Assembly (NCBI GenBank): GCA_030035585.1
Contig: CM057481.1
Location: 8,581,128-8,645,127, forward strand
Direction of reading: 5' to 3'
Source of the DNA: Dugong dugon
Lineage: Eukaryota > Chordata > Mammalia > Sirenia > Dugongidae
DNA length: 64,000 nucleotides
Each line of letters starts with the position of its first letter. Positions within the stretch are counted from its first letter, which is position 1. The notes beneath the pieces were generated by a model. It saw nothing but the letters and a program-made list of their open reading frames with translations. It did no database searches and was not told the DNA's origin. This document shows positions 1 through 64,000 of the stretch, in pieces. A program made the translations under genes and the position numbers.

Positions 1-587
1 TTGCCAGGGGAGTGAGGAATGATGAAAGTGAGAAAACACTTCCGAATTTCCAAATGAAAGCTAATCCTGAAATTAAGAGAATGCCTCGTTAATCTGCAAG
101 CACCCAGGACGGCCTTCGGCATCTACACTCACTCTTTAACTTTCAATAACCTGTAAAAATAAAGTGGTGGAGCCAGCGTTTACGGAATACAGATTCTGCC
201 AGGCACAGAGCTACGTGCTCAGACAATGTAGAGTCCAGTTCTCTGTGCAGAAACGATCTGTACGCGCTGAGCATTTACCACTTGTGTTCACCGGTGTCAT
301 CTCATCCACGTCAGCTCCCAGCCACCCTGTTAGTCTCCACGTCGGACAAACACGAGGCTCAGAGGTGTTTCACAGCTCCCAGAGGCCACCTGGGGAGCTG
401 GTGCCAGACCAGGGCCAACACACGGGTCTGCTCGACCCCAGACAGGGTCACCTTCCCCTCTCCCGTGCTTCTCCTGTACAACGTCCCGTGGGCTCCCTGT
501 GAAGCTCAAGTGAAGTGAAGGAATCAAGTAAACAGCACCTGTGGCATTTTCGACCCATTAGTGGATGACTAAGGACTGGCCCAGAGT
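1..587. other. Upstream/intronic DNA, no gene recognised
   Basis: Non-coding, with only short open frames that lack splice context or any family resemblance. I see no recognisable repeat or RNA gene here. By position it is probably 5' flank or a 5' intron of FAM107A. Confidence 0.5.
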
Positions 588-790
588 TCCCAGGGGGTGC
601 AAACAGTTAACCCACTCGACTGCTAACTGAAAAGTTGGAGGTTCAAGTCCCCCAGAGGCACCTTAGAAGAAAGGCCTGGCGATCTACTTGCAAAAAAATC
701 AACCACTGAGAACCCTGTGGAGCACAGTTCTACTCTTGACACACCTGGGATGGCCATGAGTCAGAATCGACTTGACGGCAACTGGTTTCC
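588..790 (+). repeat. AfroSINE-type tRNA-derived SINE (variant subfamily)
   Basis: Contains the head GTTAACCCACTCGACTGCTAA and ends with GTCAGAATCGACTTGACGGC. The middle segment (AGAAGAAAGGCCTGGCGATC) differs from most copies in the window and recurs at 21,168 and 50,733. It therefore marks a distinct subfamily. Confidence 0.85.
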
Positions 791-1695
791 TTAAGCGCCG
801 ACCCGATGCTGAGTAGGTGTCCTCTCCCTTTACCCCCCACCCCACTTGCACCCCAGGAGCTATTTTCTCCTGAAGAATTCAGCAGTGTTGCAGGAAGCTC
901 GGCTTCCCTTCCCTCAGGAAAATCCACTCTGGCCTAACCCTCCCGTTAGAAACAAGGGAAGTTCCTCTACATAAGCCGCCTTGCTCAGGACAAAGCTTGC
1001 CGTGTTTTTAATTCCTCAGCAGTCTTGACAAAAATCGGTATTTATGTGTCTTTCAAGCATGTGGCTGGGACACGATGTTCCGCATGGTGAAAGTGGCCGC
1101 GCACCAGGCGAAGTACTGGTTACTATAGCAACAGTTCCTTCTTATTGACAGCAGAATAAACAGGAATGCGGAGCTGCCCCCCTTGTTGGCACACTGCGGC
1201 TGCCTCCATCCCCAGGGCTTGGGAGGTGGCCTTTCCTGCTCGCCTGGGACTTCCCGGTGGGCTGAGGAACCCGCAGTCCCGCTCCTGAGCTCCCGTCCCT
1301 GGACCGTGACTCGTGACTCAGCACCAGAAGTAAGACCATACCTGTTGTTTCACCTGCTGAGCTGGGTGCTGTTTTGGGAGGCGGGGGTGGGGGGCAGCTT
1401 TGAGCACCGAGAGCTCTCGGGGCACTGAGCTCATTGAGTTTAGGCACCTGGGCTTTGTCCCCACATCCATAAGATGATATGGAGGTGCCTCCGGCACCCT
1501 CGGTTTGGGAAAAGGATAGGAGCTAAAGAGGGGGAGCACCCACATACAGCCCTACATCCTTGTTGATCTTTGTCTTCTAAATCTACAGGTGAATCTGTGA
1601 ATCTGAACTTGCGTGTAACATGACCACCCCTGAGTCCATTACTGCCCAGTCTGGGGGTATTTTCTCTCTCTTAATAATCAGCGGGCTACAGGGTG
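791..1695. other. Unique non-coding stretch with modest CpG content
   Basis: No gene or obvious repeat. It is relatively rich in G+C near 1,080-1,280 and includes the X-box-like site at 1,119. It could contain an enhancer or an alternative 5' exon of FAM107A, but no splice-site pair could be assigned. Confidence 0.35.
1119..1132. promoter_or_regulatory. RFX X-box-like palindrome
   Basis: The 14-mer GTTACTATAGCAAC is an imperfect inverted repeat that fits the RFX X-box consensus (two GTTNC half sites facing each other). It lies in a locally CpG-containing stretch (CCGCGCACCAGGCGAAG just upstream) about 9.9 kb before the first FAM107A coding exon. The motif is read directly. A regulatory role is inference. 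Confidence 0.35.
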
Positions 1696-1900
1696 GCACG
1701 ACCGAGAGAATGTGGCATCAGACAGAGCGCAGATGGGATTCTAGCTCCGTCCTTCACCGGCTGTGTGATCTGGGGAAGTTAGATGACCTCTCTGAGACTC
1801 AGTTTCTTTGTCTGTAAAAAGGGTTAGTGATAGTACCACCTCCTCGGTTTGTTGTAAGGATATCATGAGACGTGGCTGCGAGGTGCTTAGCTCGGTAGGT
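1696..1900 (+). repeat. MIR SINE fragment
   Basis: Shows the MIR core order: a CTGTGTGATCTGGGGAAGTT-like segment, then CTCTGAGACTCAGTTTCTTT, then a GTAAAAAGGGTTAGTGATAG-type segment. It is diverged, as expected of an old mammal-wide element. Confidence 0.75.
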
Positions 1901-2915
1901 CTTAGCTGCTTTCCTTTCATATGAGTTTGGCTCAGCCCTTTGCAGTGCAGGGCAAGTCTGGGATTAGACCAGAAATTGGGGGCTACAGCATTGGACGTGT
2001 CACTTTTTGGACAGATCCTGAGCTCGGGTGGTGCCCTGGCTGCAAAGCAGCCCCAGCACCCATGTCTCTGGGTGGTTTGGATTCCGAGTGGCTCTGTTAG
2101 CTCTGTCAGTATTAAGTACCTGCCAGGATCTTCCCCATGAAGGTATCTGGAATGGAGGGCATCATGTCACTGGTGGGCCCACAGGAACATCTGGTCTGCT
2201 GACCCTTGTTCCCTGATCACCCGTGTAATGCTTTCCACCAACCTTGCCAAGAAACCTCCCAGGTCAGGCACCATGGCCAGCCCTGGGCTCCACTATGGAA
2301 TTGATTCAAAACCCTGAATGCCCACCCAGACCTTCTCTTCACAAAGCAGGTGGTCACAGTGGACCCAAGGCAAAACTTTCAGGAAGTTTGTCTTCAGTTG
2401 TTTTTCTCACAGGGTGGGAAGGTTGCATCCAAATGGAAAAGCAGCTCCGATGGGGGGCTTCCGGGCCTCAGTCACAGGCTGCTGGGGGACTGCCCTTTGG
2501 TGTCCGGCCAGTGAAATACAGCAGACACTTTCCTCATTGGGAGGAAAAGGCCAGAATGGTTAGGAAATCCACTGGCCACACTTGTCACTTTTTCTAAATG
2601 CCTCTTTTTCCTTTGCAAAGCGGTTATTGAGGAAGTCTCTCTTCTCTGACCCTCCACCCCATGAAATGCTGAACCAAGAAAGCCCCGGGTCTGTTTTGAA
2701 CTCATCAGCCTGAACAGTAGTAAGGAACAGAACAGGGGCAGAAAGGGAAGGCAGAGAAGTGGGAACACTGACCACCACCCCTGGGCGGGAGAGCCGCCAG
2801 CTGGTCCGCTCCTAAATGAAGAAGAGCCTTGCACACACAGGCCCCAAGCTGCTGGGACCAGGCTGGGGCTGCCCACTGAGAGTATGTATATCTGATTGTC
2901 CTCTGGTTACAAAAT
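1901..2915. other. Intronic or upstream DNA, no feature recognised
   Basis: Only spurious short open frames on both strands. None shows splice sites, domain resemblance or a codon pattern. Confidence 0.4.
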
Positions 2916-3123
2916 GAGCCCTGGTGCAGTGGTTAAAGCACTTGACTGCCAACTGAAAGTTCTAGCGGTTCGAAACCACCAGCAGCTCTGCAGGAGAAAG
3001 ATGTGGCAATCTACTTTTGTAGAGATTTACAGCCTTGGAAACCCTACAGCAGTTCTACTGTGTCCTGTGGGGTCGGGGGTCACTATGAGTCGGAATCCAC
3101 TCGACGGCCGTGGGTTTGGTTTT
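2916..3123 (+). repeat. AfroSINE-type SINE
   Basis: Full length, from GAGCCCTGGTGCAGTGG through the AGAAAGATGTGGCAATCTAC core to the CGGAATCCACTCGACGG tail. It retains the tRNA-derived A and B box region (GTTCGAAACC). Confidence 0.9.
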
Positions 3124-3269
3124 CTGATTACCAGGGCTCCGTTTTCTCATTGATAAAATGGGCTCACAGCGCCTCTTCTTCATTGGGATTTTCTTGAGTG
3201 TCCAGAGAGAGAAGAGGGATGTGAACCTGCCTTGTCATCTGAAAGGCACTTTGCACCTGGAAGATAATA

Positions 3270-3480
3270 GCATGATAGAAACAGACTCAGTTTTGGAGTT
3301 GGAAGAGCCTAGCTTTGCCATTGACTCTCTGTGTATCTTCGGACGAGTAGCTTCCCCTCTCAGCCTCAGTTTTCTCATCTACAAAATGGGATAATAAAAT
3401 AGCACCGCTGGCCGCCTCCCGGGGCAGTTGTGAGATCCAGGTCAGGGTGAGTGGGAAGCCCTTTGTTAAATGTCAGGTGC
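3270..3480 (+). repeat. MIR SINE
   Basis: GCCTCAGTTTTCTCATCTAC followed by AAAATGGGATAATAAAATAG is the classic MIR core. The flanks extend the similarity in both directions. Confidence 0.8.
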
Positions 3481-3514
3481 TGAGTGTGCGGTCCCCAGAG
3501 GCTTTGCCTCTGTT

Positions 3515-3705
3515 GAGCATCGCTCTGAGAGGCCCTGGGCTAAGCACAACGTGTACATCATCTCATTTCCCCCTCCAAACGGCACCACGAGTAGGTATGG
3601 CTATTATCCCTACTGCACAAGGGCTCAGAGAGGTTAAGCTACTTGCCGAAGGTCACACAGCTAGGAAGAGGTGCTGCCATGATTCAAACCCAGTCTCCTT
3701 TCAAA
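3515..3705 (+). repeat. MIR-family SINE (second copy)
   Basis: GAGAGGTTAAGCTACTTGCC followed by GAAGGTCACACAGCTAGGAA is the diagnostic segment of a MIR subfamily. Confidence 0.8.
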
Positions 3706-4283
3706 CCTCTGTTTTAATCACTCTGTTTTACTGTCTTAGGTGTCATTTGCTATAACTGATGCCCTCAAAGATAGAACCAGAACCGCCAGGAAAGGGGGGA
3801 GGTAGACAGAAGGCACACAAAGGCATTAGACAGTCTGGGGCCCCACAGCAATTCTCAGGGCGACGTGGGACCCGAGTCTCCATTAGTGCCTCTTCCCTCT
3901 GTCTCTCCTCATCACTCTCCCGCCACTGAGGCCGGGGTGAGGGGTTGATACTTGGTTGTGAAGCTGCCACCCTAATATCAGCAGCCTGGTAAGTCAGGGT
4001 CCCATCTCTCCTCCGGCCTCTCATTACCCCGGGAGACGAGGTCAGTCCCACAGTCTGGATGTTATGTGATAAGGATTTGCCATCATGCAGTCATGCAGGA
4101 CACACAATTACCTGGCTGCCTCCACCCCATACCCACACCTTCCATCTGCACCAGCTCACCCAGTCTTCACAGCATTGTGGTTCACAGAGGAGGGTCCCCG
4201 AGATTAGAGACCACGCCTGACGTCACACAGCTGCTAAGAACTGTGACCTGAGTCAGACCCACCTGCAATAACCAGCCCACCCA

Positions 4284-4421
4284 CCAACCCCTTGCCGTTG
4301 AGTCGATTCTGACTCAGTGACCCTATAGGACAAAGTAGACCTGCCCCATAGGGTTTCCAAGGATCTGAACTGCTGACCTTTTGCTTAGCAGCCGAGTTCT
4401 TAACCACTGTGCCACCAGCCC
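4284..4421 (-). repeat. AfroSINE-type SINE, internally shortened
   Basis: Reverse-complement copy running from CCGTTGAGTCGATTCTGACT to CTTAACCACTGTGCCACCAG. The middle is missing compared with full-length copies. Confidence 0.85.
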
Positions 4422-4889
4422 TCTAGGCCACCCACAGTCGGCTGAAATCACTTGGGCCAAAGCAAACAAGGTTGATTTTTTTTTTTTTTTTAACTCAGTG
4501 CTTCACAGTGAGTTGGAATCAACTGGGGTGCTTTCCAAACTCACGCAGGCCAGGCTGCTCCTCCCCCCGCTCGACCCAGACCAATAAAAGCAGAATCCCT
4601 GGGGTGGAAACCAGGCATCGGTATTTTTAAAACTTCTGACGATTTCAGTGTGAAGCCAAGGTTAAAATGTACTGATTGGACCAGTGCAGTTTTGAAGGAG
4701 GAAGGAGACAAGCCCGAATCCAGGACTAGGAACAGGATTTATTGACAGTAACTGATAACAGACAGCGGGTGCCACACTGTGCTGTTCCAGGGTGACCCGT
4801 TCCTAGCTTAGTCGTCAGGAGCCATGCCCCAGGATTGTGCAGCGCACACCTGCCTCGCTATGTGTGCAGGCCCTGGGAGCCACCACTTG

Positions 4890-5018
4890 GGGAGCCCCTC
4901 ACCCCTGCCAGGCCCTGAGCCCCTCACCCCTGCCAGGCCCTGAGCGCCTCACCCCTGCCAGGCCCTGAGCCCCTCACCCCTGCCAGGCCCTGAGCCCCTC
5001 ACCCCTGCCAGGCCTTGA
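4890..5018. repeat. 25-bp minisatellite, five units
   Basis: The unit GAGCCCCTCACCCCTGCCAG plus GCCCT is repeated about five times, with one or two substitutions in single units (for example GAGCGCCTC). High identity between units implies recent expansion. Confidence 0.9.
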
Positions 5019-5645
5019 GCCAAGCACCTTGCAAGGGTCCCCTTATTTTCTTCTTTACGACAACCTCCCAAGGGAAGGTGCTACTGTAATCCCTGTCGAC
5101 AGAGGGGAAACTACAGATCAAGAGCAGGGTTCAGCAAACTTTTCCTGTAGAGGGCCAGTCAGTAATAGTAATGAACGGGCGTGGCTATATTCCAAAGCGA
5201 GGATTTGGCCCATAGGCTGTAGTCTGCCGACTCCTGCTGGAAGGGTTAAGAAGAGGCAGAGCTGGAGTTTAAATCCACCTGAATGGCACTGGCTGCGTTT
5301 CTTTGACCACCAGTGAAGAATATTAACTAGCCACTTAACTCTCTCCTCTGGTGCCTGTCCTGCCCCTCTCCTCCCCCAGCTCTCCCTTCAGGCGTCAGTC
5401 TTTCTCTTTTTGGAGATGGTCTGATGCTCACCTTACCTCTTTGTCCCTTTGAGGCCACTTCCTCCATGTGCAGAATCCTGGATCTCACAGGATACCCCAG
5501 CAGCCTCAGAGCCCTGCAGGAGTGGCACTAGGAACCGATGACCCCTGGCCTCTACCCCAGGAGGCCCTGGGTTTACCTGGCCTCGCACCTGAGCGTTGTT
5601 GAGCAACCGCTGTGCCAGGACCTCTGCGAGGCTCTTCTACATGAG
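5019..5645. other. Non-coding, degenerate repeat debris
   Basis: The segment near 5,125-5,240 (AGGGTTCAGCAAACTTTTCC, GGCCCATAGGCTGTAGTCTG) resembles an ancient DNA transposon of the MER5 type. I see nothing coding. Confidence 0.35.
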
Positions 5646-5649
5646 ACTA

Positions 5650-5712
5650 GTCAGCCCGTTGCTGCCGAGTCGATTCCGATGCATGGCAAGCCTCTGTGCA
5701 TCAGAATAGATG
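5650..5712 (-). repeat. AfroSINE-type SINE fragment
   Basis: Only the tail end is left: CCGTTGCTGCCGAGTCGATTCC and a degraded continuation. Confidence 0.65.
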
Positions 5713-6074
5713 GAAGCCTCATTTAATTTAATTAAAAGGCAGAAAGGCTGGGGGCCCCTGCAGCCCCTTTCCCCATGCTCCCGCACACACACTTGCACGC
5801 ACATGGATCTCATGCCTGCTGTTTGCCCGAGTTCAGCGCCCTGACCAGCAAAGACAGCAGTTTCCCAGCTCTGGGCCAAAGAAATCGCCAGGTGCTTTCC
5901 CATGCCTACCTCACCACCTCCCTGACCAGGGCCTGAGAGAAATAATATCACTGACTACAGCTATCTGCTGATTTTTTAAAAAGTCCTGGAGTGCACGCTT
6001 GAGCTAGGGCTGGCCACTGATTGGACCTGCGGTGCAGGACTGGCTACGTAATTTGCAGGGCCGAGTGCAAAAAT

Positions 6075-6517
6075 TTTTATTTTCGATTGCCTCACGTGCA
6101 TGCAAAAGCTGGACAGTGAATAAGGAAGACCGAAGAAGAATTGAATTGATGCCTTTGAATTACGGTGTTGGCAAAGAATACTGAATATACCGTGGACTGC
6201 CAGAAGAACAAACAAATCTGTCTTGGAAGAAGTACAGCCAGAGTGCTCCTCAGAAGCAAGGATGGCGAGACCTCGTCTCACATACTTTGGACATGTTATC
6301 AGGAGGGACCAGTCCCTGGAGAAGGACATCATGCCTGGTAAAGTAGAGGGTCAGCAAAAAAGAGGAAGACCTTCAACAAGGTGGATTGACACAGTAACTG
6401 CAAATATGGGCTCAAACATAGCAACAATTGTGAGGGTGGCACTGGACCGGGCAGTTTTTCGTTCTGTTGTACACGGGGTTGCTAGGAGTCAGAACTGACA
6501 GTACTTAACCACACAAC
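6075..6517 (+). mobile_element. RTE-type (BovB-like) LINE, 3' end of reverse transcriptase ORF
   Basis: The frame from 6,223 encodes RPRLTYFGHVIRRDQSLEKD, then GRPSTRWIDTVT and VVHGVARSQN. This is the conserved C-terminal block of RTE/BovB LINE polyproteins (YFGHV-R-R...GRP..RW.D...VHGVA). The copy is 5'-truncated and dead. It ends in TTGCTAGGAGTCAGAACTGA, which resembles the tail of the SINEs around it. Confidence 0.85.
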
Positions 6518-7264
6518 AGTGCAAAATGAAAACGTAGGGCTCCTTGTTCAGAAGTTGTCAGGAATTCCTAGACATCGACAGCTATGCGTTAACCAACAAC
6601 AGGGCTCCGCTAAGTGCCGGGCCCCAGGCACTGGGTGGGGATGCTGGGTGGGGCCTGGGCCCAGGGCGGCCAGGCCGTCAGCTGCCTGGAGGGGTGAAGG
6701 TTCTCAGCCAGGCCAGGCAGATGTTTTTCCTCCAGATTCCAATGGACCAGAGACAGACAGACACCAGTGGAAGTGGAAGAAAGCAAAGCCACATAAAGAA
6801 CTCCCTAAGGCTGCTGACGGTTTCTCTCCGCAGGGCTGCTAGAATGGCCTCCTTAAAATCAGATCACACGCCTTCTCTCCGGGGCTGGAACCCCCCCTCC
6901 ACCCTCACTCCAAACACCCTTCCCACCGCTCGCCACTTGGGCCACACTATGCTTTTGTGTTCACTGAACAGACCGAGCTTGTTCCAAGTACATGAGTCAC
7001 CCATGCTGTCCCTCCTGCTTGTTCTCAGCCGTCAGATCTCATGTCAAATGTCACCTCCGCAGACAGGCCCTCCCCCTGCCCTGGCCTCCTGCTGTCGTCT
7101 GTCCCAGCCCACCTGTGTCCTTCATGGCACGTGTCACAATTGGTGACTGTTTATTTTATTGGTTTGTGCACATGGTCCTTGTCCACCTTGCTGGTAGAAC
7201 GTCAGCTCTTCAAGAGCGGGGACCTAACCCGTTTAGTTCACCTCTGAGTTCCCAGTGTCTACCG
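6518..7264. other. Non-coding stretch, no gene recognised
   Basis: Several overlapping open frames exist but none resembles a known protein. The part near 6,960-7,240 carries L2/MIR-like text (CTCTTCAAGAGCGGGGACCT). It is best read as intronic or upstream DNA. Confidence 0.35.
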
Positions 7265-7468
7265 CCCGAACCCCATTGCTGTCAAGTTGATTCCGACTCA
7301 TGACAACCCTAGAGGACAGAGTAGAGCTGCCCCGTAGGGTTTTCTAGGCTGTAATCTTTACAGGAGCAGACAGCAAGATCTTTTCTTCCGCAGAGCAGCT
7401 GGTGGGTTCAAACCACTGACCTTTCAGTTGGCAGCTGAGCGCTTAACCATGGTGCCACCAGGGCTTCT
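7265..7468 (-). repeat. AfroSINE-type SINE, full length
   Basis: Runs from CCCCATTGCTGTCAAGTTGA to CTTAACCATGGTGCCACCAG, including the AATCTTTACAGGAGCAGAC core. Confidence 0.9.
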
Positions 7469-7529
7469 TCGCTGACCTTAAAATAGGGAGAGTATCCTGG
7501 ATTATCCAGGTGGGCCCAGTGTAATCATA

Positions 7530-7740
7530 AACCAAACCCAAAGCCCGTTGCTATCGAGTCAATTCCAACTCATAGCAACACTATAGGACAGAGTAGAACC
7601 GCCCTGCAGGATTTCCAAGGCTGTAAATCTTTACGGAAGCTGACTGCCACATCTTTCTCCCGCGGAGCCTGTGGGGGATTCAGACTGCTGACCTTTTGGT
7701 TAGCAGCCAGGTGCTTAATTAAGCACAGCACCACCAAGGG
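7530..7740 (-). repeat. AfroSINE-type SINE, full length
   Basis: Runs from ACCAAACCCAAAGCCCGTTG to GCACAGCACCACCAAGGG, in tandem with the copy at 7,265 and on the same strand. Confidence 0.9.
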
Positions 7741-7800
7741 TATCTACCACAGTACCTGGCAAATTATAGGAACTCAACCATTTATGGAATGAATGAATTA

Positions 7801-8430
7801 TTTACAATATTTTTTTAGAACAGTTTTCGGTTCACAGAGAAAGTGTGCAGAAAGTAGGGTTCCTATTTACCCTCCCCCCCATTAACATCTTGCATTCCTG
7901 CAGTTACAGTTGACGAGCCTATATCGGTACACTGTTACTAACGGAAGTTCACCGTTTATATCAGGGTTCACTCTCGGTGTTGCACAGGCCTGTGGGTTTT
8001 GACAAATGCTTAATGTCATGTGTCTATCATTACAGCATCATGCAGAAGATTTTCACTGCCCTAAAATGCCCAGTGCTCCACCTCTTAGCTTCCCCTCTCC
8101 CCCGGCCCCTTGCAATCACGGATCTTTTCACTGTCTCTGTAGTTTTACCTTTTCCAGAACATCATGAAGTTGGAATCATACAGTACGTAGCTTTCTTCAG
8201 ACTGGCTTCTTTCCCTCAGCAGTACGCATTTAAGGTTCCTTCATGTCTTTTTGGTGGCTTGATAACTCACTTCTTTTGTCACTGAATCATACCCCATTGG
8301 TACGCAAGGTCACCTAGATTTTCACCTCTCTTATCTTCTAGAAGTTGTGTAGTTTTGAATCTTAGATCTATGATCCATTTTGAGTTAATTTCTGTGAAAG
8401 GCATATGAACGAATGTTTTTACGACCACGC
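7801..8430 (-). mobile_element. Old L1 (L1M-type) fragments
   Basis: In reverse orientation it carries L1M 3'-UTR text (CCTGTGGGTTTTGACAAATG near 7,990; GTTGGAATCATACAGTACGT near 8,170) and then ORF2-end text (GATCTATGATCCATTTTGAG near 8,370). It is diverged and non-functional. Confidence 0.6.
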
Positions 8431-8965
8431 GTTTTCTCAACGGTCATTCTTATTATGCAGAAGCTTTTAATATTATGCATTTATTTTTGATCTAGCCACA
8501 TCACCGAATTCTCTCATTAGTTCCAAATGCTTTTCTGTTCATCTGTTTGGGGATGTGGGATATATAACTATATCCGATGCAAATATTAATTCTGCCATCT
8601 CCCTTCCTAAATTTACACAACTTATTTCTGTTTCCTGCCTTATCACTTTGGCAACATAGTTCTTTAGAATATGGTCTCAGTGGTGAAAATTTGTAGCTCT
8701 GGGGCACAAAGGGGCCAAAGGCAAGGAACTGCAGCAGTGATTTAAATGCTGTGATGAGGGTGTGATAAAGGCCTGGGTAGGACGAGAGGCTAAGGATGTA
8801 TGAAGGAAAGAGTGCAGCTGAGCATGACTCAGGTAAGGACTGAGGGGACTTAGTAATGAGAACAGGCAGCAAAAAAAATCCCAAAACTCCAATCTGAACC
8901 AGTGTGTTCTAATTTATTGGCACCTAGACAACTTGATCTCATCAACTAAGAAAAAAAATTTTTTT

Positions 8966-9161
8966 TCAGTTGCCATTGAGTTAATTCTGACTCATGGCAA
9001 CCCCATGTGTGTCAGAGTAGAATTGTGCTCCATAGGGTTTTTGATGGCTGGTTTTTTGGAAGCAGATCGCCAGGCCTTTCTTCCGAGGTGCCTCTGGGTG
9101 GACTTGAGCTTCCAACCTGTCAGTTAGCAGCTGAGCACATGAAACGTTTGCAGCAACCAGG
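8966..9161 (-). repeat. AfroSINE-type SINE (variant subfamily)
   Basis: Contains CAGTTGCCATTGAGTTAATT, CATGTGTGTCAGAGTAGAAT and GCCAGGCCTTTCTTCCGAGG, the reverse complement of the variant seen at 588. Confidence 0.8.
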
Positions 9162-9189
9162 TACTCCTAACTAAGAATACACCCACACT

Positions 9190-9206
9190 GGGGGGGGGGG
9201 GGGGGG
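9190..9206 (+). repeat. Run of 17 G
   Basis: Uninterrupted G17 directly after an AfroSINE remnant. It is likely variable in length and hard to sequence. Confidence 0.9.
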
Positions 9207-10582
9207 AATTGATATAGCCAACTGTTTATTTTGTCAAGTGCCCATAGTTTTAAGTAACAACCAAATACCATCACACCCATTTTTAAGGACCAAAAAATTA
9301 GGAAGGTTATAACCTGACAACAAACTTAGCCTTATGAAAAGAGACAGAGGGAAGTTAATTAGAATTCTCATTCCAGAAACAGTTCTGAGAATGTGAATTC
9401 AAGAAAAAATCAGCAGATATATTTCTATGCTCTCATGCTTAATCAGGCTACATCCAAAACATAATAATTAACACTTCTTCCAGTTTACACAGCACCTCTA
9501 CATATGGGGTCTCCCTTAATCCTCCTGACAGCATCCTGCAATGGGTGCAGTATCCCCAGGGTGCCTACATTCCCATGACATGCCATTCTGCATTTTACAC
9601 CCCGTCAAACCCCCTCCTCCTGTAGTTTACCGACCCCAGCGAGCTGTTACTCACGTCCGTGTTTTTGCATTTACCTGGAGAACTCCTGTTCATCTATAAA
9701 ACCCCATTCATGCTGGGAATGGCTTCCGTTCTCTTCCAAGTGGGGCAGAGAAGTGAGGGTCTGTCCACAAGCAATGTGGGGTCATCACAAGGGGACAGTC
9801 TGGCCCTGGCCTAGGCCAAGCCTCAGCAGGGGACTAAAGTCTGGTGTGTGAAATGGGGACCACTCCCTCAGTCATCACATGGCACTCGCTCCCCAAGACC
9901 AACCGCTGAGCCTTGGTTTCCTCTTCTGTACAACCTGAAAGGCTTCGTTATCAATTACCAACAAATGTTTATTGTCTATTGCATACCAGACACTGCCAGT
10001 GGCTGGCGCGTTAAAGGGGCTCAGCCTCGGCGGCGAAGCTGCACTTGGTGAAGGGGCCGACCCAATGCCTGCTGCTTCAGCGCAGTTGCTACAGGCGGCT
10101 AACAGCCAGGCAGTGTCTGCTCCCTTGAGACTTTTTGTCTTTTAAGAAGTCTTTTTTTTCCCCTTATACTTGCTTTTTGGACATTTCAAGACTGTATGGA
10201 GACAGCTTGTAGAGGAGGGAGCCCTTCTGCCTGAATGTCAAGAAAACTGGCAAATTTCAGGCTGCGATGGCGGAAGTGAGGTCATTGAGAGGAAGCCAGA
10301 CATCTGCATAGAAGACAAGAACCATCCTTTTGTTACTAGGGACGCAGCAGTCCCCGGGCTTTATACTCTCCTCTTTGATCTAGAAAAAGGGAAACTCTGG
10401 AAAAGTCTCCGAGGGAATCTGGAACTAACCGGGGGGTTGGACAATAAAGGGGGATGTTTTCTCTTCATCACTGGGTTTATCCGAGTTCTCCTTAACAAGC
10501 ACATATGACGCTATTTAAATCTCTCTTCTTTTTCTGTACGAGCTTATTGAAAAACAGAAACTCAAATGTAATTCCTTTTATC
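9207..10582. other. Non-coding, 5' side of FAM107A
   Basis: A 112-codon open frame at 10,170-10,508 (+) has no start context, splice sites or family resemblance, so I do not call it a gene. One or more 5' untranslated exons of FAM107A should lie upstream of 11,039, because that exon begins at a splice acceptor. I could not place them. Confidence 0.35.
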
Positions 10583-10752
10583 CAAAACCAAAACATACCT
10601 ATTGCTGTTGAATCGATTCCGACTCCTAGCAACCCTATAGGACGGAGTAGAACTGCCTCATAGGATTTCCAAGGAGCAGCTGGTGGATTTGAACTACCAA
10701 CCTTTTGGTTAGCAGCTGAGCTCTTAGCCACTTAACCACTGCACCTCCAGAG
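10583..10752 (-). repeat. AfroSINE-type SINE
   Basis: Runs from AACATACCTATTGCTGTTGA to CACTTAACCACTGCACCTCC. The internal core is shortened. Confidence 0.85.
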
Positions 10753-11038
10753 ATCCAATTCCTTTTATAGTGGGGGGAAATTGTTATTTGCTAAGTTAGG
10801 CTCAAAATGTATACATGTGCCAACCCATATTCTGTGATCCTGTATCACTTTACCTCTATAGCCCAGACATTTTACAGAATTGTCTGCAATCTTCACGGCA
10901 ACCCTGTTCATAGAATCAATTATTTCCATTTCACAGATGAAGAAACCAAGGCTCAGGCCAGGTAGCTTTCCCAGGGCCACATGGTATGGGTGGGATTCTG
11001 GACCCAGCTCTGATCTCCTCCTCTGCCCACCTCCACAG

Positions 11039-11213
11039 CCTCCATGTACTCGGAGATCCAGAGGGAGCGGGCAGACATCGGTGGCATGATGGCCCGGCCA
11101 GAGTACAGGGAGAGGAACCCTGAGCTCATCAAACCCAAGAAGCTACTGAACCCCGTGAAGGCCTCCCGGAGCCACCAGGAGCTGCACCGCGAGCTGCTCA
11201 TGAACCACAGAAG
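11039..11213 (+). CDS. FAM107A: FAM107A first coding exon
   Basis: The acceptor CCACCTCCACAG precedes 11,039, five untranslated bases (CCTCC) follow, and the ATG is at 11,044. The exon codes for residues 1-56 plus two bases of Arg57 and ends at the donor AAG|GTAGGG. The start is the conserved MYSEIQRE methionine. An in-frame MM at residues 15-16 is internal to the conserved block and is not the start. Confidence 0.96.
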
Positions 11214-13752
11214 GTAGGGACGGAGCCCCGCTGCCTGGGCCTGGCAGGCACCTCCTCAGGCCTGCTGGGGCCTGGGGAGTCACCCTCCATGGACGGCAGG
11301 CCTGACAGTTATCCTGGGGCCCCTGGAGGCTGAGGCCTGGAGGTGACCCTCGTCGTCACCCATAGACAAGGTCCAGACCCCAGTAGGCCCTTGGGAACCA
11401 GAGGGCCCCAGAAAGCCCGTTCTCCCACCCAGCCTACTTTCTGCCTGCCCGCCACATCCATTTCCTGAGCACCTACTATGTGCTGGGCTCTGTGCACAGA
11501 CCTGGGGATGAAGAAGGAATGGGGCCCAGCTTCTGCCCTCATAGTGGGGGCCGATGCTTAGCTGGGTGATATAATTAGTGCTTTGCTGAAGTATAAGTGG
11601 GTCTGTGGCCCCAGAGGAGGTACCCAAGTGGGGTCCACGGTGAAGCCTCAGCTCAGGCCGGAGGGTAGGCAGGGGTCAGGCAGGTGAGGAGGTAGGCAGA
11701 GGATGGCAGAGGGAAGCACACTCCTGGAAGAGGGCACAGCATGTGCAAATGAAGGGGACGCACAAGTGGCTCAGTGCATGGGTGTTGATTGTGAGGTGCA
11801 GGCCGGGCGGGCTGTGAAGTGTAGGCCAGGTGGACTGTGAGGTGTGGCCAAGAGAGAGGTGGGAACTCCGGAAGGCATGTGGTCTGACCAGTGCTTCAGA
11901 AAGGTCCCTCTGGCTTGAGGGGGCAGGGAGGGGGTGCAATACGGGAGGGACAGGAGTGGAGCTGGTGGCTCCTCCGGGGCAATGTCCTGGGGTGCAACGA
12001 GAGAGAAGGGCTCGAGGGGCATACGGGCGGTGGCAGGGCAGGCGCTCAGTAGCTGACAGGATGTGCGGCGGTGGAGCGGGAGGCAGTGCTTTCCCCTGAC
12101 GCCCGGCCCCGCGCAGCTTAGGGGCGCTAGCGTGAAGACAGCGGCGCCCTCGCAGCTCTCTCTGCTGGCCAGTTCCGGTATTGCGCCGGTTATGATTGTC
12201 ATCTGCACGTGACTGACCTGCCGGCAGATACCATTGGGTATCCTGTTGTTTTTCCCTTCCGCTTGGCATTTTCTGTGGTTGCCTTTTAGAGCATCTATTT
12301 TAATGTTAAACAAAAAAAATCACCACAATCAAAAACAAAAGCCTGAAGACAAACCAGGGATATTATATGCAATATAGAAACCAGACAAAAATGAATGTGT
12401 ACAAATCCCTTACGAGCTCATGAAGATGAAAAAGTTAGGCATAGGTAGTTCACAAAAGAAGAAATGCAAATGGCTGGTAAATATGGCACATGAGACTGGT
12501 AATCAAAGAAACACAAATGACAATCAAGTATTATTTCTTGCCTGCCAGATCCTCAAATACTCAAAAGGCTGGCCGGTGGCAGTGGAGAGAAATAAATGCT
12601 GGTGACAGAGTATAAATTGGATAACCTTTCTGGGGGGCAGCTGGAAATATGTGTCCAAAATCTTTTAAAGAACCTAACCCGCTAGAAGCTTATCCTAAGA
12701 AAATCATCAGAAATAACGTAAAACCTGATCTCTGCAGTCAGACAGGCCCGGGTTCAAATCCTCATTCGGCACCTTCTGTACCTCTGACTTAGACTAGTGT
12801 CTGAAGCCCTAGGAGCCTCGTTTCCCTTCTCTGTAAACAGGCAGGGCTGCCGGGAGGATTGCATGAGATAACGGTGTAGGTTGGTGTCTCTGCGGCCCTG
12901 AGATTGGGGGGAAGGAAAGGAGGTAAGGGGATCTCCTGACGGCTGCCCCCACCCCAGGGGCCTCGGCCTGGACAGCAAGCCGGAGCTGCAGCGAGTCCTG
13001 GAGCACCGCCGGCGGAACCAGCTTATCAAGAAGAAGAAGGAGGAGCTGGAGGCCAAGCGGCTGCAGTGCCCCTTTGAGCAGGAGCTGCTGAGGCGGCAGC
13101 AGAGGCTAAACCAGGTGGGTGGGTGCGGGGTACCCAGCCCCAGCCTCCTCCCAGGCAGCCGGCTGTCTCCCGTCCCAGGGAGGAACTCTGCATGTGGCCA
13201 CAGCTGGTGAAAGGGAGGGGGTTGAACAAAAAGAGCACCGGACCAGGAGTCCACCACTGCCCTGAGTCTTCATGGTGCCACTCACTTTGCTGTGTGGCTT
13301 TGGGCAAGTGGCCTCCCCTCTCTGAACCTCAGTTTCCTCATAAGCCCAGTGTACTACACATGGTTTCTGATTTCATTCTCCCAACTACCCTGAGAGCCAG
13401 CTGGCATTCCCTTTTTAGAGGTGGGGAGCCTGAGGTCCGATGAGGTGAACCACGTGAACTAGGCGGCACAGGAAGAACTTGGTCACCTACTGTCCCCCAG
13501 CCACCAGGCTGGTAGCAGAACCAGTCCTTGGCTGTTTTCCCACTGAGAGAAGAACCCTCTGTCCAAACCTTGAGGCTTTTGAGACTAGGAACCACCACCC
13601 CTCCAGTCCCACCCACTTCACACTTTTGCTTCTCTCTCCTTCAGCTGGAAAAACAACCCGAAAAGGAAGAGCAGCACACCCCTGAGTTTCTTAAAGTCCG
13701 GGAAAACCTGCGGAGAATCGCCACGCTGGCGAGTGACGAGCGAGTGCTGTAG
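11044..13752 (+). CDS. FAM107A: FAM107A (DRR1/TU3A) coding region, three exons
   Basis: The joined exons (11,044-11,213; 12,958-13,114; 13,645-13,752) give a 144-residue protein, the usual length for FAM107A, starting [20 protein letters not shown] and ending [12 protein letters not shown]. The family has an N-terminal conserved block and a basic, glutamate-rich coiled-coil centre (here [20 protein letters not shown]). FAM107A is an actin-binding, stress- and glucocorticoid-inducible protein of neurons and astrocytes, found in nucleus, cytoplasm and on stress fibres. It bundles F-actin and is low in several tumours. All splice sites are GT/AG with matching phases, and no frameshift or premature stop is present. 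The first coding exon opens with a short 5'UTR after an acceptor, so the promoter lies further upstream. Identification rests on near-identity to the human protein as I remember it. Confidence 0.97.
12725..12880 (+). repeat. MIR SINE in FAM107A intron
   Basis: CAGACAGGCCCGGGTTCAAAT followed by GAGCCTCGTTTCCCTTCTCT and a CATGAGATAACGG segment, in MIR order. It lies just upstream of the second coding exon. Confidence 0.7.
12958..13114 (+). CDS. FAM107A: FAM107A second coding exon
   Basis: Follows the acceptor GCCCCCACCCCAG. Its first base completes Arg57, then [20 protein letters not shown] leads into the lysine- and glutamate-rich helix, and the exon ends ...RRQQRLNQ at the donor CAG|GTGGGT. 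This exon holds most of the predicted coiled coil. Confidence 0.97.
13220..13490 (+). repeat. MIR SINE copies in FAM107A intron
   Basis: GGGCAAGTGGCCTCCCCTCT followed by GAACCTCAGTTTCCTCATAA, then a second MIR-like segment with GAGGTGGGGAGCCTGAGGTC. Confidence 0.65.
13645..13752 (+). CDS. FAM107A: FAM107A last coding exon
   Basis: The acceptor TCTCTCCTTCAG is followed by [20 protein letters not shown] and ends ...ASDERVL with a TAG stop at 13,750-13,752. The end matches the human C-terminus except for a few conservative changes. Confidence 0.97.
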
Positions 13753-15575
13753 AGCCAGCTGCAGGGCTCCGACACCCACTTCCAGCCCTCCTGCCCCTGG
13801 TGGCCCCGGGCCTTGGGACACCCGTGATGTTCGTGCTTGCTCCCATAGAAATGCTTCACCCCAGAGCGCCTGGCCCTCCTTGAGAGGCTGGGGACCCTCA
13901 GCACCCAGGCTTTTCCTTCGCAGCACCCACCCCTCCTGCTCCAAGAGGAAGCTACTGCCAGGAACTTTCACCGAGGCGCCTCTGTCTCCCTGAAGGGAAT
14001 TCTGAGGCCTGCAGAGATTTTTTTCTGGCCAAGCAGCCCAGCTAGCTGCCCAGGCCTTCCCAGCAGGAGTTTCTGAGGCCCTTGGGGGCTCTGCTTCTCA
14101 GAGCAGCCCAGCTCCCAGGTTCTCAGAGAGCTCCTCTGAAGGTTCCACCTGCAGCCAGGTGTGGGGCAGCTCTGTCCTCGAAAGCCACGGAAGGTTCGAG
14201 TGTCGGGTGTGTGTGGTGGGAAAGGGCAGGGCAGCCCACAGGCGCTTTGTTGCTCACGCTGTAGCCAGGTTGGACAGGTACTCACAAAGACAGCTCTTTA
14301 GGGTTTGCCAGGCTTGCCCCACACCCATGCTCGTTTTCCCCTCTCCGAAGCCTTCGCTCTCCAGACCTTGTACCCACACCTGTTCAGGGCTGCGGCATTC
14401 CTGCTCGTGGAAGTCTAGAACAGTGCATCTCAAACCTTACTGTGCAAACCAGTCACCTGGGGATCCTGTGACATGCGGCTCTGATTGAGTAGATCTGGCT
14501 AGAGGCTGAGTCTGCGTGTCTGACAAGCTCCCAGGTGGCGTGGCGGCTGTGGTTGAAGACCACGCTGCGGGCAGCAAGGCTGGGGCACCCAGGGGTGGTA
14601 ACTCTTAGGAATATCATCCCTGAAGCCATCCCTGCCTTCACAAAACCTAGAGGCCTCTGCCCTGGGGGTTCCCACCTCCACCTCTGCAGCCGCGAGGCCT
14701 GCAGGCCTGGGACGACTTGCCTAGCAAATTGTGGTGGTTGTATGATTGTGTTTTCAGCAGAGACGTCTATGTAATTGCCAATCTGTGTTTCCTTTTGCGG
14801 TGACCACACTGTTATGACGCAATTCTGGCCAAAAAAGAATTTTTTTTTTTTCTGCCTATTCCTAGAGCCTCATGGAGAGCAAATGTACAGTGATTTCCAA
14901 CAGGCTTCTGGAAATATCAACAGTGGCGTGAAGGCCCCATTGCCGCCTTTATGCCCTGGCCCCTGGGGGCCCCATGCCCAGCCTCTGCCACCTCAGACGG
15001 CCCTCTCCTTGGTTTCCAGCTCCTCGGCCTGCCCCAGTGAGCTCATCTATCCTTCTTCTCAAAGTTCCTTTCCTATGTGAGACCGATATTTTAACCTTTT
15101 GCTCCTACCCCATTTTTCAGGACTTAAACAGAATAAACCAGGCCTGTTTCTTTTCCCCTGTAGAATCAAATCCCTGCTCCTGCCTTTGTAAGCCAGCCAT
15201 TAAGGCGGAGGGGCCATGTTGGAAACACATTTCCTTTCACCTCCCGCAACTCCCAGACAGGGCCTCCGCCGGGATGTAGTCTCCCTCTTGGAAGCAGAGG
15301 TGGGGCCTGGGAGAGGAAAGGGGTCATCCTGGCCTTACTCCTAACTGCGCAGTTTGAGGGTGACCAAAGAAGGTGTGTGTCCTTTTCCTGTGTGTGGTGC
15401 CAGCGTTGGGGTGTGAATACAGACGTGCTGCCTGGGTGGGTGTGTGAGTCAAGCTCTGAAAGGTTCCTGAACGTGACCACTGGTGACAAGTGGTAATGCT
15501 GCTTTAAATGTCGGCCAGGTGAGGGTGATGCTAAAGATGCGTGATCCCCAAATAAAGACCACCACTTCCCCAAAG
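13753..15575 (+). other. FAM107A: FAM107A 3' untranslated region
   Basis: The sequence continues without a splice signal from the stop codon to an AATAAA at 15,551-15,556, giving a 3'UTR of about 1.8 kb, a plausible length for this gene. It contains no AfroSINE, unlike the flanking DNA. The exact cleavage point is inferred. Confidence 0.6.
15551..15556 (+). promoter_or_regulatory. FAM107A: Candidate FAM107A polyadenylation signal
   Basis: AATAAA in the context GATCCCCAAATAAAGACCAC, the first canonical hexamer that fits the expected end of the 3'UTR. A GAATAAAC near 15,130 is a weaker alternative. Confidence 0.55.
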
Positions 15576-16976
15576 AAGCCAGGCACAGGAGTCTATGTGT
15601 TGTTCAGACATGTGAAGAGAAGCAAGAGCGAGTGTCCAGGATGGGGTTTCACCTGGGGGTCCCCAGAGGCACTCCATGGAGACAACAGGTCATGGAAATG
15701 AAGCCATGAAGTGGAAGGGACCTCAAGCTCCATGTCAGCCAGGGAAGCAGTGGCAGACACCCCTGGTTCACTCCCCAGTGGTCATTCCCAACTCCTTTCT
15801 CTAGCCATCTTCCACTGTAGAGGCTGGAAATCTAGATTCTCACTTTCCCAGCATCCTTTGCACTTGGGATGACCGTGTGACCAGATGTGGCCAATGAAAT
15901 TTAAAAGGAAGTCTATAGGGGCTTCTGGGAAAGCTTGTGCTTTTCTGATAAAAGGGACAGATATGGCTAGCACCTTTCTGCCCCTCCCTTCTTCCTGTCT
16001 TGATTGAGGATAAATTCCTGGAGCAGTCACGTTGCTACCGTGAGAGAAAGACCAAGAGAATCGCAGGGATGTCAACTGAGCTGCCAAACCAATGCCAGCA
16101 TCCATCCTCCTCCACAATTATTGTACATAAGAATAAATCCCTCTTTGTTTAAGCCACTGTTGGTCAGGTCTCTGTTACTTGCAGCCAAATGCATTCCTAA
16201 CTAACATAGAAGTCCAGCCCTGCCTGCCCATCAGAATTAGCTGTGGGACATGCTAAACATCCAGACTCCTCTTTCCCATCAGAAACCTATTGAACCAGGA
16301 TCCCCAGCAGTGGTGCAGGACTTGTATTTGGACATCAGTAATTCATTCATAGTTCCACAAATATTTGCCAGGTGCCTGCTATGTACCAGGAAGCGCATGC
16401 TGTGCTGGAGGCAGGGTGGAGAACAAAACAGATAAAGTCCTTGCCCTCTCATCTGGATCACTGCAACAGCCTCCTCCTAACGAATCTCCCTGCTTCCATC
16501 CTTGCCCCCTACAGCCTATTCTCAACAGAGCAGCCAATGATCCCGTTAGATCCTGAGGGTGGTCTTGTCGCCCCTCTGCCTGGAACCCTCCTCCGGCTCC
16601 CACCTCAGCAGAAGCCAGTGTGCTACTACTGCAACCTAAAAGATCCCATGTGGCCAGCTCCCTGTTAACCTATGACCTGTTTCCCACCACACTCTCCCCC
16701 TCGCCCACATCACACCAGCCTGGCCTCCTCACACTCCCCAGGCGCTCCCCACCTCGGTGCCTTTTTACCTACTATTCCACGTCCGGGAGTGCGCTTCCTG
16801 CAGAGAACCAACGTCCCACTCTGTCCCTTTCTGCAGGTCTTTCTTCTTGCTCCTTTTAAACAAGGCTTTCCTTGGCCGTCATGTCTAAAATCTCAACATC
16901 CCCCACAGACTTCCTTTCCCTCCCTTCCCTGCCCTATTCCTCCTGATCATTTGTCACCGTCTAATATATCACATGG
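15576..16976. other. Intergenic DNA, LTR-like and MIR debris
   Basis: A stretch near 16,090-16,200 (ATAAATCCCTCTTTGTTTAAGC) resembles the 3' end of MaLR-type LTRs. GCCAGGTGCCTGCTATGTACC near 16,368 is MIR/L2-like. No gene is recognised. Confidence 0.4.
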
Positions 16977-18770
16977 GGGACTGGTGCTTCAATGGCAGAA
17001 TTCTCACCTTCCATGCAAGAAACCAGAGTCCTACTCCCAGCCAATGCACCTCATGCACAGCCACCACCTATCTGTCAGTGAAGGCTTGTGTGTTACTATG
17101 ATGCTGAACAGGTTTCAGCAGAGCTTCCAGATTAAGATGGACTAGGAAACAATGAGATACCATCTCACCCCAACAAGGCTAGCATTAATCCATAAAACAC
17201 AAAATAACAAATGCTGGAGAGGTTGTGGAGAGACTGGAACACTTACACACTGTTGGTGGGAATGTAAAATGGTACAACCACTTTGGAAATTGATTTGGTG
17301 CTTCCTTAAAAAGCTAGAAACAGAAGTACCATACAATCCAGCTATCCCGCTCCTTGGAATATATCCTAGAGAAATGAGCTGTCACACGAATAGATATATG
17401 CACACCCATGTTCATCGCAGCACTGTTCACAATAGCCAAAGGATGGAAGCAACCTAAGTGCCCATCGATGGACGAATGGATAAACAAACTGTGGTATATC
17501 CACACAATGGAATATTACGCAACGATAAAGAACAATGATGTATAACTCGGTGGAAGCTAGAACTTCTTATGCTGAGTGAATTTAGTCAGGCACAGAAGGA
17601 CAAATAGTGTATAAGACCACTGTTATAAGAACTCGAGACAAGGTTTAAACACAGAAGAAAACATTCTTTGATGGTTACGGGGGTGGGAAGGGAGGCTGAG
17701 GGTTATTTACTGACTAGATAGTAGATAAGAATGATCTTAGTGAAGGGAAGGACAGCACACACTACAGGGGAAGCCAGCACAACTGGACTAAACCAAAGCT
17801 AAGACGTTTCCTCAATACAATCAAACACTTTGAGAGACAGAGTAGCAGGGATGCGGGGTCTGGGCACCATGCTTTCAGGGGACGTCTATGTCAATTGGCA
17901 TAACAAACCTTATTAAGAAAATGTTCTGCATCCTACTTTGGTGAGTGGCGTCTGGGGTCTTAAACGCTTGCAGGCAGCCATCTAAGATGCATCAATTGGT
18001 CCCAACCACTTGGAGTAAAGGAGAACGAAGAACACCAAAGACACGAGGAAAGTATTGGCCCAAGAGACAGAATGGGCCACATAAACCAGAGACTTCATCA
18101 GCCTGAGACCAGAAGAACTAGACGACGGTGCCCGGCTACCACCAATGAACGTCCCGACATGGAACACAACAGAGGGTCCCTGATGGAGCAGTAGAACGAT
18201 GGGATGCAGAACTCAAATACTAGTAAGAAGACCAGACTTAATGGTCTGACTAAGACTGGAGGCGCCCTGGAAAGCATGGCCCCTGGTCTCTCCATCACCC
18301 CAGAACTAAAACAATTTCCGAGGCCAACTCTTCTGACAGGGATTGGACTGGACTGTGGGACATAAAGTGATACTCGTGAAGCATGTGCCTCTTAGACAAG
18401 TAGATATAAGAGACCAAAGCAGCGGCTTCTGTCCAGAGGAGAGAGGGGAAGACAGAGAGAGTTAGGAGCTGGTTGAATGTTCATGGGCAATCAGGTGCGG
18501 AGGGGAGGAGTGTGCTGTTGCAGAATGGGGTGAGCGGTTTGGGTCTCATAACAGTGTATGTTAAAAAAAAAAATTCTGTATGGGAGACTAACTTGAAATG
18601 GAAACTTCCTTTAATTACATCAATTTAAAAAAAAAAAATATGGACTAGGAAGAGAGGCCTGGTGATCTACTTCCAAAACTCAGCCAATGAAAATCCTATG
18701 GATCACAACGGTTGTGCATGGGATTATCATGAATCGGAGGCTGACTCAACAGCAGCTAACAACACCACCA
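16977..18770 (+). repeat. tRNA-Gly-headed SINE split by an L1 insertion
   Basis: The head GGTGCTTCAATGGCAGAATT ... TCCTACTCCCAGCCAATGC follows tRNA-Gly (TGGTTCAGTGGTAGAATTCTC and TTCGATTCCCGGCCAATGCA in the tRNA). The body runs to 17,148, is interrupted by L1, and resumes at 18,652 with AGAGGCCTGGTGATCTACTT, ending with GAATCGGAGGCTGACTCAAC, an RTE-like tail shared with the AfroSINEs. Total SINE length is about 290 bp. The head differs clearly from the other SINEs in the window. Confidence 0.75.
17149..18639 (+). mobile_element. 5'-truncated L1 with 12-bp target-site duplication
   Basis: Begins in the last part of ORF2 (frame at 17,152: [20 protein letters not shown], then [20 protein letters not shown]) and continues through a long 3'UTR to a poly-A tract at 18,627. 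It is flanked by identical ATGGACTAGGAA copies at 17,137-17,148 and 18,640-18,651. The insertion broke a SINE. It cannot encode a functional ORF2. Confidence 0.9.
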
Positions 18771-19928
18771 AACAAGTATTTCACTTATTTACCCCATACA
18801 TCTCTCCCAACTAGAGCGTCAGCAACACAGGGCGAAGACTTCTGTCTGTCTTGTTTACTGCTAAATCCCTAGTGTCTAGCACAGTGCCTGCCCAGAGCAC
18901 ATGCTTAATGTTTGTTGAAGGAATGAATGTTCCGCCTTGTCCCGATGCAGTGCACCCAGCCTCCTCCCAGATTCAGCCCCTCCCATCACCATAGCAACTA
19001 GAGAAGGTACCCACATGCCTCTGCAGCTTGACCCCAACCCGAAGACGTCAATTTGGTCCAGAAGGTCTCCTCTGGCCTCCTGGACGCTCGGTGATACATC
19101 TGAGCCCTACTGGCACTTGTGCCCACAGGATCCACATGGGAGCCGCGTGGTCCTACCCTCCACCGGGACGTTCAGAGACCGACGTCCTCTCTGAAAGGTG
19201 TCTGCAACAGCTCTGACTTCAGACTCCGCCGTAAATGGGGAGCTGAGAGCAGCACTCTGATTCTGCCTGATGCCACCTTCCACGCCCACCAAACCACGAG
19301 TCCTGGTTTTGGCTTGGAGAACACCCTCTTTGACGGTAGACTCAGCACAGAATACACAGCCCAGGGAGGGAGGGCACCCTCAGGCAGCCAGGGGCCTCTC
19401 TTCCCTCGTTCTGCAGTGTGGGCTTCAGCAGAGCCCTCAGGACCCCATAGCTGTGGCAGGGCAGCCTCACCATGCTGGAGATGATGCTGACTCCAAGCCC
19501 AAGAGGGCAGGCGCTCTGTTTGATTCTGCTTGCCTACCTCCAGCCCAGTCCAGAGCCCTACATGTAGTAGGTGTTCAAAAAATCCTGAATGGATGTCAGC
19601 AATGATAACTTCATTTATGGAGAACCAACAATGTCACCAGCCAGGACAGTTAGGTGTCATTCTCTGCATCTCGCAGATGAAGAAACCAAGGCTCCGGTAA
19701 GTTAAGACACTTGCTGGATGTCACAAAGCAACACCCAAAGAGAGATGAGATTCCCATCCAGGGCCATCGGTCTGAAAAGTCTGTGTTCTTGTCCCTAAGC
19801 CAGGCTTTGCTCATAGAAATGGCTCATAGGAGGCCCCTGCACCATCCTGCCCTTCTGCCAAGGGATTTGGGGACCTACTTTGCCTTCTACTCGTCCATCT
19901 GAATTTGAAGGATGTGGCTTCCACCCGC
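18771..19928. other. Intergenic DNA, no gene recognised
   Basis: Mostly unique sequence with several chance open frames. An X-box-like half palindrome, CACCATAGCAAC, lies at about 18,988-18,999. The part at 19,600-19,720 is MIR-like (TCGCAGATGAAGAAACCAAGG). Confidence 0.35.
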
Positions 19929-20120
19929 GGAGCCCTTGTGGCATGGTGGTTAAAGTGCTCGGCTGCTAACAGAGAGGTGGGCGGTTCAAACCCACCAGCC
20001 GCTCCACGGGAGAAAGATGCGGCAGTCTGCTTCCGTAAAAATTTATGGCACGGTTCTACTCTGTCCTGTAGGGCCGCTGTAAATCGGAATCGACCCGACA
20101 GCAGTGGGTTTGGTTTTTTG
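19929..20120 (+). repeat. AfroSINE-type SINE, full length
   Basis: Runs from GGAGCCCTTGTGGCATGGTG to AATCGACCCGACAGCAGTGGG. Confidence 0.9.
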
Positions 20121-20958
20121 GGTTTGGGCTTCCACCTATAAAAACAGAATCAAGCCAACGAGGGCACATACGAGTCCTGAGATAAGGAATGTCCACACAC
20201 TGCCGTGGTCCTGCCCCTGGATGCCACGTCCTCATCCTCAGATCCAACTAGTCTCTGGGGTCAACGAACAGCTCAGAATCAACCATCATGGTCAGATTAC
20301 TGCCCCTTTGCATCAGTGGCCTGAACAATTTGATTTTCTATGCCCCAAAGACCCACTAATTCCCAGCCACCTCGCTCCCGCCGGGCCTCGCCTTCCAGTG
20401 CCCCTTCTGCTGGGCCTCAGAAGGACAGCACTGTCAACACTCGATGCCCAGAGGGGACAGGGAGCTGGGCTTGTTCCCCAAAGCTGTCCCTCTTATTACG
20501 TGTACCCACTCACTTCTCAGAAAAGACCATGTGGAGAGATGGGTAAGCTTGTCCAGTGAGGGACTGGGCAACTCCTCTTGGGTTGCTTGGCAACAGCAAG
20601 GAAGGGCTTCGCATGGGACCAGGACCCCACAGTGCACTCAACAGGGGCAATAAGGCTCCCACTTCTTGGTGCCTGATCTGAAAATGCTAATTTTCCCATG
20701 CAAGGCCGCCCTCACCTTTCCCTGTGAACGTCAGAGCCCCGCGGCAGAGGCCGTCTGCGACGCAGCCCAAGCAGCACACCCTGGCACTGCTAAGAGAAAC
20801 CCCCCCCCCCCCGCCGCCACGCCAGCTGGCCCTCCTGCCCCCAGGTGACGTCGTTGGCGTTGGCCACAGGGTAAATTCAGAGCGTTGGTGTCTAAGTTTC
20901 AGACTAAAGGGTGATCAGAGCTAAAAAACGGGGGGAGGGGGCCTTTGTAAAGGGAAGG
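20121..20958. other. Intergenic DNA, no gene recognised
   Basis: Unique, with a C-rich run near 20,802-20,813. Overlapping short open frames on both strands lack any support. Confidence 0.35.
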
Positions 20959-21161
20959 AGGAGTCCTGGTGGCACGGTGGTAAAGCGCACTTGGCTGCTA
21001 ACCGAAAGGTTGACGGTTTGAACCCACCAGCCGCTCTGAGGGAGAAGGATGTGGCAGTCTGCCTCCGTAAAGATTACAGCCTTGGAAACCCTATGGGGCC
21101 ATTCTACTCTGTCTCATGGGGTCGCTATAAGTCGGAATCGACTCAACGGCAACGGGTTTGG
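20959..21161 (+). repeat. AfroSINE-type SINE, full length
   Basis: Runs from GGAGTCCTGGTGGCACGGTG to GTCGGAATCGACTCAACGGC. It is one of the best preserved copies. Confidence 0.92.
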
Positions 21162-21167
21162 TAATGG

Positions 21168-21640
21168 AAAGGAGTCTCTGTGTGGTGCAGTTAACATGCC
21201 GGGCTGCTAACTGAAAGGTTGGAGTTCAAGTTCATTCAGTGGCTCCTCAGAAGAAAGGCCTGGTGATCTACTTCTAAAAAATCGGCCATCAAAAACCCTA
21301 CAGAGCTGTGCTCTGTTAAAGAGCGATCAATACGGGATCAAATTAACAACAGCAACTGAAAATATTAGACAGGAAACTTAGGGGGCAGTGAGTTTATGTC
21401 AAGGGGGGAAGAACAATTTGGAAAAGGAAGGTGAGAAGGGTTGCACAACTTGAAGGATGTATTCAATGTCAGTGAATTGTATGTAGAAATTGTAGAATTG
21501 GTGTATGTTCTGCTGTGTATATTTTCAACAATGACAAAAATAAAATAAATCTTTTTTTAAGAACCCTGAGGTGCACAGTTCGACTCTGACACACGCGGGG
21601 TTAGCATGAGTCAGAATTGACTCGATGGCAGGTGGTACAG
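21168..21640 (+). repeat. Variant AfroSINE interrupted by an L1 tail
   Basis: The first part is 21,168-21,316 and the second 21,562-21,640 (GACACACGCGGGGTTAGCATG ... GACTCGATGGCAGG). The words around AACCCT and CTCTG occur on both sides of the insert, as expected for a diverged target-site duplication. Confidence 0.75.
21317..21561 (+). mobile_element. L1 3'-end fragment inserted in a SINE
   Basis: GTCAGTGAATTGTATGTAGA and GGTGTATGTTCTGCTGTGTA lead into AAAATAAAATAAAT, an L1 3'UTR end. A related text occurs at 27,920-28,000. Confidence 0.65.
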
Positions 21641-24502
21641 GTACTGGTCATGGGAAGAAGGGAAAGAGAGAATTATTCCAGAACCCTGAGATGGGGACCT
21701 ACCACAGTTGACTATAACAAGGAAGTTCTGAGCCTCCCGGCAGCCAAGGCAGAAAGGAGAATCCAATCCTTATCTAAAAACAGGAACCATGGAAAGCAGA
21801 CAAGGACAGTTCAGTGATTTTTAAGCTGTGCTTCATGGGGGAAGGGAGTGAGACCAAGTTGTTTTTAATCTCCTCGCCCCCATCACCACCTTTCCCAGCT
21901 TCAACTCCAGAAGCTCAGCGTTCATCTGTCTCCACATCAGCTTCCATTTGAACCATTTGAACCAAAATTCCACGGTCAAGAACCAAAATTCCACGGTCGT
22001 AAACAAAAACTTGAAAACCTGGTTTCAAATCCTGGCCCCACCACCCGCTGCCTATAAATTTAGGAAACCTTTGCCTCAGTTTCCCAATGTGTAAAATGGG
22101 TGCCAAAATACTTACTTCATAGGATTGTTTCCATTGTTAAATGAGATTTTGTTTGTAGACCAGTTTGCGCTAGGCCTAGCACATAGCAAGAACTCGGCCT
22201 ATGTCAGGTATCATTGGCAATCATGCCGCTTTGCCAGAAAAGAGGAACTTCTTCTTAGTGCAAAATGCCGAGAGGCTCAGAGCCCAGCTGTGTCTGAGAA
22301 GGGACTTCGACTGCATATAAATGTTTAGTTTTCAAAACAGCATTTTTACAAAAAAGGCAGGAGGCTTCCTCTTGTGATTCTGTGTTGCTGAAATCCCAAG
22401 TAAACGGCTCAGTTCTGGTCCTGGGGGGCAGGGGGTGCTGGCTTATTCTGTGGCCCAGACATGGGTTCAAGCCTCAGCTCTGCCACTTCCTATTTGTCAT
22501 GAGCCTGGACAAGACCCTCTAAGTGCTAGATCTCATTTTCCACATCTGGCCCAGACATGGTGCCGGACACTTTATGTGAATTATCCCATCTCATCCCCAA
22601 AGACTGTCATTATCCCCAGTTTACAGGGAAGAACCCAGGGTTTAGGGGCAAAGTCACTGCCAAGGGCACGTGTTTAGCAGGTGGCGGACATGAGATCCAA
22701 GGCCTGACCCTGCAGCCGCAGGCTTAGCCCGGCAGCACTGGCTGGTGGAGGCTGCAGGAGGTGTTTGCAAAGCACCCACGTTCACAATTTCTCATCTCTC
22801 ACCAGGAACATTCTGCAAACATGTTAAGGCCAAATGGTCTTCTTCCATCCTCCTCCCTGCCGGCAGGCAGCCCAGCCCTCGGGGACCCCTGGAACAAGAA
22901 CTCCAGCTCTCCCCGACTCCTGGCTTTGAGAGAAGACAGTGTCCACAGGCTCCATGTCCCTGCCCTCGGCCCAGAAAGCTCAGGAAACAAGTAAGAAGGA
23001 GCAGAGCATGTGCTGAGCACCTACTGTGTGCCTGGCAGGCGTGAGAGAGCAAACAGGTAGCTTCTCCCTCTCCCCGCTTCAGGCGTGTCTTGACGTGTGA
23101 CACAGCATGGCTGTCAAGAGTCCAGGCTACCGCATCAGACAGACTTCAGACTTTGGGGGTGGGGGGAGATCCAGCGCTGCCACTCCCCAGCTGGGTGACC
23201 TTGGACAAGTTACTTATTCTCGCGGAGGTTCTTCACCTGGTAAAGCAGGTTCCGATGGCACCAGCCTCGCAGGTTGGGAAGGGACTGAGCTGACAAAAGA
23301 CAGTGTTTGGCAAGTGCCAGGCCCACGGCCAGCACTCAGTAATAGTTAACTGGATGGCCTTCTCTTCTCCCTCGGCAGGCTCTCTCTGACACACCCCTCA
23401 CTCACCCAGCTCCCCCAAGTCCTATTTCTACTCCTCTCTTTCAGTCCCAAAGTCTGTCTAGCACCCACCCCCAGACCCCTGCCCTTCTCCGAGCCCCTAC
23501 ACCTTCTCACACCAGCTCTCAGTGCACCCAAATTATCTAGTCCTTTGACTGCTATTTTAAAGAACTGAAAATTTTGCTTCTGTTTTAATCTACTAACGAT
23601 GTCCTCAGGGAAGCCAAGAGCGTGACGTGGCAGGCGTTACCACTTCTTCCCAATAATCCGGCTCCCTCCTGCCGGGGCAGTTGGGAAATCCACTTTGAAG
23701 CCCCCCCAGCTCACGAGGCTGCTTCTGGCCAGTGAACTAGGAGCGGAAACGTAGTGAGAAGCCCTGCTGGGCTGAGGCAACGAGAAGCCTCAGTCTCTCT
23801 CATCCCCTCAGCGGTCATTGCCGGCTTTGAGTAAAGATGAAGAACCCACAAAATCAAAGCAGCCTGGCTCCCTAGATCTCCACACAGAGGTCAGCTGCCC
23901 CGGAGAGCTGCCAGACCAGCAGTGGACTTTGCATGAGGGAGAAATAAACGTTTGCCGTGTTAGCCACTGAGATTTGGGGGTGGTTTATGATGGCAGCGCA
24001 GGCTCGGCCACCCTGCCGAATACAGGAGACACAAGCTAAAGCCACGGAAGTTGACGGCATGTTTGTCCTGGGGCGCACAGCTAGAAAAAAAGGATAACGT
24101 GCAACATAATGTTTTCAACAAGTGAATAAACGACGTGGATGTTAATTTAACTTAAAACGTGGTTTATTCAAAGGAAATTATTAAAACTCTGATAGGAATA
24201 AAAGAGGTTGGGGGGAAATGGGGAGAAATGTGTTCATCTGGGGTGGGAAAATGAACTGGTGCTGTGAAATGTGTCTATTAATCTCGGGAGATTTTAAGCT
24301 TTACTAGATTTTAAGTCCTCATGGCATACCCGTAGACTTTGTCAGATAGTGAAATTGCATTAGTCAAGACTCTTTTGGTGGCAAATGGTAAAATTCCAAC
24401 TCAAACGGATTTTAAGAAGACAAGAATATTTATATACATAAGTTCTAAAATCAGAGAGTCAAGTCTCAGGTATGGCTGGATCCAGGGACTCATGGCATCA
24501 TT

Positions 24503-24550
<48 letters not shown>

Positions 24551-24778
24551 GCTAGGTGGGGGGTGAGATGGCTCTTGGTAACCCCTGACCCATCCTCCAA
24601 CTGAGCAAGCCCAGCAAAAACAGCCTGTTCCTACCAGGAGCCATCTGAGGGCAGGCGGTCAGGGAGGAGGGTCTCTGACTGGCCCAGCTTGGATCAGGAA
24701 GATGAAGTACAATGATTGGCCATATGCCCATTCCTCTAGCCCCAGGGAAGCAGAAGCAACCCCACACAAAGCATGTGG
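21641..24778. other. Intergenic DNA, MIR copies and unique sequence
   Basis: MIR-like copies lie at about 22,010-22,220 (GCCTCAGTTTCCCAATGTGT) and 22,540-22,690. A MaLR/LTR-like end lies near 23,930-24,010 (GAGAAATAAACGTTTGCCGT). No gene is recognised. Confidence 0.4.
24506..24547. repeat. (CT)n microsatellite
   Basis: About twenty CT units in a row. Confidence 0.95.
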
Positions 24779-25405
24779 GTTTGTTATGGATTGAATTGTG
24801 TCCCTCAAATACATGTGTTCTAAATTCTAACCCCTATTCCTGTGTATAAGGAGCCCCAGGAGCACAATGGTTAAAGCACTTGGCTGCTAACTGCAAGGTC
24901 AGTGGTTCAGACCTACCAGCAGCTCCTTGGGATAAAAGACCTGGCCATCTGCTCCCATAAAGATACAGCCTAGGAAACCCTATGAGGCAGTTCTACTCTG
25001 TCCTTTAAGGTCGCTATGGGTTGGAATCGACTCCATGGCCCACAACCTACCTGTGGATGTAACCCCTTTGGGAACAGGGTTTTCCGTGTTACGTTAATGA
25101 GGCCTTATCAGTGCAGGGTGTACTTTAAGCCAATCACCTTTGAGATATAAAAGGAGCAGATTCGGCACAGAAGCAGGAAGCACACATGGGAAAGATTGAT
25201 GCCACTGGAGAACACCAGGGAATCCAGGAAGAGAATCTGAAAGACAGAAAGATTTTCCCCCAAGCAGACAGGAAGAGTCTTCCCCTAGAGCCAGTGCCCT
25301 GAACTTGAACTTCTAGCCTCCTCAGCTGTGAGAAAACAAACTTCTGTTTGTTAAATCCACCCACTTGTGGTATTTCTGTTACAGCAGCACTAAGAGGAAC
25401 CTCGA
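24779..25405 (+). mobile_element. LTR/MaLR-like element with nested SINE
   Basis: Opens with GTTATGGATTGAATTGTGTC and closes with GAACTTCTAGCCTCCTCAGC ... GTTACAGCAGCACTAAG, the text of a class of mammalian LTRs. An AfroSINE sits inside at 24,850. Related copies occur at 59,820 and 60,905. The exact family cannot be named without a repeat library. Confidence 0.5.
24850..25047 (+). repeat. AfroSINE-type SINE nested in an LTR-like element
   Basis: Runs from GGAGCCCCAGGAGCACAATG to GGTTGGAATCGACTCCATGG. Confidence 0.88.
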
Positions 25406-26082
25406 GGGAAAGAAGGATTCTCTTACCAGAGTAAGGGGGAGGAAATGCCTGGCAGGCAAGAGTTTTTCGTTTTTTCTCTTTTACATCTTAAAAGTGATTG
25501 ACTCAAGATACACTCTGCACTAATTCTGCCTCGTTAACATAAAAAAGACAACCCATTCCCAAACTGGATCATAACCACAGGCATAGAGGTTAGGATTTAC
25601 AACACATTTTGGGGGAACATAATTCAGTCCATAACATCCCGTCCTTCGGCCCTCAAAAATTCATGTCCTTGCCACATGCAAAACATTCAGCCCCTCACAT
25701 CATCCCCGAAGTCTTAAATCAACTCCAAGTTCAAACTCTCATCTCTGAATCATCTAAATCAAATACGGATAATCATGAGAACATCAAATTCAAGCTGAAG
25801 GGTGTTCGACAAAACTCCTGACCAGCTTCAAAGTATCGAGGTCATAAAAGACAAAGAAGGACTGAGGAACTGTCCCAGATTAGAGGGAACTTAAGGAGGC
25901 AGGACAGCTAAATGCAATGTAGGACTCCAGACTGAATCCTGATGGAGAAAAAATGATGTGGAAATGTGGTAGATGGGAAGTAGTGGGAAAATTGACAAGA
26001 AAAAGACTGGTGCTTGACTAGTTCCTGAGAGACAACCTCTAAGCCCTTGGGCTATCCTGCCTGCTAGGAGTGTCTTTAGTGG
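25406..26082. other. Intergenic DNA, no gene recognised
   Basis: AT-richer unique sequence. The part at 25,580-25,830 (AACATAATTCAGTCCATAAC) looks like an old L1 or LTR fragment, which I cannot assign. Confidence 0.3.
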
Positions 26083-26208
26083 CTGCGACAATGGGCTCAA
26101 GCATAACAACCATTGTGAGGGTGGCGCAGGACCAGGCAGTGTTTCGTTCTGTTGTACATAGGGTCGCCAGGAGTTGGAACCAACTCGACGGCACCTAACA
26201 ACAACAAA
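26083..26208 (+). mobile_element. RTE-type LINE 3' end
   Basis: ATGGGCTCAAGCATAACAAC followed by GTGAGGGTGGCGCAGGACCA and TTCGTTCTGTTGTACATAGG repeats the last 110 bases of the RTE fragment at 6,405-6,517. It ends GGAACCAACTCGACGGCACC with an AAC-rich tail. Confidence 0.85.
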
Positions 26209-26315
26209 AATGTCCTTGGTATACCTGGGGCCTCGGGCTATGCCAGACAGTTTATTGATTTATGGTGGGGGCTGCAGGCCATACTGTACAATTTAATTTC
26301 TGTTTTTTGTTCTTG

Positions 26316-26508
26316 TGTGCTTTGGACTGGATTCTGACTCACAGCAACGTCTTGTGACAGAGAAGAACTGCCTCGAGGGTTCTCTAGGCTGTAATCTTTG
26401 TGGGAGCATATCATCAGGTCTTTCTTCTGCGTAGGCACTGGGTGGCTTCAAACCACCAACCTTTTGGTTAGCAGCTACGCACTTAACCATTGCACTACCA
26501 CGGCTCCT
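26316..26508 (-). repeat. AfroSINE-type SINE (variant)
   Basis: Runs from CTGGATTCTGACTCACAGCA to CACTTAACCATTGCACTACC. Confidence 0.85.
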
Positions 26509-26564
26509 TTTAACCTCTGGGGAGTCTGGCTAATGAGTAACTGAGGTCAGTCACCCAGACACTC

Positions 26565-28140
26565 CATGGCACTGCTGGTGGGAATGCAAAATGATACAAC
26601 CATTTTGGAAAATGATACCGTGCTTCCTTAGAAAGCTAGAAATAGAAATACCATACGATCCAGCAATCCCACTCCTAGGAATATATCCTAGAGAAATAAG
26701 AGCCGTCACACGAATAGACATATGCACACCCATGTTCGTGGCAGCATTGTTCACAGTAGCAAAACGATGGAAACAACCTAGATGCCCATCAACAGATGAA
26801 TGGATAAACCAACTATGGTACATACACACAACGGAGTACTACGAAATGATAAAGAACAATGATGAATCTGTGAAGCATATCATAACATGGATAAAACTGG
26901 AGGACATTACGCTGAGTGAAATAAGTCAATCACAAAAAGACAAATATTGTTTATGAGACCTCTATTGTAAAAACCTATGAAAAATTTCACACACAAAAAC
27001 TAACAATCTTTGTTGCTTACCAGGGATGGGAGGGCTGGGGGGAAATACTAAATAGGCAATAGATAAGTGGTATCTTGGGTGAAGGGTGAGACAGCACACA
27101 ATACTGGGGAAACCAGCACAGCTTGTACAAGGAAAGGTCATGGAAGCTCCATAGACACATACAAACTCCCTGAGGGACTGAACTGCTGGGCGGAGGGCTG
27201 TGGGGACCACGGTCTCGGGGAACATCTAGCTCAATTGGCATAACACAGTTTATAAAGGCAATGTTATACATTCTACCTTGGTGAGTAGCGTCTGGGGTCT
27301 TAAAAGCCTGTGAGCGGCCATCTAAGATACTCCACTGGTCTCATCCCTTCGGGAGCAAGGGAGTGTGAAGAGAACAGGATACAAGGGAAAGGTTAGTTTG
27401 AAGGACTAATGGACCACAGCTACCAAGGCCTCCACCAGACTGAGTCCAGTACAGCTAGATGGTGCCCGGCTACCACCACTGACTGCTCTGACCAGGATCA
27501 CAACAGAGGGTTCTGGACAGAGCTGGAGAAGGATGTGGAACAAAATTCTAACTCACAAAAAAAAGACCAGATTTTACTGGCCTAAAGGAGACTGGAGAAA
27601 CCCCGAGAATATGGCCCCCAGACACCCTTTTAGCTCAGTGGTGAAGTCACTTCCGAGGTTCGCCATTCAACCGGGGAGTGGACAGCCCCATAAAACCAAA
27701 TGGGACTAATGAGGTATAGCAGTCCAGGGACAAGGACTAGAAGGCGGAAGGGGACAGGAAAGCTGGTGACAGGGAACCCAAGGTTCAGTAAGGGCAGTGT
27801 TGACATGTAGTGGGGTTGTTAACCATTGCCATAGGGCAACATCTGTACTAACTGTTTAATGAGAAACTATTTTGTTCTGTAAACCTTCATCTAAAGTGAG
27901 AATAGCAGCACAACTGAAAAAACAGTCGATATCACTGAACTGTGCATGTAGAAATTTTTGAAATGGTGTATCTTTGGCTATGTGTATTTTCACCAAAAAA
28001 AAAAAAAGGTCAAGAAGGGAGAGTGCTGACATGTCATGGGGTTGTTCCAATGTCATAAAACAGTATGTGTACTGACTGTTTAATGAGAAACTATTTGTTC
28101 TGTAAACCTCCACCTAAAGTACGATAAAAATAAATAAAAC
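26565..28140 (+). mobile_element. 5'-truncated L1 with duplicated 3' tail
   Basis: The ORF2 end is read at 26,591 ([20 protein letters not shown], then FTVAKRWKQPRCPSTDEWIN) and is followed by a 3'UTR. The terminal text TGTTTAATGAGAAACTATTT occurs twice, near 27,855 and 28,078, each time followed by GTTCTGTAAACCT and a related tail. The 3' end therefore has a partial tandem duplication, or two L1 tails lie side by side. Confidence 0.85.
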
Positions 28141-28149
28141 CTTGGACAC

Positions 28150-28620
28150 CAAGGCCCAGGTAAGCGTCTGTGGCAGGCAATATTTGATGCATGGTGACAG
28201 ACATTGTTGCTGGAAGATGAAGTCCTTGCCCATATGACTCCCCGGGGAGAGGACAACTGGAAGGTAGTGCCAGGTCTGTCCTGGATTCTGCACCTTTTCG
28301 CTTCCTGACTTTAATCGATAACCTTTTGCTGTAATAAACTATAACCATGAGTAGAACTGCTCTTCTGAGTTCTGTGACTCCAGGAACCTGAGAGCCATCT
28401 TGGGGACCCCTGACCATTCAAACAATTTCTGAAGATTAGTTGATAGTATTTTATTGGTGTTAATTTCTTGGTTTCTGTAATTGTGTCATGACTATGTAAC
28501 GTTAGGAGACGCTGAGTGAAGGGTATACAGAAACTCTGTACTATTTCTGCAAATTTCTGAAAATCTAAAGTTATTTCAAAATAAAAAGTTAAAAAGAAAA
28601 AGGGCCAATGAGACATGAGA
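28150..28620 (+). mobile_element. LTR-like and old L1 3'-end remnants
   Basis: GCTGTAATAAACTATAACCATG near 28,330 is the end of an LTR-type element. GGGTATACAGAAACTCTGTAC ... TTATTTCAAAATAAAAAG near 28,520-28,590 matches an L1M 3' end. Confidence 0.5.
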
Positions 28621-28694
28621 TGAGAATTGTTAAAGCTGAGTGTTAGGCACGTGAGTTCATTATATTGTTCTCTCCACTTTTGTGTAGGTGTGAA

Positions 28695-29240
28695 ATTTTT
28701 TACAATAAACTGTTTATTATTTTAAGCTAAAGAAAATCAATTGTTGGATGCAACAAACCAAGCTAATCATATTCAAAACATCAGAGCAAGGTCTTATCTT
28801 AAAGCTAAAAAAATTCATTAAATTGTCCAACACATCAAACTGATCAGATCCAAAACTTACAGTACAGGGTCAGCTCCAAAGCTGATGAAGAGACAGTTGG
28901 ACAAATTGTAGGCCAGGAAACACAGGACTTTAGCAACACGTGCAAGCTGTGGCAGAGAGGAATGAAGTAACCGGCCGTGGTTAACAATCGCACAAGTCCT
29001 TGGCAGAGGCCACCTTGGAACCCAGCACAAACAGTGGCGTCAAGGCCACCAATCCTGAAGCCCACCCTCCTGCCCTGTGTGTGGTCATGCCCAACAGCAA
29101 CAGGACCTGCCAGAGGACCAGGCTCCAAAGGCCCAGCAGGATCTGCTGGGTGACAAGTCACAAAGTGTGGGTCACGGGCCCTGCCTCTTCCTCAAGACAC
29201 AAGCTGGACACTGGGCATGGTGTGGAGCTGCAAGACTCCT
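28695..29240 (-). pseudogene. Possible processed pseudogene of unidentified gene
   Basis: Read on the minus strand, one frame gives leucine-rich text (QILLGLWSLVLWQVLLLLGM, then GLVALTPLFVLGSKVASAKD). After a shift the text is LARVAKVLCFLAYNLSNCLF followed by ISFGADPVL and a stop. An untranslated stretch then runs to AATAATAAACAGTTTATTGT and a short A-run. Lack of introns plus a terminal AATAAA suggests a retrocopy broken by frameshifts. I do not recognise the parent protein, and the whole may be a chance reading. Confidence 0.25.
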
Positions 29241-30710
29241 TAATGAGCAAACACCCCACATTACAGATGGGGATGCTGAGGCCCAGGAGCAAAGGACAGC
29301 TGCCCAGAGTCACCGCATCTCAGAAGTCCTGCCAGGACAGGAAGCCCGGTTCTCCCATCGGGTTATGGAGAGCTCCTGACTTCTTTCCCACTTGTGCACA
29401 AATAGGCTAAGAGCCAGTCTTTGTCATCAGAAGACCCGGTTCAAATTCCAGCTCTGTAACCTGCTTACTGTGCATCACCTCCCAGAGCTTGTTTGCTTGT
29501 CTACAAAAGGGGAAACCCGGCCTCCTTCTCAGGGTCATTGTGTAATGGAGGTGACAGAGCCTCTCAACAGCCCGGCCCGGCCCGCTCACTCACCAACACC
29601 TGGGTCCTACCCAGCACTCTGCCAGACACGCTGCAGGGGCTAACAGTATTTGTCCAGGGGAGGACTGATGGGTAGGGAAGTCTGAATAGTAATGCAAAGC
29701 CTAAGACAAGACAAATTGCAGGGCAGAAAGAGGAGAGGAAAATCGCTCATCTGACAGAGCGCTCCTCTCACAGAAGGACCACCTGAGGGGGTCTTGTAAG
29801 TGCCTGTGATACTACCAGCTGGAGTCTCTGAAGGACACGTGGGGACAGAAGCCATCAGGAAAGCTGGCAGGAGAAATGTGCCAGGTACACGGCTCATTGT
29901 AAAGGGACGATCCATCCCAGCTTTGACATTGGAGCGCTGGGGTATGCAAGTGTATGCAGAGTAGTTCCCTAGGATGGAGCCCCCACCCCGCACCCACCGC
30001 ACCCACTGTGCACTCACAGCAACCCTTACCTTAAAAACATGCCAAAGCTCCAGCGAACTTCTTCCCCGCTTTTGGCCACGCCCCAGAGGGAGAGAATTGA
30101 CTCATCTACCCAGTGTCCATTGAGCACCAACTCTGGCCAGGCCCTGGGCTGGGGCTGAGCTGTATCAGTACCGGAGAGTGACACAGCCCTGCTTTCACTG
30201 GGGATTCAGACACAAACCAACAATTAAAGGGTGAAAAATAGCCACCACTGCAGTGGGTGTACAAAGGGCAAAAGCTTGGAGCTGAGGAAGTGTGTCCAGG
30301 AGCTTCTAATCCAGACAGGAGTCCAGGACGACCTCCCAAGAGAGAGATATTTGGGGGGAGACTAAAAAGATAAAGAAAGGCTGGAAAGGGGGAGACTGGG
30401 GGTGGAGGGGGATGTCTAGGAAGAGAGAGCCAGAAGGTCATAAGTTCAAAAAAAGTTCTAAATTTGTTAGAACTGCCTATGAGCCTTCCTTCCAGGTTCT
30501 CCTGCTCATTCCTGCCATGATTGCCTGTCTCCCAAGCTGTGCACCACCACACTCCTCCATCCCAAGTCTGGAAGATTCCCAAGGGCAGGAGCCTGTACAG
30601 TTTTTCGCTTCCTGCTGTACCCCAGTGCAGAGATTGTGTGGGCACTCAAAAATATGCATTGGATGAGTGAACGAACGGATGTGTCCTGTACAACCTAAGG
30701 TTTCACATTA
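29241..30710. other. Intergenic DNA upstream of ACOX2, no gene recognised
   Basis: MIR-like segments near 29,270-29,330, 29,420-29,560 and 30,100-30,250. I searched both strands for the missing ACOX2 exons (about residues 1-32 and 54-163 of the human protein) and saw none. Confidence 0.45.
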
Positions 30711-30880
30711 AAAAAAAAAAAAAAAAAAAACATTGCCGTCGAGCTGATTCTGACGCATAGCAACCCTATAAGACAGAGTAGAATTGCCCCATAGGGTTTC
30801 CGAGGAACTCCTGGTGGATTCAAACTGCTGAACTTTTGGTTAGCAGCCAAGCTCTTAACTACTGCGCCACCAGGGCTCCA
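30711..30880 (-). repeat. AfroSINE-type SINE
   Basis: Runs from a poly-A (poly-T on its own strand) start through CATTGCCGTCGAGCTGATTC to CTACTGCGCCACCAGGGCTC. The core is shortened. Confidence 0.88.
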
Positions 30881-31011
30881 CATGGCTGCTCATAAATACC
30901 TCACCCAGACTGCCAAGAATCAGAAATTCCACCATTAATCATCCCTCCTGGGAATTAGAAATTTACTTCTGGGGAACCAAGAAAATATTAATAACCTCAA
31001 GGTACAAAAGC

Positions 31012-31265
31012 TTGGGGCTTTATACCTGTGTGTTATAGATGGGGCTTTATACCCTGTGTGTTACAGACAGGGCTTTATACCCTGCGTGTTATAGACGGGG
31101 CTTATACCCTGCGTGTTATAGACGGGGCTTATACCCTGTGTGTTACAGATGGGGCTTATACCCTGTGTGTTACAGATCGGCCTTTATACCTGTGTGTTAC
31201 AGATGGGCTTTATACCCTGTGTGTTATAGACAGGGCTTTATACCCTGTGTGTTATAGACAAGGCA
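31012..31265. repeat. 24-28 bp minisatellite, about nine units
   Basis: The unit GGGCTTTATACCCTGTGTGT plus TACAGAC (variants TATAGAC, ACCTGTGTG) is repeated about nine times, with unit length varying by a few bases. It lies about 480 bp before the inverted ACOX2 exon remnant. Confidence 0.92.
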
Positions 31266-31745
31266 GGTGTTATTACTCAGGAGCTAGAGGGAGGGAAGCA
31301 AGGTGTTATGAGTTGAATTGTGAGAGGAGAAAGGGGCCGGGCCACCGTCAACGGCCCTGGCCCTGAAGCCAGGGGTGAGGCAGGACTCTGAGGGCAGACA
31401 CCTGTGGTTGAGCAGTCAGACTTTGGAGAAAAGGGTGTGGGTACCCTCAGCCTGGACAGGGTATAGGAAGGAAGGGGCACTTGGTATCCTGGTTTCCTGA
31501 TAAGTGCTGCCTTTGTTGGGGAAAATGGCTCATGGAGCTGGAGGGTTTCCTAGTGATCCCAGGTGGACCACACCTGGCCTCAGTGTCTCCCTTGCCTGTT
31601 CTCCCAGCTTCCAGGGTGAGCTATTAAACTAATCTAATTGTGGAATTTTGAGGGCAGAGAATGAGAGACTGCCAGTGAAGGTCTCTTCTCCCAAGAAAAG
31701 CATTATGGGCAGAAAGCAGGTGCTGTACTCCCCAGCTCCTCTTAC

Positions 31746-31809
31746 CGATTTTCCTCCGGAGCGCTGTGTTCTGGGCACCGCTATTGAGGATGTGGGTGAG
31801 CTGTTCCAC
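31746..31809 (-). pseudogene. ACOX2: ACOX2 exon 2 remnant, inverted
   Basis: The minus strand reads VEQLTHILNSGAQNTALRRK followed by Ile and one base, then the donor GTAAG at 31,741-31,745. Human ACOX2 residues 33-53 read VERLTNILDGGAQNTALRRK followed by Val, and the exon ends after the first base of a Glu codon, which is the phase seen here. Similarity stops abruptly at 31,809/31,810, inside the exon. No trace of the first 32 residues follows. The strand is opposite to every other ACOX2 exon in the window. Confidence 0.85.
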
Positions 31810-31826
31810 ACCTGACCAAGGTGAGT
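31810..31826 (+). other. ACOX2: Orphan splice donor beside the inversion junction
   Basis: ACCTGACCAAG|GTGAGT lies on the plus strand immediately after the inverted exon 2 piece. The last bases resemble the end of human exon 4 (codons for T-Y-L-Q), so this could be the surviving 3' tip of exon 4 with its donor. That would make a 124-bp intron before exon 5. The similarity is too short to prove this. Confidence 0.3.
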
Positions 31827-31889
31827 CAGGCGAGCTGGCCAGTGGGACGCTTTCAGGTACTCACTCCTGGGACAGCCCCACCAAAGAGG

Positions 31890-31927
31890 GACTCCTCTCC
31901 TTGGTTCCGACTCCTCTCCTTGGTTCC
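31890..31927 (+). repeat. 19-bp direct duplication before ACOX2 exon 5
   Basis: GACTCCTCTCCTTGGTTCC occurs twice with no spacer (31,890-31,908 and 31,909-31,927), in the pyrimidine tract upstream of the exon 5 acceptor. Confidence 0.95.
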
Positions 31928-31944
31928 AAGGGACGTATCTTCAG

Positions 31945-32031
31945 GGCTTGGAGACTGAAGCCACCTATGACGCAGCCACCCAGGAGTTTGTGATGCACAG
32001 CCCCACGCTGACTGCCACCAAGTGGTGGCCT
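31945..32031 (+). CDS. ACOX2: ACOX2 exon 5
   Basis: The acceptor ACGTATCTTCAG precedes [20 protein letters not shown] and then [11 protein letters not shown] plus one base, ending at the donor C|GTAAGTAT. It corresponds to human residues 164 onward and differs by a single Ile-to-Met change over this exon. It belongs to the acyl-CoA oxidase middle (beta) domain. Confidence 0.95.
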
Positions 32032-33161
32032 GGGGACCGTAAGTATCTGTTCGCCTCTCACACCTACCTCTCTCCAAGGAGAACAAAGGTGGAAGGCAGA
32101 ATAGCACTGGCTTTTATGTCCAACAGAACTCAGATGGATTTCCTGCTTTGGGCTTGTGGCCTTTGGGCAAAACAACACATCCCCCAGAGCCTCAGGGTCT
32201 TACTCTGTAAAATGGATGCAATAGTAAACATTTCACCAGTGGGAGGCTAGGAAGTTCTCAAGGGAACTTTGAAGCGGATGAGGAAATCGACCCAACCTTT
32301 GGGGAACGAAGGCCAAGTCCTCTTTCACACACACACTGCCCTGACACAGAAACGTGTGTGGGTGTACATGCAGACACAGCCTAGTCCCAGGGGCTCCCCA
32401 CAAGTCCAACGCCTCTCATCTCCTGAGTGAAAGATTAAGCTTGCCACCAGCTGGAGCACAGGGCCTTGCGATTAAACAGTTACTAAGAAAAACATCCCTC
32501 CCCACCCCTGCTCCAGCGACCCAGAAAGGCTCAAGGCCCCCCCCTCCAGCACCAGTCCTGGTGGGACATCTTGGCCACAAAGGCCATCCAGTGCTGCGCC
32601 TTCTCCTTAGGCCACCAGGTGGCAACCGTGCCACGCTTCCCTAAGGCTCCGAGCCCAGCCCTATCTGTCAAGCCCCAAAGAGGGGTCCCACCAGGCCCCT
32701 TTCCTCTGATTTATGAATTCACCCCTGAGGGCACGTCAGGGGCACTTGGGGACCCTGTCAGTGAACGCCTTGTCTGTAAAATAAAAAGACGAATGTGAGG
32801 AGTTCAAACCAAAGCAAAAGGAGAGAGACGAGTGAGACGAGAGAGACGAGAGACCTGAGAGAACATTGAGAAAATATCAGAGACTGCTGTCCAAACCGCA
32901 AAGAAACCAGCCTGGGACATCAGGCAGACCAGAGTTCAAATCCCAGCTCTGCCCCCGCCAGGCCAGTGACCCTGAGAACGTCACTCCACTCCTCGAGCCT
33001 CAGTTTCTCATCTGGAAAACGGGACTCATGACAGCCCTTCAAGAGCTGGAGATAATACATGGAAAGCGCCAGAACAGGGCCTGGCACCGCCTGGGTTTTG
33101 ATAAATGGTAATATCTATATTCATTATTAGCAGGCTGATGGTCAGAATGATTCCTTAACAG

Positions 33162-33186
33162 TTTTTTTTTTTTTTTTTTTTTTTTT
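33162..33186 (+). repeat. Run of 25 T
   Basis: Uninterrupted homopolymer, probably the tail of an old reverse-oriented retrotransposon. It lies in ACOX2 intron 5. Confidence 0.9.
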
Positions 33187-33448
33187 GGTCATTTCACAAT
33201 TCCTTTGGCAAGTCACCAGTAGAGTCACTTGTCTCTTTGGGGTGGTTTCCCCTGTCTGTGATCAGTAACTTTCCAAAGTCCCAAATGTGCCCATCTGTGA
33301 GCCTAGCCCAGGAGGCCAGGGTGTGGACAGCAATCATCCCGTGATTCAGGACCCATGTCCTCGCCGTGGACCCTGACACAGCCCATAGCTCTGGTGCAGA
33401 GATTCTGTCTCCTGGATCCCCAAGAAAATGGCTTGATTCAGAACACTG

Positions 33449-33545
33449 TGTTGATGCTGTGTGCTATCAAGTCAGTTCCGACTCACAGTGACCCTATAGG
33501 ACAGAGCAGAACTGCCCCATAGAACTCGCTGCATCTCCAGGCTCC
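33449..33545 (-). repeat. AfroSINE-type SINE fragment
   Basis: GCTATCAAGTCAGTTCCGACT through GACCCTATAGGACAGAGCAG. The 5' part of the SINE is missing. Confidence 0.75.
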
Positions 33546-34076
33546 AAATTGCTGTCCATAAGTCCCTCCAACTCAGTGCATGCTGGAGCCAGGCACCCAC
33601 CTTAAAGCCCCTCTGGATCGTTCCGTTTGTTTCCAGGGATAACAGGGAAGGCTGTTCGAGTCAAGGCGTAGCCTGATCAATCCGGCATGCCCACCTCCTG
33701 CCTCCCTCAGCCCCTGGCCACCCTGATGCTGCCTCCCCCGCCGCATGCCCCCCACACCGATCCGGACCTCCAGCTTCTGAGCACACCATTGCCTCTGCCT
33801 TGCTTTCCCTTCCTTGTGCAGCTGCCCCCCGACCCCGGAGATATCGCCTCGCCTCCAGGCTCCTGGGTGCTCCTGACTCATGTCCTCTAAGGCCTACCAA
33901 GCAAAGCCCATCCTGGCCTCACAGAGTGCCGTGCTTCCCCATGCCACCATGCTGGTCCTCTGCCCCATACAGACTGGGCCCATGTCCGGGTCCCTGATGG
34001 CAGAGCAATCTATCTGCTCTGTACACCGGGCTTGGTGCACGGGGCATCACGCTGGCCTCTCATCTCTTGCCCTCAG

Positions 34077-34196
34077 TGGGACTGTCAGCCACCCACGCCC
34101 TGGTCCTGGCCCAGCTGATCTGCTCAGGAGCCCGGCGGGGCGTGCACGCCTTCATTGTGCCCATCCGGAGCCTCCAGGACCACACCCCACTGCCAG
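34077..34196 (+). CDS. ACOX2: ACOX2 exon 6
   Basis: The acceptor CTTGCCCTCAG is followed by two bases that complete Leu, then GLSATHALVLAQLICSGARR and GVHAFIVPIRSLQDHTPLPG, ending at CCAG|GTAAGC. It is near-identical to human, with Arg-to-Leu at the second residue of the GRSATHAL block. No lesion. Confidence 0.96.
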
Positions 34197-34526
34197 GTAA
34201 GCTTCATGCTGCTCCCCCAGGTGGGGATCCCCACCAGGCCTCCCTGTCCTGGGGCCCCAGAGGCCCATGGGAGAAGATGAGGCCCGGGACATCTCTTTCC
34301 CTTGAGCGAGGAGGGGGTGCAGTTGGGCAGACCTAGTGCCAACTGGCTGGGTGACACTGGGCAAGATTCAATGCTTGTCTGTCCTCAGCTTCCTCACCTG
34401 CAAAAAAGTGTGATAACCCTGATGTCACAGGCTGCATGCAGCTCAGGTGAGCTGAAACAGGTATGCAGCACCTGGCATATGGCAAGCATTCAACCAACGG
34501 ACACTCCTATCTCCCTCTCCTTCTAG

Positions 34527-34642
34527 GAGTCACCGTTGGAGACATTGGGCCCAAGATGGACTTTGAACATGTAGACAATGGCTTCTTGCGGCTGGACCAT
34601 GTGTGGGTCCCCCGGGAGAACATGCTGAGTCGCTTTGCACAG
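34527..34642 (+). CDS. ACOX2: ACOX2 exon 7
   Basis: The acceptor CTCCTTCTAG is followed by GVTVGDIGPKMDFEHVDNGF and LRLDHVWVPRENMLSRFAQ, ending at CAG|GTTGGG. The donor has a G at +4 and lacks the usual A at +3, so it is weak. The reading frame is open and in phase with exons 6 and 8. Confidence 0.95.
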
Positions 34643-35280
34643 GTTGGGGGCCTGGGAAGCTGCAGCCTTCCCTGCCTGGGAGGGAACGGTGGACCCCACA
34701 GGCTAACGCTGGCCCCGGATCCTCCTCCGTAGGCTGAGTTTGGGCGCCCCCCCACCCCCAGACCTGGGTAAAACCCCAGTTTAGGAGCTGTGTGATTTGG
34801 GGCAAATAACTTCCCTCTCTGAGCATCGGAGTTCTCACACATAAGTAGGGAGACTCATCAGTCATCCCTGCCCACCTCGTGGAGTGGCAGGGCAATCCGA
34901 GGAGGAGGGGAAGGGGCTGAGGGAGACGTGCACAGTCTCTAACCTCAGAGACGCCTGGGCACAGCCTGGGTGCTGGAGGAATCTCTGAAGGTTCCCTGCT
35001 TTGCGAGACATTGCCCCTTCAGTTGTGGGTCGTGGGTAGGCCCGAGGGGTCCCAGGAGAGGAGCTGTGAACGGGGCACTTGGGGCAGTGGCTATTTAGCA
35101 ACGAGCACAGGAGCGTTTCAGTATTTTAGCCATCTGGCTCTGGCTGGCCGCTGGCCAGCCCCGCTGTGGTCGTGTCTGCTGCTGAGTGGCTGGAGACGCG
35201 TGGCACCCCCGGAGCATGGAGGCCCACAGTGCTGGATGTGGGCCAGGCTCAGACCCAGAACCTGTCCTTGGTCCACACAG

Positions 35281-35453
35281 GTCTTGCCAGATGGCACCTA
35301 TGTCACGCTCGGAACCGCGCAGAGCAACTACCTTTCCATGGTGGTGATACGGGTGGAAATGCTGTTGAATACGGTCTTACCCAACCTGCAGAAGGCTTGT
35401 GTCATTGCCATGCGCTACTCGGTCATACGCCGCCAGTCCCGGCTCCAGCCCAG
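35281..35453 (+). CDS. ACOX2: ACOX2 exon 8 with GC donor
   Basis: The acceptor TTGGTCCACACAG is followed by VLPDGTYVTLGTAQSNYLSM, VVIRVEMLLNTVLPNLQKAC and VIAMRYSVIRRQSRLQP plus two bases. The donor is CAG|GCAAGG, a GC donor in good context. It may be an accepted GC-AG intron or a GT-to-GC change. The frame is intact and joins exon 9 to give the expected Ser. Confidence 0.93.
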
Positions 35454-35689
35454 GCAAGGGGCCCCCAGAGGCTGACCATAGCAGACACAGCTACTTCTCA
35501 GTCCCATGGTGCCCGCCCCCTGACACCATCCCTCTGTCAGAGCCAGGCTGCAGGGGCAGACACTACCCACCACACACACACATCTGCCCAGCTGGCCATG
35601 CCTGCGAGGTCTCCATCCGACCCCTCTCTGGCCCTGGCTGACCGCCTGGCCCCAGTGGGTCTGCCAGCTGCCCTGTCAGGCTCTGTGTG

Positions 35690-35945
35690 ATCGTGTCTGA
35701 CCCAGAGTGTCTAGTCTTGTACCAGCGGGCCGACTCAGTCTGTGTCTGTCAGCGTCTGCCTGTCTGGCTGTGATTGGCTGAGTGAGTCTGGGTCAGCCTG
35801 TTGTCAAGCTGTGTCCGACTATGGGTGGCTGAGTCTGTTCTGTGTCCGTCCAAGCCCGAGTGTTTTATCAGAACTGCTTCTGTCTGATCGTCAGCATCCA
35901 ACTGCCTTATGTCTGACTAAGCCTGGATTTGTTTTCTCGTGTGTG
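35690..35945 (+). repeat. Degenerate TGTCTG-rich stretch
   Basis: GTGTCTGACC, GTCTGTGTCTGTCAGCGTCTGC and similar words recur many times without a fixed period. It is probably a decayed simple repeat. Confidence 0.5.
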
Positions 35946-36135
35946 GCTGCGTCTGGCTACCACCCCTCCACTCCACAGCACAGAATACCCTTCTATACCC
36001 TCTCTGTTTAACCTACACACACATATAGGGTTGCCAGATTTAACAGATAAAAATACAGGACACCCAGTTAAATTTGAATTTCAGATAAACAACCAATATT
36101 CTTTAGAATAAATATGTCCCAAATGGACACACATA

Positions 36136-36343
36136 CCCAAAACACAAACCTGCTGCCATCGAGTCGATTCCGACTCATAGCGACCCTGTAGGACAGAGTA
36201 GAACTGCTCCATAGGGTTTCCAAGGCTATAATATTTACAGAAGCAGATTTCCACATCTTCCTCCCGCGGAGCGGCTGGTCAATTTGAACCACCAACCATT
36301 CAGTTAGCAGCTGAGTGCTGAACCACTGCACCACCAGGGCTCC
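36136..36343 (-). repeat. AfroSINE-type SINE, full length
   Basis: Runs from CCAAAACACAAACCTGCTGC to GAACCACTGCACCACCAGGG, in ACOX2 intron 8 and antisense to the gene. Confidence 0.92.
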
Positions 36344-36900
36344 TTCACGCACATCCAGGATACGGCAAAATGGAGCCTGAGTGTGTGACGCCTCGGTGGG
36401 AGAACAGGAAGAGCGTAGAGCGTGACACACAGCTTAACTGACCTGAACCCGTGGGGCTGAGGGCCGGGCTTCAACCAGGCAGCTCTTGTCCCAGCTCTGC
36501 TGAGTGACCCTGGGCAAGTCCTTTGCCCTCGCTGGGCCTCGGTTTTCTCACCTGTGAAGTGAAGAGCAACATCACCATTCCGAGGGTCTGGCGCTGTTTC
36601 ATGCCATGGGCTACAGGGTCCAGAATAAGCCTTATATAAAACGAGCAGACCTGGGCTTTGTAAGGCTCCCCCACGAGGGCGGCACCCCTAATCAGAAATG
36701 CCTGTATTTCTGCAGGGAGATGTGGGAGTGCTCATGCTAGATGGGATGAAAAAGATACGTTAACAACCTCACATCAATTCAAGTTTTGCAATTAGTTCTA
36801 AACAATTGTTGGTTGCTGTGGTTTTTATGCTTTGGGGAGCTGGGAAGGTAGATATGGTTTGTTGGCGATCTTCTAAACCCGTTTCTTCTCTTCCCCTCAG

Positions 36901-37063
36901 TGACCCAGAGGCAAGAGTCCTGAACTACCAGACGCAGCAGCAGAAACTCTTCCCTCAGCTGGCCATGGCCTACGCTTTCCATTTCCAGGCCGTCAGCCTC
37001 TTGGAATTGTTCCAGCGCTCCTATCGTGCCATTCTGGACAGAGATTTCAGCCTCCTGCCTGAG
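36901..37063 (+). CDS. ACOX2: ACOX2 exon 9
   Basis: The acceptor TCTTCCCCTCAG is followed by one base completing Ser, then DPEARVLNYQTQQQKLFPQL, AMAYAFHFQAVSLLELFQRS and YRAILDRDFSLLPE, ending at GAG|GTAACT. It starts the C-terminal helical domain, with the DYQTQQ-type motif kept as NYQTQQ. Confidence 0.95.
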
Positions 37064-38427
37064 GTAACTACTGAGGTCTGCTGAGGACCAGGGGCGGGGA
37101 GGGCAGCTAAGGCTGCTCTACCCACTGGCAAGCAGCACCAGCCCAGGTCCCATGGGCCCCTCCCATCTCCCGCCCCCACCTGCCAACATCCCAAGGGAAC
37201 CTGGGGTGAACTGTACCCAGACATATATATCCACCCATACCTGGCCCCTAGAAAGCTCCAAAAGTGTTAGAAAAAATAATCACACGTTTTATACAGATTA
37301 CAGGCCCACAGTCATGACCTGTTTTGAAACCCAAAGAGCTCTGAAAACTAGAACTTGCTTAGAACTCATTCGGTGGCACAGCTGGACCTCAGCTGACCTA
37401 ACTTATCCCACTGAGCATGGAGACATTTTGCTGCAGAAATATTGTCTGATCATGAAGCTGCCCAGATCCCACTGGGGCATTCTATATATGACATCCAAAC
37501 CCATTGCCCTTCAGTTGATTCCAACTCGTAGACACCCTGTAGGACAGAGTAGAACCGCCCCATAGGGTTTCCAAGGCTGAAATCTTTACGGAAGCAGACT
37601 GCCACATCTTTCTTTCATGGAGCGGCTAGTGGGTTTGAACCACCAACCTTCCAGTTAGCCACCTAGTACATTAACCATTGTGCCACAAGGGCTCCTGTGT
37701 TGTATATCATATACCTTAAATGCCCTCTTTACTTTCTAGAATCCAAAAATTGTTCTGATTCTAAAACACATCTGGCCCCAAGGGTCTCAGATAAAGGACT
37801 GTGAACTTACATGGATACCAAGAGTCAGACAAGGCCAGGCCCCGTGCTTTTCAAGCATTGCTTTGTTTAATCCTTCCAACTGTGCAGCAGGCACCATTTA
37901 TATCTGCATTTCACAGATGAGGAAACTGAGCACAGAAAAGTTAAGGGACATGACATTCTTCCCAATGACATGAAAGTCTGAAAGATGGGTGGTGGGAGGC
38001 GGGTAGTCTCAGAACCAAAAACTCGAACGAGGCCTGGCAGCCCCTCCTACAACCAGGGGCAGTGGGTTGATGGTAGATACCCATCCTCACAGGCCAGCTC
38101 TCCAAAATCTCTGCTCACCAGAAAAATCCATAACTCCTGGATGATGGTGGGCCTGATCCCCTCTTCCTGAGGTCTTGGAGACACTGGTCTGGACGGAGCT
38201 CCTTTCTTCTTACTGCTGCATTTCCTGATTATGCGACCTTGGGCTAGTCGGCAACCTCGCTGAGCCTCAGCTCTCTCATGTATTAAGCTGTGAGCTGAGG
38301 AAACAATTGTTACCTCACAGAGTTGTGCTCAGCACACAGTAGGTTCTCAGTAGGTGGTAAGCACAGTTCTTACAGGAGGACCCCCTCACAGCCCCTGGCC
38401 CCCACCCCTGCCCTTCTGTTCCCACAG
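37064..38427 (+). other. ACOX2: ACOX2 intron 9
   Basis: Contains an AfroSINE (minus) at 37,495-37,695 and MIR copies near 37,850-37,980 and 38,220-38,360. Confidence 0.7.
37495..37695 (-). repeat. AfroSINE-type SINE, full length
   Basis: Runs from CCAAACCCATTGCCCTTCAG to TTAACCATTGTGCCACAAGG. Confidence 0.9.
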
Positions 38428-38618
38428 CTCCACGTGCTGTGTGCAGGTCTGAAGGCCCTGATGTCAGACTCCTGCACCCAGGGGGCTGAGCTGTGCCGCA
38501 GGGCCTGTGGTGGCCACAGCTTCTCCAAGCTCAGCGGCCTGCCATCGCTGGTCACCAGGGTGACGGCCTCCTGTACCTACGAGGGCGAGAATACTGTGCT
38601 CTACCTTCAGGTGGCCAG
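38428..38618 (+). CDS. ACOX2: ACOX2 exon 10, catalytic-glutamate exon
   Basis: The acceptor TGTTCCCACAG is followed by LHVLCAGLKALMSDSCTQGA, ELCRRACGGHSFSKLSGLPS, LVTRVTASCTYEGENTVLYL and QVA, ending at CCAG|GTGAGG. The CTYEGENTV segment, which carries the acyl-CoA oxidase catalytic base (Glu), is kept. The adjacent ACGGHGYS motif reads ACGGHSFS, with two changes at positions that are normally conserved. The frame is open throughout. Confidence 0.95.
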
Positions 38619-40302
38619 GTGAGGCCCTGCTGACCCAGGCCTCTGCCTGACCCTCAGGGATCCATCTAGCTTCTGCTTGGGTTGAGTCTCAGTCTGAGGC
38701 CCAAAGAGGGAGCAGGCTTTAGGGAGCACTGTTTTGGAACTGTCCAACTACCATCCACGTCTCCCCCGCCCACTGCTGCTCCCGGCCAGGCCGCCTTCGC
38801 CTCTCCCCTACACAACACCATCAGTCTCTTCACTGTCTCCGCTTCACCCTGCCCCACCTCAGTCCTTTCTCCACAGGCAGCCAGGGGATCTTGTCAGAGC
38901 TTAGAAAAGATCATGATTACATTCCTCAGTGGCTTCCCAGGAAAAAGCTACCCTCCACACGGGCCTACAAGGTCCTTGTGGCCTGGCCCTGCCTCCATCG
39001 CTATCCTACTCCCTACCCTCCCGCTTCTGCTCACATCTTCTAGCCACACACTTCTTTCCCACCACAGGGCCTTTGCACTTGCTGTTCATGCCACCTAGAA
39101 CTCAACTCCCCCAAGTTATTGTATTGCTGGCTTCTTCTCCTCCTCCAGGTCTCAGCGAAAATAACACCTCCTCAGAGATGCCTTCCCTGACCGCTCCATC
39201 TGACGTGGCACCACCCCAGCCCTTCTGCCCAACATTGCCTTATTTCCTTTGGAGCCGTTATCACAGTCTGTAGTGGTCTCATTTGTTGGTTTGTCCGTTT
39301 AACTTTTTAGACTGCGCCCCCACTAGACAGGTCCCTCCTGAAGAACAGGGACTGCCTCAGCCTTGCTCACTGCACTATCCGCCAGGCTGAGGCAAGGGCC
39401 TGCCTGCAGGAGGCTCCCACCTGACAGGCCGGACGAATGGCCGGGTCAGCCTCCTCCGAACAGGTGGTCTCTTCTCATCCTTCTTGTGTCTGTGGACCTC
39501 GTGGCCGACAAAGCTTCCACTCACCCCAGCTCACCTATGCTCAGGTGGCTTAACAGGACAAGTGTTTCCCCATGTGGGGAGAAGGGAATTTGCTGACAAG
39601 CACATTATACAACATGTATTGGTTGTTTTTTTATTACGAAAGGAACACACCGTCATTTCCTGGGCATTCCGCCAAGCACTTCACAAACATTATCTTGTTC
39701 GGTTCTCACAAGCTCTCTAGCGGGCGGCTGCTACCAGCCCCATTCGGGAGATGCAGAAAGAGGCTTAGGGAGGGGCAGCCACTTGGACAGAGCTGCATCG
39801 GCATCCAGGCTGTCTGAGCCAGTCCCAGGATTGTCACAAGGAAAAAGCTGAAAGTCACCTGTCAACCTCCCCTTCACGTTAGCATTTCTGCGCCTGTCCT
39901 TTCTTCCTCTTTCTGCTAAGAAAATTTAATTTCCATGTAGTCACTGTACAATTCATCATAAATCTCCAAATCGGAAAGTCCTAACTGACAGGAAAAAGTC
40001 TGTTTGCTCAGATCTCAAAAGGGCTTATGCCCAGGATCCCGGCTCTGCAGCCCCATTTCATTGCAGAGGAAACTCCAGCCTCGGGGAGCACCTCACCGAG
40101 TTCTCGAGGAGGTGGTGGGAGGGGGCTTTGAAATGAGGGGCGACCAACAGTGAGGGTGCTGGGCTGACAGCCTGGGTGCCCTGGTCTCCACGGGTGCCCT
40201 GGTCTCGCAGGAGCCCAGCGTAAGAGTGCATGTCTCTGGGAAGAGGGGTTCTGGGCTGTCCCAGAGGGCCCCTCGTGTCTCACCTGTCCTCCCCTCCCCC
40301 AG
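38619..40302 (+). other. ACOX2: ACOX2 intron 10
   Basis: Mostly unique DNA with a MIR-like copy near 39,650-39,790 and L2-like text near 38,880-39,360. Nothing coding beyond the two flanking exons. Confidence 0.6.
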
Positions 40303-40482
40303 GTTTCTGGTGAATAACTGCCTGCAGGCTCAGAAGCCCCCAGGCTCCACATCACAGAGGTCTCTGCCTCAGTCTGTCACATATCTCGCTGCACCTGTCC
40401 TGGCCAGGTGCCCAACCCAGCAGGCAGCCAACTTCCTCTGCCCTGAGGTCTACACCACAGCCTGGGCACACATGGCAGCCAG
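40303..40482 (+). CDS. ACOX2: ACOX2 exon 11
   Basis: The acceptor CCTCCCCCAG is followed by one base completing Arg, then FLVNNCLQAQKPPGSTSQRS, LPQSVTYLAAPVLARCPTQQ and AANFLCPEVYTTAWAHMAA, ending at CCAG|GTGAGC. It is less conserved than its neighbours, as this surface loop region also is between other mammals. Confidence 0.95.
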
Positions 40483-40863
40483 GTGAGCCAGTACCTGGAA
40501 ATCAGCCATCCCACCTAGGGAGGCTGCTTCCGTCACTGGGGCCTTTGGGCTTGGTTGGGTAGGCATACGTAGATACGCATCTAACCACTACCGCCACCAC
40601 CCCCTGCCTCCCCAGTCCTCCCAGTTCTGCCACCATGGGCAGAGAGAAGGGAAGTCACACCCGCCAGCCATAGACCACTATCATTTCCCTACCCTGGCCA
40701 GGGTGAGAGAAGGACATCAACTCTCCCCCCCCCGAGAGGAGTGTTCAAAATCTTTAGGTTCCTAAGGGTAACTGCAATACAGCGAACATACCCATATGTA
40801 AATCCTATGGATGTGTTGGTTTATAAATACCGATAAAGCAGTGCTCGTATGTTTGAAATATCC

Positions 40864-40930
40864 CAAAAAACCAAACCAAACCCATTGCCGTTGACTAGAT
40901 TCCGACTCATAGCCACCCTATATCCTGTAA
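40864..40930 (-). repeat. AfroSINE-type SINE, 3' stub
   Basis: AACCAAACCAAACCCATTGCC and CTAGATTCCGACTCATAGCC only. The rest of the element is absent. Confidence 0.8.
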
Positions 40931-41714
40931 TCTAAAAATAATTTTCAAAAATAGGACTATACCAAGAGGTAGAGTTGGTGTTATTTCCTGAGGTAAATAG
41001 GCTCCAGGGAACACGGACGAGACCTAGGACTCATCACATCCATTCTATCATTTGACAAATATTGACCGGCACCTACTGTGTGCCAGAAATGCCCAAACAT
41101 GCTGGGGCAGGGATGGACAAACAGACACCATCACAGAAAAGACAGGGAGACGTAACTACCTAAAAAGGAAACCTTCTGAACTGCTCCCCAAATATTAAAA
41201 AAAAAAAAAAATTGGAAAAAATATTTTCAGTATATGATGAGAGGTCTTATACCCCAGCCTGTGGTCCTGAGAGTGGGTAGTAGCTATTTCACGACCACCA
41301 GCAATCTGGGAGACTTTCGTTTAGTCCACAAATATTTATTAGTGTCTAGAATATGCCAGGCACTGTGCTAGGCACTAGGGATATATCAAGAAGCCATAAA
41401 ATCCCAGCCCTCACAGAGCTCCCATTTTAGTCAAGGGAGGTGGGGCAGGAGAATTCAGACTGCTCAGGGTACCTAAAATCCCATTATATTCTTTGTGCTT
41501 GGAACTCAGTGTGACATGCGACATCCTGCTCATCTATTCTCTGACCAAGAAAAAAATAAATATTGCTTAATAAGCAATTTACTTTCTTTACACACAAATT
41601 TCAAAGGTCATGGGTAGTTGACTGGTGAATAGAAAATAAAGGTTAAGAAAGTGGAAAATGATTGATCAAATGGTTTGGAGGACAAGGGTGGTTGTTTTTT
41701 TAACCTGCACTGCA

Positions 41715-42062
41715 AAATCTTTTATTTATTTATTGTGCTTTAGGTGAAAGTTTACAAAGCAAATTAGTTTCTCATTAAACAATTAATACACATATAGTTT
41801 AGTGACATTGGTTGTCAACCCCACAACCTGTCAACACTCCCCATTCTCAACCTCGGGTTCCCCATTTCCATTTGTCCAGCTTTCTGTCCCCCTCCTGCCT
41901 TCTCACCCTTGCCCCTGGGCTGGTGTGCCCATTTAGTCCTGTTTTGTTTTATGAGCCTGTCTGATCTTTGGCTGATGGGTGAACTTCACAAGTGACTTCA
42001 GTACTGAGTTCAAAGGGTGTCTGGGGGCCAAGAGTTGGGTTTTTTTTTTTTTTGTATTTTTG
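41715..42062 (-). mobile_element. L1 3'-end fragment
   Basis: Reverse-oriented L1 3'UTR: TTAGGTGAAAGTTTACAAAG, CAAATTAGTTTCTCATTAAA and TGTCAACACTCCCCATTCTC, the complement of the tail text in the L1 copy at 26,565. Confidence 0.8.
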
Positions 42063-42558
42063 TTCGTTTTGTTGTTGTCTGTTTGTTTTGTTTTTTTAAT
42101 GCGCCTTGAGCACAGCTCGGAGCAGGCTGGGTGACCGACAGGCTTAGTGGCCTTTAGGGAAAAGCCATTCTCCTTGCTTGGCCACGGTCTGGCCCCAGCA
42201 AGTCAGTCAACAGCACGGCGGGAGAAACCCTGGCATTCGGGTGGAGTCTGCATTAGAAAGAGGGGCAGCAGAGGCCTGTAGCCCTGCGGCTGTACAACAA
42301 CCCCCAAATCCTGTATCCACTCCGTGCTAGCCTATGACCCTGGAGAAGTTAGCTAACCTCTCTGGGGCTAGGTTTTGCCCGCTGTGAATGGGGAGTTCCT
42401 GCCCTAATAAGGGTCTCTGGAAACAGATAATGTACACCAAGTGTTTAGCTTTATGGCACATAAGTGGTCAGGAAATGGGAATTATTTCTACCTCCGAGAG
42501 ACCCCAGGCAGCCTGGGGCCAACCCCATTCTCTGTCTCTTTTTCTCTTTGGCCTTGAG

Positions 42559-42664
42559 GCTCATAAGGGACTCGGTGCATCATTTACAGACCCTGACGCA
42601 ATCCGGGGCCAACCGGCAGGAGGCGTGGAGCCAGACCACTGTCCTACACGTCCAGGCTGCTAAG
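42559..42664 (+). CDS. ACOX2: ACOX2 exon 12
   Basis: The acceptor TTGGCCTTGAG is unusual in having G at -3 (GAG instead of CAG or TAG). One base completes Arg, then LIRDSVHHLQTLTQSGANRQ and EAWSQTTVLHVQAAK, ending at AAG|GTGAGC. The frame is intact and close to human. Confidence 0.94.
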
Positions 42665-44959
42665 GTGAGCTGCCAGTCTCTGCAGCTGAAAGGATCCACT
42701 TTGTTTTCCCAGCAGGCTACCCCGTGGAGCAAACCCAGCTCTGCCATTGTTCCCCAGGCCTGCTCCGTGGTTGCCCTCATTTCCCTTCCAAGGCTTTTTA
42801 GTCCGGGGTATTTTAATTAAAGGACTTAACTCCAAAGCAATCTTGCCGGCGGCTCTTAGGGGAAAGGTAATGAGGCGGTGTTATTGGATTTGCTTCGGGT
42901 TGTTCAAATATTTCCTCCCAGACGGAAAAGCAGGTCCAATCTCCCCTTAGCCCCACAGGCAATTCCTGGATGTCCAATTCCATTTCCACTCTGTTTTGGG
43001 ATTGTGCAGCATTCACACATTCAGTCAGCAAATATCTGAGCGCTCACTCGGCACCAGGTACAGGGCTGGGTCCAGTTGGGTCCAGTAAGCCCACCACCGG
43101 TACACAGGTACAGTCGAGGAAGCGCTGTGACGGGTAACAGGCTGCTCTGGGATCCCAGGTCCGACCCGCACTCGCTCGCGGGAGCAGGCAGCATCGTGTT
43201 CCGTTGCGCACGGAGCCGCCAAGAGCCCCGGGCGGACTGACGGCAGCTCACAACAACGTGGGGGCCCAGAGCAGCCGCATCTCACCCACCTTGGTTAGTC
43301 AGAAAGGAAAGCTAAGACTTCAGGAATGAGCCGAAGTTAGCCAGGTCAAAGGACGGGGACTGACGCTGTGGAGGGGAAGCTTCCAGGCAACGAGAATGGC
43401 AGGTGCAAAGGCAAGAGGAAGGAAAACGTGGTGCCCGAGAGGAAATGTGAGTCCCCCCAAGGAAGAGCTGAAAGGGGGTGACTGAAACAAGCAGAGGGAG
43501 GGAAGGCAGGGGAGCGGGGAGAGGAGAGCTCCGCGGCCTGGGGCCCTCCGCGCCGCTGAGAAGTTTGGGTTTGGGTTTCACTGCACTGGGATGTCTACAG
43601 CGTTTACAGCAGGGGCGTGAAATGATCCGATTTTCATGGTAGAAAGACCATGCAGGCTGCTGGGGAAGGAATGGGCTGGAGGCCAGTTAGGGGGAGGCTG
43701 GGGGTGGCCCCACCCGTGAGCATGGAGAGAAGGGGGCAGATGCAGCGGAATCGGAGAGTAAGCGGGTAGATGCGAGGTGACAATGACTCCCGAGCTCCAG
43801 CTTGGGCAGCTGGGACTCCAAGGTGATCACCCAACTGCCAGTCCTGAGGCCCAGAAAATGGCGGCCGCGGGCCAGGAAAGCGCTGAAGGGCTCCTTCGGA
43901 GGGGCCATCGCAGGGCGGGGCTGGCCCGCAGGCTGGGCAGGAGCGCCACTTGGTGGCCCGGCACCACCAGCACACCCACTGCCGCTGGCGTTGACAATGC
44001 AGCCTTGGGCTCTGCTCGGTCCACCGCTCCCTCTTCTTTAGATGTTCTATCAGTGCAGGGAGGGTTAGCCAAGGCTGCGCTCTCCCCAAAAAGGCACACA
44101 GCCCCCCATTATTCAGCCGTTTTCCAAACCTGTGCCTGCCTACAAATGGACCAGACACTGCTTGCCAGCATTACTTCAGTTAACACGCACAGCCCTGGGA
44201 GAGACGAGCATAATCTCTGCTTCGAGGGCAAGGAAACAACTCCCCAGAGATAAACCCCAGAGCTAGGAAACAGCTGAATCGGACACTTTCTATTCCGAGG
44301 CAAGCTCAGCCCTCAGGGAACCACAGCGTGACAGGTGCCGGGAGCCCCAGGCTCTGGGGGATACCAAATGCAGGAAGCTCAGCCAGCCTGGGGGAGAAGG
44401 GCAAGTCCCTGACAGTCCCGGGGAGGTGCTGCCCAAGCTGAGTCTCCAAGGTCCTAATGGACGGGGAATTCTCTACTTTTTGTGCTTTGGGGAGTCACTT
44501 GCTCTGCAGAAGTAAGCACCCAACCAGGTCTCGCCTGGAGCCATAAACGTGCAGGTAGAGTGGCCACAACTCAGATGGGGGAGGCAGGGGGGTGGACAAA
44601 AAGGAGCCCTGGGCTAAGCTCTGGTCCCAGCTCTGTGTGTGACATGCTGTGACCTCAGGCAGCCCCTTCTCTTCTCTGGGCTTTAACTTCCCTGTCTGTA
44701 AAACAAAGGGGAATGGAAGGGCCTCCTAGACACTGCCCAGGAGAGCTGTCAGTCGCTAGGACCACCGCAGCCATGCTGGGTACTCAATAGAATCCAGCCT
44801 CAAATAGGCTCTGGCAGCTTTGGCTGGTTTGCTCTGTTTTGGATCTTGGCACTACTGCTCACTAGTGACTTTGGGCAAGGAACTTAATCTCTCAGGGCCT
44901 CAGTCTCTTCATCTCTAAGGTGGGACTAATAATAATACCTACCCTGTAGGACCATTATG

Positions 44960-45115
44960 AAAAACCCATTGCCGTCAAGTCAATTCCAATTCATAGTGAC
45001 CCTATCCGACAGAGTAGCACTGCCCCACAGGGTTTCCAAGGAGCGGCTGGTGGATTTGAACTGCCGACCTTTTGATGAGCAGCTGAGCTCTTAACCACTG
45101 CACCACCAGGGCTCC
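44960..45115 (-). repeat. AfroSINE-type SINE, core-deleted form
   Basis: Runs from AACCCATTGCCGTCAAGTCA to TTAACCACTGCACCACCAGG, without the AATCTTTACAG core. Confidence 0.9.
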
Positions 45116-45423
45116 AATTTCATTATGAAGATTAACTGACATAATACATGTACAAGGCTTAGAGACACACCTAGCACATAAGTGCACAACGTTTAAGTTA
45201 AGGAAAACACAAATGGGGAGCCAGCAAACCAAACTGGTAAGCGGCTCTTCACTGACCCGAAGCCCTGCTGGTCCCCCCAGCACCGCCCTGAACTAGGCAG
45301 GAGGCAAGAGTTAAACGGAGACACACACACAAAAGCAAATGCCAGTTTTCCCCAGAAGTCCCTTGTCCTCAGAGTGTGGTGCGGGGGCCTGGCTCAGCCT
45401 TTACCCGAAACACAGAGCCACCT

Positions 45424-45692
45424 TCTTCCTCTGACCCTCACCCCACCTTCGTGCTCCGACCCTCACCCCACCTTCTTCCTTTGACCCTCACCCCACCTTC
45501 ATGCTCCGACCCTCACCCCAACTTCTTCCTCTGACCCTCACCCCAACTTCTTCCTCCGACCCTCACACCACCTTCTTCCTCCGACCCTCACCCCACCTTC
45601 TTCCTCTGACCCTCACCCCACCTTCTTCCTCTGACCCTCACCCCACCTTCGTGCTCCGACCCTCACCCCACCTTCTTCCTCTGACCCTCAGC
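45424..45692. repeat. 25-26 bp pyrimidine-rich minisatellite, about eleven units
   Basis: The unit CTTCTTCCTCTGACCCTCAC plus CCCAC is repeated about eleven times, with variants (GTGCTCCGAC, AACTTCTTCC). The plus strand is almost all pyrimidine. Confidence 0.93.
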
Positions 45693-46655
45693 CCACTTTC
45701 CAAGGCAGGAGAGGCCCGGACCCTCAGGCAGCTCTTCATCCCTCCACTCCTCAGCCCAGGCGCTGAGACTTCGGGGATGTGGCCCTCACGTTAGCAGAGG
45801 GAAGCAGGGCCTCGGTGAAAGAAGTGAGGTGTGCCAGTTTGGTGCACCGAGGGCTGTTTGATCGCGCTGGGGCAGCAGACCACACCTGCCCCTTCCACGG
45901 GCAAATGTGAGCCCTGCACGGCTGTGAGCGCACGGCTGGCTCCTGGTGACGGCAGTGGTGTTAGCCCTATGTGCAAGGTCTCCTGGGAAAAGCAGATTCT
46001 TTCCAAGCAGGAAACCTGATCAGGTCACTGCCCTGTTGAAAAAACTCAGGGACGCCCTGACCCCCACAGAATAAAACCCGACCGTGTCATTCAAGGCCCT
46101 CCATTGATCTGGGTCCCCGCCACCCTTCCACTCCAGCTCCCACGGTTTCCCCAGTGCTTCGGCCTCATTAAATTGCTTGCAGCTTCCTGAAAGTACCGTC
46201 CTTTGCACACCATTCCCTTGCCTGAAATGACCTTTTCCCCATTGCTTGTCCCCCTGGGTGAACGCCTTTGAATCCCCATGACACTCAGCCTGGCTACGTA
46301 GTCGCTGCCAGTGGCATGGAGGCTCCCGAGAGCTTGTTAGAATGCACGGTGTCAGGCCTCGCCCCGGAACCTGCCCTCAGATAAGATCCCCAGGCCATCT
46401 GTGGGCATGTAAGAACTGGAGAGGCACAGCTTTGTATCCCCCGTTCCTGTCTCCTTCACGGAACTCTTACATCCCACCTGATAGAATAACGGCGTGTGCT
46501 CATTTTAGGTGGGAGGAGAGGGATACTCAAAACCTTCAACCACCAGGGGGCAGGGACCGACCAGTCAGAAAGGACACAGGGTCCTGCTGGACAGTGGGGA
46601 GATGAAGGGCCCGCGGAGGCATCCAGCTGGCAGAGAGCCTCTCAGCTGCTTCACG

Positions 46656-46706
46656 CTGTTGTTGCTGTGTGCCGTCGAGTCAATTCCAACACATAAGGAC
46701 CCCGTG
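46656..46706 (-). repeat. AfroSINE-type SINE stub
   Basis: GTGTGCCGTCGAGTCAATTCC and a short continuation only. Confidence 0.7.
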
Positions 46707-46842
46707 CCTAAGCACTATTTTAACAGCTGGCAGAGCCGCTGCGCGTGGGCTAAATACAACATTGCTTACTTCAAGGAGTTTACACCCTAGCTGGGGTAAA
46801 TTTTGTCTGCATCTTGAACCCCTACTTTCTCACCTCAAGACA

Positions 46843-47325
46843 CACACACACTCACACACACCATATCACATACGTCACACACACACATCACATTACATCA
46901 TACATCACACCCATACACACATCACATACATCACACACACATCACATACATCACACACACGCATCACATACATCACACACGTCACATACATCACACACAC
47001 ATCACATATATCACACACACATCACATCAATCACACGCACACACACATCACATACATCACACACACCACATCACATACATCACATGCACACACCCATCAC
47101 ATACATCACACACACATCACATCACATACATATCACATATATCACACACACCACATCACATACATCACACACACATTACGTACATCACACACACATCACG
47201 TACATCACACACACATCACGTAAATCACACACACATCACGTACGTCACACACACCCCACATCATATACACCACACACACACATCACACACACACACACAC
47301 ACCACCATCACATACATCACACACC
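46843..47325. repeat. Large CA-based satellite-like array
   Basis: About 480 bp of CACATCACATACATCACACA-type units with many small variants (GTCACATACATCACAC, TTACGTACATCAC). It is a mixed 17-20 bp array grown out of (CA)n. Confidence 0.93.
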
Positions 47326-47501
47326 ATGGAAAAGGTTCAGTCAGACCCACAGTGAACTCAGCAAAAAGGCGGCTGCTTGTCAGCCTGCTGGGAAGCACAG
47401 GGCCGAAGGGAGCTCATTCCAGCCACCTTGCCAACTTCCAGAATGACTTCGGGAGTCGTAAATCAGAAGTGACGTGCTCGTGCATCTTTGTGTCTGTGTA
47501 G

Positions 47502-47719
47502 GCACACTGCTACTACATCACTGTGAAGAGTTTTACACACGCTCTGGAGGAACTGGAAAACGAGCCGGCGATCCAGCAGGCACTCAAACGGCTCTGTGAC
47601 CTCTACGCCTTACACGGCATCCTGACCAACGCGGGCGACTTTCTCCACGACGGCTTCCTTTCTGGGGCCCAAGCAGACATGGCGAGGACAGCCTACCTGG
47701 ACCCCCTCCCCCTGATCCG
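47502..47719 (+). CDS. ACOX2: ACOX2 exon 13
   Basis: The acceptor TGTGTCTGTGTAG is followed by AHCYYITVKSFTHALEELEN, EPAIQQALKRLCDLYALHGI, LTNAGDFLHDGFLSGAQADM and ARTAYLDPLPLI plus two bases of Arg, ending at CCG|GTGAGT. It is the longest ACOX2 exon here and is free of lesions. It codes for part of the C-terminal dimerisation helices. Confidence 0.96.
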
Positions 47720-48069
47720 GTGAGTGGCTGGGCCTCCAACCACTTCACTCTTCAGAGAATAACCTTAGACCCTTTGCTCACAGCGCACCTCGAACGCCAA
47801 ACCTTGGAGCGCCAAGACCTGGCTAAATTGAGGTCTGCCAAAGGCAGCAACAGCCCAGGAGAGGTTTACACCCTAGCATTACACCAGCATAAAGCGTTAT
47901 AGGTTAGTTAAAATAGTCGGTGGGGGAGAAAACTTAGAAATAATAATGCTTAAGAATAAATTAGGTAGCTACCACAAGTGAGCTCATCAACACTTTCGAA
48001 GAAATAGGAATAGTATCTAAGCAATATAAATAAAGTGAAGCATGCTACATATTAGTGGTAACATTCTTA

Positions 48070-48265
48070 ATCATAGCTAATATTTAAGGAGTGCTTACTG
48101 TGTGCCAGGCACCGTGCCAAAAGCTTTTACATACCTCATCTCATTTAATCCTTACAGCTCTTTGAAGTGGTACCATTAATCACCCCATTTTACCAGGCAG
48201 GAAATTCAGACTTACGGGAATTAAGTCACTTAGCCAGGGTCACACCGTTAGCCAGAGGATGCGTC
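48070..48265 (+). repeat. MIR SINE
   Basis: GGAGTGCTTACTGTGTGCCAGG followed by CCTCATCTCATTTAATCCTT and TAAGTCACTTAGCCAGGGTC, a well-preserved MIR. Confidence 0.9.
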
Positions 48266-48394
48266 GGGTACAATCTCAGGCCTGTCTGACCCCAGAGCAC
48301 GACCCTTAACCTGTGTGTTAAGGTTTGGGGTATTGTTTATTTCCAGCACATCCCTGCCTTTGTTGAATGTGCTCAAGCAAACTTCTGCCAAGTT

Positions 48395-48508
48395 TTAAAA
48401 AAAAAACCCGTTGCCATCAAGTCGATTCTGACTCATAGAGACCCTACAGGACAGAGAACTGCCCCATAGGGTTTCAAGGAGAGGCTGGTGGATTCGAACT
48501 CCCAACCA
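48395..48508 (-). repeat. AfroSINE-type SINE, 5'-truncated
   Basis: Runs from AAAACCCGTTGCCATCAAGT to GATTCGAACTCCCAACCAAC. The tRNA-like head is missing. Confidence 0.85.
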
Positions 48509-48834
48509 ACTTCAAGATGAAATTAAAAATAAAAAAATGACAATTTATACATTGATTTGTACAACAATAATATAGTTTTAAAATGCAGCATTAATGCAAT
48601 TTAATTTACGGTCATGAAATATTAATGCAATGCTTTTACTCTGTAATTTCATACAGAATCTAAATGATTACTTTAAAAACATATCAAAACCAAAGCTCCT
48701 GTGTGACTAGGGAATTGGAAGAAATGAAAGTTAAAACAATACACACCATTCACCGTTGTTCATAAGATTGAAAATGGGCTAACATAAGAACACAACCTTT
48801 TCTGAGACCCCACTGGACAGAAAACATGCTGCCT

Positions 48835-48835
<1 letters not shown>

Positions 48836-48879
<44 letters not shown>
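48836..48879 (+). repeat. (TG)n microsatellite
   Basis: About 22 TG units in a row. Confidence 0.97.
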
Positions 48880-48880
<1 letters not shown>

Positions 48881-50732
48881 TTTCTTTTCCCCAGAAATCC
48901 CAGTAGTACGAGACTAAGAGAATAAGAAGGGAAAGACTTGACATTTTTTAAAAATAAGATTTTCATGATGGAGGTATCACGTTACATACCATTTCTGACT
49001 GTACATAAGCTCCTAACAGATAGTTGGTACTTCTCAGTAAATGTTTGTTCAATTAAATCAACAAAAATTGTCAAAAACACACTGAATACAATATTGCTGG
49101 TATTAAAGTTTCCCTAATATAGACAGTCCAACAATGGGAACCATGAACAGCATCATTAAGTGTTGCACAATTCAAGCTCAAGTGGGTCTGACTTTCTGAC
49201 CCACTCAGCCTTTAAAGCACAGGAAGAAAACACTGTTCTTCTGGGCCCCATTAACAGTGATGATGAAGCACAGTCACCTTAACACCTCATAGGCATTTTC
49301 TTTTGTTGACAACAGCACTTCTAGGCCTGCCTTGGCTCCAGAGACTTATAATTCAAGACAAGACAGACAGCACTGATGCAGACAGACAACTTAGACATGC
49401 ATCAGACCCACAGGCTGGTTTACTTACGTGAGGGTTCCTGGGTGGGTAACTGGGGATGTAACAGGCTCCGTGCTCGCAACAGTTCTGTGTCATAGCTCCC
49501 TGTTGTGATGACGCATTATCCCCATCAGACTTCTGAGATGTCAGATGAAAGGTGGCACACCATTCTAAGTGACACCAAGAGCCAGATCTCTCTAATGTTA
49601 ACTAACTGACCCAAATGATTGTTTATTATTGAAATGGTCATAAAATCTCAGAGGGGACCTTCAGGTAAAGACGGCAGGCTGAACGTACATGCTGGAAACC
49701 CTACTAGAACAAGAGCAGTTGGATGAAAAGTTTTTCAAAAGGCCTGAACTCACAAAGAAAAAGAGAACAGGAGTGGAGACGTGAAAGGGAGAAAGGCTGA
49801 CATGTAGAAAGTGACTCAGCAGACCTGAGAAAAACAAACCCTCAACCAGAAGTGGGGAAGGCCCAGAAGCAACCAAGTTACACCGAAGAACCTCCAAACT
49901 CACAGCGCTGTGGGCCACTGGAAATGGGTGAAGGTACGGCTGGCAAAGACTGGCTGAAAGTCTGTTTAAGGAGTTGGATTCCCCACTTCCCCTTCTCATT
50001 TGAGGGTCGTTTTCAGACTTTCTCCATGCCCACGTGGCAGAAGGGTAAACCGAGGGTCTGTGGAATGGGGAACGTCAGGCACAACTGAGGACAAGGGGGC
50101 TTGAATGAACGTCTGTAGGCCACATGCTGACACCTCCCTCCCTCCCCCAGCCCTTCTCCCTCTGGTTCCCTGGCCACTTCCTTCAGCCAGGCTAGCACCC
50201 TGCAGGAAGAAGATCAGATGATCCTTCTCTGGGGAATCTGACCAGTCCGAAGAGAAGGAGTTAAAGACATTGACACCAGGGGCCCCCCAGTGGTCCACCT
50301 AATTCACGCCCCAGTGAACCCCACATTGACAAGCACATCCAGAGGTTCCAGCCAGCTGGTTAATGCCCCGCTCGTAGCTACGATCAGACACCCAGGGATC
50401 ACCAGACACCTGAGGACAGCCCCCGGCACAAAAGACGGAGACCACACAAAGCAAGAACCATGCAACCTGGAAGAGACAGAGCCTGCAGGAGGAAGAAAAC
50501 TTAATAATAATAATATCCTCAAGTAATTAAGAGGTGATGTTGCAACCCCAAAACCAAGCCAGAACATCTCTGAAATTTTAAAAATGATAGACGGTATGAA
50601 AAACTCAACTGAAGGTTGGAAGATAAAGCTGCAGAAATCTCATAGAAAGAGATGAAAAGAGAGGAAAAAGGATAAATAAGAGGATAAGTCCTAGCTGTCC
50701 ATCATCTAAAAAACAAGAGGTCTAGAAAGAGA

Positions 50733-50940
50733 ACGGAACCCCCTAGGTGGTGCAAATGGTTAATGGGCTCAGTTGCTAACTGAAATGTTGGAGGCTCGAG
50801 CCTACCCAGAGGTGCCTCAGAAGAAAGGTCTGGCGACCTACTTCCTAAAACTCAGCCACAGAAAATCCTATGCAGCACAGTTCTACTCTGACACACGTGG
50901 GGTCACCATGAGTCAGAGTTGGTTGGACAGCAACTGGTCT
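50733..50940 (+). repeat. Variant AfroSINE, full length
   Basis: GGAACCCCCTAGGTGGTGCA through AGAAGAAAGGTCTGGCGACC to GTCAGAGTTGGTTGGACAGC. It has the same variant core as the copy at 588 and is the only sense-strand SINE inside the ACOX2 introns up to exon 14. Confidence 0.88.
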
Positions 50941-53192
50941 AGTCTGGTCTAGAAAGAAAAAACAGCAAAAGTGGAGGGCAACAAATCCTCAATAATTCAA
51001 GAACATATACCTAAAATGAAAGCTATGAGTTTCCGTTTGAAAAAGCCACAGATGTTTACAGACTAGAGGAGACACAGACATACACACACAAGTCAAGCAC
51101 ACGGCATGTGCAATGGTGATAAGGGCCACATAGAGAAGGCTAGCAGGGAAGGGGGACAAGGACTGCTGCAGGTGGGCTGGGAGTGGGGCTGCCATTTAAA
51201 AGAGGTCAGGGAAGGCCTCCCGGGGAAGGGGACGTTTGAGGAAAGACCCGAAAGAGGTAAGGGAGCCCTGTGGCTGGCTGGAAAAGAGGACTCCAGGCAG
51301 ACACTAAGTACAAACGTTGGCGGCTGAAGCGTGCTTGGCACGTCTGTGTAAGGAACAGAGAAGAGGCCACGGAGCCAGCGTGGAGTGACTGAGGGGCAGA
51401 ACGGAAGGAGGGCAGAGGGCAGAGGGTTAAGGGTGTACAAGGATGGGGGAGTGGTAATCATTGCAGAGACTTAAGGCTGGCTTCTGTGTGAACATGGCAG
51501 GGTCTTGAGCATAGTAGGTCACATACACAATCTGAAGTAATCTAGCGTATGTGTTAAAAGGATCACTCCGGGAGGGGAGCAAGTATGAAAAGCAGGGAGA
51601 CCCATTAGGAGGCTGCTGCAATCATCCAGGTGAGAAATGATGGTGGACTGGACCTGGGTGACACCACTAGAGGTGGTGGGAAGTAGCTGAAGTTTTGACG
51701 TATTTTGAAGGTAGAGCAGGATTTGCCGACAGATGAGAAGTGGGGTGTAAAAGAAAGAAAAGCCCAGATTTGGGGCCAGAAGGGCAGAGTTGCCATTTAC
51801 TATAAATGGAGAAGATAATAGGAGGCCTAGAAGGTCAGGAGCTCCATTTTGGACAAGTGAAGTCCGAAGAGCCTGTTAGAAATCCAAGCACAGATGTCAA
51901 GTAAGCAGATAAGTGAGACTGGAGACAAATGTGGGTGTTACTGACATATAGTTGGTATTTAAAGCCAGGAGACTGGATGACATGGCAGGGAGCGAGGGCA
52001 TGAAGAGCAGAGTTCCAGGTGCTTGGGACCCTCCAAGTTCAGAGGCTGGTAAGTCGAGGAGGTGACCGTGACAAGAGCTGTTTCATTGGAGTGGTGGGAG
52101 TGAAAACCTGAAGGGGTGCAGTTCAGGAGAGGAGAGCTGGAAACAACAAGGAGTTCTGTTGTAAAGGGAGCCAGTGACGGAGAGGGAAATAGAGTAAAGG
52201 CTTGTTTTTAAGATGGGAGAAATGACAGCGTGTTTGTATATGGATGGCAATAATCCTGCAGAAAGGAGAATCTGATGCTGTAGAGGAAAAGCTGGAGAAT
52301 TTCTGGAACAATGTTCTCCAGCAGGCAAGAGGGAAAGGCTTCTGGTGCACAAGGAGGGTGGCCTGAGCTAGGAGCCTGGCCAGTTTACCTGTGCTAAGAG
52401 GCAAGAAGGAAATGTATGGACAAACGGAGGGGTGGGGATTGTGGAAATTCTTTTACTGCTTCTATCAGTGAGATGGGGTGCAGTCATCCAGGTAACAGTG
52501 AGGATGGGGAGGCGGGTGGTGGAGATTTGAGCAGCAAAGAGAAGGTAGGAAATCAGCATCTAAGAGAGTGGAAAAGTGAACAGACTGGAGCAATGTAAGG
52601 TGATTTCTGGAGATCAATGGGGCCCACTTGAGCCCTTATTACAGTAGCTAGTACGGCTATTTTTTATCCAGTTAGATGCTAAGATGGAAGCACAAATTTG
52701 GTAGGAAACTGAAGACCACGAGGGATGGGGTTTGTTAAACAAGTATTACAAAGCAAGAAAAATTGTGGAGTATATTTTTGAGAGAGTGAATATAATGGAG
52801 CTGGGAGTTTCAGCTGGATAAGGAGAGAGGTGAGAACACAAGGGAGTGAGGGACATTAAAATAGGCGGCAGTGCCTGTGGGATCAAAGAATTGTAAACAG
52901 CCCTAGATGCAAATCACCCCAGAATGATCATCAGGGGTTGTCAAGAGAAAGTTAAATCAGGTACAGTATCCCAGTCACCTCAGATGCTTTGTGAAGCAAG
53001 AGTTAGGGAAGAGTTTAAAGAATTAATCACATGTTATGTTTTATATCCTTTGCTAAAAAAAGGAGAAGCATATAAACATTTTTTAAAATATTCTATTTAA
53101 TAGGTTAAAATTAAATTCACTTTGTTGCTTGAAGAGGGAAATAAAGAATTACAAAAATCAGAATACCACAGGGAGTAGTAAGCTAGAAAGAT

Positions 53193-53395
53193 TAAAAAAA
53201 AAAACATTGCCGTCGAATCAATTCCAATTCATAGCAACTCTATAGGACAGAGCAGAACTGCCCCATAGTTTCCAAGGCTGTCATCTTTACAGAAGCAGAC
53301 TGCCATATCTTTCTTCCACGGAGCAGCTGATGGGTTCCAACCATGGACCTTTGGGTTAGCAGTTGAGCACTTAACCACTGTGCCACCAGGGCTCC
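53193..53395 (-). repeat. AfroSINE-type SINE, full length
   Basis: Runs from a poly-A start through CATTGCCGTCGAATCAATTC to TTAACCACTGTGCCACCAGG. Confidence 0.92.
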
Positions 53396-53411
53396 TAACT
53401 CCTTTTATAAA

Positions 53412-53574
53412 TCAAAAACCAAACCCATTACCATTGAGTCAATTCCGACTCATAGCGATCCTATAGGACAGAGTAGAACTGCCCCATAGGGTTTCCAAGC
53501 AGCGGCTGGTGGATTCAAACTGCCCACCTTTTGGTTAGTAGCTGAGCTCTTAACCACTGCGCCACTAGGGCTCC
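53412..53574 (-). repeat. AfroSINE-type SINE, core-deleted form
   Basis: Runs from AAAAACCAAACCCATTACCA to CTTAACCACTGCGCCACTAG. The CTAGAAAG on its outer side repeats the one before the copy at 53,193, so the pair may share an insertion site. Confidence 0.92.
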
Positions 53575-53979
53575 ACTAGAAAGCTAGGAGATAGTAAAAC
53601 GAGCATGGCTGGGATCACGGAGAAGATGCCGGTGTTGATGACCAGGCTTGGCGCATGATCTTGTGGCGAGTGACAGAGGGAGAGTGTAGACCAAGATCAA
53701 TGGAAGAGAAAATTCAAGGAGCCGAGAGGCCGGGTTTTAGACAGCACATCCCCATGGACAGTGAAATCACTGTAAATTACGACAGGAGTAGCGGTGGAGA
53801 GAGAAACGGCGCGCCTGGAGATGGGTGGATCACTGCAACGAGAGAGGTGTGGTGGGGAGGAGGCTCAGCTGTGAACAGGATACATATGGTCATAATAATG
53901 AAACACTAAATACTGGTCTAGGCAAAAGTATAACTACATCGGGAGGCAGGAGGGCCCAGGGGAAGAAGTGTGTGTCCAG

Positions 53980-54142
53980 AAAAGCCAAACCCGTTGCTGT
54001 CGAGTCGATTCCGACTCATAGCGACCCTATAGGACAGAGTAGAACTGTTCCATAGAGTCTCCAAGGAGCGCCTCGTGAATTTGAACTGCCCACCTTTTGG
54101 TTAGCAGCCGTAGCTCTTAACCGCTACACCACCAGGGTCTCC
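53980..54142 (-). repeat. AfroSINE-type SINE, core-deleted form
   Basis: Runs from AAGCCAAACCCGTTGCTGTC to TTAACCGCTACACCACCAGG, just upstream of ACOX2 exon 14. Confidence 0.92.
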
Positions 54143-54512
54143 TTGTCATGGAGAGTCCATTGATAACACCTAAAAGTGAACAATCAAGAAGTAGCAATAC
54201 AAACAGGATATTTAGAGACATTCAGGTAAATGTGAAAAATACCAGGGAAAAAACGGCACTGATTGCCTCTGGGTGGAGGAAAACAGAGGTGAGCGATAGG
54301 AATATGCTGTTTTTAAAATAGCAAGCTTAGAGAACTATTTGACCCTTTATACTGTACATACAGAACTGATTTTTAAAAAAATAAAAACTAAAATATATAA
54401 AGCTTGAATTGCTGGAAAAGTGATGATGCAGTCTCCAGTTAGGTGTTACTCAGCCTCGAAGATTAATTAGATCCGTAACAGCCATCTAAAATACAAGACC
54501 TTATTTTCTCAG

Positions 54513-54645
54513 GAAGGACGCCATCTTGATAACTGATGCTTTTGACTTCACTGATCAGTGTTTAAACTCAGCACTTGGCTGTTATGATGGAAATGTCCAT
54601 GAACGTCTGTTCGAGTGGGCTCAGAGGTCGCCACGCAATACTCAG
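54513..54645 (+). CDS. ACOX2: ACOX2 exon 14
   Basis: The acceptor TTATTTTCTCAG is followed by one base completing Arg, then KDAILITDAFDFTDQCLNSA, LGCYDGNVHERLFEWAQRSP and RNTQ, ending at CAG|GTAGTT. It is very close to human (KDAILLTDAFDFTDQCLNSA) and free of lesions. The +4 to +6 positions of the donor are weak. Confidence 0.95.
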
Positions 54646-57600
54646 GTAGTTGACTGCAACTCATTATAAATTATGTAGAGAGCAGAGAACAAGCAGTGAA
54701 TACACCTCCATGCTTTCTCATTTAATTGATTTCCATTAGGTTGGAAATCACTTGGCATAGCACGTCTGTTTGAAATATTTTTAGAGAATACATAAAAGAA
54801 ACCAGGAGTCGGGGGGTGGCTTGGCAGGAGCTCTGAGCTGGACTTGCAATCAGCAAAATGCACTGCTTGGAACGTGGTAAAGGGAATTAGGAGGAAGCCC
54901 CAAGCTCTAAATCATGGCTTGACATACCCAAGGGCATACACACATGGTGGCAAACTGGCTTTTAAGTAACCAAAATAAGAAGATAAATCACTGTGGTGAT
55001 TTAAGCATCTCATTTTCAGCCTTTTAACTTCCAATTTTATGTAGATAAAAGTGGGGATTGAGAGGTGACAGGATGCTTGAGGGTGGGGGAGCCTCCCACA
55101 GACCTGACTGTGGGCTAGAGACGGCTCCCTCCTCTCCACTCTGAGGAGCACAAGGCCAGTAACAAAGAAGCTTGCTGCACAGCCATCAGTACCCAGGAAG
55201 GCCACGTAGATGACAGTACAAGGGTTAGGGTGAAAAGGTCCTCGGCTGTCCTAGGAGATAGTACCAGAACTCTATGTTATTAACGGAGGGGGGGACCTCA
55301 TGAAATCCCAACAGTTTGGGGCCAGAGTCCCAGGCTCTCTGCTGTGAGCTTCACTGGGAAAAATGACAAATGTCAACGAATGCATTAACTGGAGTGAAGA
55401 AATAAACCCTGTACTTAGAATTTAGAGCATTTAATAGCAAATTTGACATGGATGACCAAAACAAAGACAGTCCATAGATACACGATGGGTTATTTTAAGT
55501 TCTATAATGCAAATATGTTAACCATGTGGTGAAACTTACTTTTTTACCTCTTCAAATTTCAGAAAAGGTGTCTTAACACCTCATCAAATTGGCAACTCTC
55601 AAGCTTTCATTCACACTTAGCATGTGTTAGACTTGCTGTTAACAATTTGCATCCCATCATACCTTATACGTTAATTTAACATGATTACCTAAAGTTATAA
55701 CGCAACCAGCTAGTTACTCCAAGATGGTTGTCAGGAGGAAGACCAATCCATGTTGGTCATGCCCAGCCCCCAAAAGACCTTTTAACTCAACAAGGAAATA
55801 GAAACAATTGACCTAAAGAAGGCATGACACATTTACTACTCAGTACAATTAAGATCTTTCTGGTGCATTACTTTTTTAGTGATTAGATCTATTTTCTAAC
55901 ATTTAAATTCTGACATAAAACTACAGCAGCCCTCCTACTCCAGATGAGCACCTGTGGTCTACAGATAAATGTACACTCTTTGGTGCTCCTGAGAAGTACC
56001 TAGCCTGCTGAAACACCTGTCAGGAAATGCTAAAACATACAGCTCAAGCCTGTTTTACTGGCAACACAAAGAAGCATTTCCATTCTGATTCCCCATCTTC
56101 TCTCTATATAGGGGGCTTTCTTGTTTTTTGCTGCATTTTTAATCTTTATGTTAAAAGAATTTAATCTCTACTATATGAGAGCAGAATTAGGCCAATGATG
56201 GCCAGGGTTAACCCACAGCATCAACAGATTTGGAAAAACATTGGTGCACTTCATCCCATTCATGTTCCTCTATCTCCTTCCACCTGCCTGGTGAAGAGAT
56301 GGAGCCTTCTCCTTCCTCCTTTCAGGATCTACCACGGAGTAAGTGGACACTCCGTGTTTATGGGCTAAATGAACATGGCTTTATGACCTACACAGTGAGA
56401 CAAAGGAACCTGCTTGCATGCCAGATGCTGCAGATTCTCCCCATCCTAGCTTACACGGCTGTCGAGTCAACTGCAACTCAGTGACCCCCTGTGACAGAGT
56501 AGAACTGCCCCCCAGGGGTTTCTTGGCTGGAATCTGTATGGAAGCAGATCCCCAGGTCTTTCTCCAGGGGAGCCGCTGGGTGAGTCTGATCTGCCAGCCT
56601 TTTGGTTTACACCCGTGTGCCTAACCACAGTGCCCCCAGGGCTCCTTTAGCTTACACCACCTTGCTAGAAAGTGACAAGTAGAGCAATGTGGCTTTCACA
56701 CGCAGCAGTTTAAGAAAGTGAGATTACAAATGACCTCGGAGAACTGTTTCTAGTTAGTTAAAATGACTGTCAGTTGACTGCTTACATGCATGAGCTCTCA
56801 ACACATTTCTAGCTCCTTCAGAGACCACCAAAACAGCACTTTTAAAGTATATTTTTTCCAGATAATTGTGAAGCTGCATTCAGACACATTTTTCCTCATT
56901 TGCACTAGTAGAAAAAGGCAAGCTATAGGCATTTCAAATAAATGATAACAGCAGCTATATTGAAACATGCCTTGTAGACACAAAAGTACAATTGGGAATA
57001 TGTTTCACTGACATTTTCTGCAAAAAGAAAAGTGCTATGCTAAGGTAAATGCCTTAGAATCACAGGAGGGTCTCTCTTGTCTGGGACAAGTTAAGTGTTG
57101 AGCTTCATCTCCAGACAGGACGATGCTCTCTCAGCTTACTCTAGCCATGACGCCTGCTTTTTTGGCTTTTTTCCTCTTGTGCATGTTATTTCAGCCCATT
57201 TTCTCCAAGTGAACTGCAAAAGGCTCTTTCCCCATCCCCACGTGAACTCCTGTCTAAGTGATTCCCTACAGATGCAAGCAGTAGAGGAACCGCTGGGGAT
57301 AACTTCAGAACAAGAACCCTCTGTCCCCCCAGCTATTCTCTTGTATTAATCTGCCCAAGTAGTAGCTAGCTGTGCTAAACACATCTACTGATTCATTCAT
57401 TCCGTCATTCAACAAATATTTACCAAGCACATGCTACACACCAGAAGCTATTCTAGGTACTCAGAATACAACGGAGGGACAAAAGAAACGCAGACCCTGA
57501 TTCCAAGGAGCTTACAGTTTCAGTGGATTAGATGGGCAAAAAATTAGATTAATAAATACTATAAAAAGTACAGCTAGAGCTGTGGAGGAAAGAAGCAAGA

Positions 57601-58010
57601 CACTGCATTGGAGAGTAACAGGGGTAACCTATTCTGACATTGAATATTGCTTACCTGATTCCACCTGTTGGGTTTCTGGCTTTGTGGTTAGTGTTCCACT
57701 TCAAAGGGCCTCCAAGAGCCAAGCCTCTTAGTCATATTAAATTCCAAAAGCAAATGATAAACTGTGTTTTGTTTTTTTTTTAATTGGCCACCTGCATCCA
57801 CAATTTAAAATCTGCATGAGAAAAGGAAGGATGCCCTTTGGAAAAAATGTTTCTCCGTATGTTCACACAAAATGAATTTAGAATAATTTTAAAAATTAAG
57901 GATCTTATGTAACGTTACTTTTTTGAAGCTACAGACTTAATGTGAAAGTAAAAGTCATTAATCGTCACAGAAATACGATGTCTTAATAATGCATTTCCTT
58001 CTACAAACAG
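54646..58010 (+). other. ACOX2: ACOX2 intron 14
   Basis: AT-rich unique DNA with one AfroSINE (minus, 56,457) and a MIR-like copy near 57,390-57,545 (TTCAACAAATATTTACCAAGC). No exon other than the flanking ones. Confidence 0.65.
56457..56647 (-). repeat. Variant AfroSINE with 10-bp target-site duplication
   Basis: Runs from GCTGTCGAGTCAACTGCAAC to CAGTGCCCCCAGGGCTCC. It is flanked by TAGCTTACAC at 56,447-56,456 and 56,648-56,657. Confidence 0.9.
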
Positions 58011-58142
58011 GGGAACCCGGCCTATGAGAAATACATAAAACACTGTTACAAAGTTGGAGAGCCAAGCTTGAGAAATAACCAGCAGTACTCACGAAGCAGA
58101 CAGCACCACTATGTGATCATCGTACTATGGCAAGATACATAA
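58011..58142 (+). pseudogene. ACOX2: ACOX2 last exon (15), frameshifted; peroxisome signal lost
   Basis: The acceptor CTTCTACAAACAG is followed by GNPAYEKYIKHCYKVGEPSL and then about 23 unrelated residues to a TAA at 58,140-58,142. Human reads ENPAYEEYIRPLLQSWRSKL and stops. In the other frame, from 58,043, this exon reads LLQSWRAKLEK and a stop at 58,076-58,078. The ancestral ending is thus still visible one base out of frame, and a single base was lost near 58,039-58,042. Even in that frame the tripeptide is AKL and is not terminal, because the stop after it is also displaced. The annotated end is the in-frame stop only. I found no convincing polyadenylation signal. Confidence 0.88.
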
Positions 58143-58560
58143 AACTGTATTTTTTAATTACATTATATGCATATGTACTTTTAAAGAGAGTCTTCAGCTT
58201 TTGACAACACATTCTGAAGTATTTAAGGATGAAAGTATAATATCTGTCATTTACTTCAAAATAATCCAGTGGGAGGAGAAAGCGGGAGTGAAATATTGTT
58301 GGTCGACAGCATGCGGTATCCATCACCTCCCACGGTAAAACCAGCACCCCTATCCATTTGTAGCATCTATTCCGTTAAATACCAGGGTTTTGCTTAAGAT
58401 CTAGCAAAAGCCAACAGGCTCACTACTCTGTGTCTGTCTTTAGCACACACACAGGTTCTAGGACTTAAAAGGACAAAGACCTGCACACACACATTCCTCC
58501 TCCAAAAGTTCCTATACTAGGTATAATCAACATAAAATTTAGGGCCCTAAGAATGCAACT

Positions 58561-58725
58561 GGAGCCCTGGTGGCACAGAGGTTAAACACTCAGCTGCTAA
58601 CCAAAAGGTCGGCAATTCGAATCCACCAGCTGCTGCTTGGAAACCCCACGGGGCAGTTCCACTCTGTCCTACAGGGTCGCTATGAGTCGGAATCGACACG
58701 ACAGCAACAGGTTTGGTTTTTGGTT
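58561..58725 (+). repeat. Young AfroSINE with 12-bp target-site duplication
   Basis: GGAGCCCTGGTGGCACAGAG through GAGTCGGAATCGACACGACA to GGTTTGGTTTTTGGTT. It is flanked by AAGAATGCAACT at 58,549-58,560 and 58,726-58,737. Core-deleted form. Confidence 0.95.
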
Positions 58726-58737
58726 AAGAATGCAACT

Positions 58738-59064
58738 AATATGAATTTTAAAAAATCAACTCTTCCACGATAAAAATGATTTAGAAGTTCATTAATAACA
58801 GACGTAATTTCTCAAATTGTCCATATAATCAAGCAACATCTTTCACATCACTTTCAACTGATCAAGTAGATAAAACACTCCAAATTAGATGTCAGTAGAC
58901 AAATTAAATTGCAAACATCTCTGCTGGCTACCTTCCCAAATTCACTTATATAAGCAATCATTTAGTTGCTAATAATAAAGTAAATCTGAGAAAATCTACC
59001 CAAAGCAAACTTACCTCCATTAAACTGGGCAAGAAAAAGATCTCATAAATTTTTAACTTCAAAA
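58738..59064. other. Intergenic DNA between ACOX2 and KCTD6
   Basis: AT-rich unique sequence with nothing recognised. Confidence 0.4.
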
Positions 59065-59493
59065 AATTTGGAGGAGAAAGTGGGGTGCAGAACTCAAATT
59101 CTAGTAAAAAGACCAGACTAAATGGTCTGAGACTAGAGGGACCATGGAAGACATGGCCCCCAGACTCTCTGTTAGCTCAAAACTAAAACCATTCCCGAAG
59201 CCAACTCTTCAAAGATTAGACTGGACTGTGGAACATAAAATGATACTCGTGAAGAGTGTGCTTCTTTGCTCAAGTAGACATGAGACTAAATGGGCAGCCC
59301 CTGTCCAGAGGTGAGATGAGAAGGCAAAAAGGACAGTAGCTGGCTGAATGGACACCGGAAATCCGGGGTGGAAAGGAGGAGTCTGCTGTCACATTATAAG
59401 GAGAGCAACTAGGGTCACATAATAATGTGTGTATAAATTTTTGTATGAGAAACTTACTGTAAACTTTCATTTAAAGCACAATTTAAAAAAAAA
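59065..59493 (+). mobile_element. L1 3'UTR fragment
   Basis: GGTGCAGAACTCAAATTCTAG and GACCAGACTAAATGGTCTGA match the L1 3'UTR at 18,200-18,560. It ends at a poly-A near 59,484. Confidence 0.85.
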
Positions 59494-59814
59494 TCGGAAC
59501 TAGCATTATTCCCATTTCTATACTTGTTTTCAACTCCATTTTACTTCACATTCATCTCAGCTAACTCAACAATAATTGGTTGGTTTTTTAGGTAACCACC
59601 AATTAATTTGAAGGGGACAATTTTCCAAAAGGATAACCTCATATTAGTACAATGATTTACTAAAACCACAGTCACCTGTCAATAACATTAAGGGATTTTA
59701 GTTTGAAGATGGTGAAGATGAGATAATTATAGGTTTCTGGATATTGGTTATTTGTCAAATCGTAAATTTTCAGAGAGATAATGGGCAAAAACGGATGTAG
59801 GTAAGTGTTCTCAT

Positions 59815-60665
59815 CCCTGTTATGGGTTCAATTGTGTCCCCCAAAAGAATATATTAAAATTCTACCCTCTTGCAGTGCAATGAATTACTTAATATGGCCC
59901 TTCTAGCCATAGTCTTTGTGACTCACACACAATGATTGAGTTTGACTATGCAAATAAGGTATATATGGAACCCTAATGAGAGAACTGGTCAGTTTTGCCA
60001 TCCCGCTAGGCTTAAAATAAGCTGTTCCAGAGGAGGGAGGAGGATCTCACCACCACCAAGGAAGAAGAGCCAGGAGTGGAGTGTGTCCTTTGTACTCGGG
60101 ATCCCGGTGCTGAGAAGCTCCTGGAAGCAGGAGATCAAGAGAGGGAAAGAGACCGAAGACAGAAAGACAGACAGAGAGAGAGAGACAGAGCTGTTAACAC
60201 TGAAGATGGCGAGAAGCAGTAGCAGAGAAACAGCAGCAGCAGAGACAGGAGACTAGCAGGAGACAGTGTGGTAGGCTAGGAGCCCATGGAGTGAGAAAGC
60301 TGAGCACCTTCAGGCAGGAGGCTTGCTGGCGGCGGACTAGGGTGCCTACAGGTACTTGGTGGAGCTAGGCTTGCCAACCCAGGGAGCTAAAGCTGACTGC
60401 CTTCAAGTGGAGGCTTACTGGCAGAGTACGGTGTCTCGAGGCACTTCTCTGCAGAGCTAAAAGAGCTTTGTAACACTTGCTTAAGCAAGACAAAGGCGGA
60501 GGGTCAGAGAGAGGCATGCCTGCAGGTACGGATGAGAAGAGGCTGTCCTGATGGAAGAACTGTATCCTGAGCATTCCTGAACCTGAACTGTAACCTGTTA
60601 CCTCCTTAATAAATCCATGATCATGAGCATTGTCTGAGAGTTCTGTGTGGCCACTGCAACAAATT
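59815..60665 (+). mobile_element. LTR-like element, about 0.85 kb
   Basis: Begins GTTATGGGTTCAATTGTGTC, like the element at 24,779, contains TATGCAAATAAGGTATATATGG and a polyadenylation-like CCTTAATAAATCCATGATCA, and ends near CAACAAATTATCAAACCCAGC. No retroviral coding region is present. Family assignment needs a repeat library. Confidence 0.45.
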
Positions 60666-60904
60666 ATCAAACCCAGCAGAGAAGAGAGCGTGCCATGGGA
60701 GGGACAGCTGGTGTCAGAATTGGTAAAGATAGTGGAGAGAGGAGGTATGTCTGACCTCTCCCTCATGGGAATCAGCCTTGGGCTGATCTTGATTCTCCTT
60801 TCCTCTTGTGAAGTTAGAGGTCAGATACCACCCCCATGCCATTTTCACACCTTTGCACCTACCACCACCACCACCAACCTCTATACCTAGGAGTGTGACT
60901 TATT

Positions 60905-61215
60905 TGGAAACAGGGATTTTCTTTTTTAACAGTTAAAGTAAAGGAGGTCATACTGGAGCAGAGTGGGTCCAACTCCTAATCCCTTCTGGGTGGTGTTTTA
61001 TAAAAGGCAGAACAGACAAGGGAGTATCTGAGCCAAAGAACACCAAGAACTGCATGGGGCCAGCAGAAACTGAGAAAGACAGGAAGGAGCTTCTTCCCCT
61101 GAGCAGACAGCATAGCCCTCCCACGCCCTGAATTCGGACTTCTAGCCTCCAGAACCGTGAAAAATAAATGTCTGTTCTTTAAAGCCACCCACTTTGTGCT
61201 ATTTTGTTATGGTAG
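60905..61215 (+). mobile_element. LTR/MaLR-like fragment
   Basis: TTATAAAAGGCAGAACAGAC and CTTCTAGCCTCCAGAACCGTG then GAAAAATAAATGTCTGTTC, parallel to 25,140-25,400. Confidence 0.5.
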
Positions 61216-62004
61216 TCTAAGACACAGACACCCTCCTTTCAGACAGAGAATCTCAGAATCTACCACAGACATAAGGAGAAAAGGAGTAATCTGCCCCAGA
61301 GCATACAGCCTCAGAGCTCCACTTGTTCCTTAGAAAACCAGGGAAGAAAATTACACGACTTTCGTTTAAAAGGTGTTCTAGCAAACTAGGAAGATTCATT
61401 ACAGTTAACAAAATCCTTCCTTTGAGTAACTTTCAAGAAACACAATCAAGTGAGCTGTGCAAAAGAAGGCTACGGTGAAATAAATAACAGTACGTATATT
61501 TCTCCAACTGTTCCAGAACCTTATTTCACTGTAAGTTTATTTCTTCTGATCAGAAATAAACTTAACTTTGATAATAAAAAGCATTTGTGAGTCTCCACAA
61601 TATACTAGAGTGGCTAAAGAGTCAATGCGTTCCTATACTTAGCACAAAGCTGGAATCAGAGTCAGATTCAGAGCTGACAATTGGTGGCTTATTGAGGAAA
61701 AATCTGTAACCCTCAACATAAGTCCTATTTGAAAAATATTTGTCAAACTATATGTTCATTGTTCAAATATGTACTCTTTTAGACAATATGAATATTTTCA
61801 TCCTTTCTGCTTAAATGACACAGCAGAGTTCTTATCAACTGTAAGTAACCCACGGGTCTAAGAGACCTCTCAAATCAAATGCAAATGTGCTATAGACAGT
61901 ATATATCAGAATATAAAACAATGCATATTTTAGATAAGGAAAATGAGCTCCCCCTTAAATAATAATAATCAATAAATATAAACCTAATTTTCATATTTTA
62001 CTTT

Positions 62005-62703
62005 TTTATTAACTTTTTCCTGGTAGACAGTACACTTGAGAATTATACTGCGCCAGGCATTAAAAAGTAAGATTTCTACCACAGGGACATTTTGTATTCA
62101 GAATCCAATATAAATATTTCCAGTCAGACATTTCCATGGCTACAGATATTTGGTTGCTTGATTTATATGCATAGAAAGAAACAGTTGTCGTAACTGTAAA
62201 AAGCAGTACTTAACAAGTACTTTTAAATGATTGGAACAGTTTTCCTTTAATATTACAACACTGTTCATTGGTCTGGAAACTAAGTCACCCTCCATGATGC
62301 TCTGACTTTTCTTAAAGGCATCATCAGTGCTCCGCTTATCCTTTCACTGCTCCATTTTTAACCCTCTAGGTGAGTCAGGGACCATTTAATCACAAGCCAT
62401 TTTAGCACTGCAATAAAACAGCTCTGTCCCAGGGCAGATTATACACCATGATGGTCTGCACACGTCTTCTTATAAAAAAGGTATCTGGGGACTGAGCAGG
62501 CACATGCATACTCAGGATGGAAGAAAACGAACACGGAGGAGTCTGCTAACGCACACAACTTCCTTCCTGGTCCTCAAGGCTTCAAATAAATACAAATATT
62601 TAAAAAAAAAAACCACACTGTGATTCAAAACAAAACAAAAAAAAATCAGTCTCTTCCATCTCCCGGAAAGTCCGTTACCAGGAGCTTCTCCCAGGCCAGG
62701 AGC
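62005..62703 (-). other. KCTD6: KCTD6 3' untranslated region (extent inferred)
   Basis: Downstream of the stop codon on the minus strand the sequence runs unspliced and AT-rich. The nearest canonical AATAAA on that strand is at 62,005-62,010 (in the context AATAAAAAAG). A longer 3'UTR reaching below 61,550 is possible. Confidence 0.4.
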
Positions 62704-63390
62704 TCAGTCATCCGTCTTCCGGGCCAGTCGACAGAAAGTCCAGTTGTGCTCCACTGTGTTCTCATTGGCCCGCTCACTCATGTGATGCACTCGGGTGTTG
62801 CGAATCGTGAACCCTTGCTTTGTGATGTATTCCATCAGATGCACCCGGAGAGAAACTTCCTGGTGATAATCACAGGGTCCAAAAGTAAAGGAAACCTGGC
62901 AGTCTCTGGTGTCCATCATGTGCTTGTTCCACTTGGTAAAATAGTTTGAGATGCCTTCTAGTAAGGAGTGGACCTTTGTGGTGATGGTTAACTGGGTTAT
63001 GATGACAGCCACGGGATTGGAGTACTTTGAAAGCTTCCGGGTACTGGATAACTCCACAACTTCTTCAAAAGTATCCATAGGATACAAAGGCTTAGGGTCA
63101 TTGAGACACTGAATCAAGGGCTCAATCTGATAAAAATCTGCTTCTTTCCGAAGTAGATCAAATTCCTTAAAATCCAGGGGTAAGGTCAACTCTGAAGTTC
63201 TTAAGAAGTTGAGGACATATCGGAAAAGAGGTCCATCTCGATCAATGAAGTAATTGCCTTGAGGGTCTCGAGCTGTGGGGAAGTCCCCCCCAAACATAGC
63301 TCCAAGCATGGAATCTGGATAACGAGTCAATGTGGTGAGAGACGTTGTATACAAGTGTCCACCTACATTTAACGTGACTGGGTCAGTCAT
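62704..63390 (-). CDS. KCTD6: KCTD6, main coding exon (BTB/POZ-domain CUL3 adaptor)
   Basis: Codes for 228 residues from MTDPVTLNVGGHLYTTSLTT to CRLARKTDD with a TGA stop at 62,704. The human protein has 237 residues, and its first nine (MDNGDWGYM) come from an upstream exon. Here the ATG follows directly on the acceptor TTTTTTAAAAAATTTCAG, so this exon is the 3' coding exon and the preceding one lies beyond the window. The BTB/T1 fold covers about residues 3-95 (VGGHLYTT, FIDRDGPLFRYVLNFLR, EADFYQIEPLIQCL). KCTD6 binds CUL3 as a pentameric substrate adaptor. Reported targets are small ankyrin-1 in muscle and HDAC1, which dampens Hedgehog signalling. Sequence is almost unchanged from human, in strong contrast to ACOX2 next door. 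Confidence 0.97.
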   Translation of the reverse strand: MTDPVTLNVGGHLYTTSLTTLTRYPDSMLGAMFGGDFPTARDPQGNYFIDRDGPLFRYVLNFLRTSELTLPLDFKEFDLLRKEADFYQIEPLIQCLNDPKPLYPMDTFEEVVELSSTRKLSKYSNPVAVIITQLTITTKVHSLLEGISNYFTKWNKHMMDTRDCQVSFTFGPCDYHQEVSLRVHLMEYITKQGFTIRNTRVHHMSERANENTVEHNWTFCRLARKTDD

Positions 63391-63529
63391 CTGAAATTTT
63401 TTAAAAAATGATCAGTCATCTGAAAATATTTTGTAAATCCTAACTTTAGACAAATTAAGAAAATTAATAGTAATGAGAAAAATAAAAGATTCTTCCAGGT
63501 TATAATGTATTTAGCAATCCTATAATCCT

Positions 63530-63587
63530 ATAGGGTTGCTATGGGTTGGCATCTACTCGACGGCAACGGGTCTGGTTTTTTTTTTTG
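63530..63587 (+). repeat. AfroSINE 3' stub in KCTD6 intron
   Basis: TATAGGGTTGCTATGGGTTG then CATCTACTCGACGGCAACGGG and a T-run. Confidence 0.85.
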
Positions 63588-63771
63588 GATAATGCTAGTA
63601 ATGAAATAGCTTGACTTCAGTGATACACCCACCCAGATAAAGGGATCTAACGTTTACTTTCAATTAGAAAAAAAAAAAAAAGGGTAAATCCAGTTCTTTA
63701 AAGATTTACTCAAAGAACAGAGGTATGTACTTTCAGAGCCATTTAATTTCAGGCCCAGTATCTAGAGAGAA

Positions 63772-63967
63772 AGGAGCCCTGGTGGTACAGTGGTTAAGCA
63801 CTCAGCTGCTAACCAAATGGTCGGCAGTTCAAACCCACCAGCTGCTCTGCTCAAGAAAGATGTGGCAGTCTGCTTCCGTAAAGATTTATGACATTGGAAA
63901 CCCTACAGGGCGGTTCTGCTCTGTCCTACAAGGTCACTATGAGTCAGAATCAACTCACTGGCAATGG
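63772..63967 (+). repeat. Young AfroSINE with 14-bp target-site duplication
   Basis: AGGAGCCCTGGTGGTACAGT through AAGATGTGGCAGTCTGCTTC to GAATCAACTCACTGGCAATG. It is flanked by GTATCTAGAGAGAA at 63,758-63,771 and 63,968-63,981. It lies in the KCTD6 intron, antisense to the gene. Confidence 0.95.
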
Positions 63968-64000
63968 GTATCTAGAGAGAAGTTTTTAGGTCAGAGTATA

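Follow-up and report, generated by a model that had tools for sequence, protein, structure and literature searches.

Dugong ACOX2 as a probable unitary pseudogene with an inverted exon 2 remnant and a frameshifted exon 15

The ACOX2 gene of the dugong (Dugong dugon) is most probably a unitary pseudogene, disabled by a rearrangement in the dugong lineage after its split from the manatees and left to decay once bile synthesis had stopped before the step at which ACOX2 acts. In the window, i.e. the whole stretch of DNA that was analysed (64,000 nucleotides, C24:8581128-8645127 in the assembly), the 5′ coding part of the gene was not found apart from a short inverted remnant of exon 2. This supports the original prediction, made for the same 64-kb locus, that ACOX2 is broken and that an inversion with deletion explains the damage. 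A frameshift in exon 15 is a second lesion, which that prediction had not seen.

Dugong ACOX2 lies at the ancestral locus, flanked on the left by the coding exons of FAM107A (11044–13749, plus strand, 79-96% identity per exon) and on the right by KCTD6 (residues 8-237 at 62707–63396, minus strand, 99.1% identity over 230 aa), both located by tblastn with human protein queries. The human gene order is FAM107A-ACOX2-KCTD6. A processed or moved copy of ACOX2 was ruled out by the presence of introns and of the flanking genes. Exons 5–15, numbered as in the original prediction, are on the plus strand throughout. Exon 5 was found at 31931–32038 (81.6 bits, 36/36 residues identical to manatee), exon 6 at 34077–34196, exon 7 at 34527–34642 (donor GTTGGG), exon 8 at 35281–35453, exon 9 at 36901–37063, exon 10 at 38428–38618, exon 11 at 40303–40482, exon 12 at 42559–42664, exon 13 at 47502–47719 and exon 14 at 54513–54645. 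Residues from 164 on had been expected on the plus strand; the strand is as expected, and the start is not, exon 5 beginning at residue 159 in elephant numbering. The acceptors are AG and the donors comprise nine GT and one GC, the latter at 35454–35455 behind exon 8 (CCAG/GCAAGG). With these splice sites set, exons 5–14 form a single open frame with 0 stops and 0 frameshifts in 503 codons, and the joined exons 5–15 give 513 residues up to the frameshift in exon 15. The joined exons match the NCBI entry 'LOW QUALITY PROTEIN: peroxisomal acyl-coenzyme A oxidase 2, partial [Dugong dugon]' with a listed identity of 100% (512 residues without a difference), a model which likewise begins at exon 5 and which may derive from the same assembly as the window. 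Among the matches listed in the protein search, identity was 92% to Trichechus inunguis and 87% to Loxodonta africana. An afrotherian SINE consensus has 35 matches in the window (E up to 1e-5). The window comes from dugong, as opposed to elephant, hyrax or manatee.

The only recognizable piece of the N-terminal part is a 63-bp inverted 3′ remnant of exon 2 on the minus strand (31747–31809, residues 33-53), which scored 40.4 bits against manatee. Read from 31809 to 31747, this scrap encodes VEQLTHILNSGAQNTALRRKI, and direct reading of the minus strand at 31740–31746 shows it to be followed by the last base of exon 2, a phase-1 G (31746), and by a splice donor, GTAAGA (31745–31740). Nineteen of 20 residues are identical to manatee residues 34-53 (E 4.5e-7), and the human and elephant queries found the scrap at the same place. 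First-order Markov sequences generated from the window with the same dinucleotide make-up (n=40 and n=100) served as a random control; with the manatee query, 40.4 bits was reached in 0/140 of them, the maximum being 26.2 bits, and a chance match is thereby ruled out. The prediction of a sole N-terminal piece on the minus strand, with residues 33-53 and a correct donor, is thus confirmed. The distance from the scrap to the plus-strand exon 5, which had been given as 135 bp, is 121 bp. The break that truncates the scrap falls within exon 2, close to codon 32/33.

For residues 1-32 and 54-158, no match above chance was obtained on either strand of the 64-kb window with N-terminal queries from manatee, elephant, golden mole and aardvark, a protein search that covers coding exons. 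Likewise, the YAQTELGH segment was not found in the window with these N-terminal protein queries. The same search returned the 36-residue exon 5 at 81.6 bits as a positive control, and since everything else apart from the scrap remained at or below 25.8 bits, the presence of diverged exons 3-4 was ruled out. The next-best N-terminal match, of manatee residues 2-29 to the plus strand at 19112–19207 (25.8 bits, E 0.034), lies at the position expected for the 5′ part of exon 2 after an inversion. It has a four-residue gap and 41% identity, far less alike than the scrap at 95%, and its score was reached by 4/100 random sequences; it was consequently not credited as the left part of exon 2 and is treated as chance. 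Alignment of the N-terminal residues to the window hence gave nothing above chance besides the scrap, and the expectation that residues 1-32 and the N-terminal remainder are absent from both strands was borne out for 1-32 and 54-158.

Because the scrap and exons 5–15 are on opposite strands, an inversion combined with a deletion would be the simplest geometry for the 5′ end of ACOX2. One breakpoint would fall inside exon 2 and the other just before exon 5, in intron 4; the 3′ end of exon 2 would have been turned round beside exon 5, the distal portion of the inverted DNA deleted, and the sequence coding for residues 1-32 and 54-158 lost with the rearrangement. The breakpoint next to exon 5 would lie in the junction stretch from the scrap to exon 5 (31810–31930), which includes the exon 5 acceptor. 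A perfect 19-bp tandem duplication (31890–31927) touches this acceptor; its sequence recurs, each time with three mismatches, at three other places. A minisatellite of nine copies of a 27-bp unit (31014–31259) lies some 490 bp away from the scrap. The duplication and the minisatellite may each be a scar of the rearrangement or a bystander. Comparison of the junction with itself gave short matches only (best E 0.035), and comparison with phage sequences gave no match. A scan for bacterial promoters and terminators, a scan unsuited to mammalian DNA, found none.

The second lesion is located in exon 15 (58011–58142, plus strand, as read with splice sites set). The frame breaks after NPAYEKYIK; the terminal QSWRAKL is still encoded, in a different frame, and translation would continue to a stop at 58140–58142. 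The NCBI dugong model departs from the genomic frame at the same exon 15 codon and, even as corrected, ends in AKLEK and not AKL, there being no stop directly after AKL. As judged from the encoded C-terminus, the frameshift also removes the peroxisomal targeting signal (SKL or AKL) from dugong ACOX2.

The domain content of the dugong model reflects the 5′ loss. The C-terminal domains PF22924 (E 2.8e-55) and PF01756 (E 3.3e-58) are present, and the N-terminal domain PF14749, present in elephant and manatee, is missing, as is the middle domain PF02770. The PF02770 call is weak in ACOX2, because whole elephant ACOX2, in which all four domains are above cut-off, passes with 35.3 bits vs a cut-off of 33.3 and manatee ACOX2, at 24.2 bits, falls below. 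In an alignment counted by hand, YAQTELGH corresponds to residues 136-143 of the rat acyl-CoA oxidase 1is2, a stretch that includes Thr139, an FAD contact. The CTYEGEN motif, kept in dugong exon 10, aligns with rat Glu421, the catalytic residue. What remains in dugong can yield neither the N-terminal domain nor the YAQTELGH segment of the FAD pocket. In the elephant record P0003, a Thr to Met change is seen four residues past the position aligned with this Glu; none of the other sequences compared varies there.

Whole-length ACOX2 proteins (679-681 aa) were found for elephant (P0003), aardvark, golden mole, two sengis and tenrec. The African elephant record P0003 is complete, with 681 aa and an AKL end. 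It is on this record that the description of the elephant gene as whole depends, because P0115 (679 aa, an older UniProt model) does not resemble ACOX2 in a region around residues 453-546, and the third elephant record, P0144, has 613 aa. The Amazonian manatee record is flagged low quality and is interrupted by small gaps close to residues 68 and 473; the 'LOW QUALITY' label together with these gaps suggests frameshifts in manatee ACOX2. It retains the residues that are missing in dugong as well as the AKL end, and the dugong lesions are therefore not shared with it. Most likely, judging from these records, they arose after the split from the manatees, for which the dugong genome paper gives 31.2 Mya (PMC11219930). 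No named hyrax or West Indian manatee ACOX2 was among the matches listed (best 120, two protein searches).

Constraint on the remaining coding sequence was assessed by counting unique states, i.e. residues read from the genomic frame and absent from 33 other mammals, in a set using 36 of the best 120 proteins, with one-sided Fisher tests. In dugong, 7/16 unique states fall on otherwise invariant sites vs 59/400 pooled over the 33 (p 0.007), in a test that takes species as independent and in which single background rows reach 3/8 (Macaca). The corresponding values are 7/19 for Amazonian manatee (p 0.02) and 4/11 for elephant (p 0.07), the elephant excess being suggestive and not significant; a first count with tail columns included had given 8/17 for dugong and 8/20 for manatee. 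One invariant-site change (F>L) is common to dugong and manatee. With species taken as independent, constraint on dugong ACOX2 is thus relaxed. Across 511 sites there are 17 dugong-only vs 19 manatee-only changes, with 3 ambiguous, which is no burst of change in dugong. In combination with the 503 open codons, this points either to a comparatively recent loss or to long-lasting constraint. A rough neutral estimate with assumed rates (2-4% divergence, 0.08 frame-shifting indels per substitution) gives 1.0-2.0 stops and 2.4-4.8 frameshifts expected in exons 5–14 had they been neutral since the manatee split, where none is seen; exon 15 has one frameshift. The estimate hints at a later loss, and dates nothing.

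Two other readings of the dugong locus were weighed. In the first, the junction is an artefact of assembly, or intact copies of the missing exons exist at another genomic site, and it is true that one assembly only stands behind the junction. However, the window contains no N anywhere, the NCBI model is likewise partial from exon 5, and the separate exon 15 lesion and the raised change at invariant sites agree with loss. Another copy was sought among proteins, where a dugong piece would be expected near 90% identity to manatee: manatee residues 1-162 gave 23 matches, 22 of them without a name and none above 79% identity, and elephant residues 1-163 gave, in the best 120 of 252 matches, only elephant (P0144, P0003, P0115) and Amazonian manatee above 81% identity to elephant. 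Searching the genome (3,158,355,915 bases, 196 contigs) with PF02770 returned nine places, eight over the cut-off and none in the window; given the score of this domain even in whole elephant ACOX2, individual ACOX2 exons would be hard to detect in this way, and the nine places may include one. We regard an assembly error or an intact copy elsewhere as unlikely. A shorter ACOX2 protein, made from another start and still acting, would fit with the open frame of exons 5–14 and their AG acceptors and GT donors, with the single GC. Against it, the sequence from the upstream stop at 31822 to exon 5 offers no in-frame ATG, the FAD-pocket segment and peroxisomal tag are missing, and changes are enriched on invariant sites; we find it scarcely credible.

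The original prediction further held the dugong lesion to be part of the cause of the C27 bile alcohols of elephants, hyraxes and manatees. ACOX2 does act in peroxisomal side-chain oxidation (PMC12374088), and C27 bile alcohols are described as the primary bile salts of all five paenungulate species surveyed (PMC2886068). Moreover, loss of ACOX2 has been reported in manatees, and the passage in PMC7671337 (citing Sharma and Hiller 2018) states it for manatees only; PMC10294912, citing the same work, ties the loss of CYP8B1, SLC27A5 and ACOX2 to the bile of elephant and manatee together. Yet the elephant ACOX2 record P0003 is whole, the bile survey, which suggested CYP27A1 for the paenungulate bile type, found that elephant has a putative branched-chain acyl-CoA oxidase orthologue (PMC2886068), and the Amazonian manatee record keeps both the residues missing in dugong and the AKL end. 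The causal reading is also opposed by the white rhinoceros, grouped with species making only C27 bile alcohols (PMC6934887) and having an ACOX2 record of 680 aa, and by human ACOX2 deficiency, which the relevant part of PMC12374088 describes by raised C27 bile acids, bile alcohols not being mentioned there. A causal role of the dugong lesion is thus very unlikely. Since the elephant record is whole despite the bile alcohols, ACOX2 loss is more likely a late consequence than a cause, and the paenungulate block would lie earlier in the pathway than ACOX2.

Our preferred explanation, a unitary pseudogene formed in the dugong lineage, can be put as follows. Bile synthesis would have halted at alcohols, leaving ACOX2 with no bile substrate and open to separate decay in two sirenian lines. 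It seems rather probable that ACOX2 was lost separately in dugong and manatee, each time through other lesions, once a common ancestor no longer supplied the enzyme with bile intermediates, with decay trailing the bile alcohols, and that the elephant gene may drift likewise. For the dugong we infer a single inversion with deletion, no working copy of the missing exons elsewhere, and decay following from the earlier stop in bile synthesis.

The structural loss in dugong adds to the manatee loss described before. From the comparison, bile alcohols would seem to have come first and the death of ACOX2 later and separately. The question of the paenungulate bile type consequently shifts to earlier steps (CYP27A1, SLC27A5). 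Dugong bile is predicted to consist of C27 bile alcohols; the dugong is not mentioned in the bile survey as far as its text was available (PMC2886068). No literature linking ACOX2 and dugong was found, and the main text of the dugong genome paper contains neither 'acox' nor 'bile' (PMC11219930); its supplements could hold a listing.

Among known systems, human ACOX2 deficiency involves loss of the same enzyme and is described by raised C27 bile acids with liver or neurological disease (PMC12374088). In mammals with bile alcohols the pathway would halt at an earlier step. The loss of BAAT and BAATP1 in manatee (PMC6934887) is similar in that bile-acid enzymes are likewise lost in a lineage without bile acids, but it affects the conjugation step, whereas dugong ACOX2 belongs to side-chain oxidation. 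The ACOX2 loss reported for manatees (PMC7671337) concerns the same gene in the same order, Sirenia, and is the same kind of loss. Compared with the Amazonian manatee record, where the N-terminus and AKL are kept and small gaps are seen, the dugong gene is distinguished by a structural loss of its 5′ end and a frameshift in exon 15.
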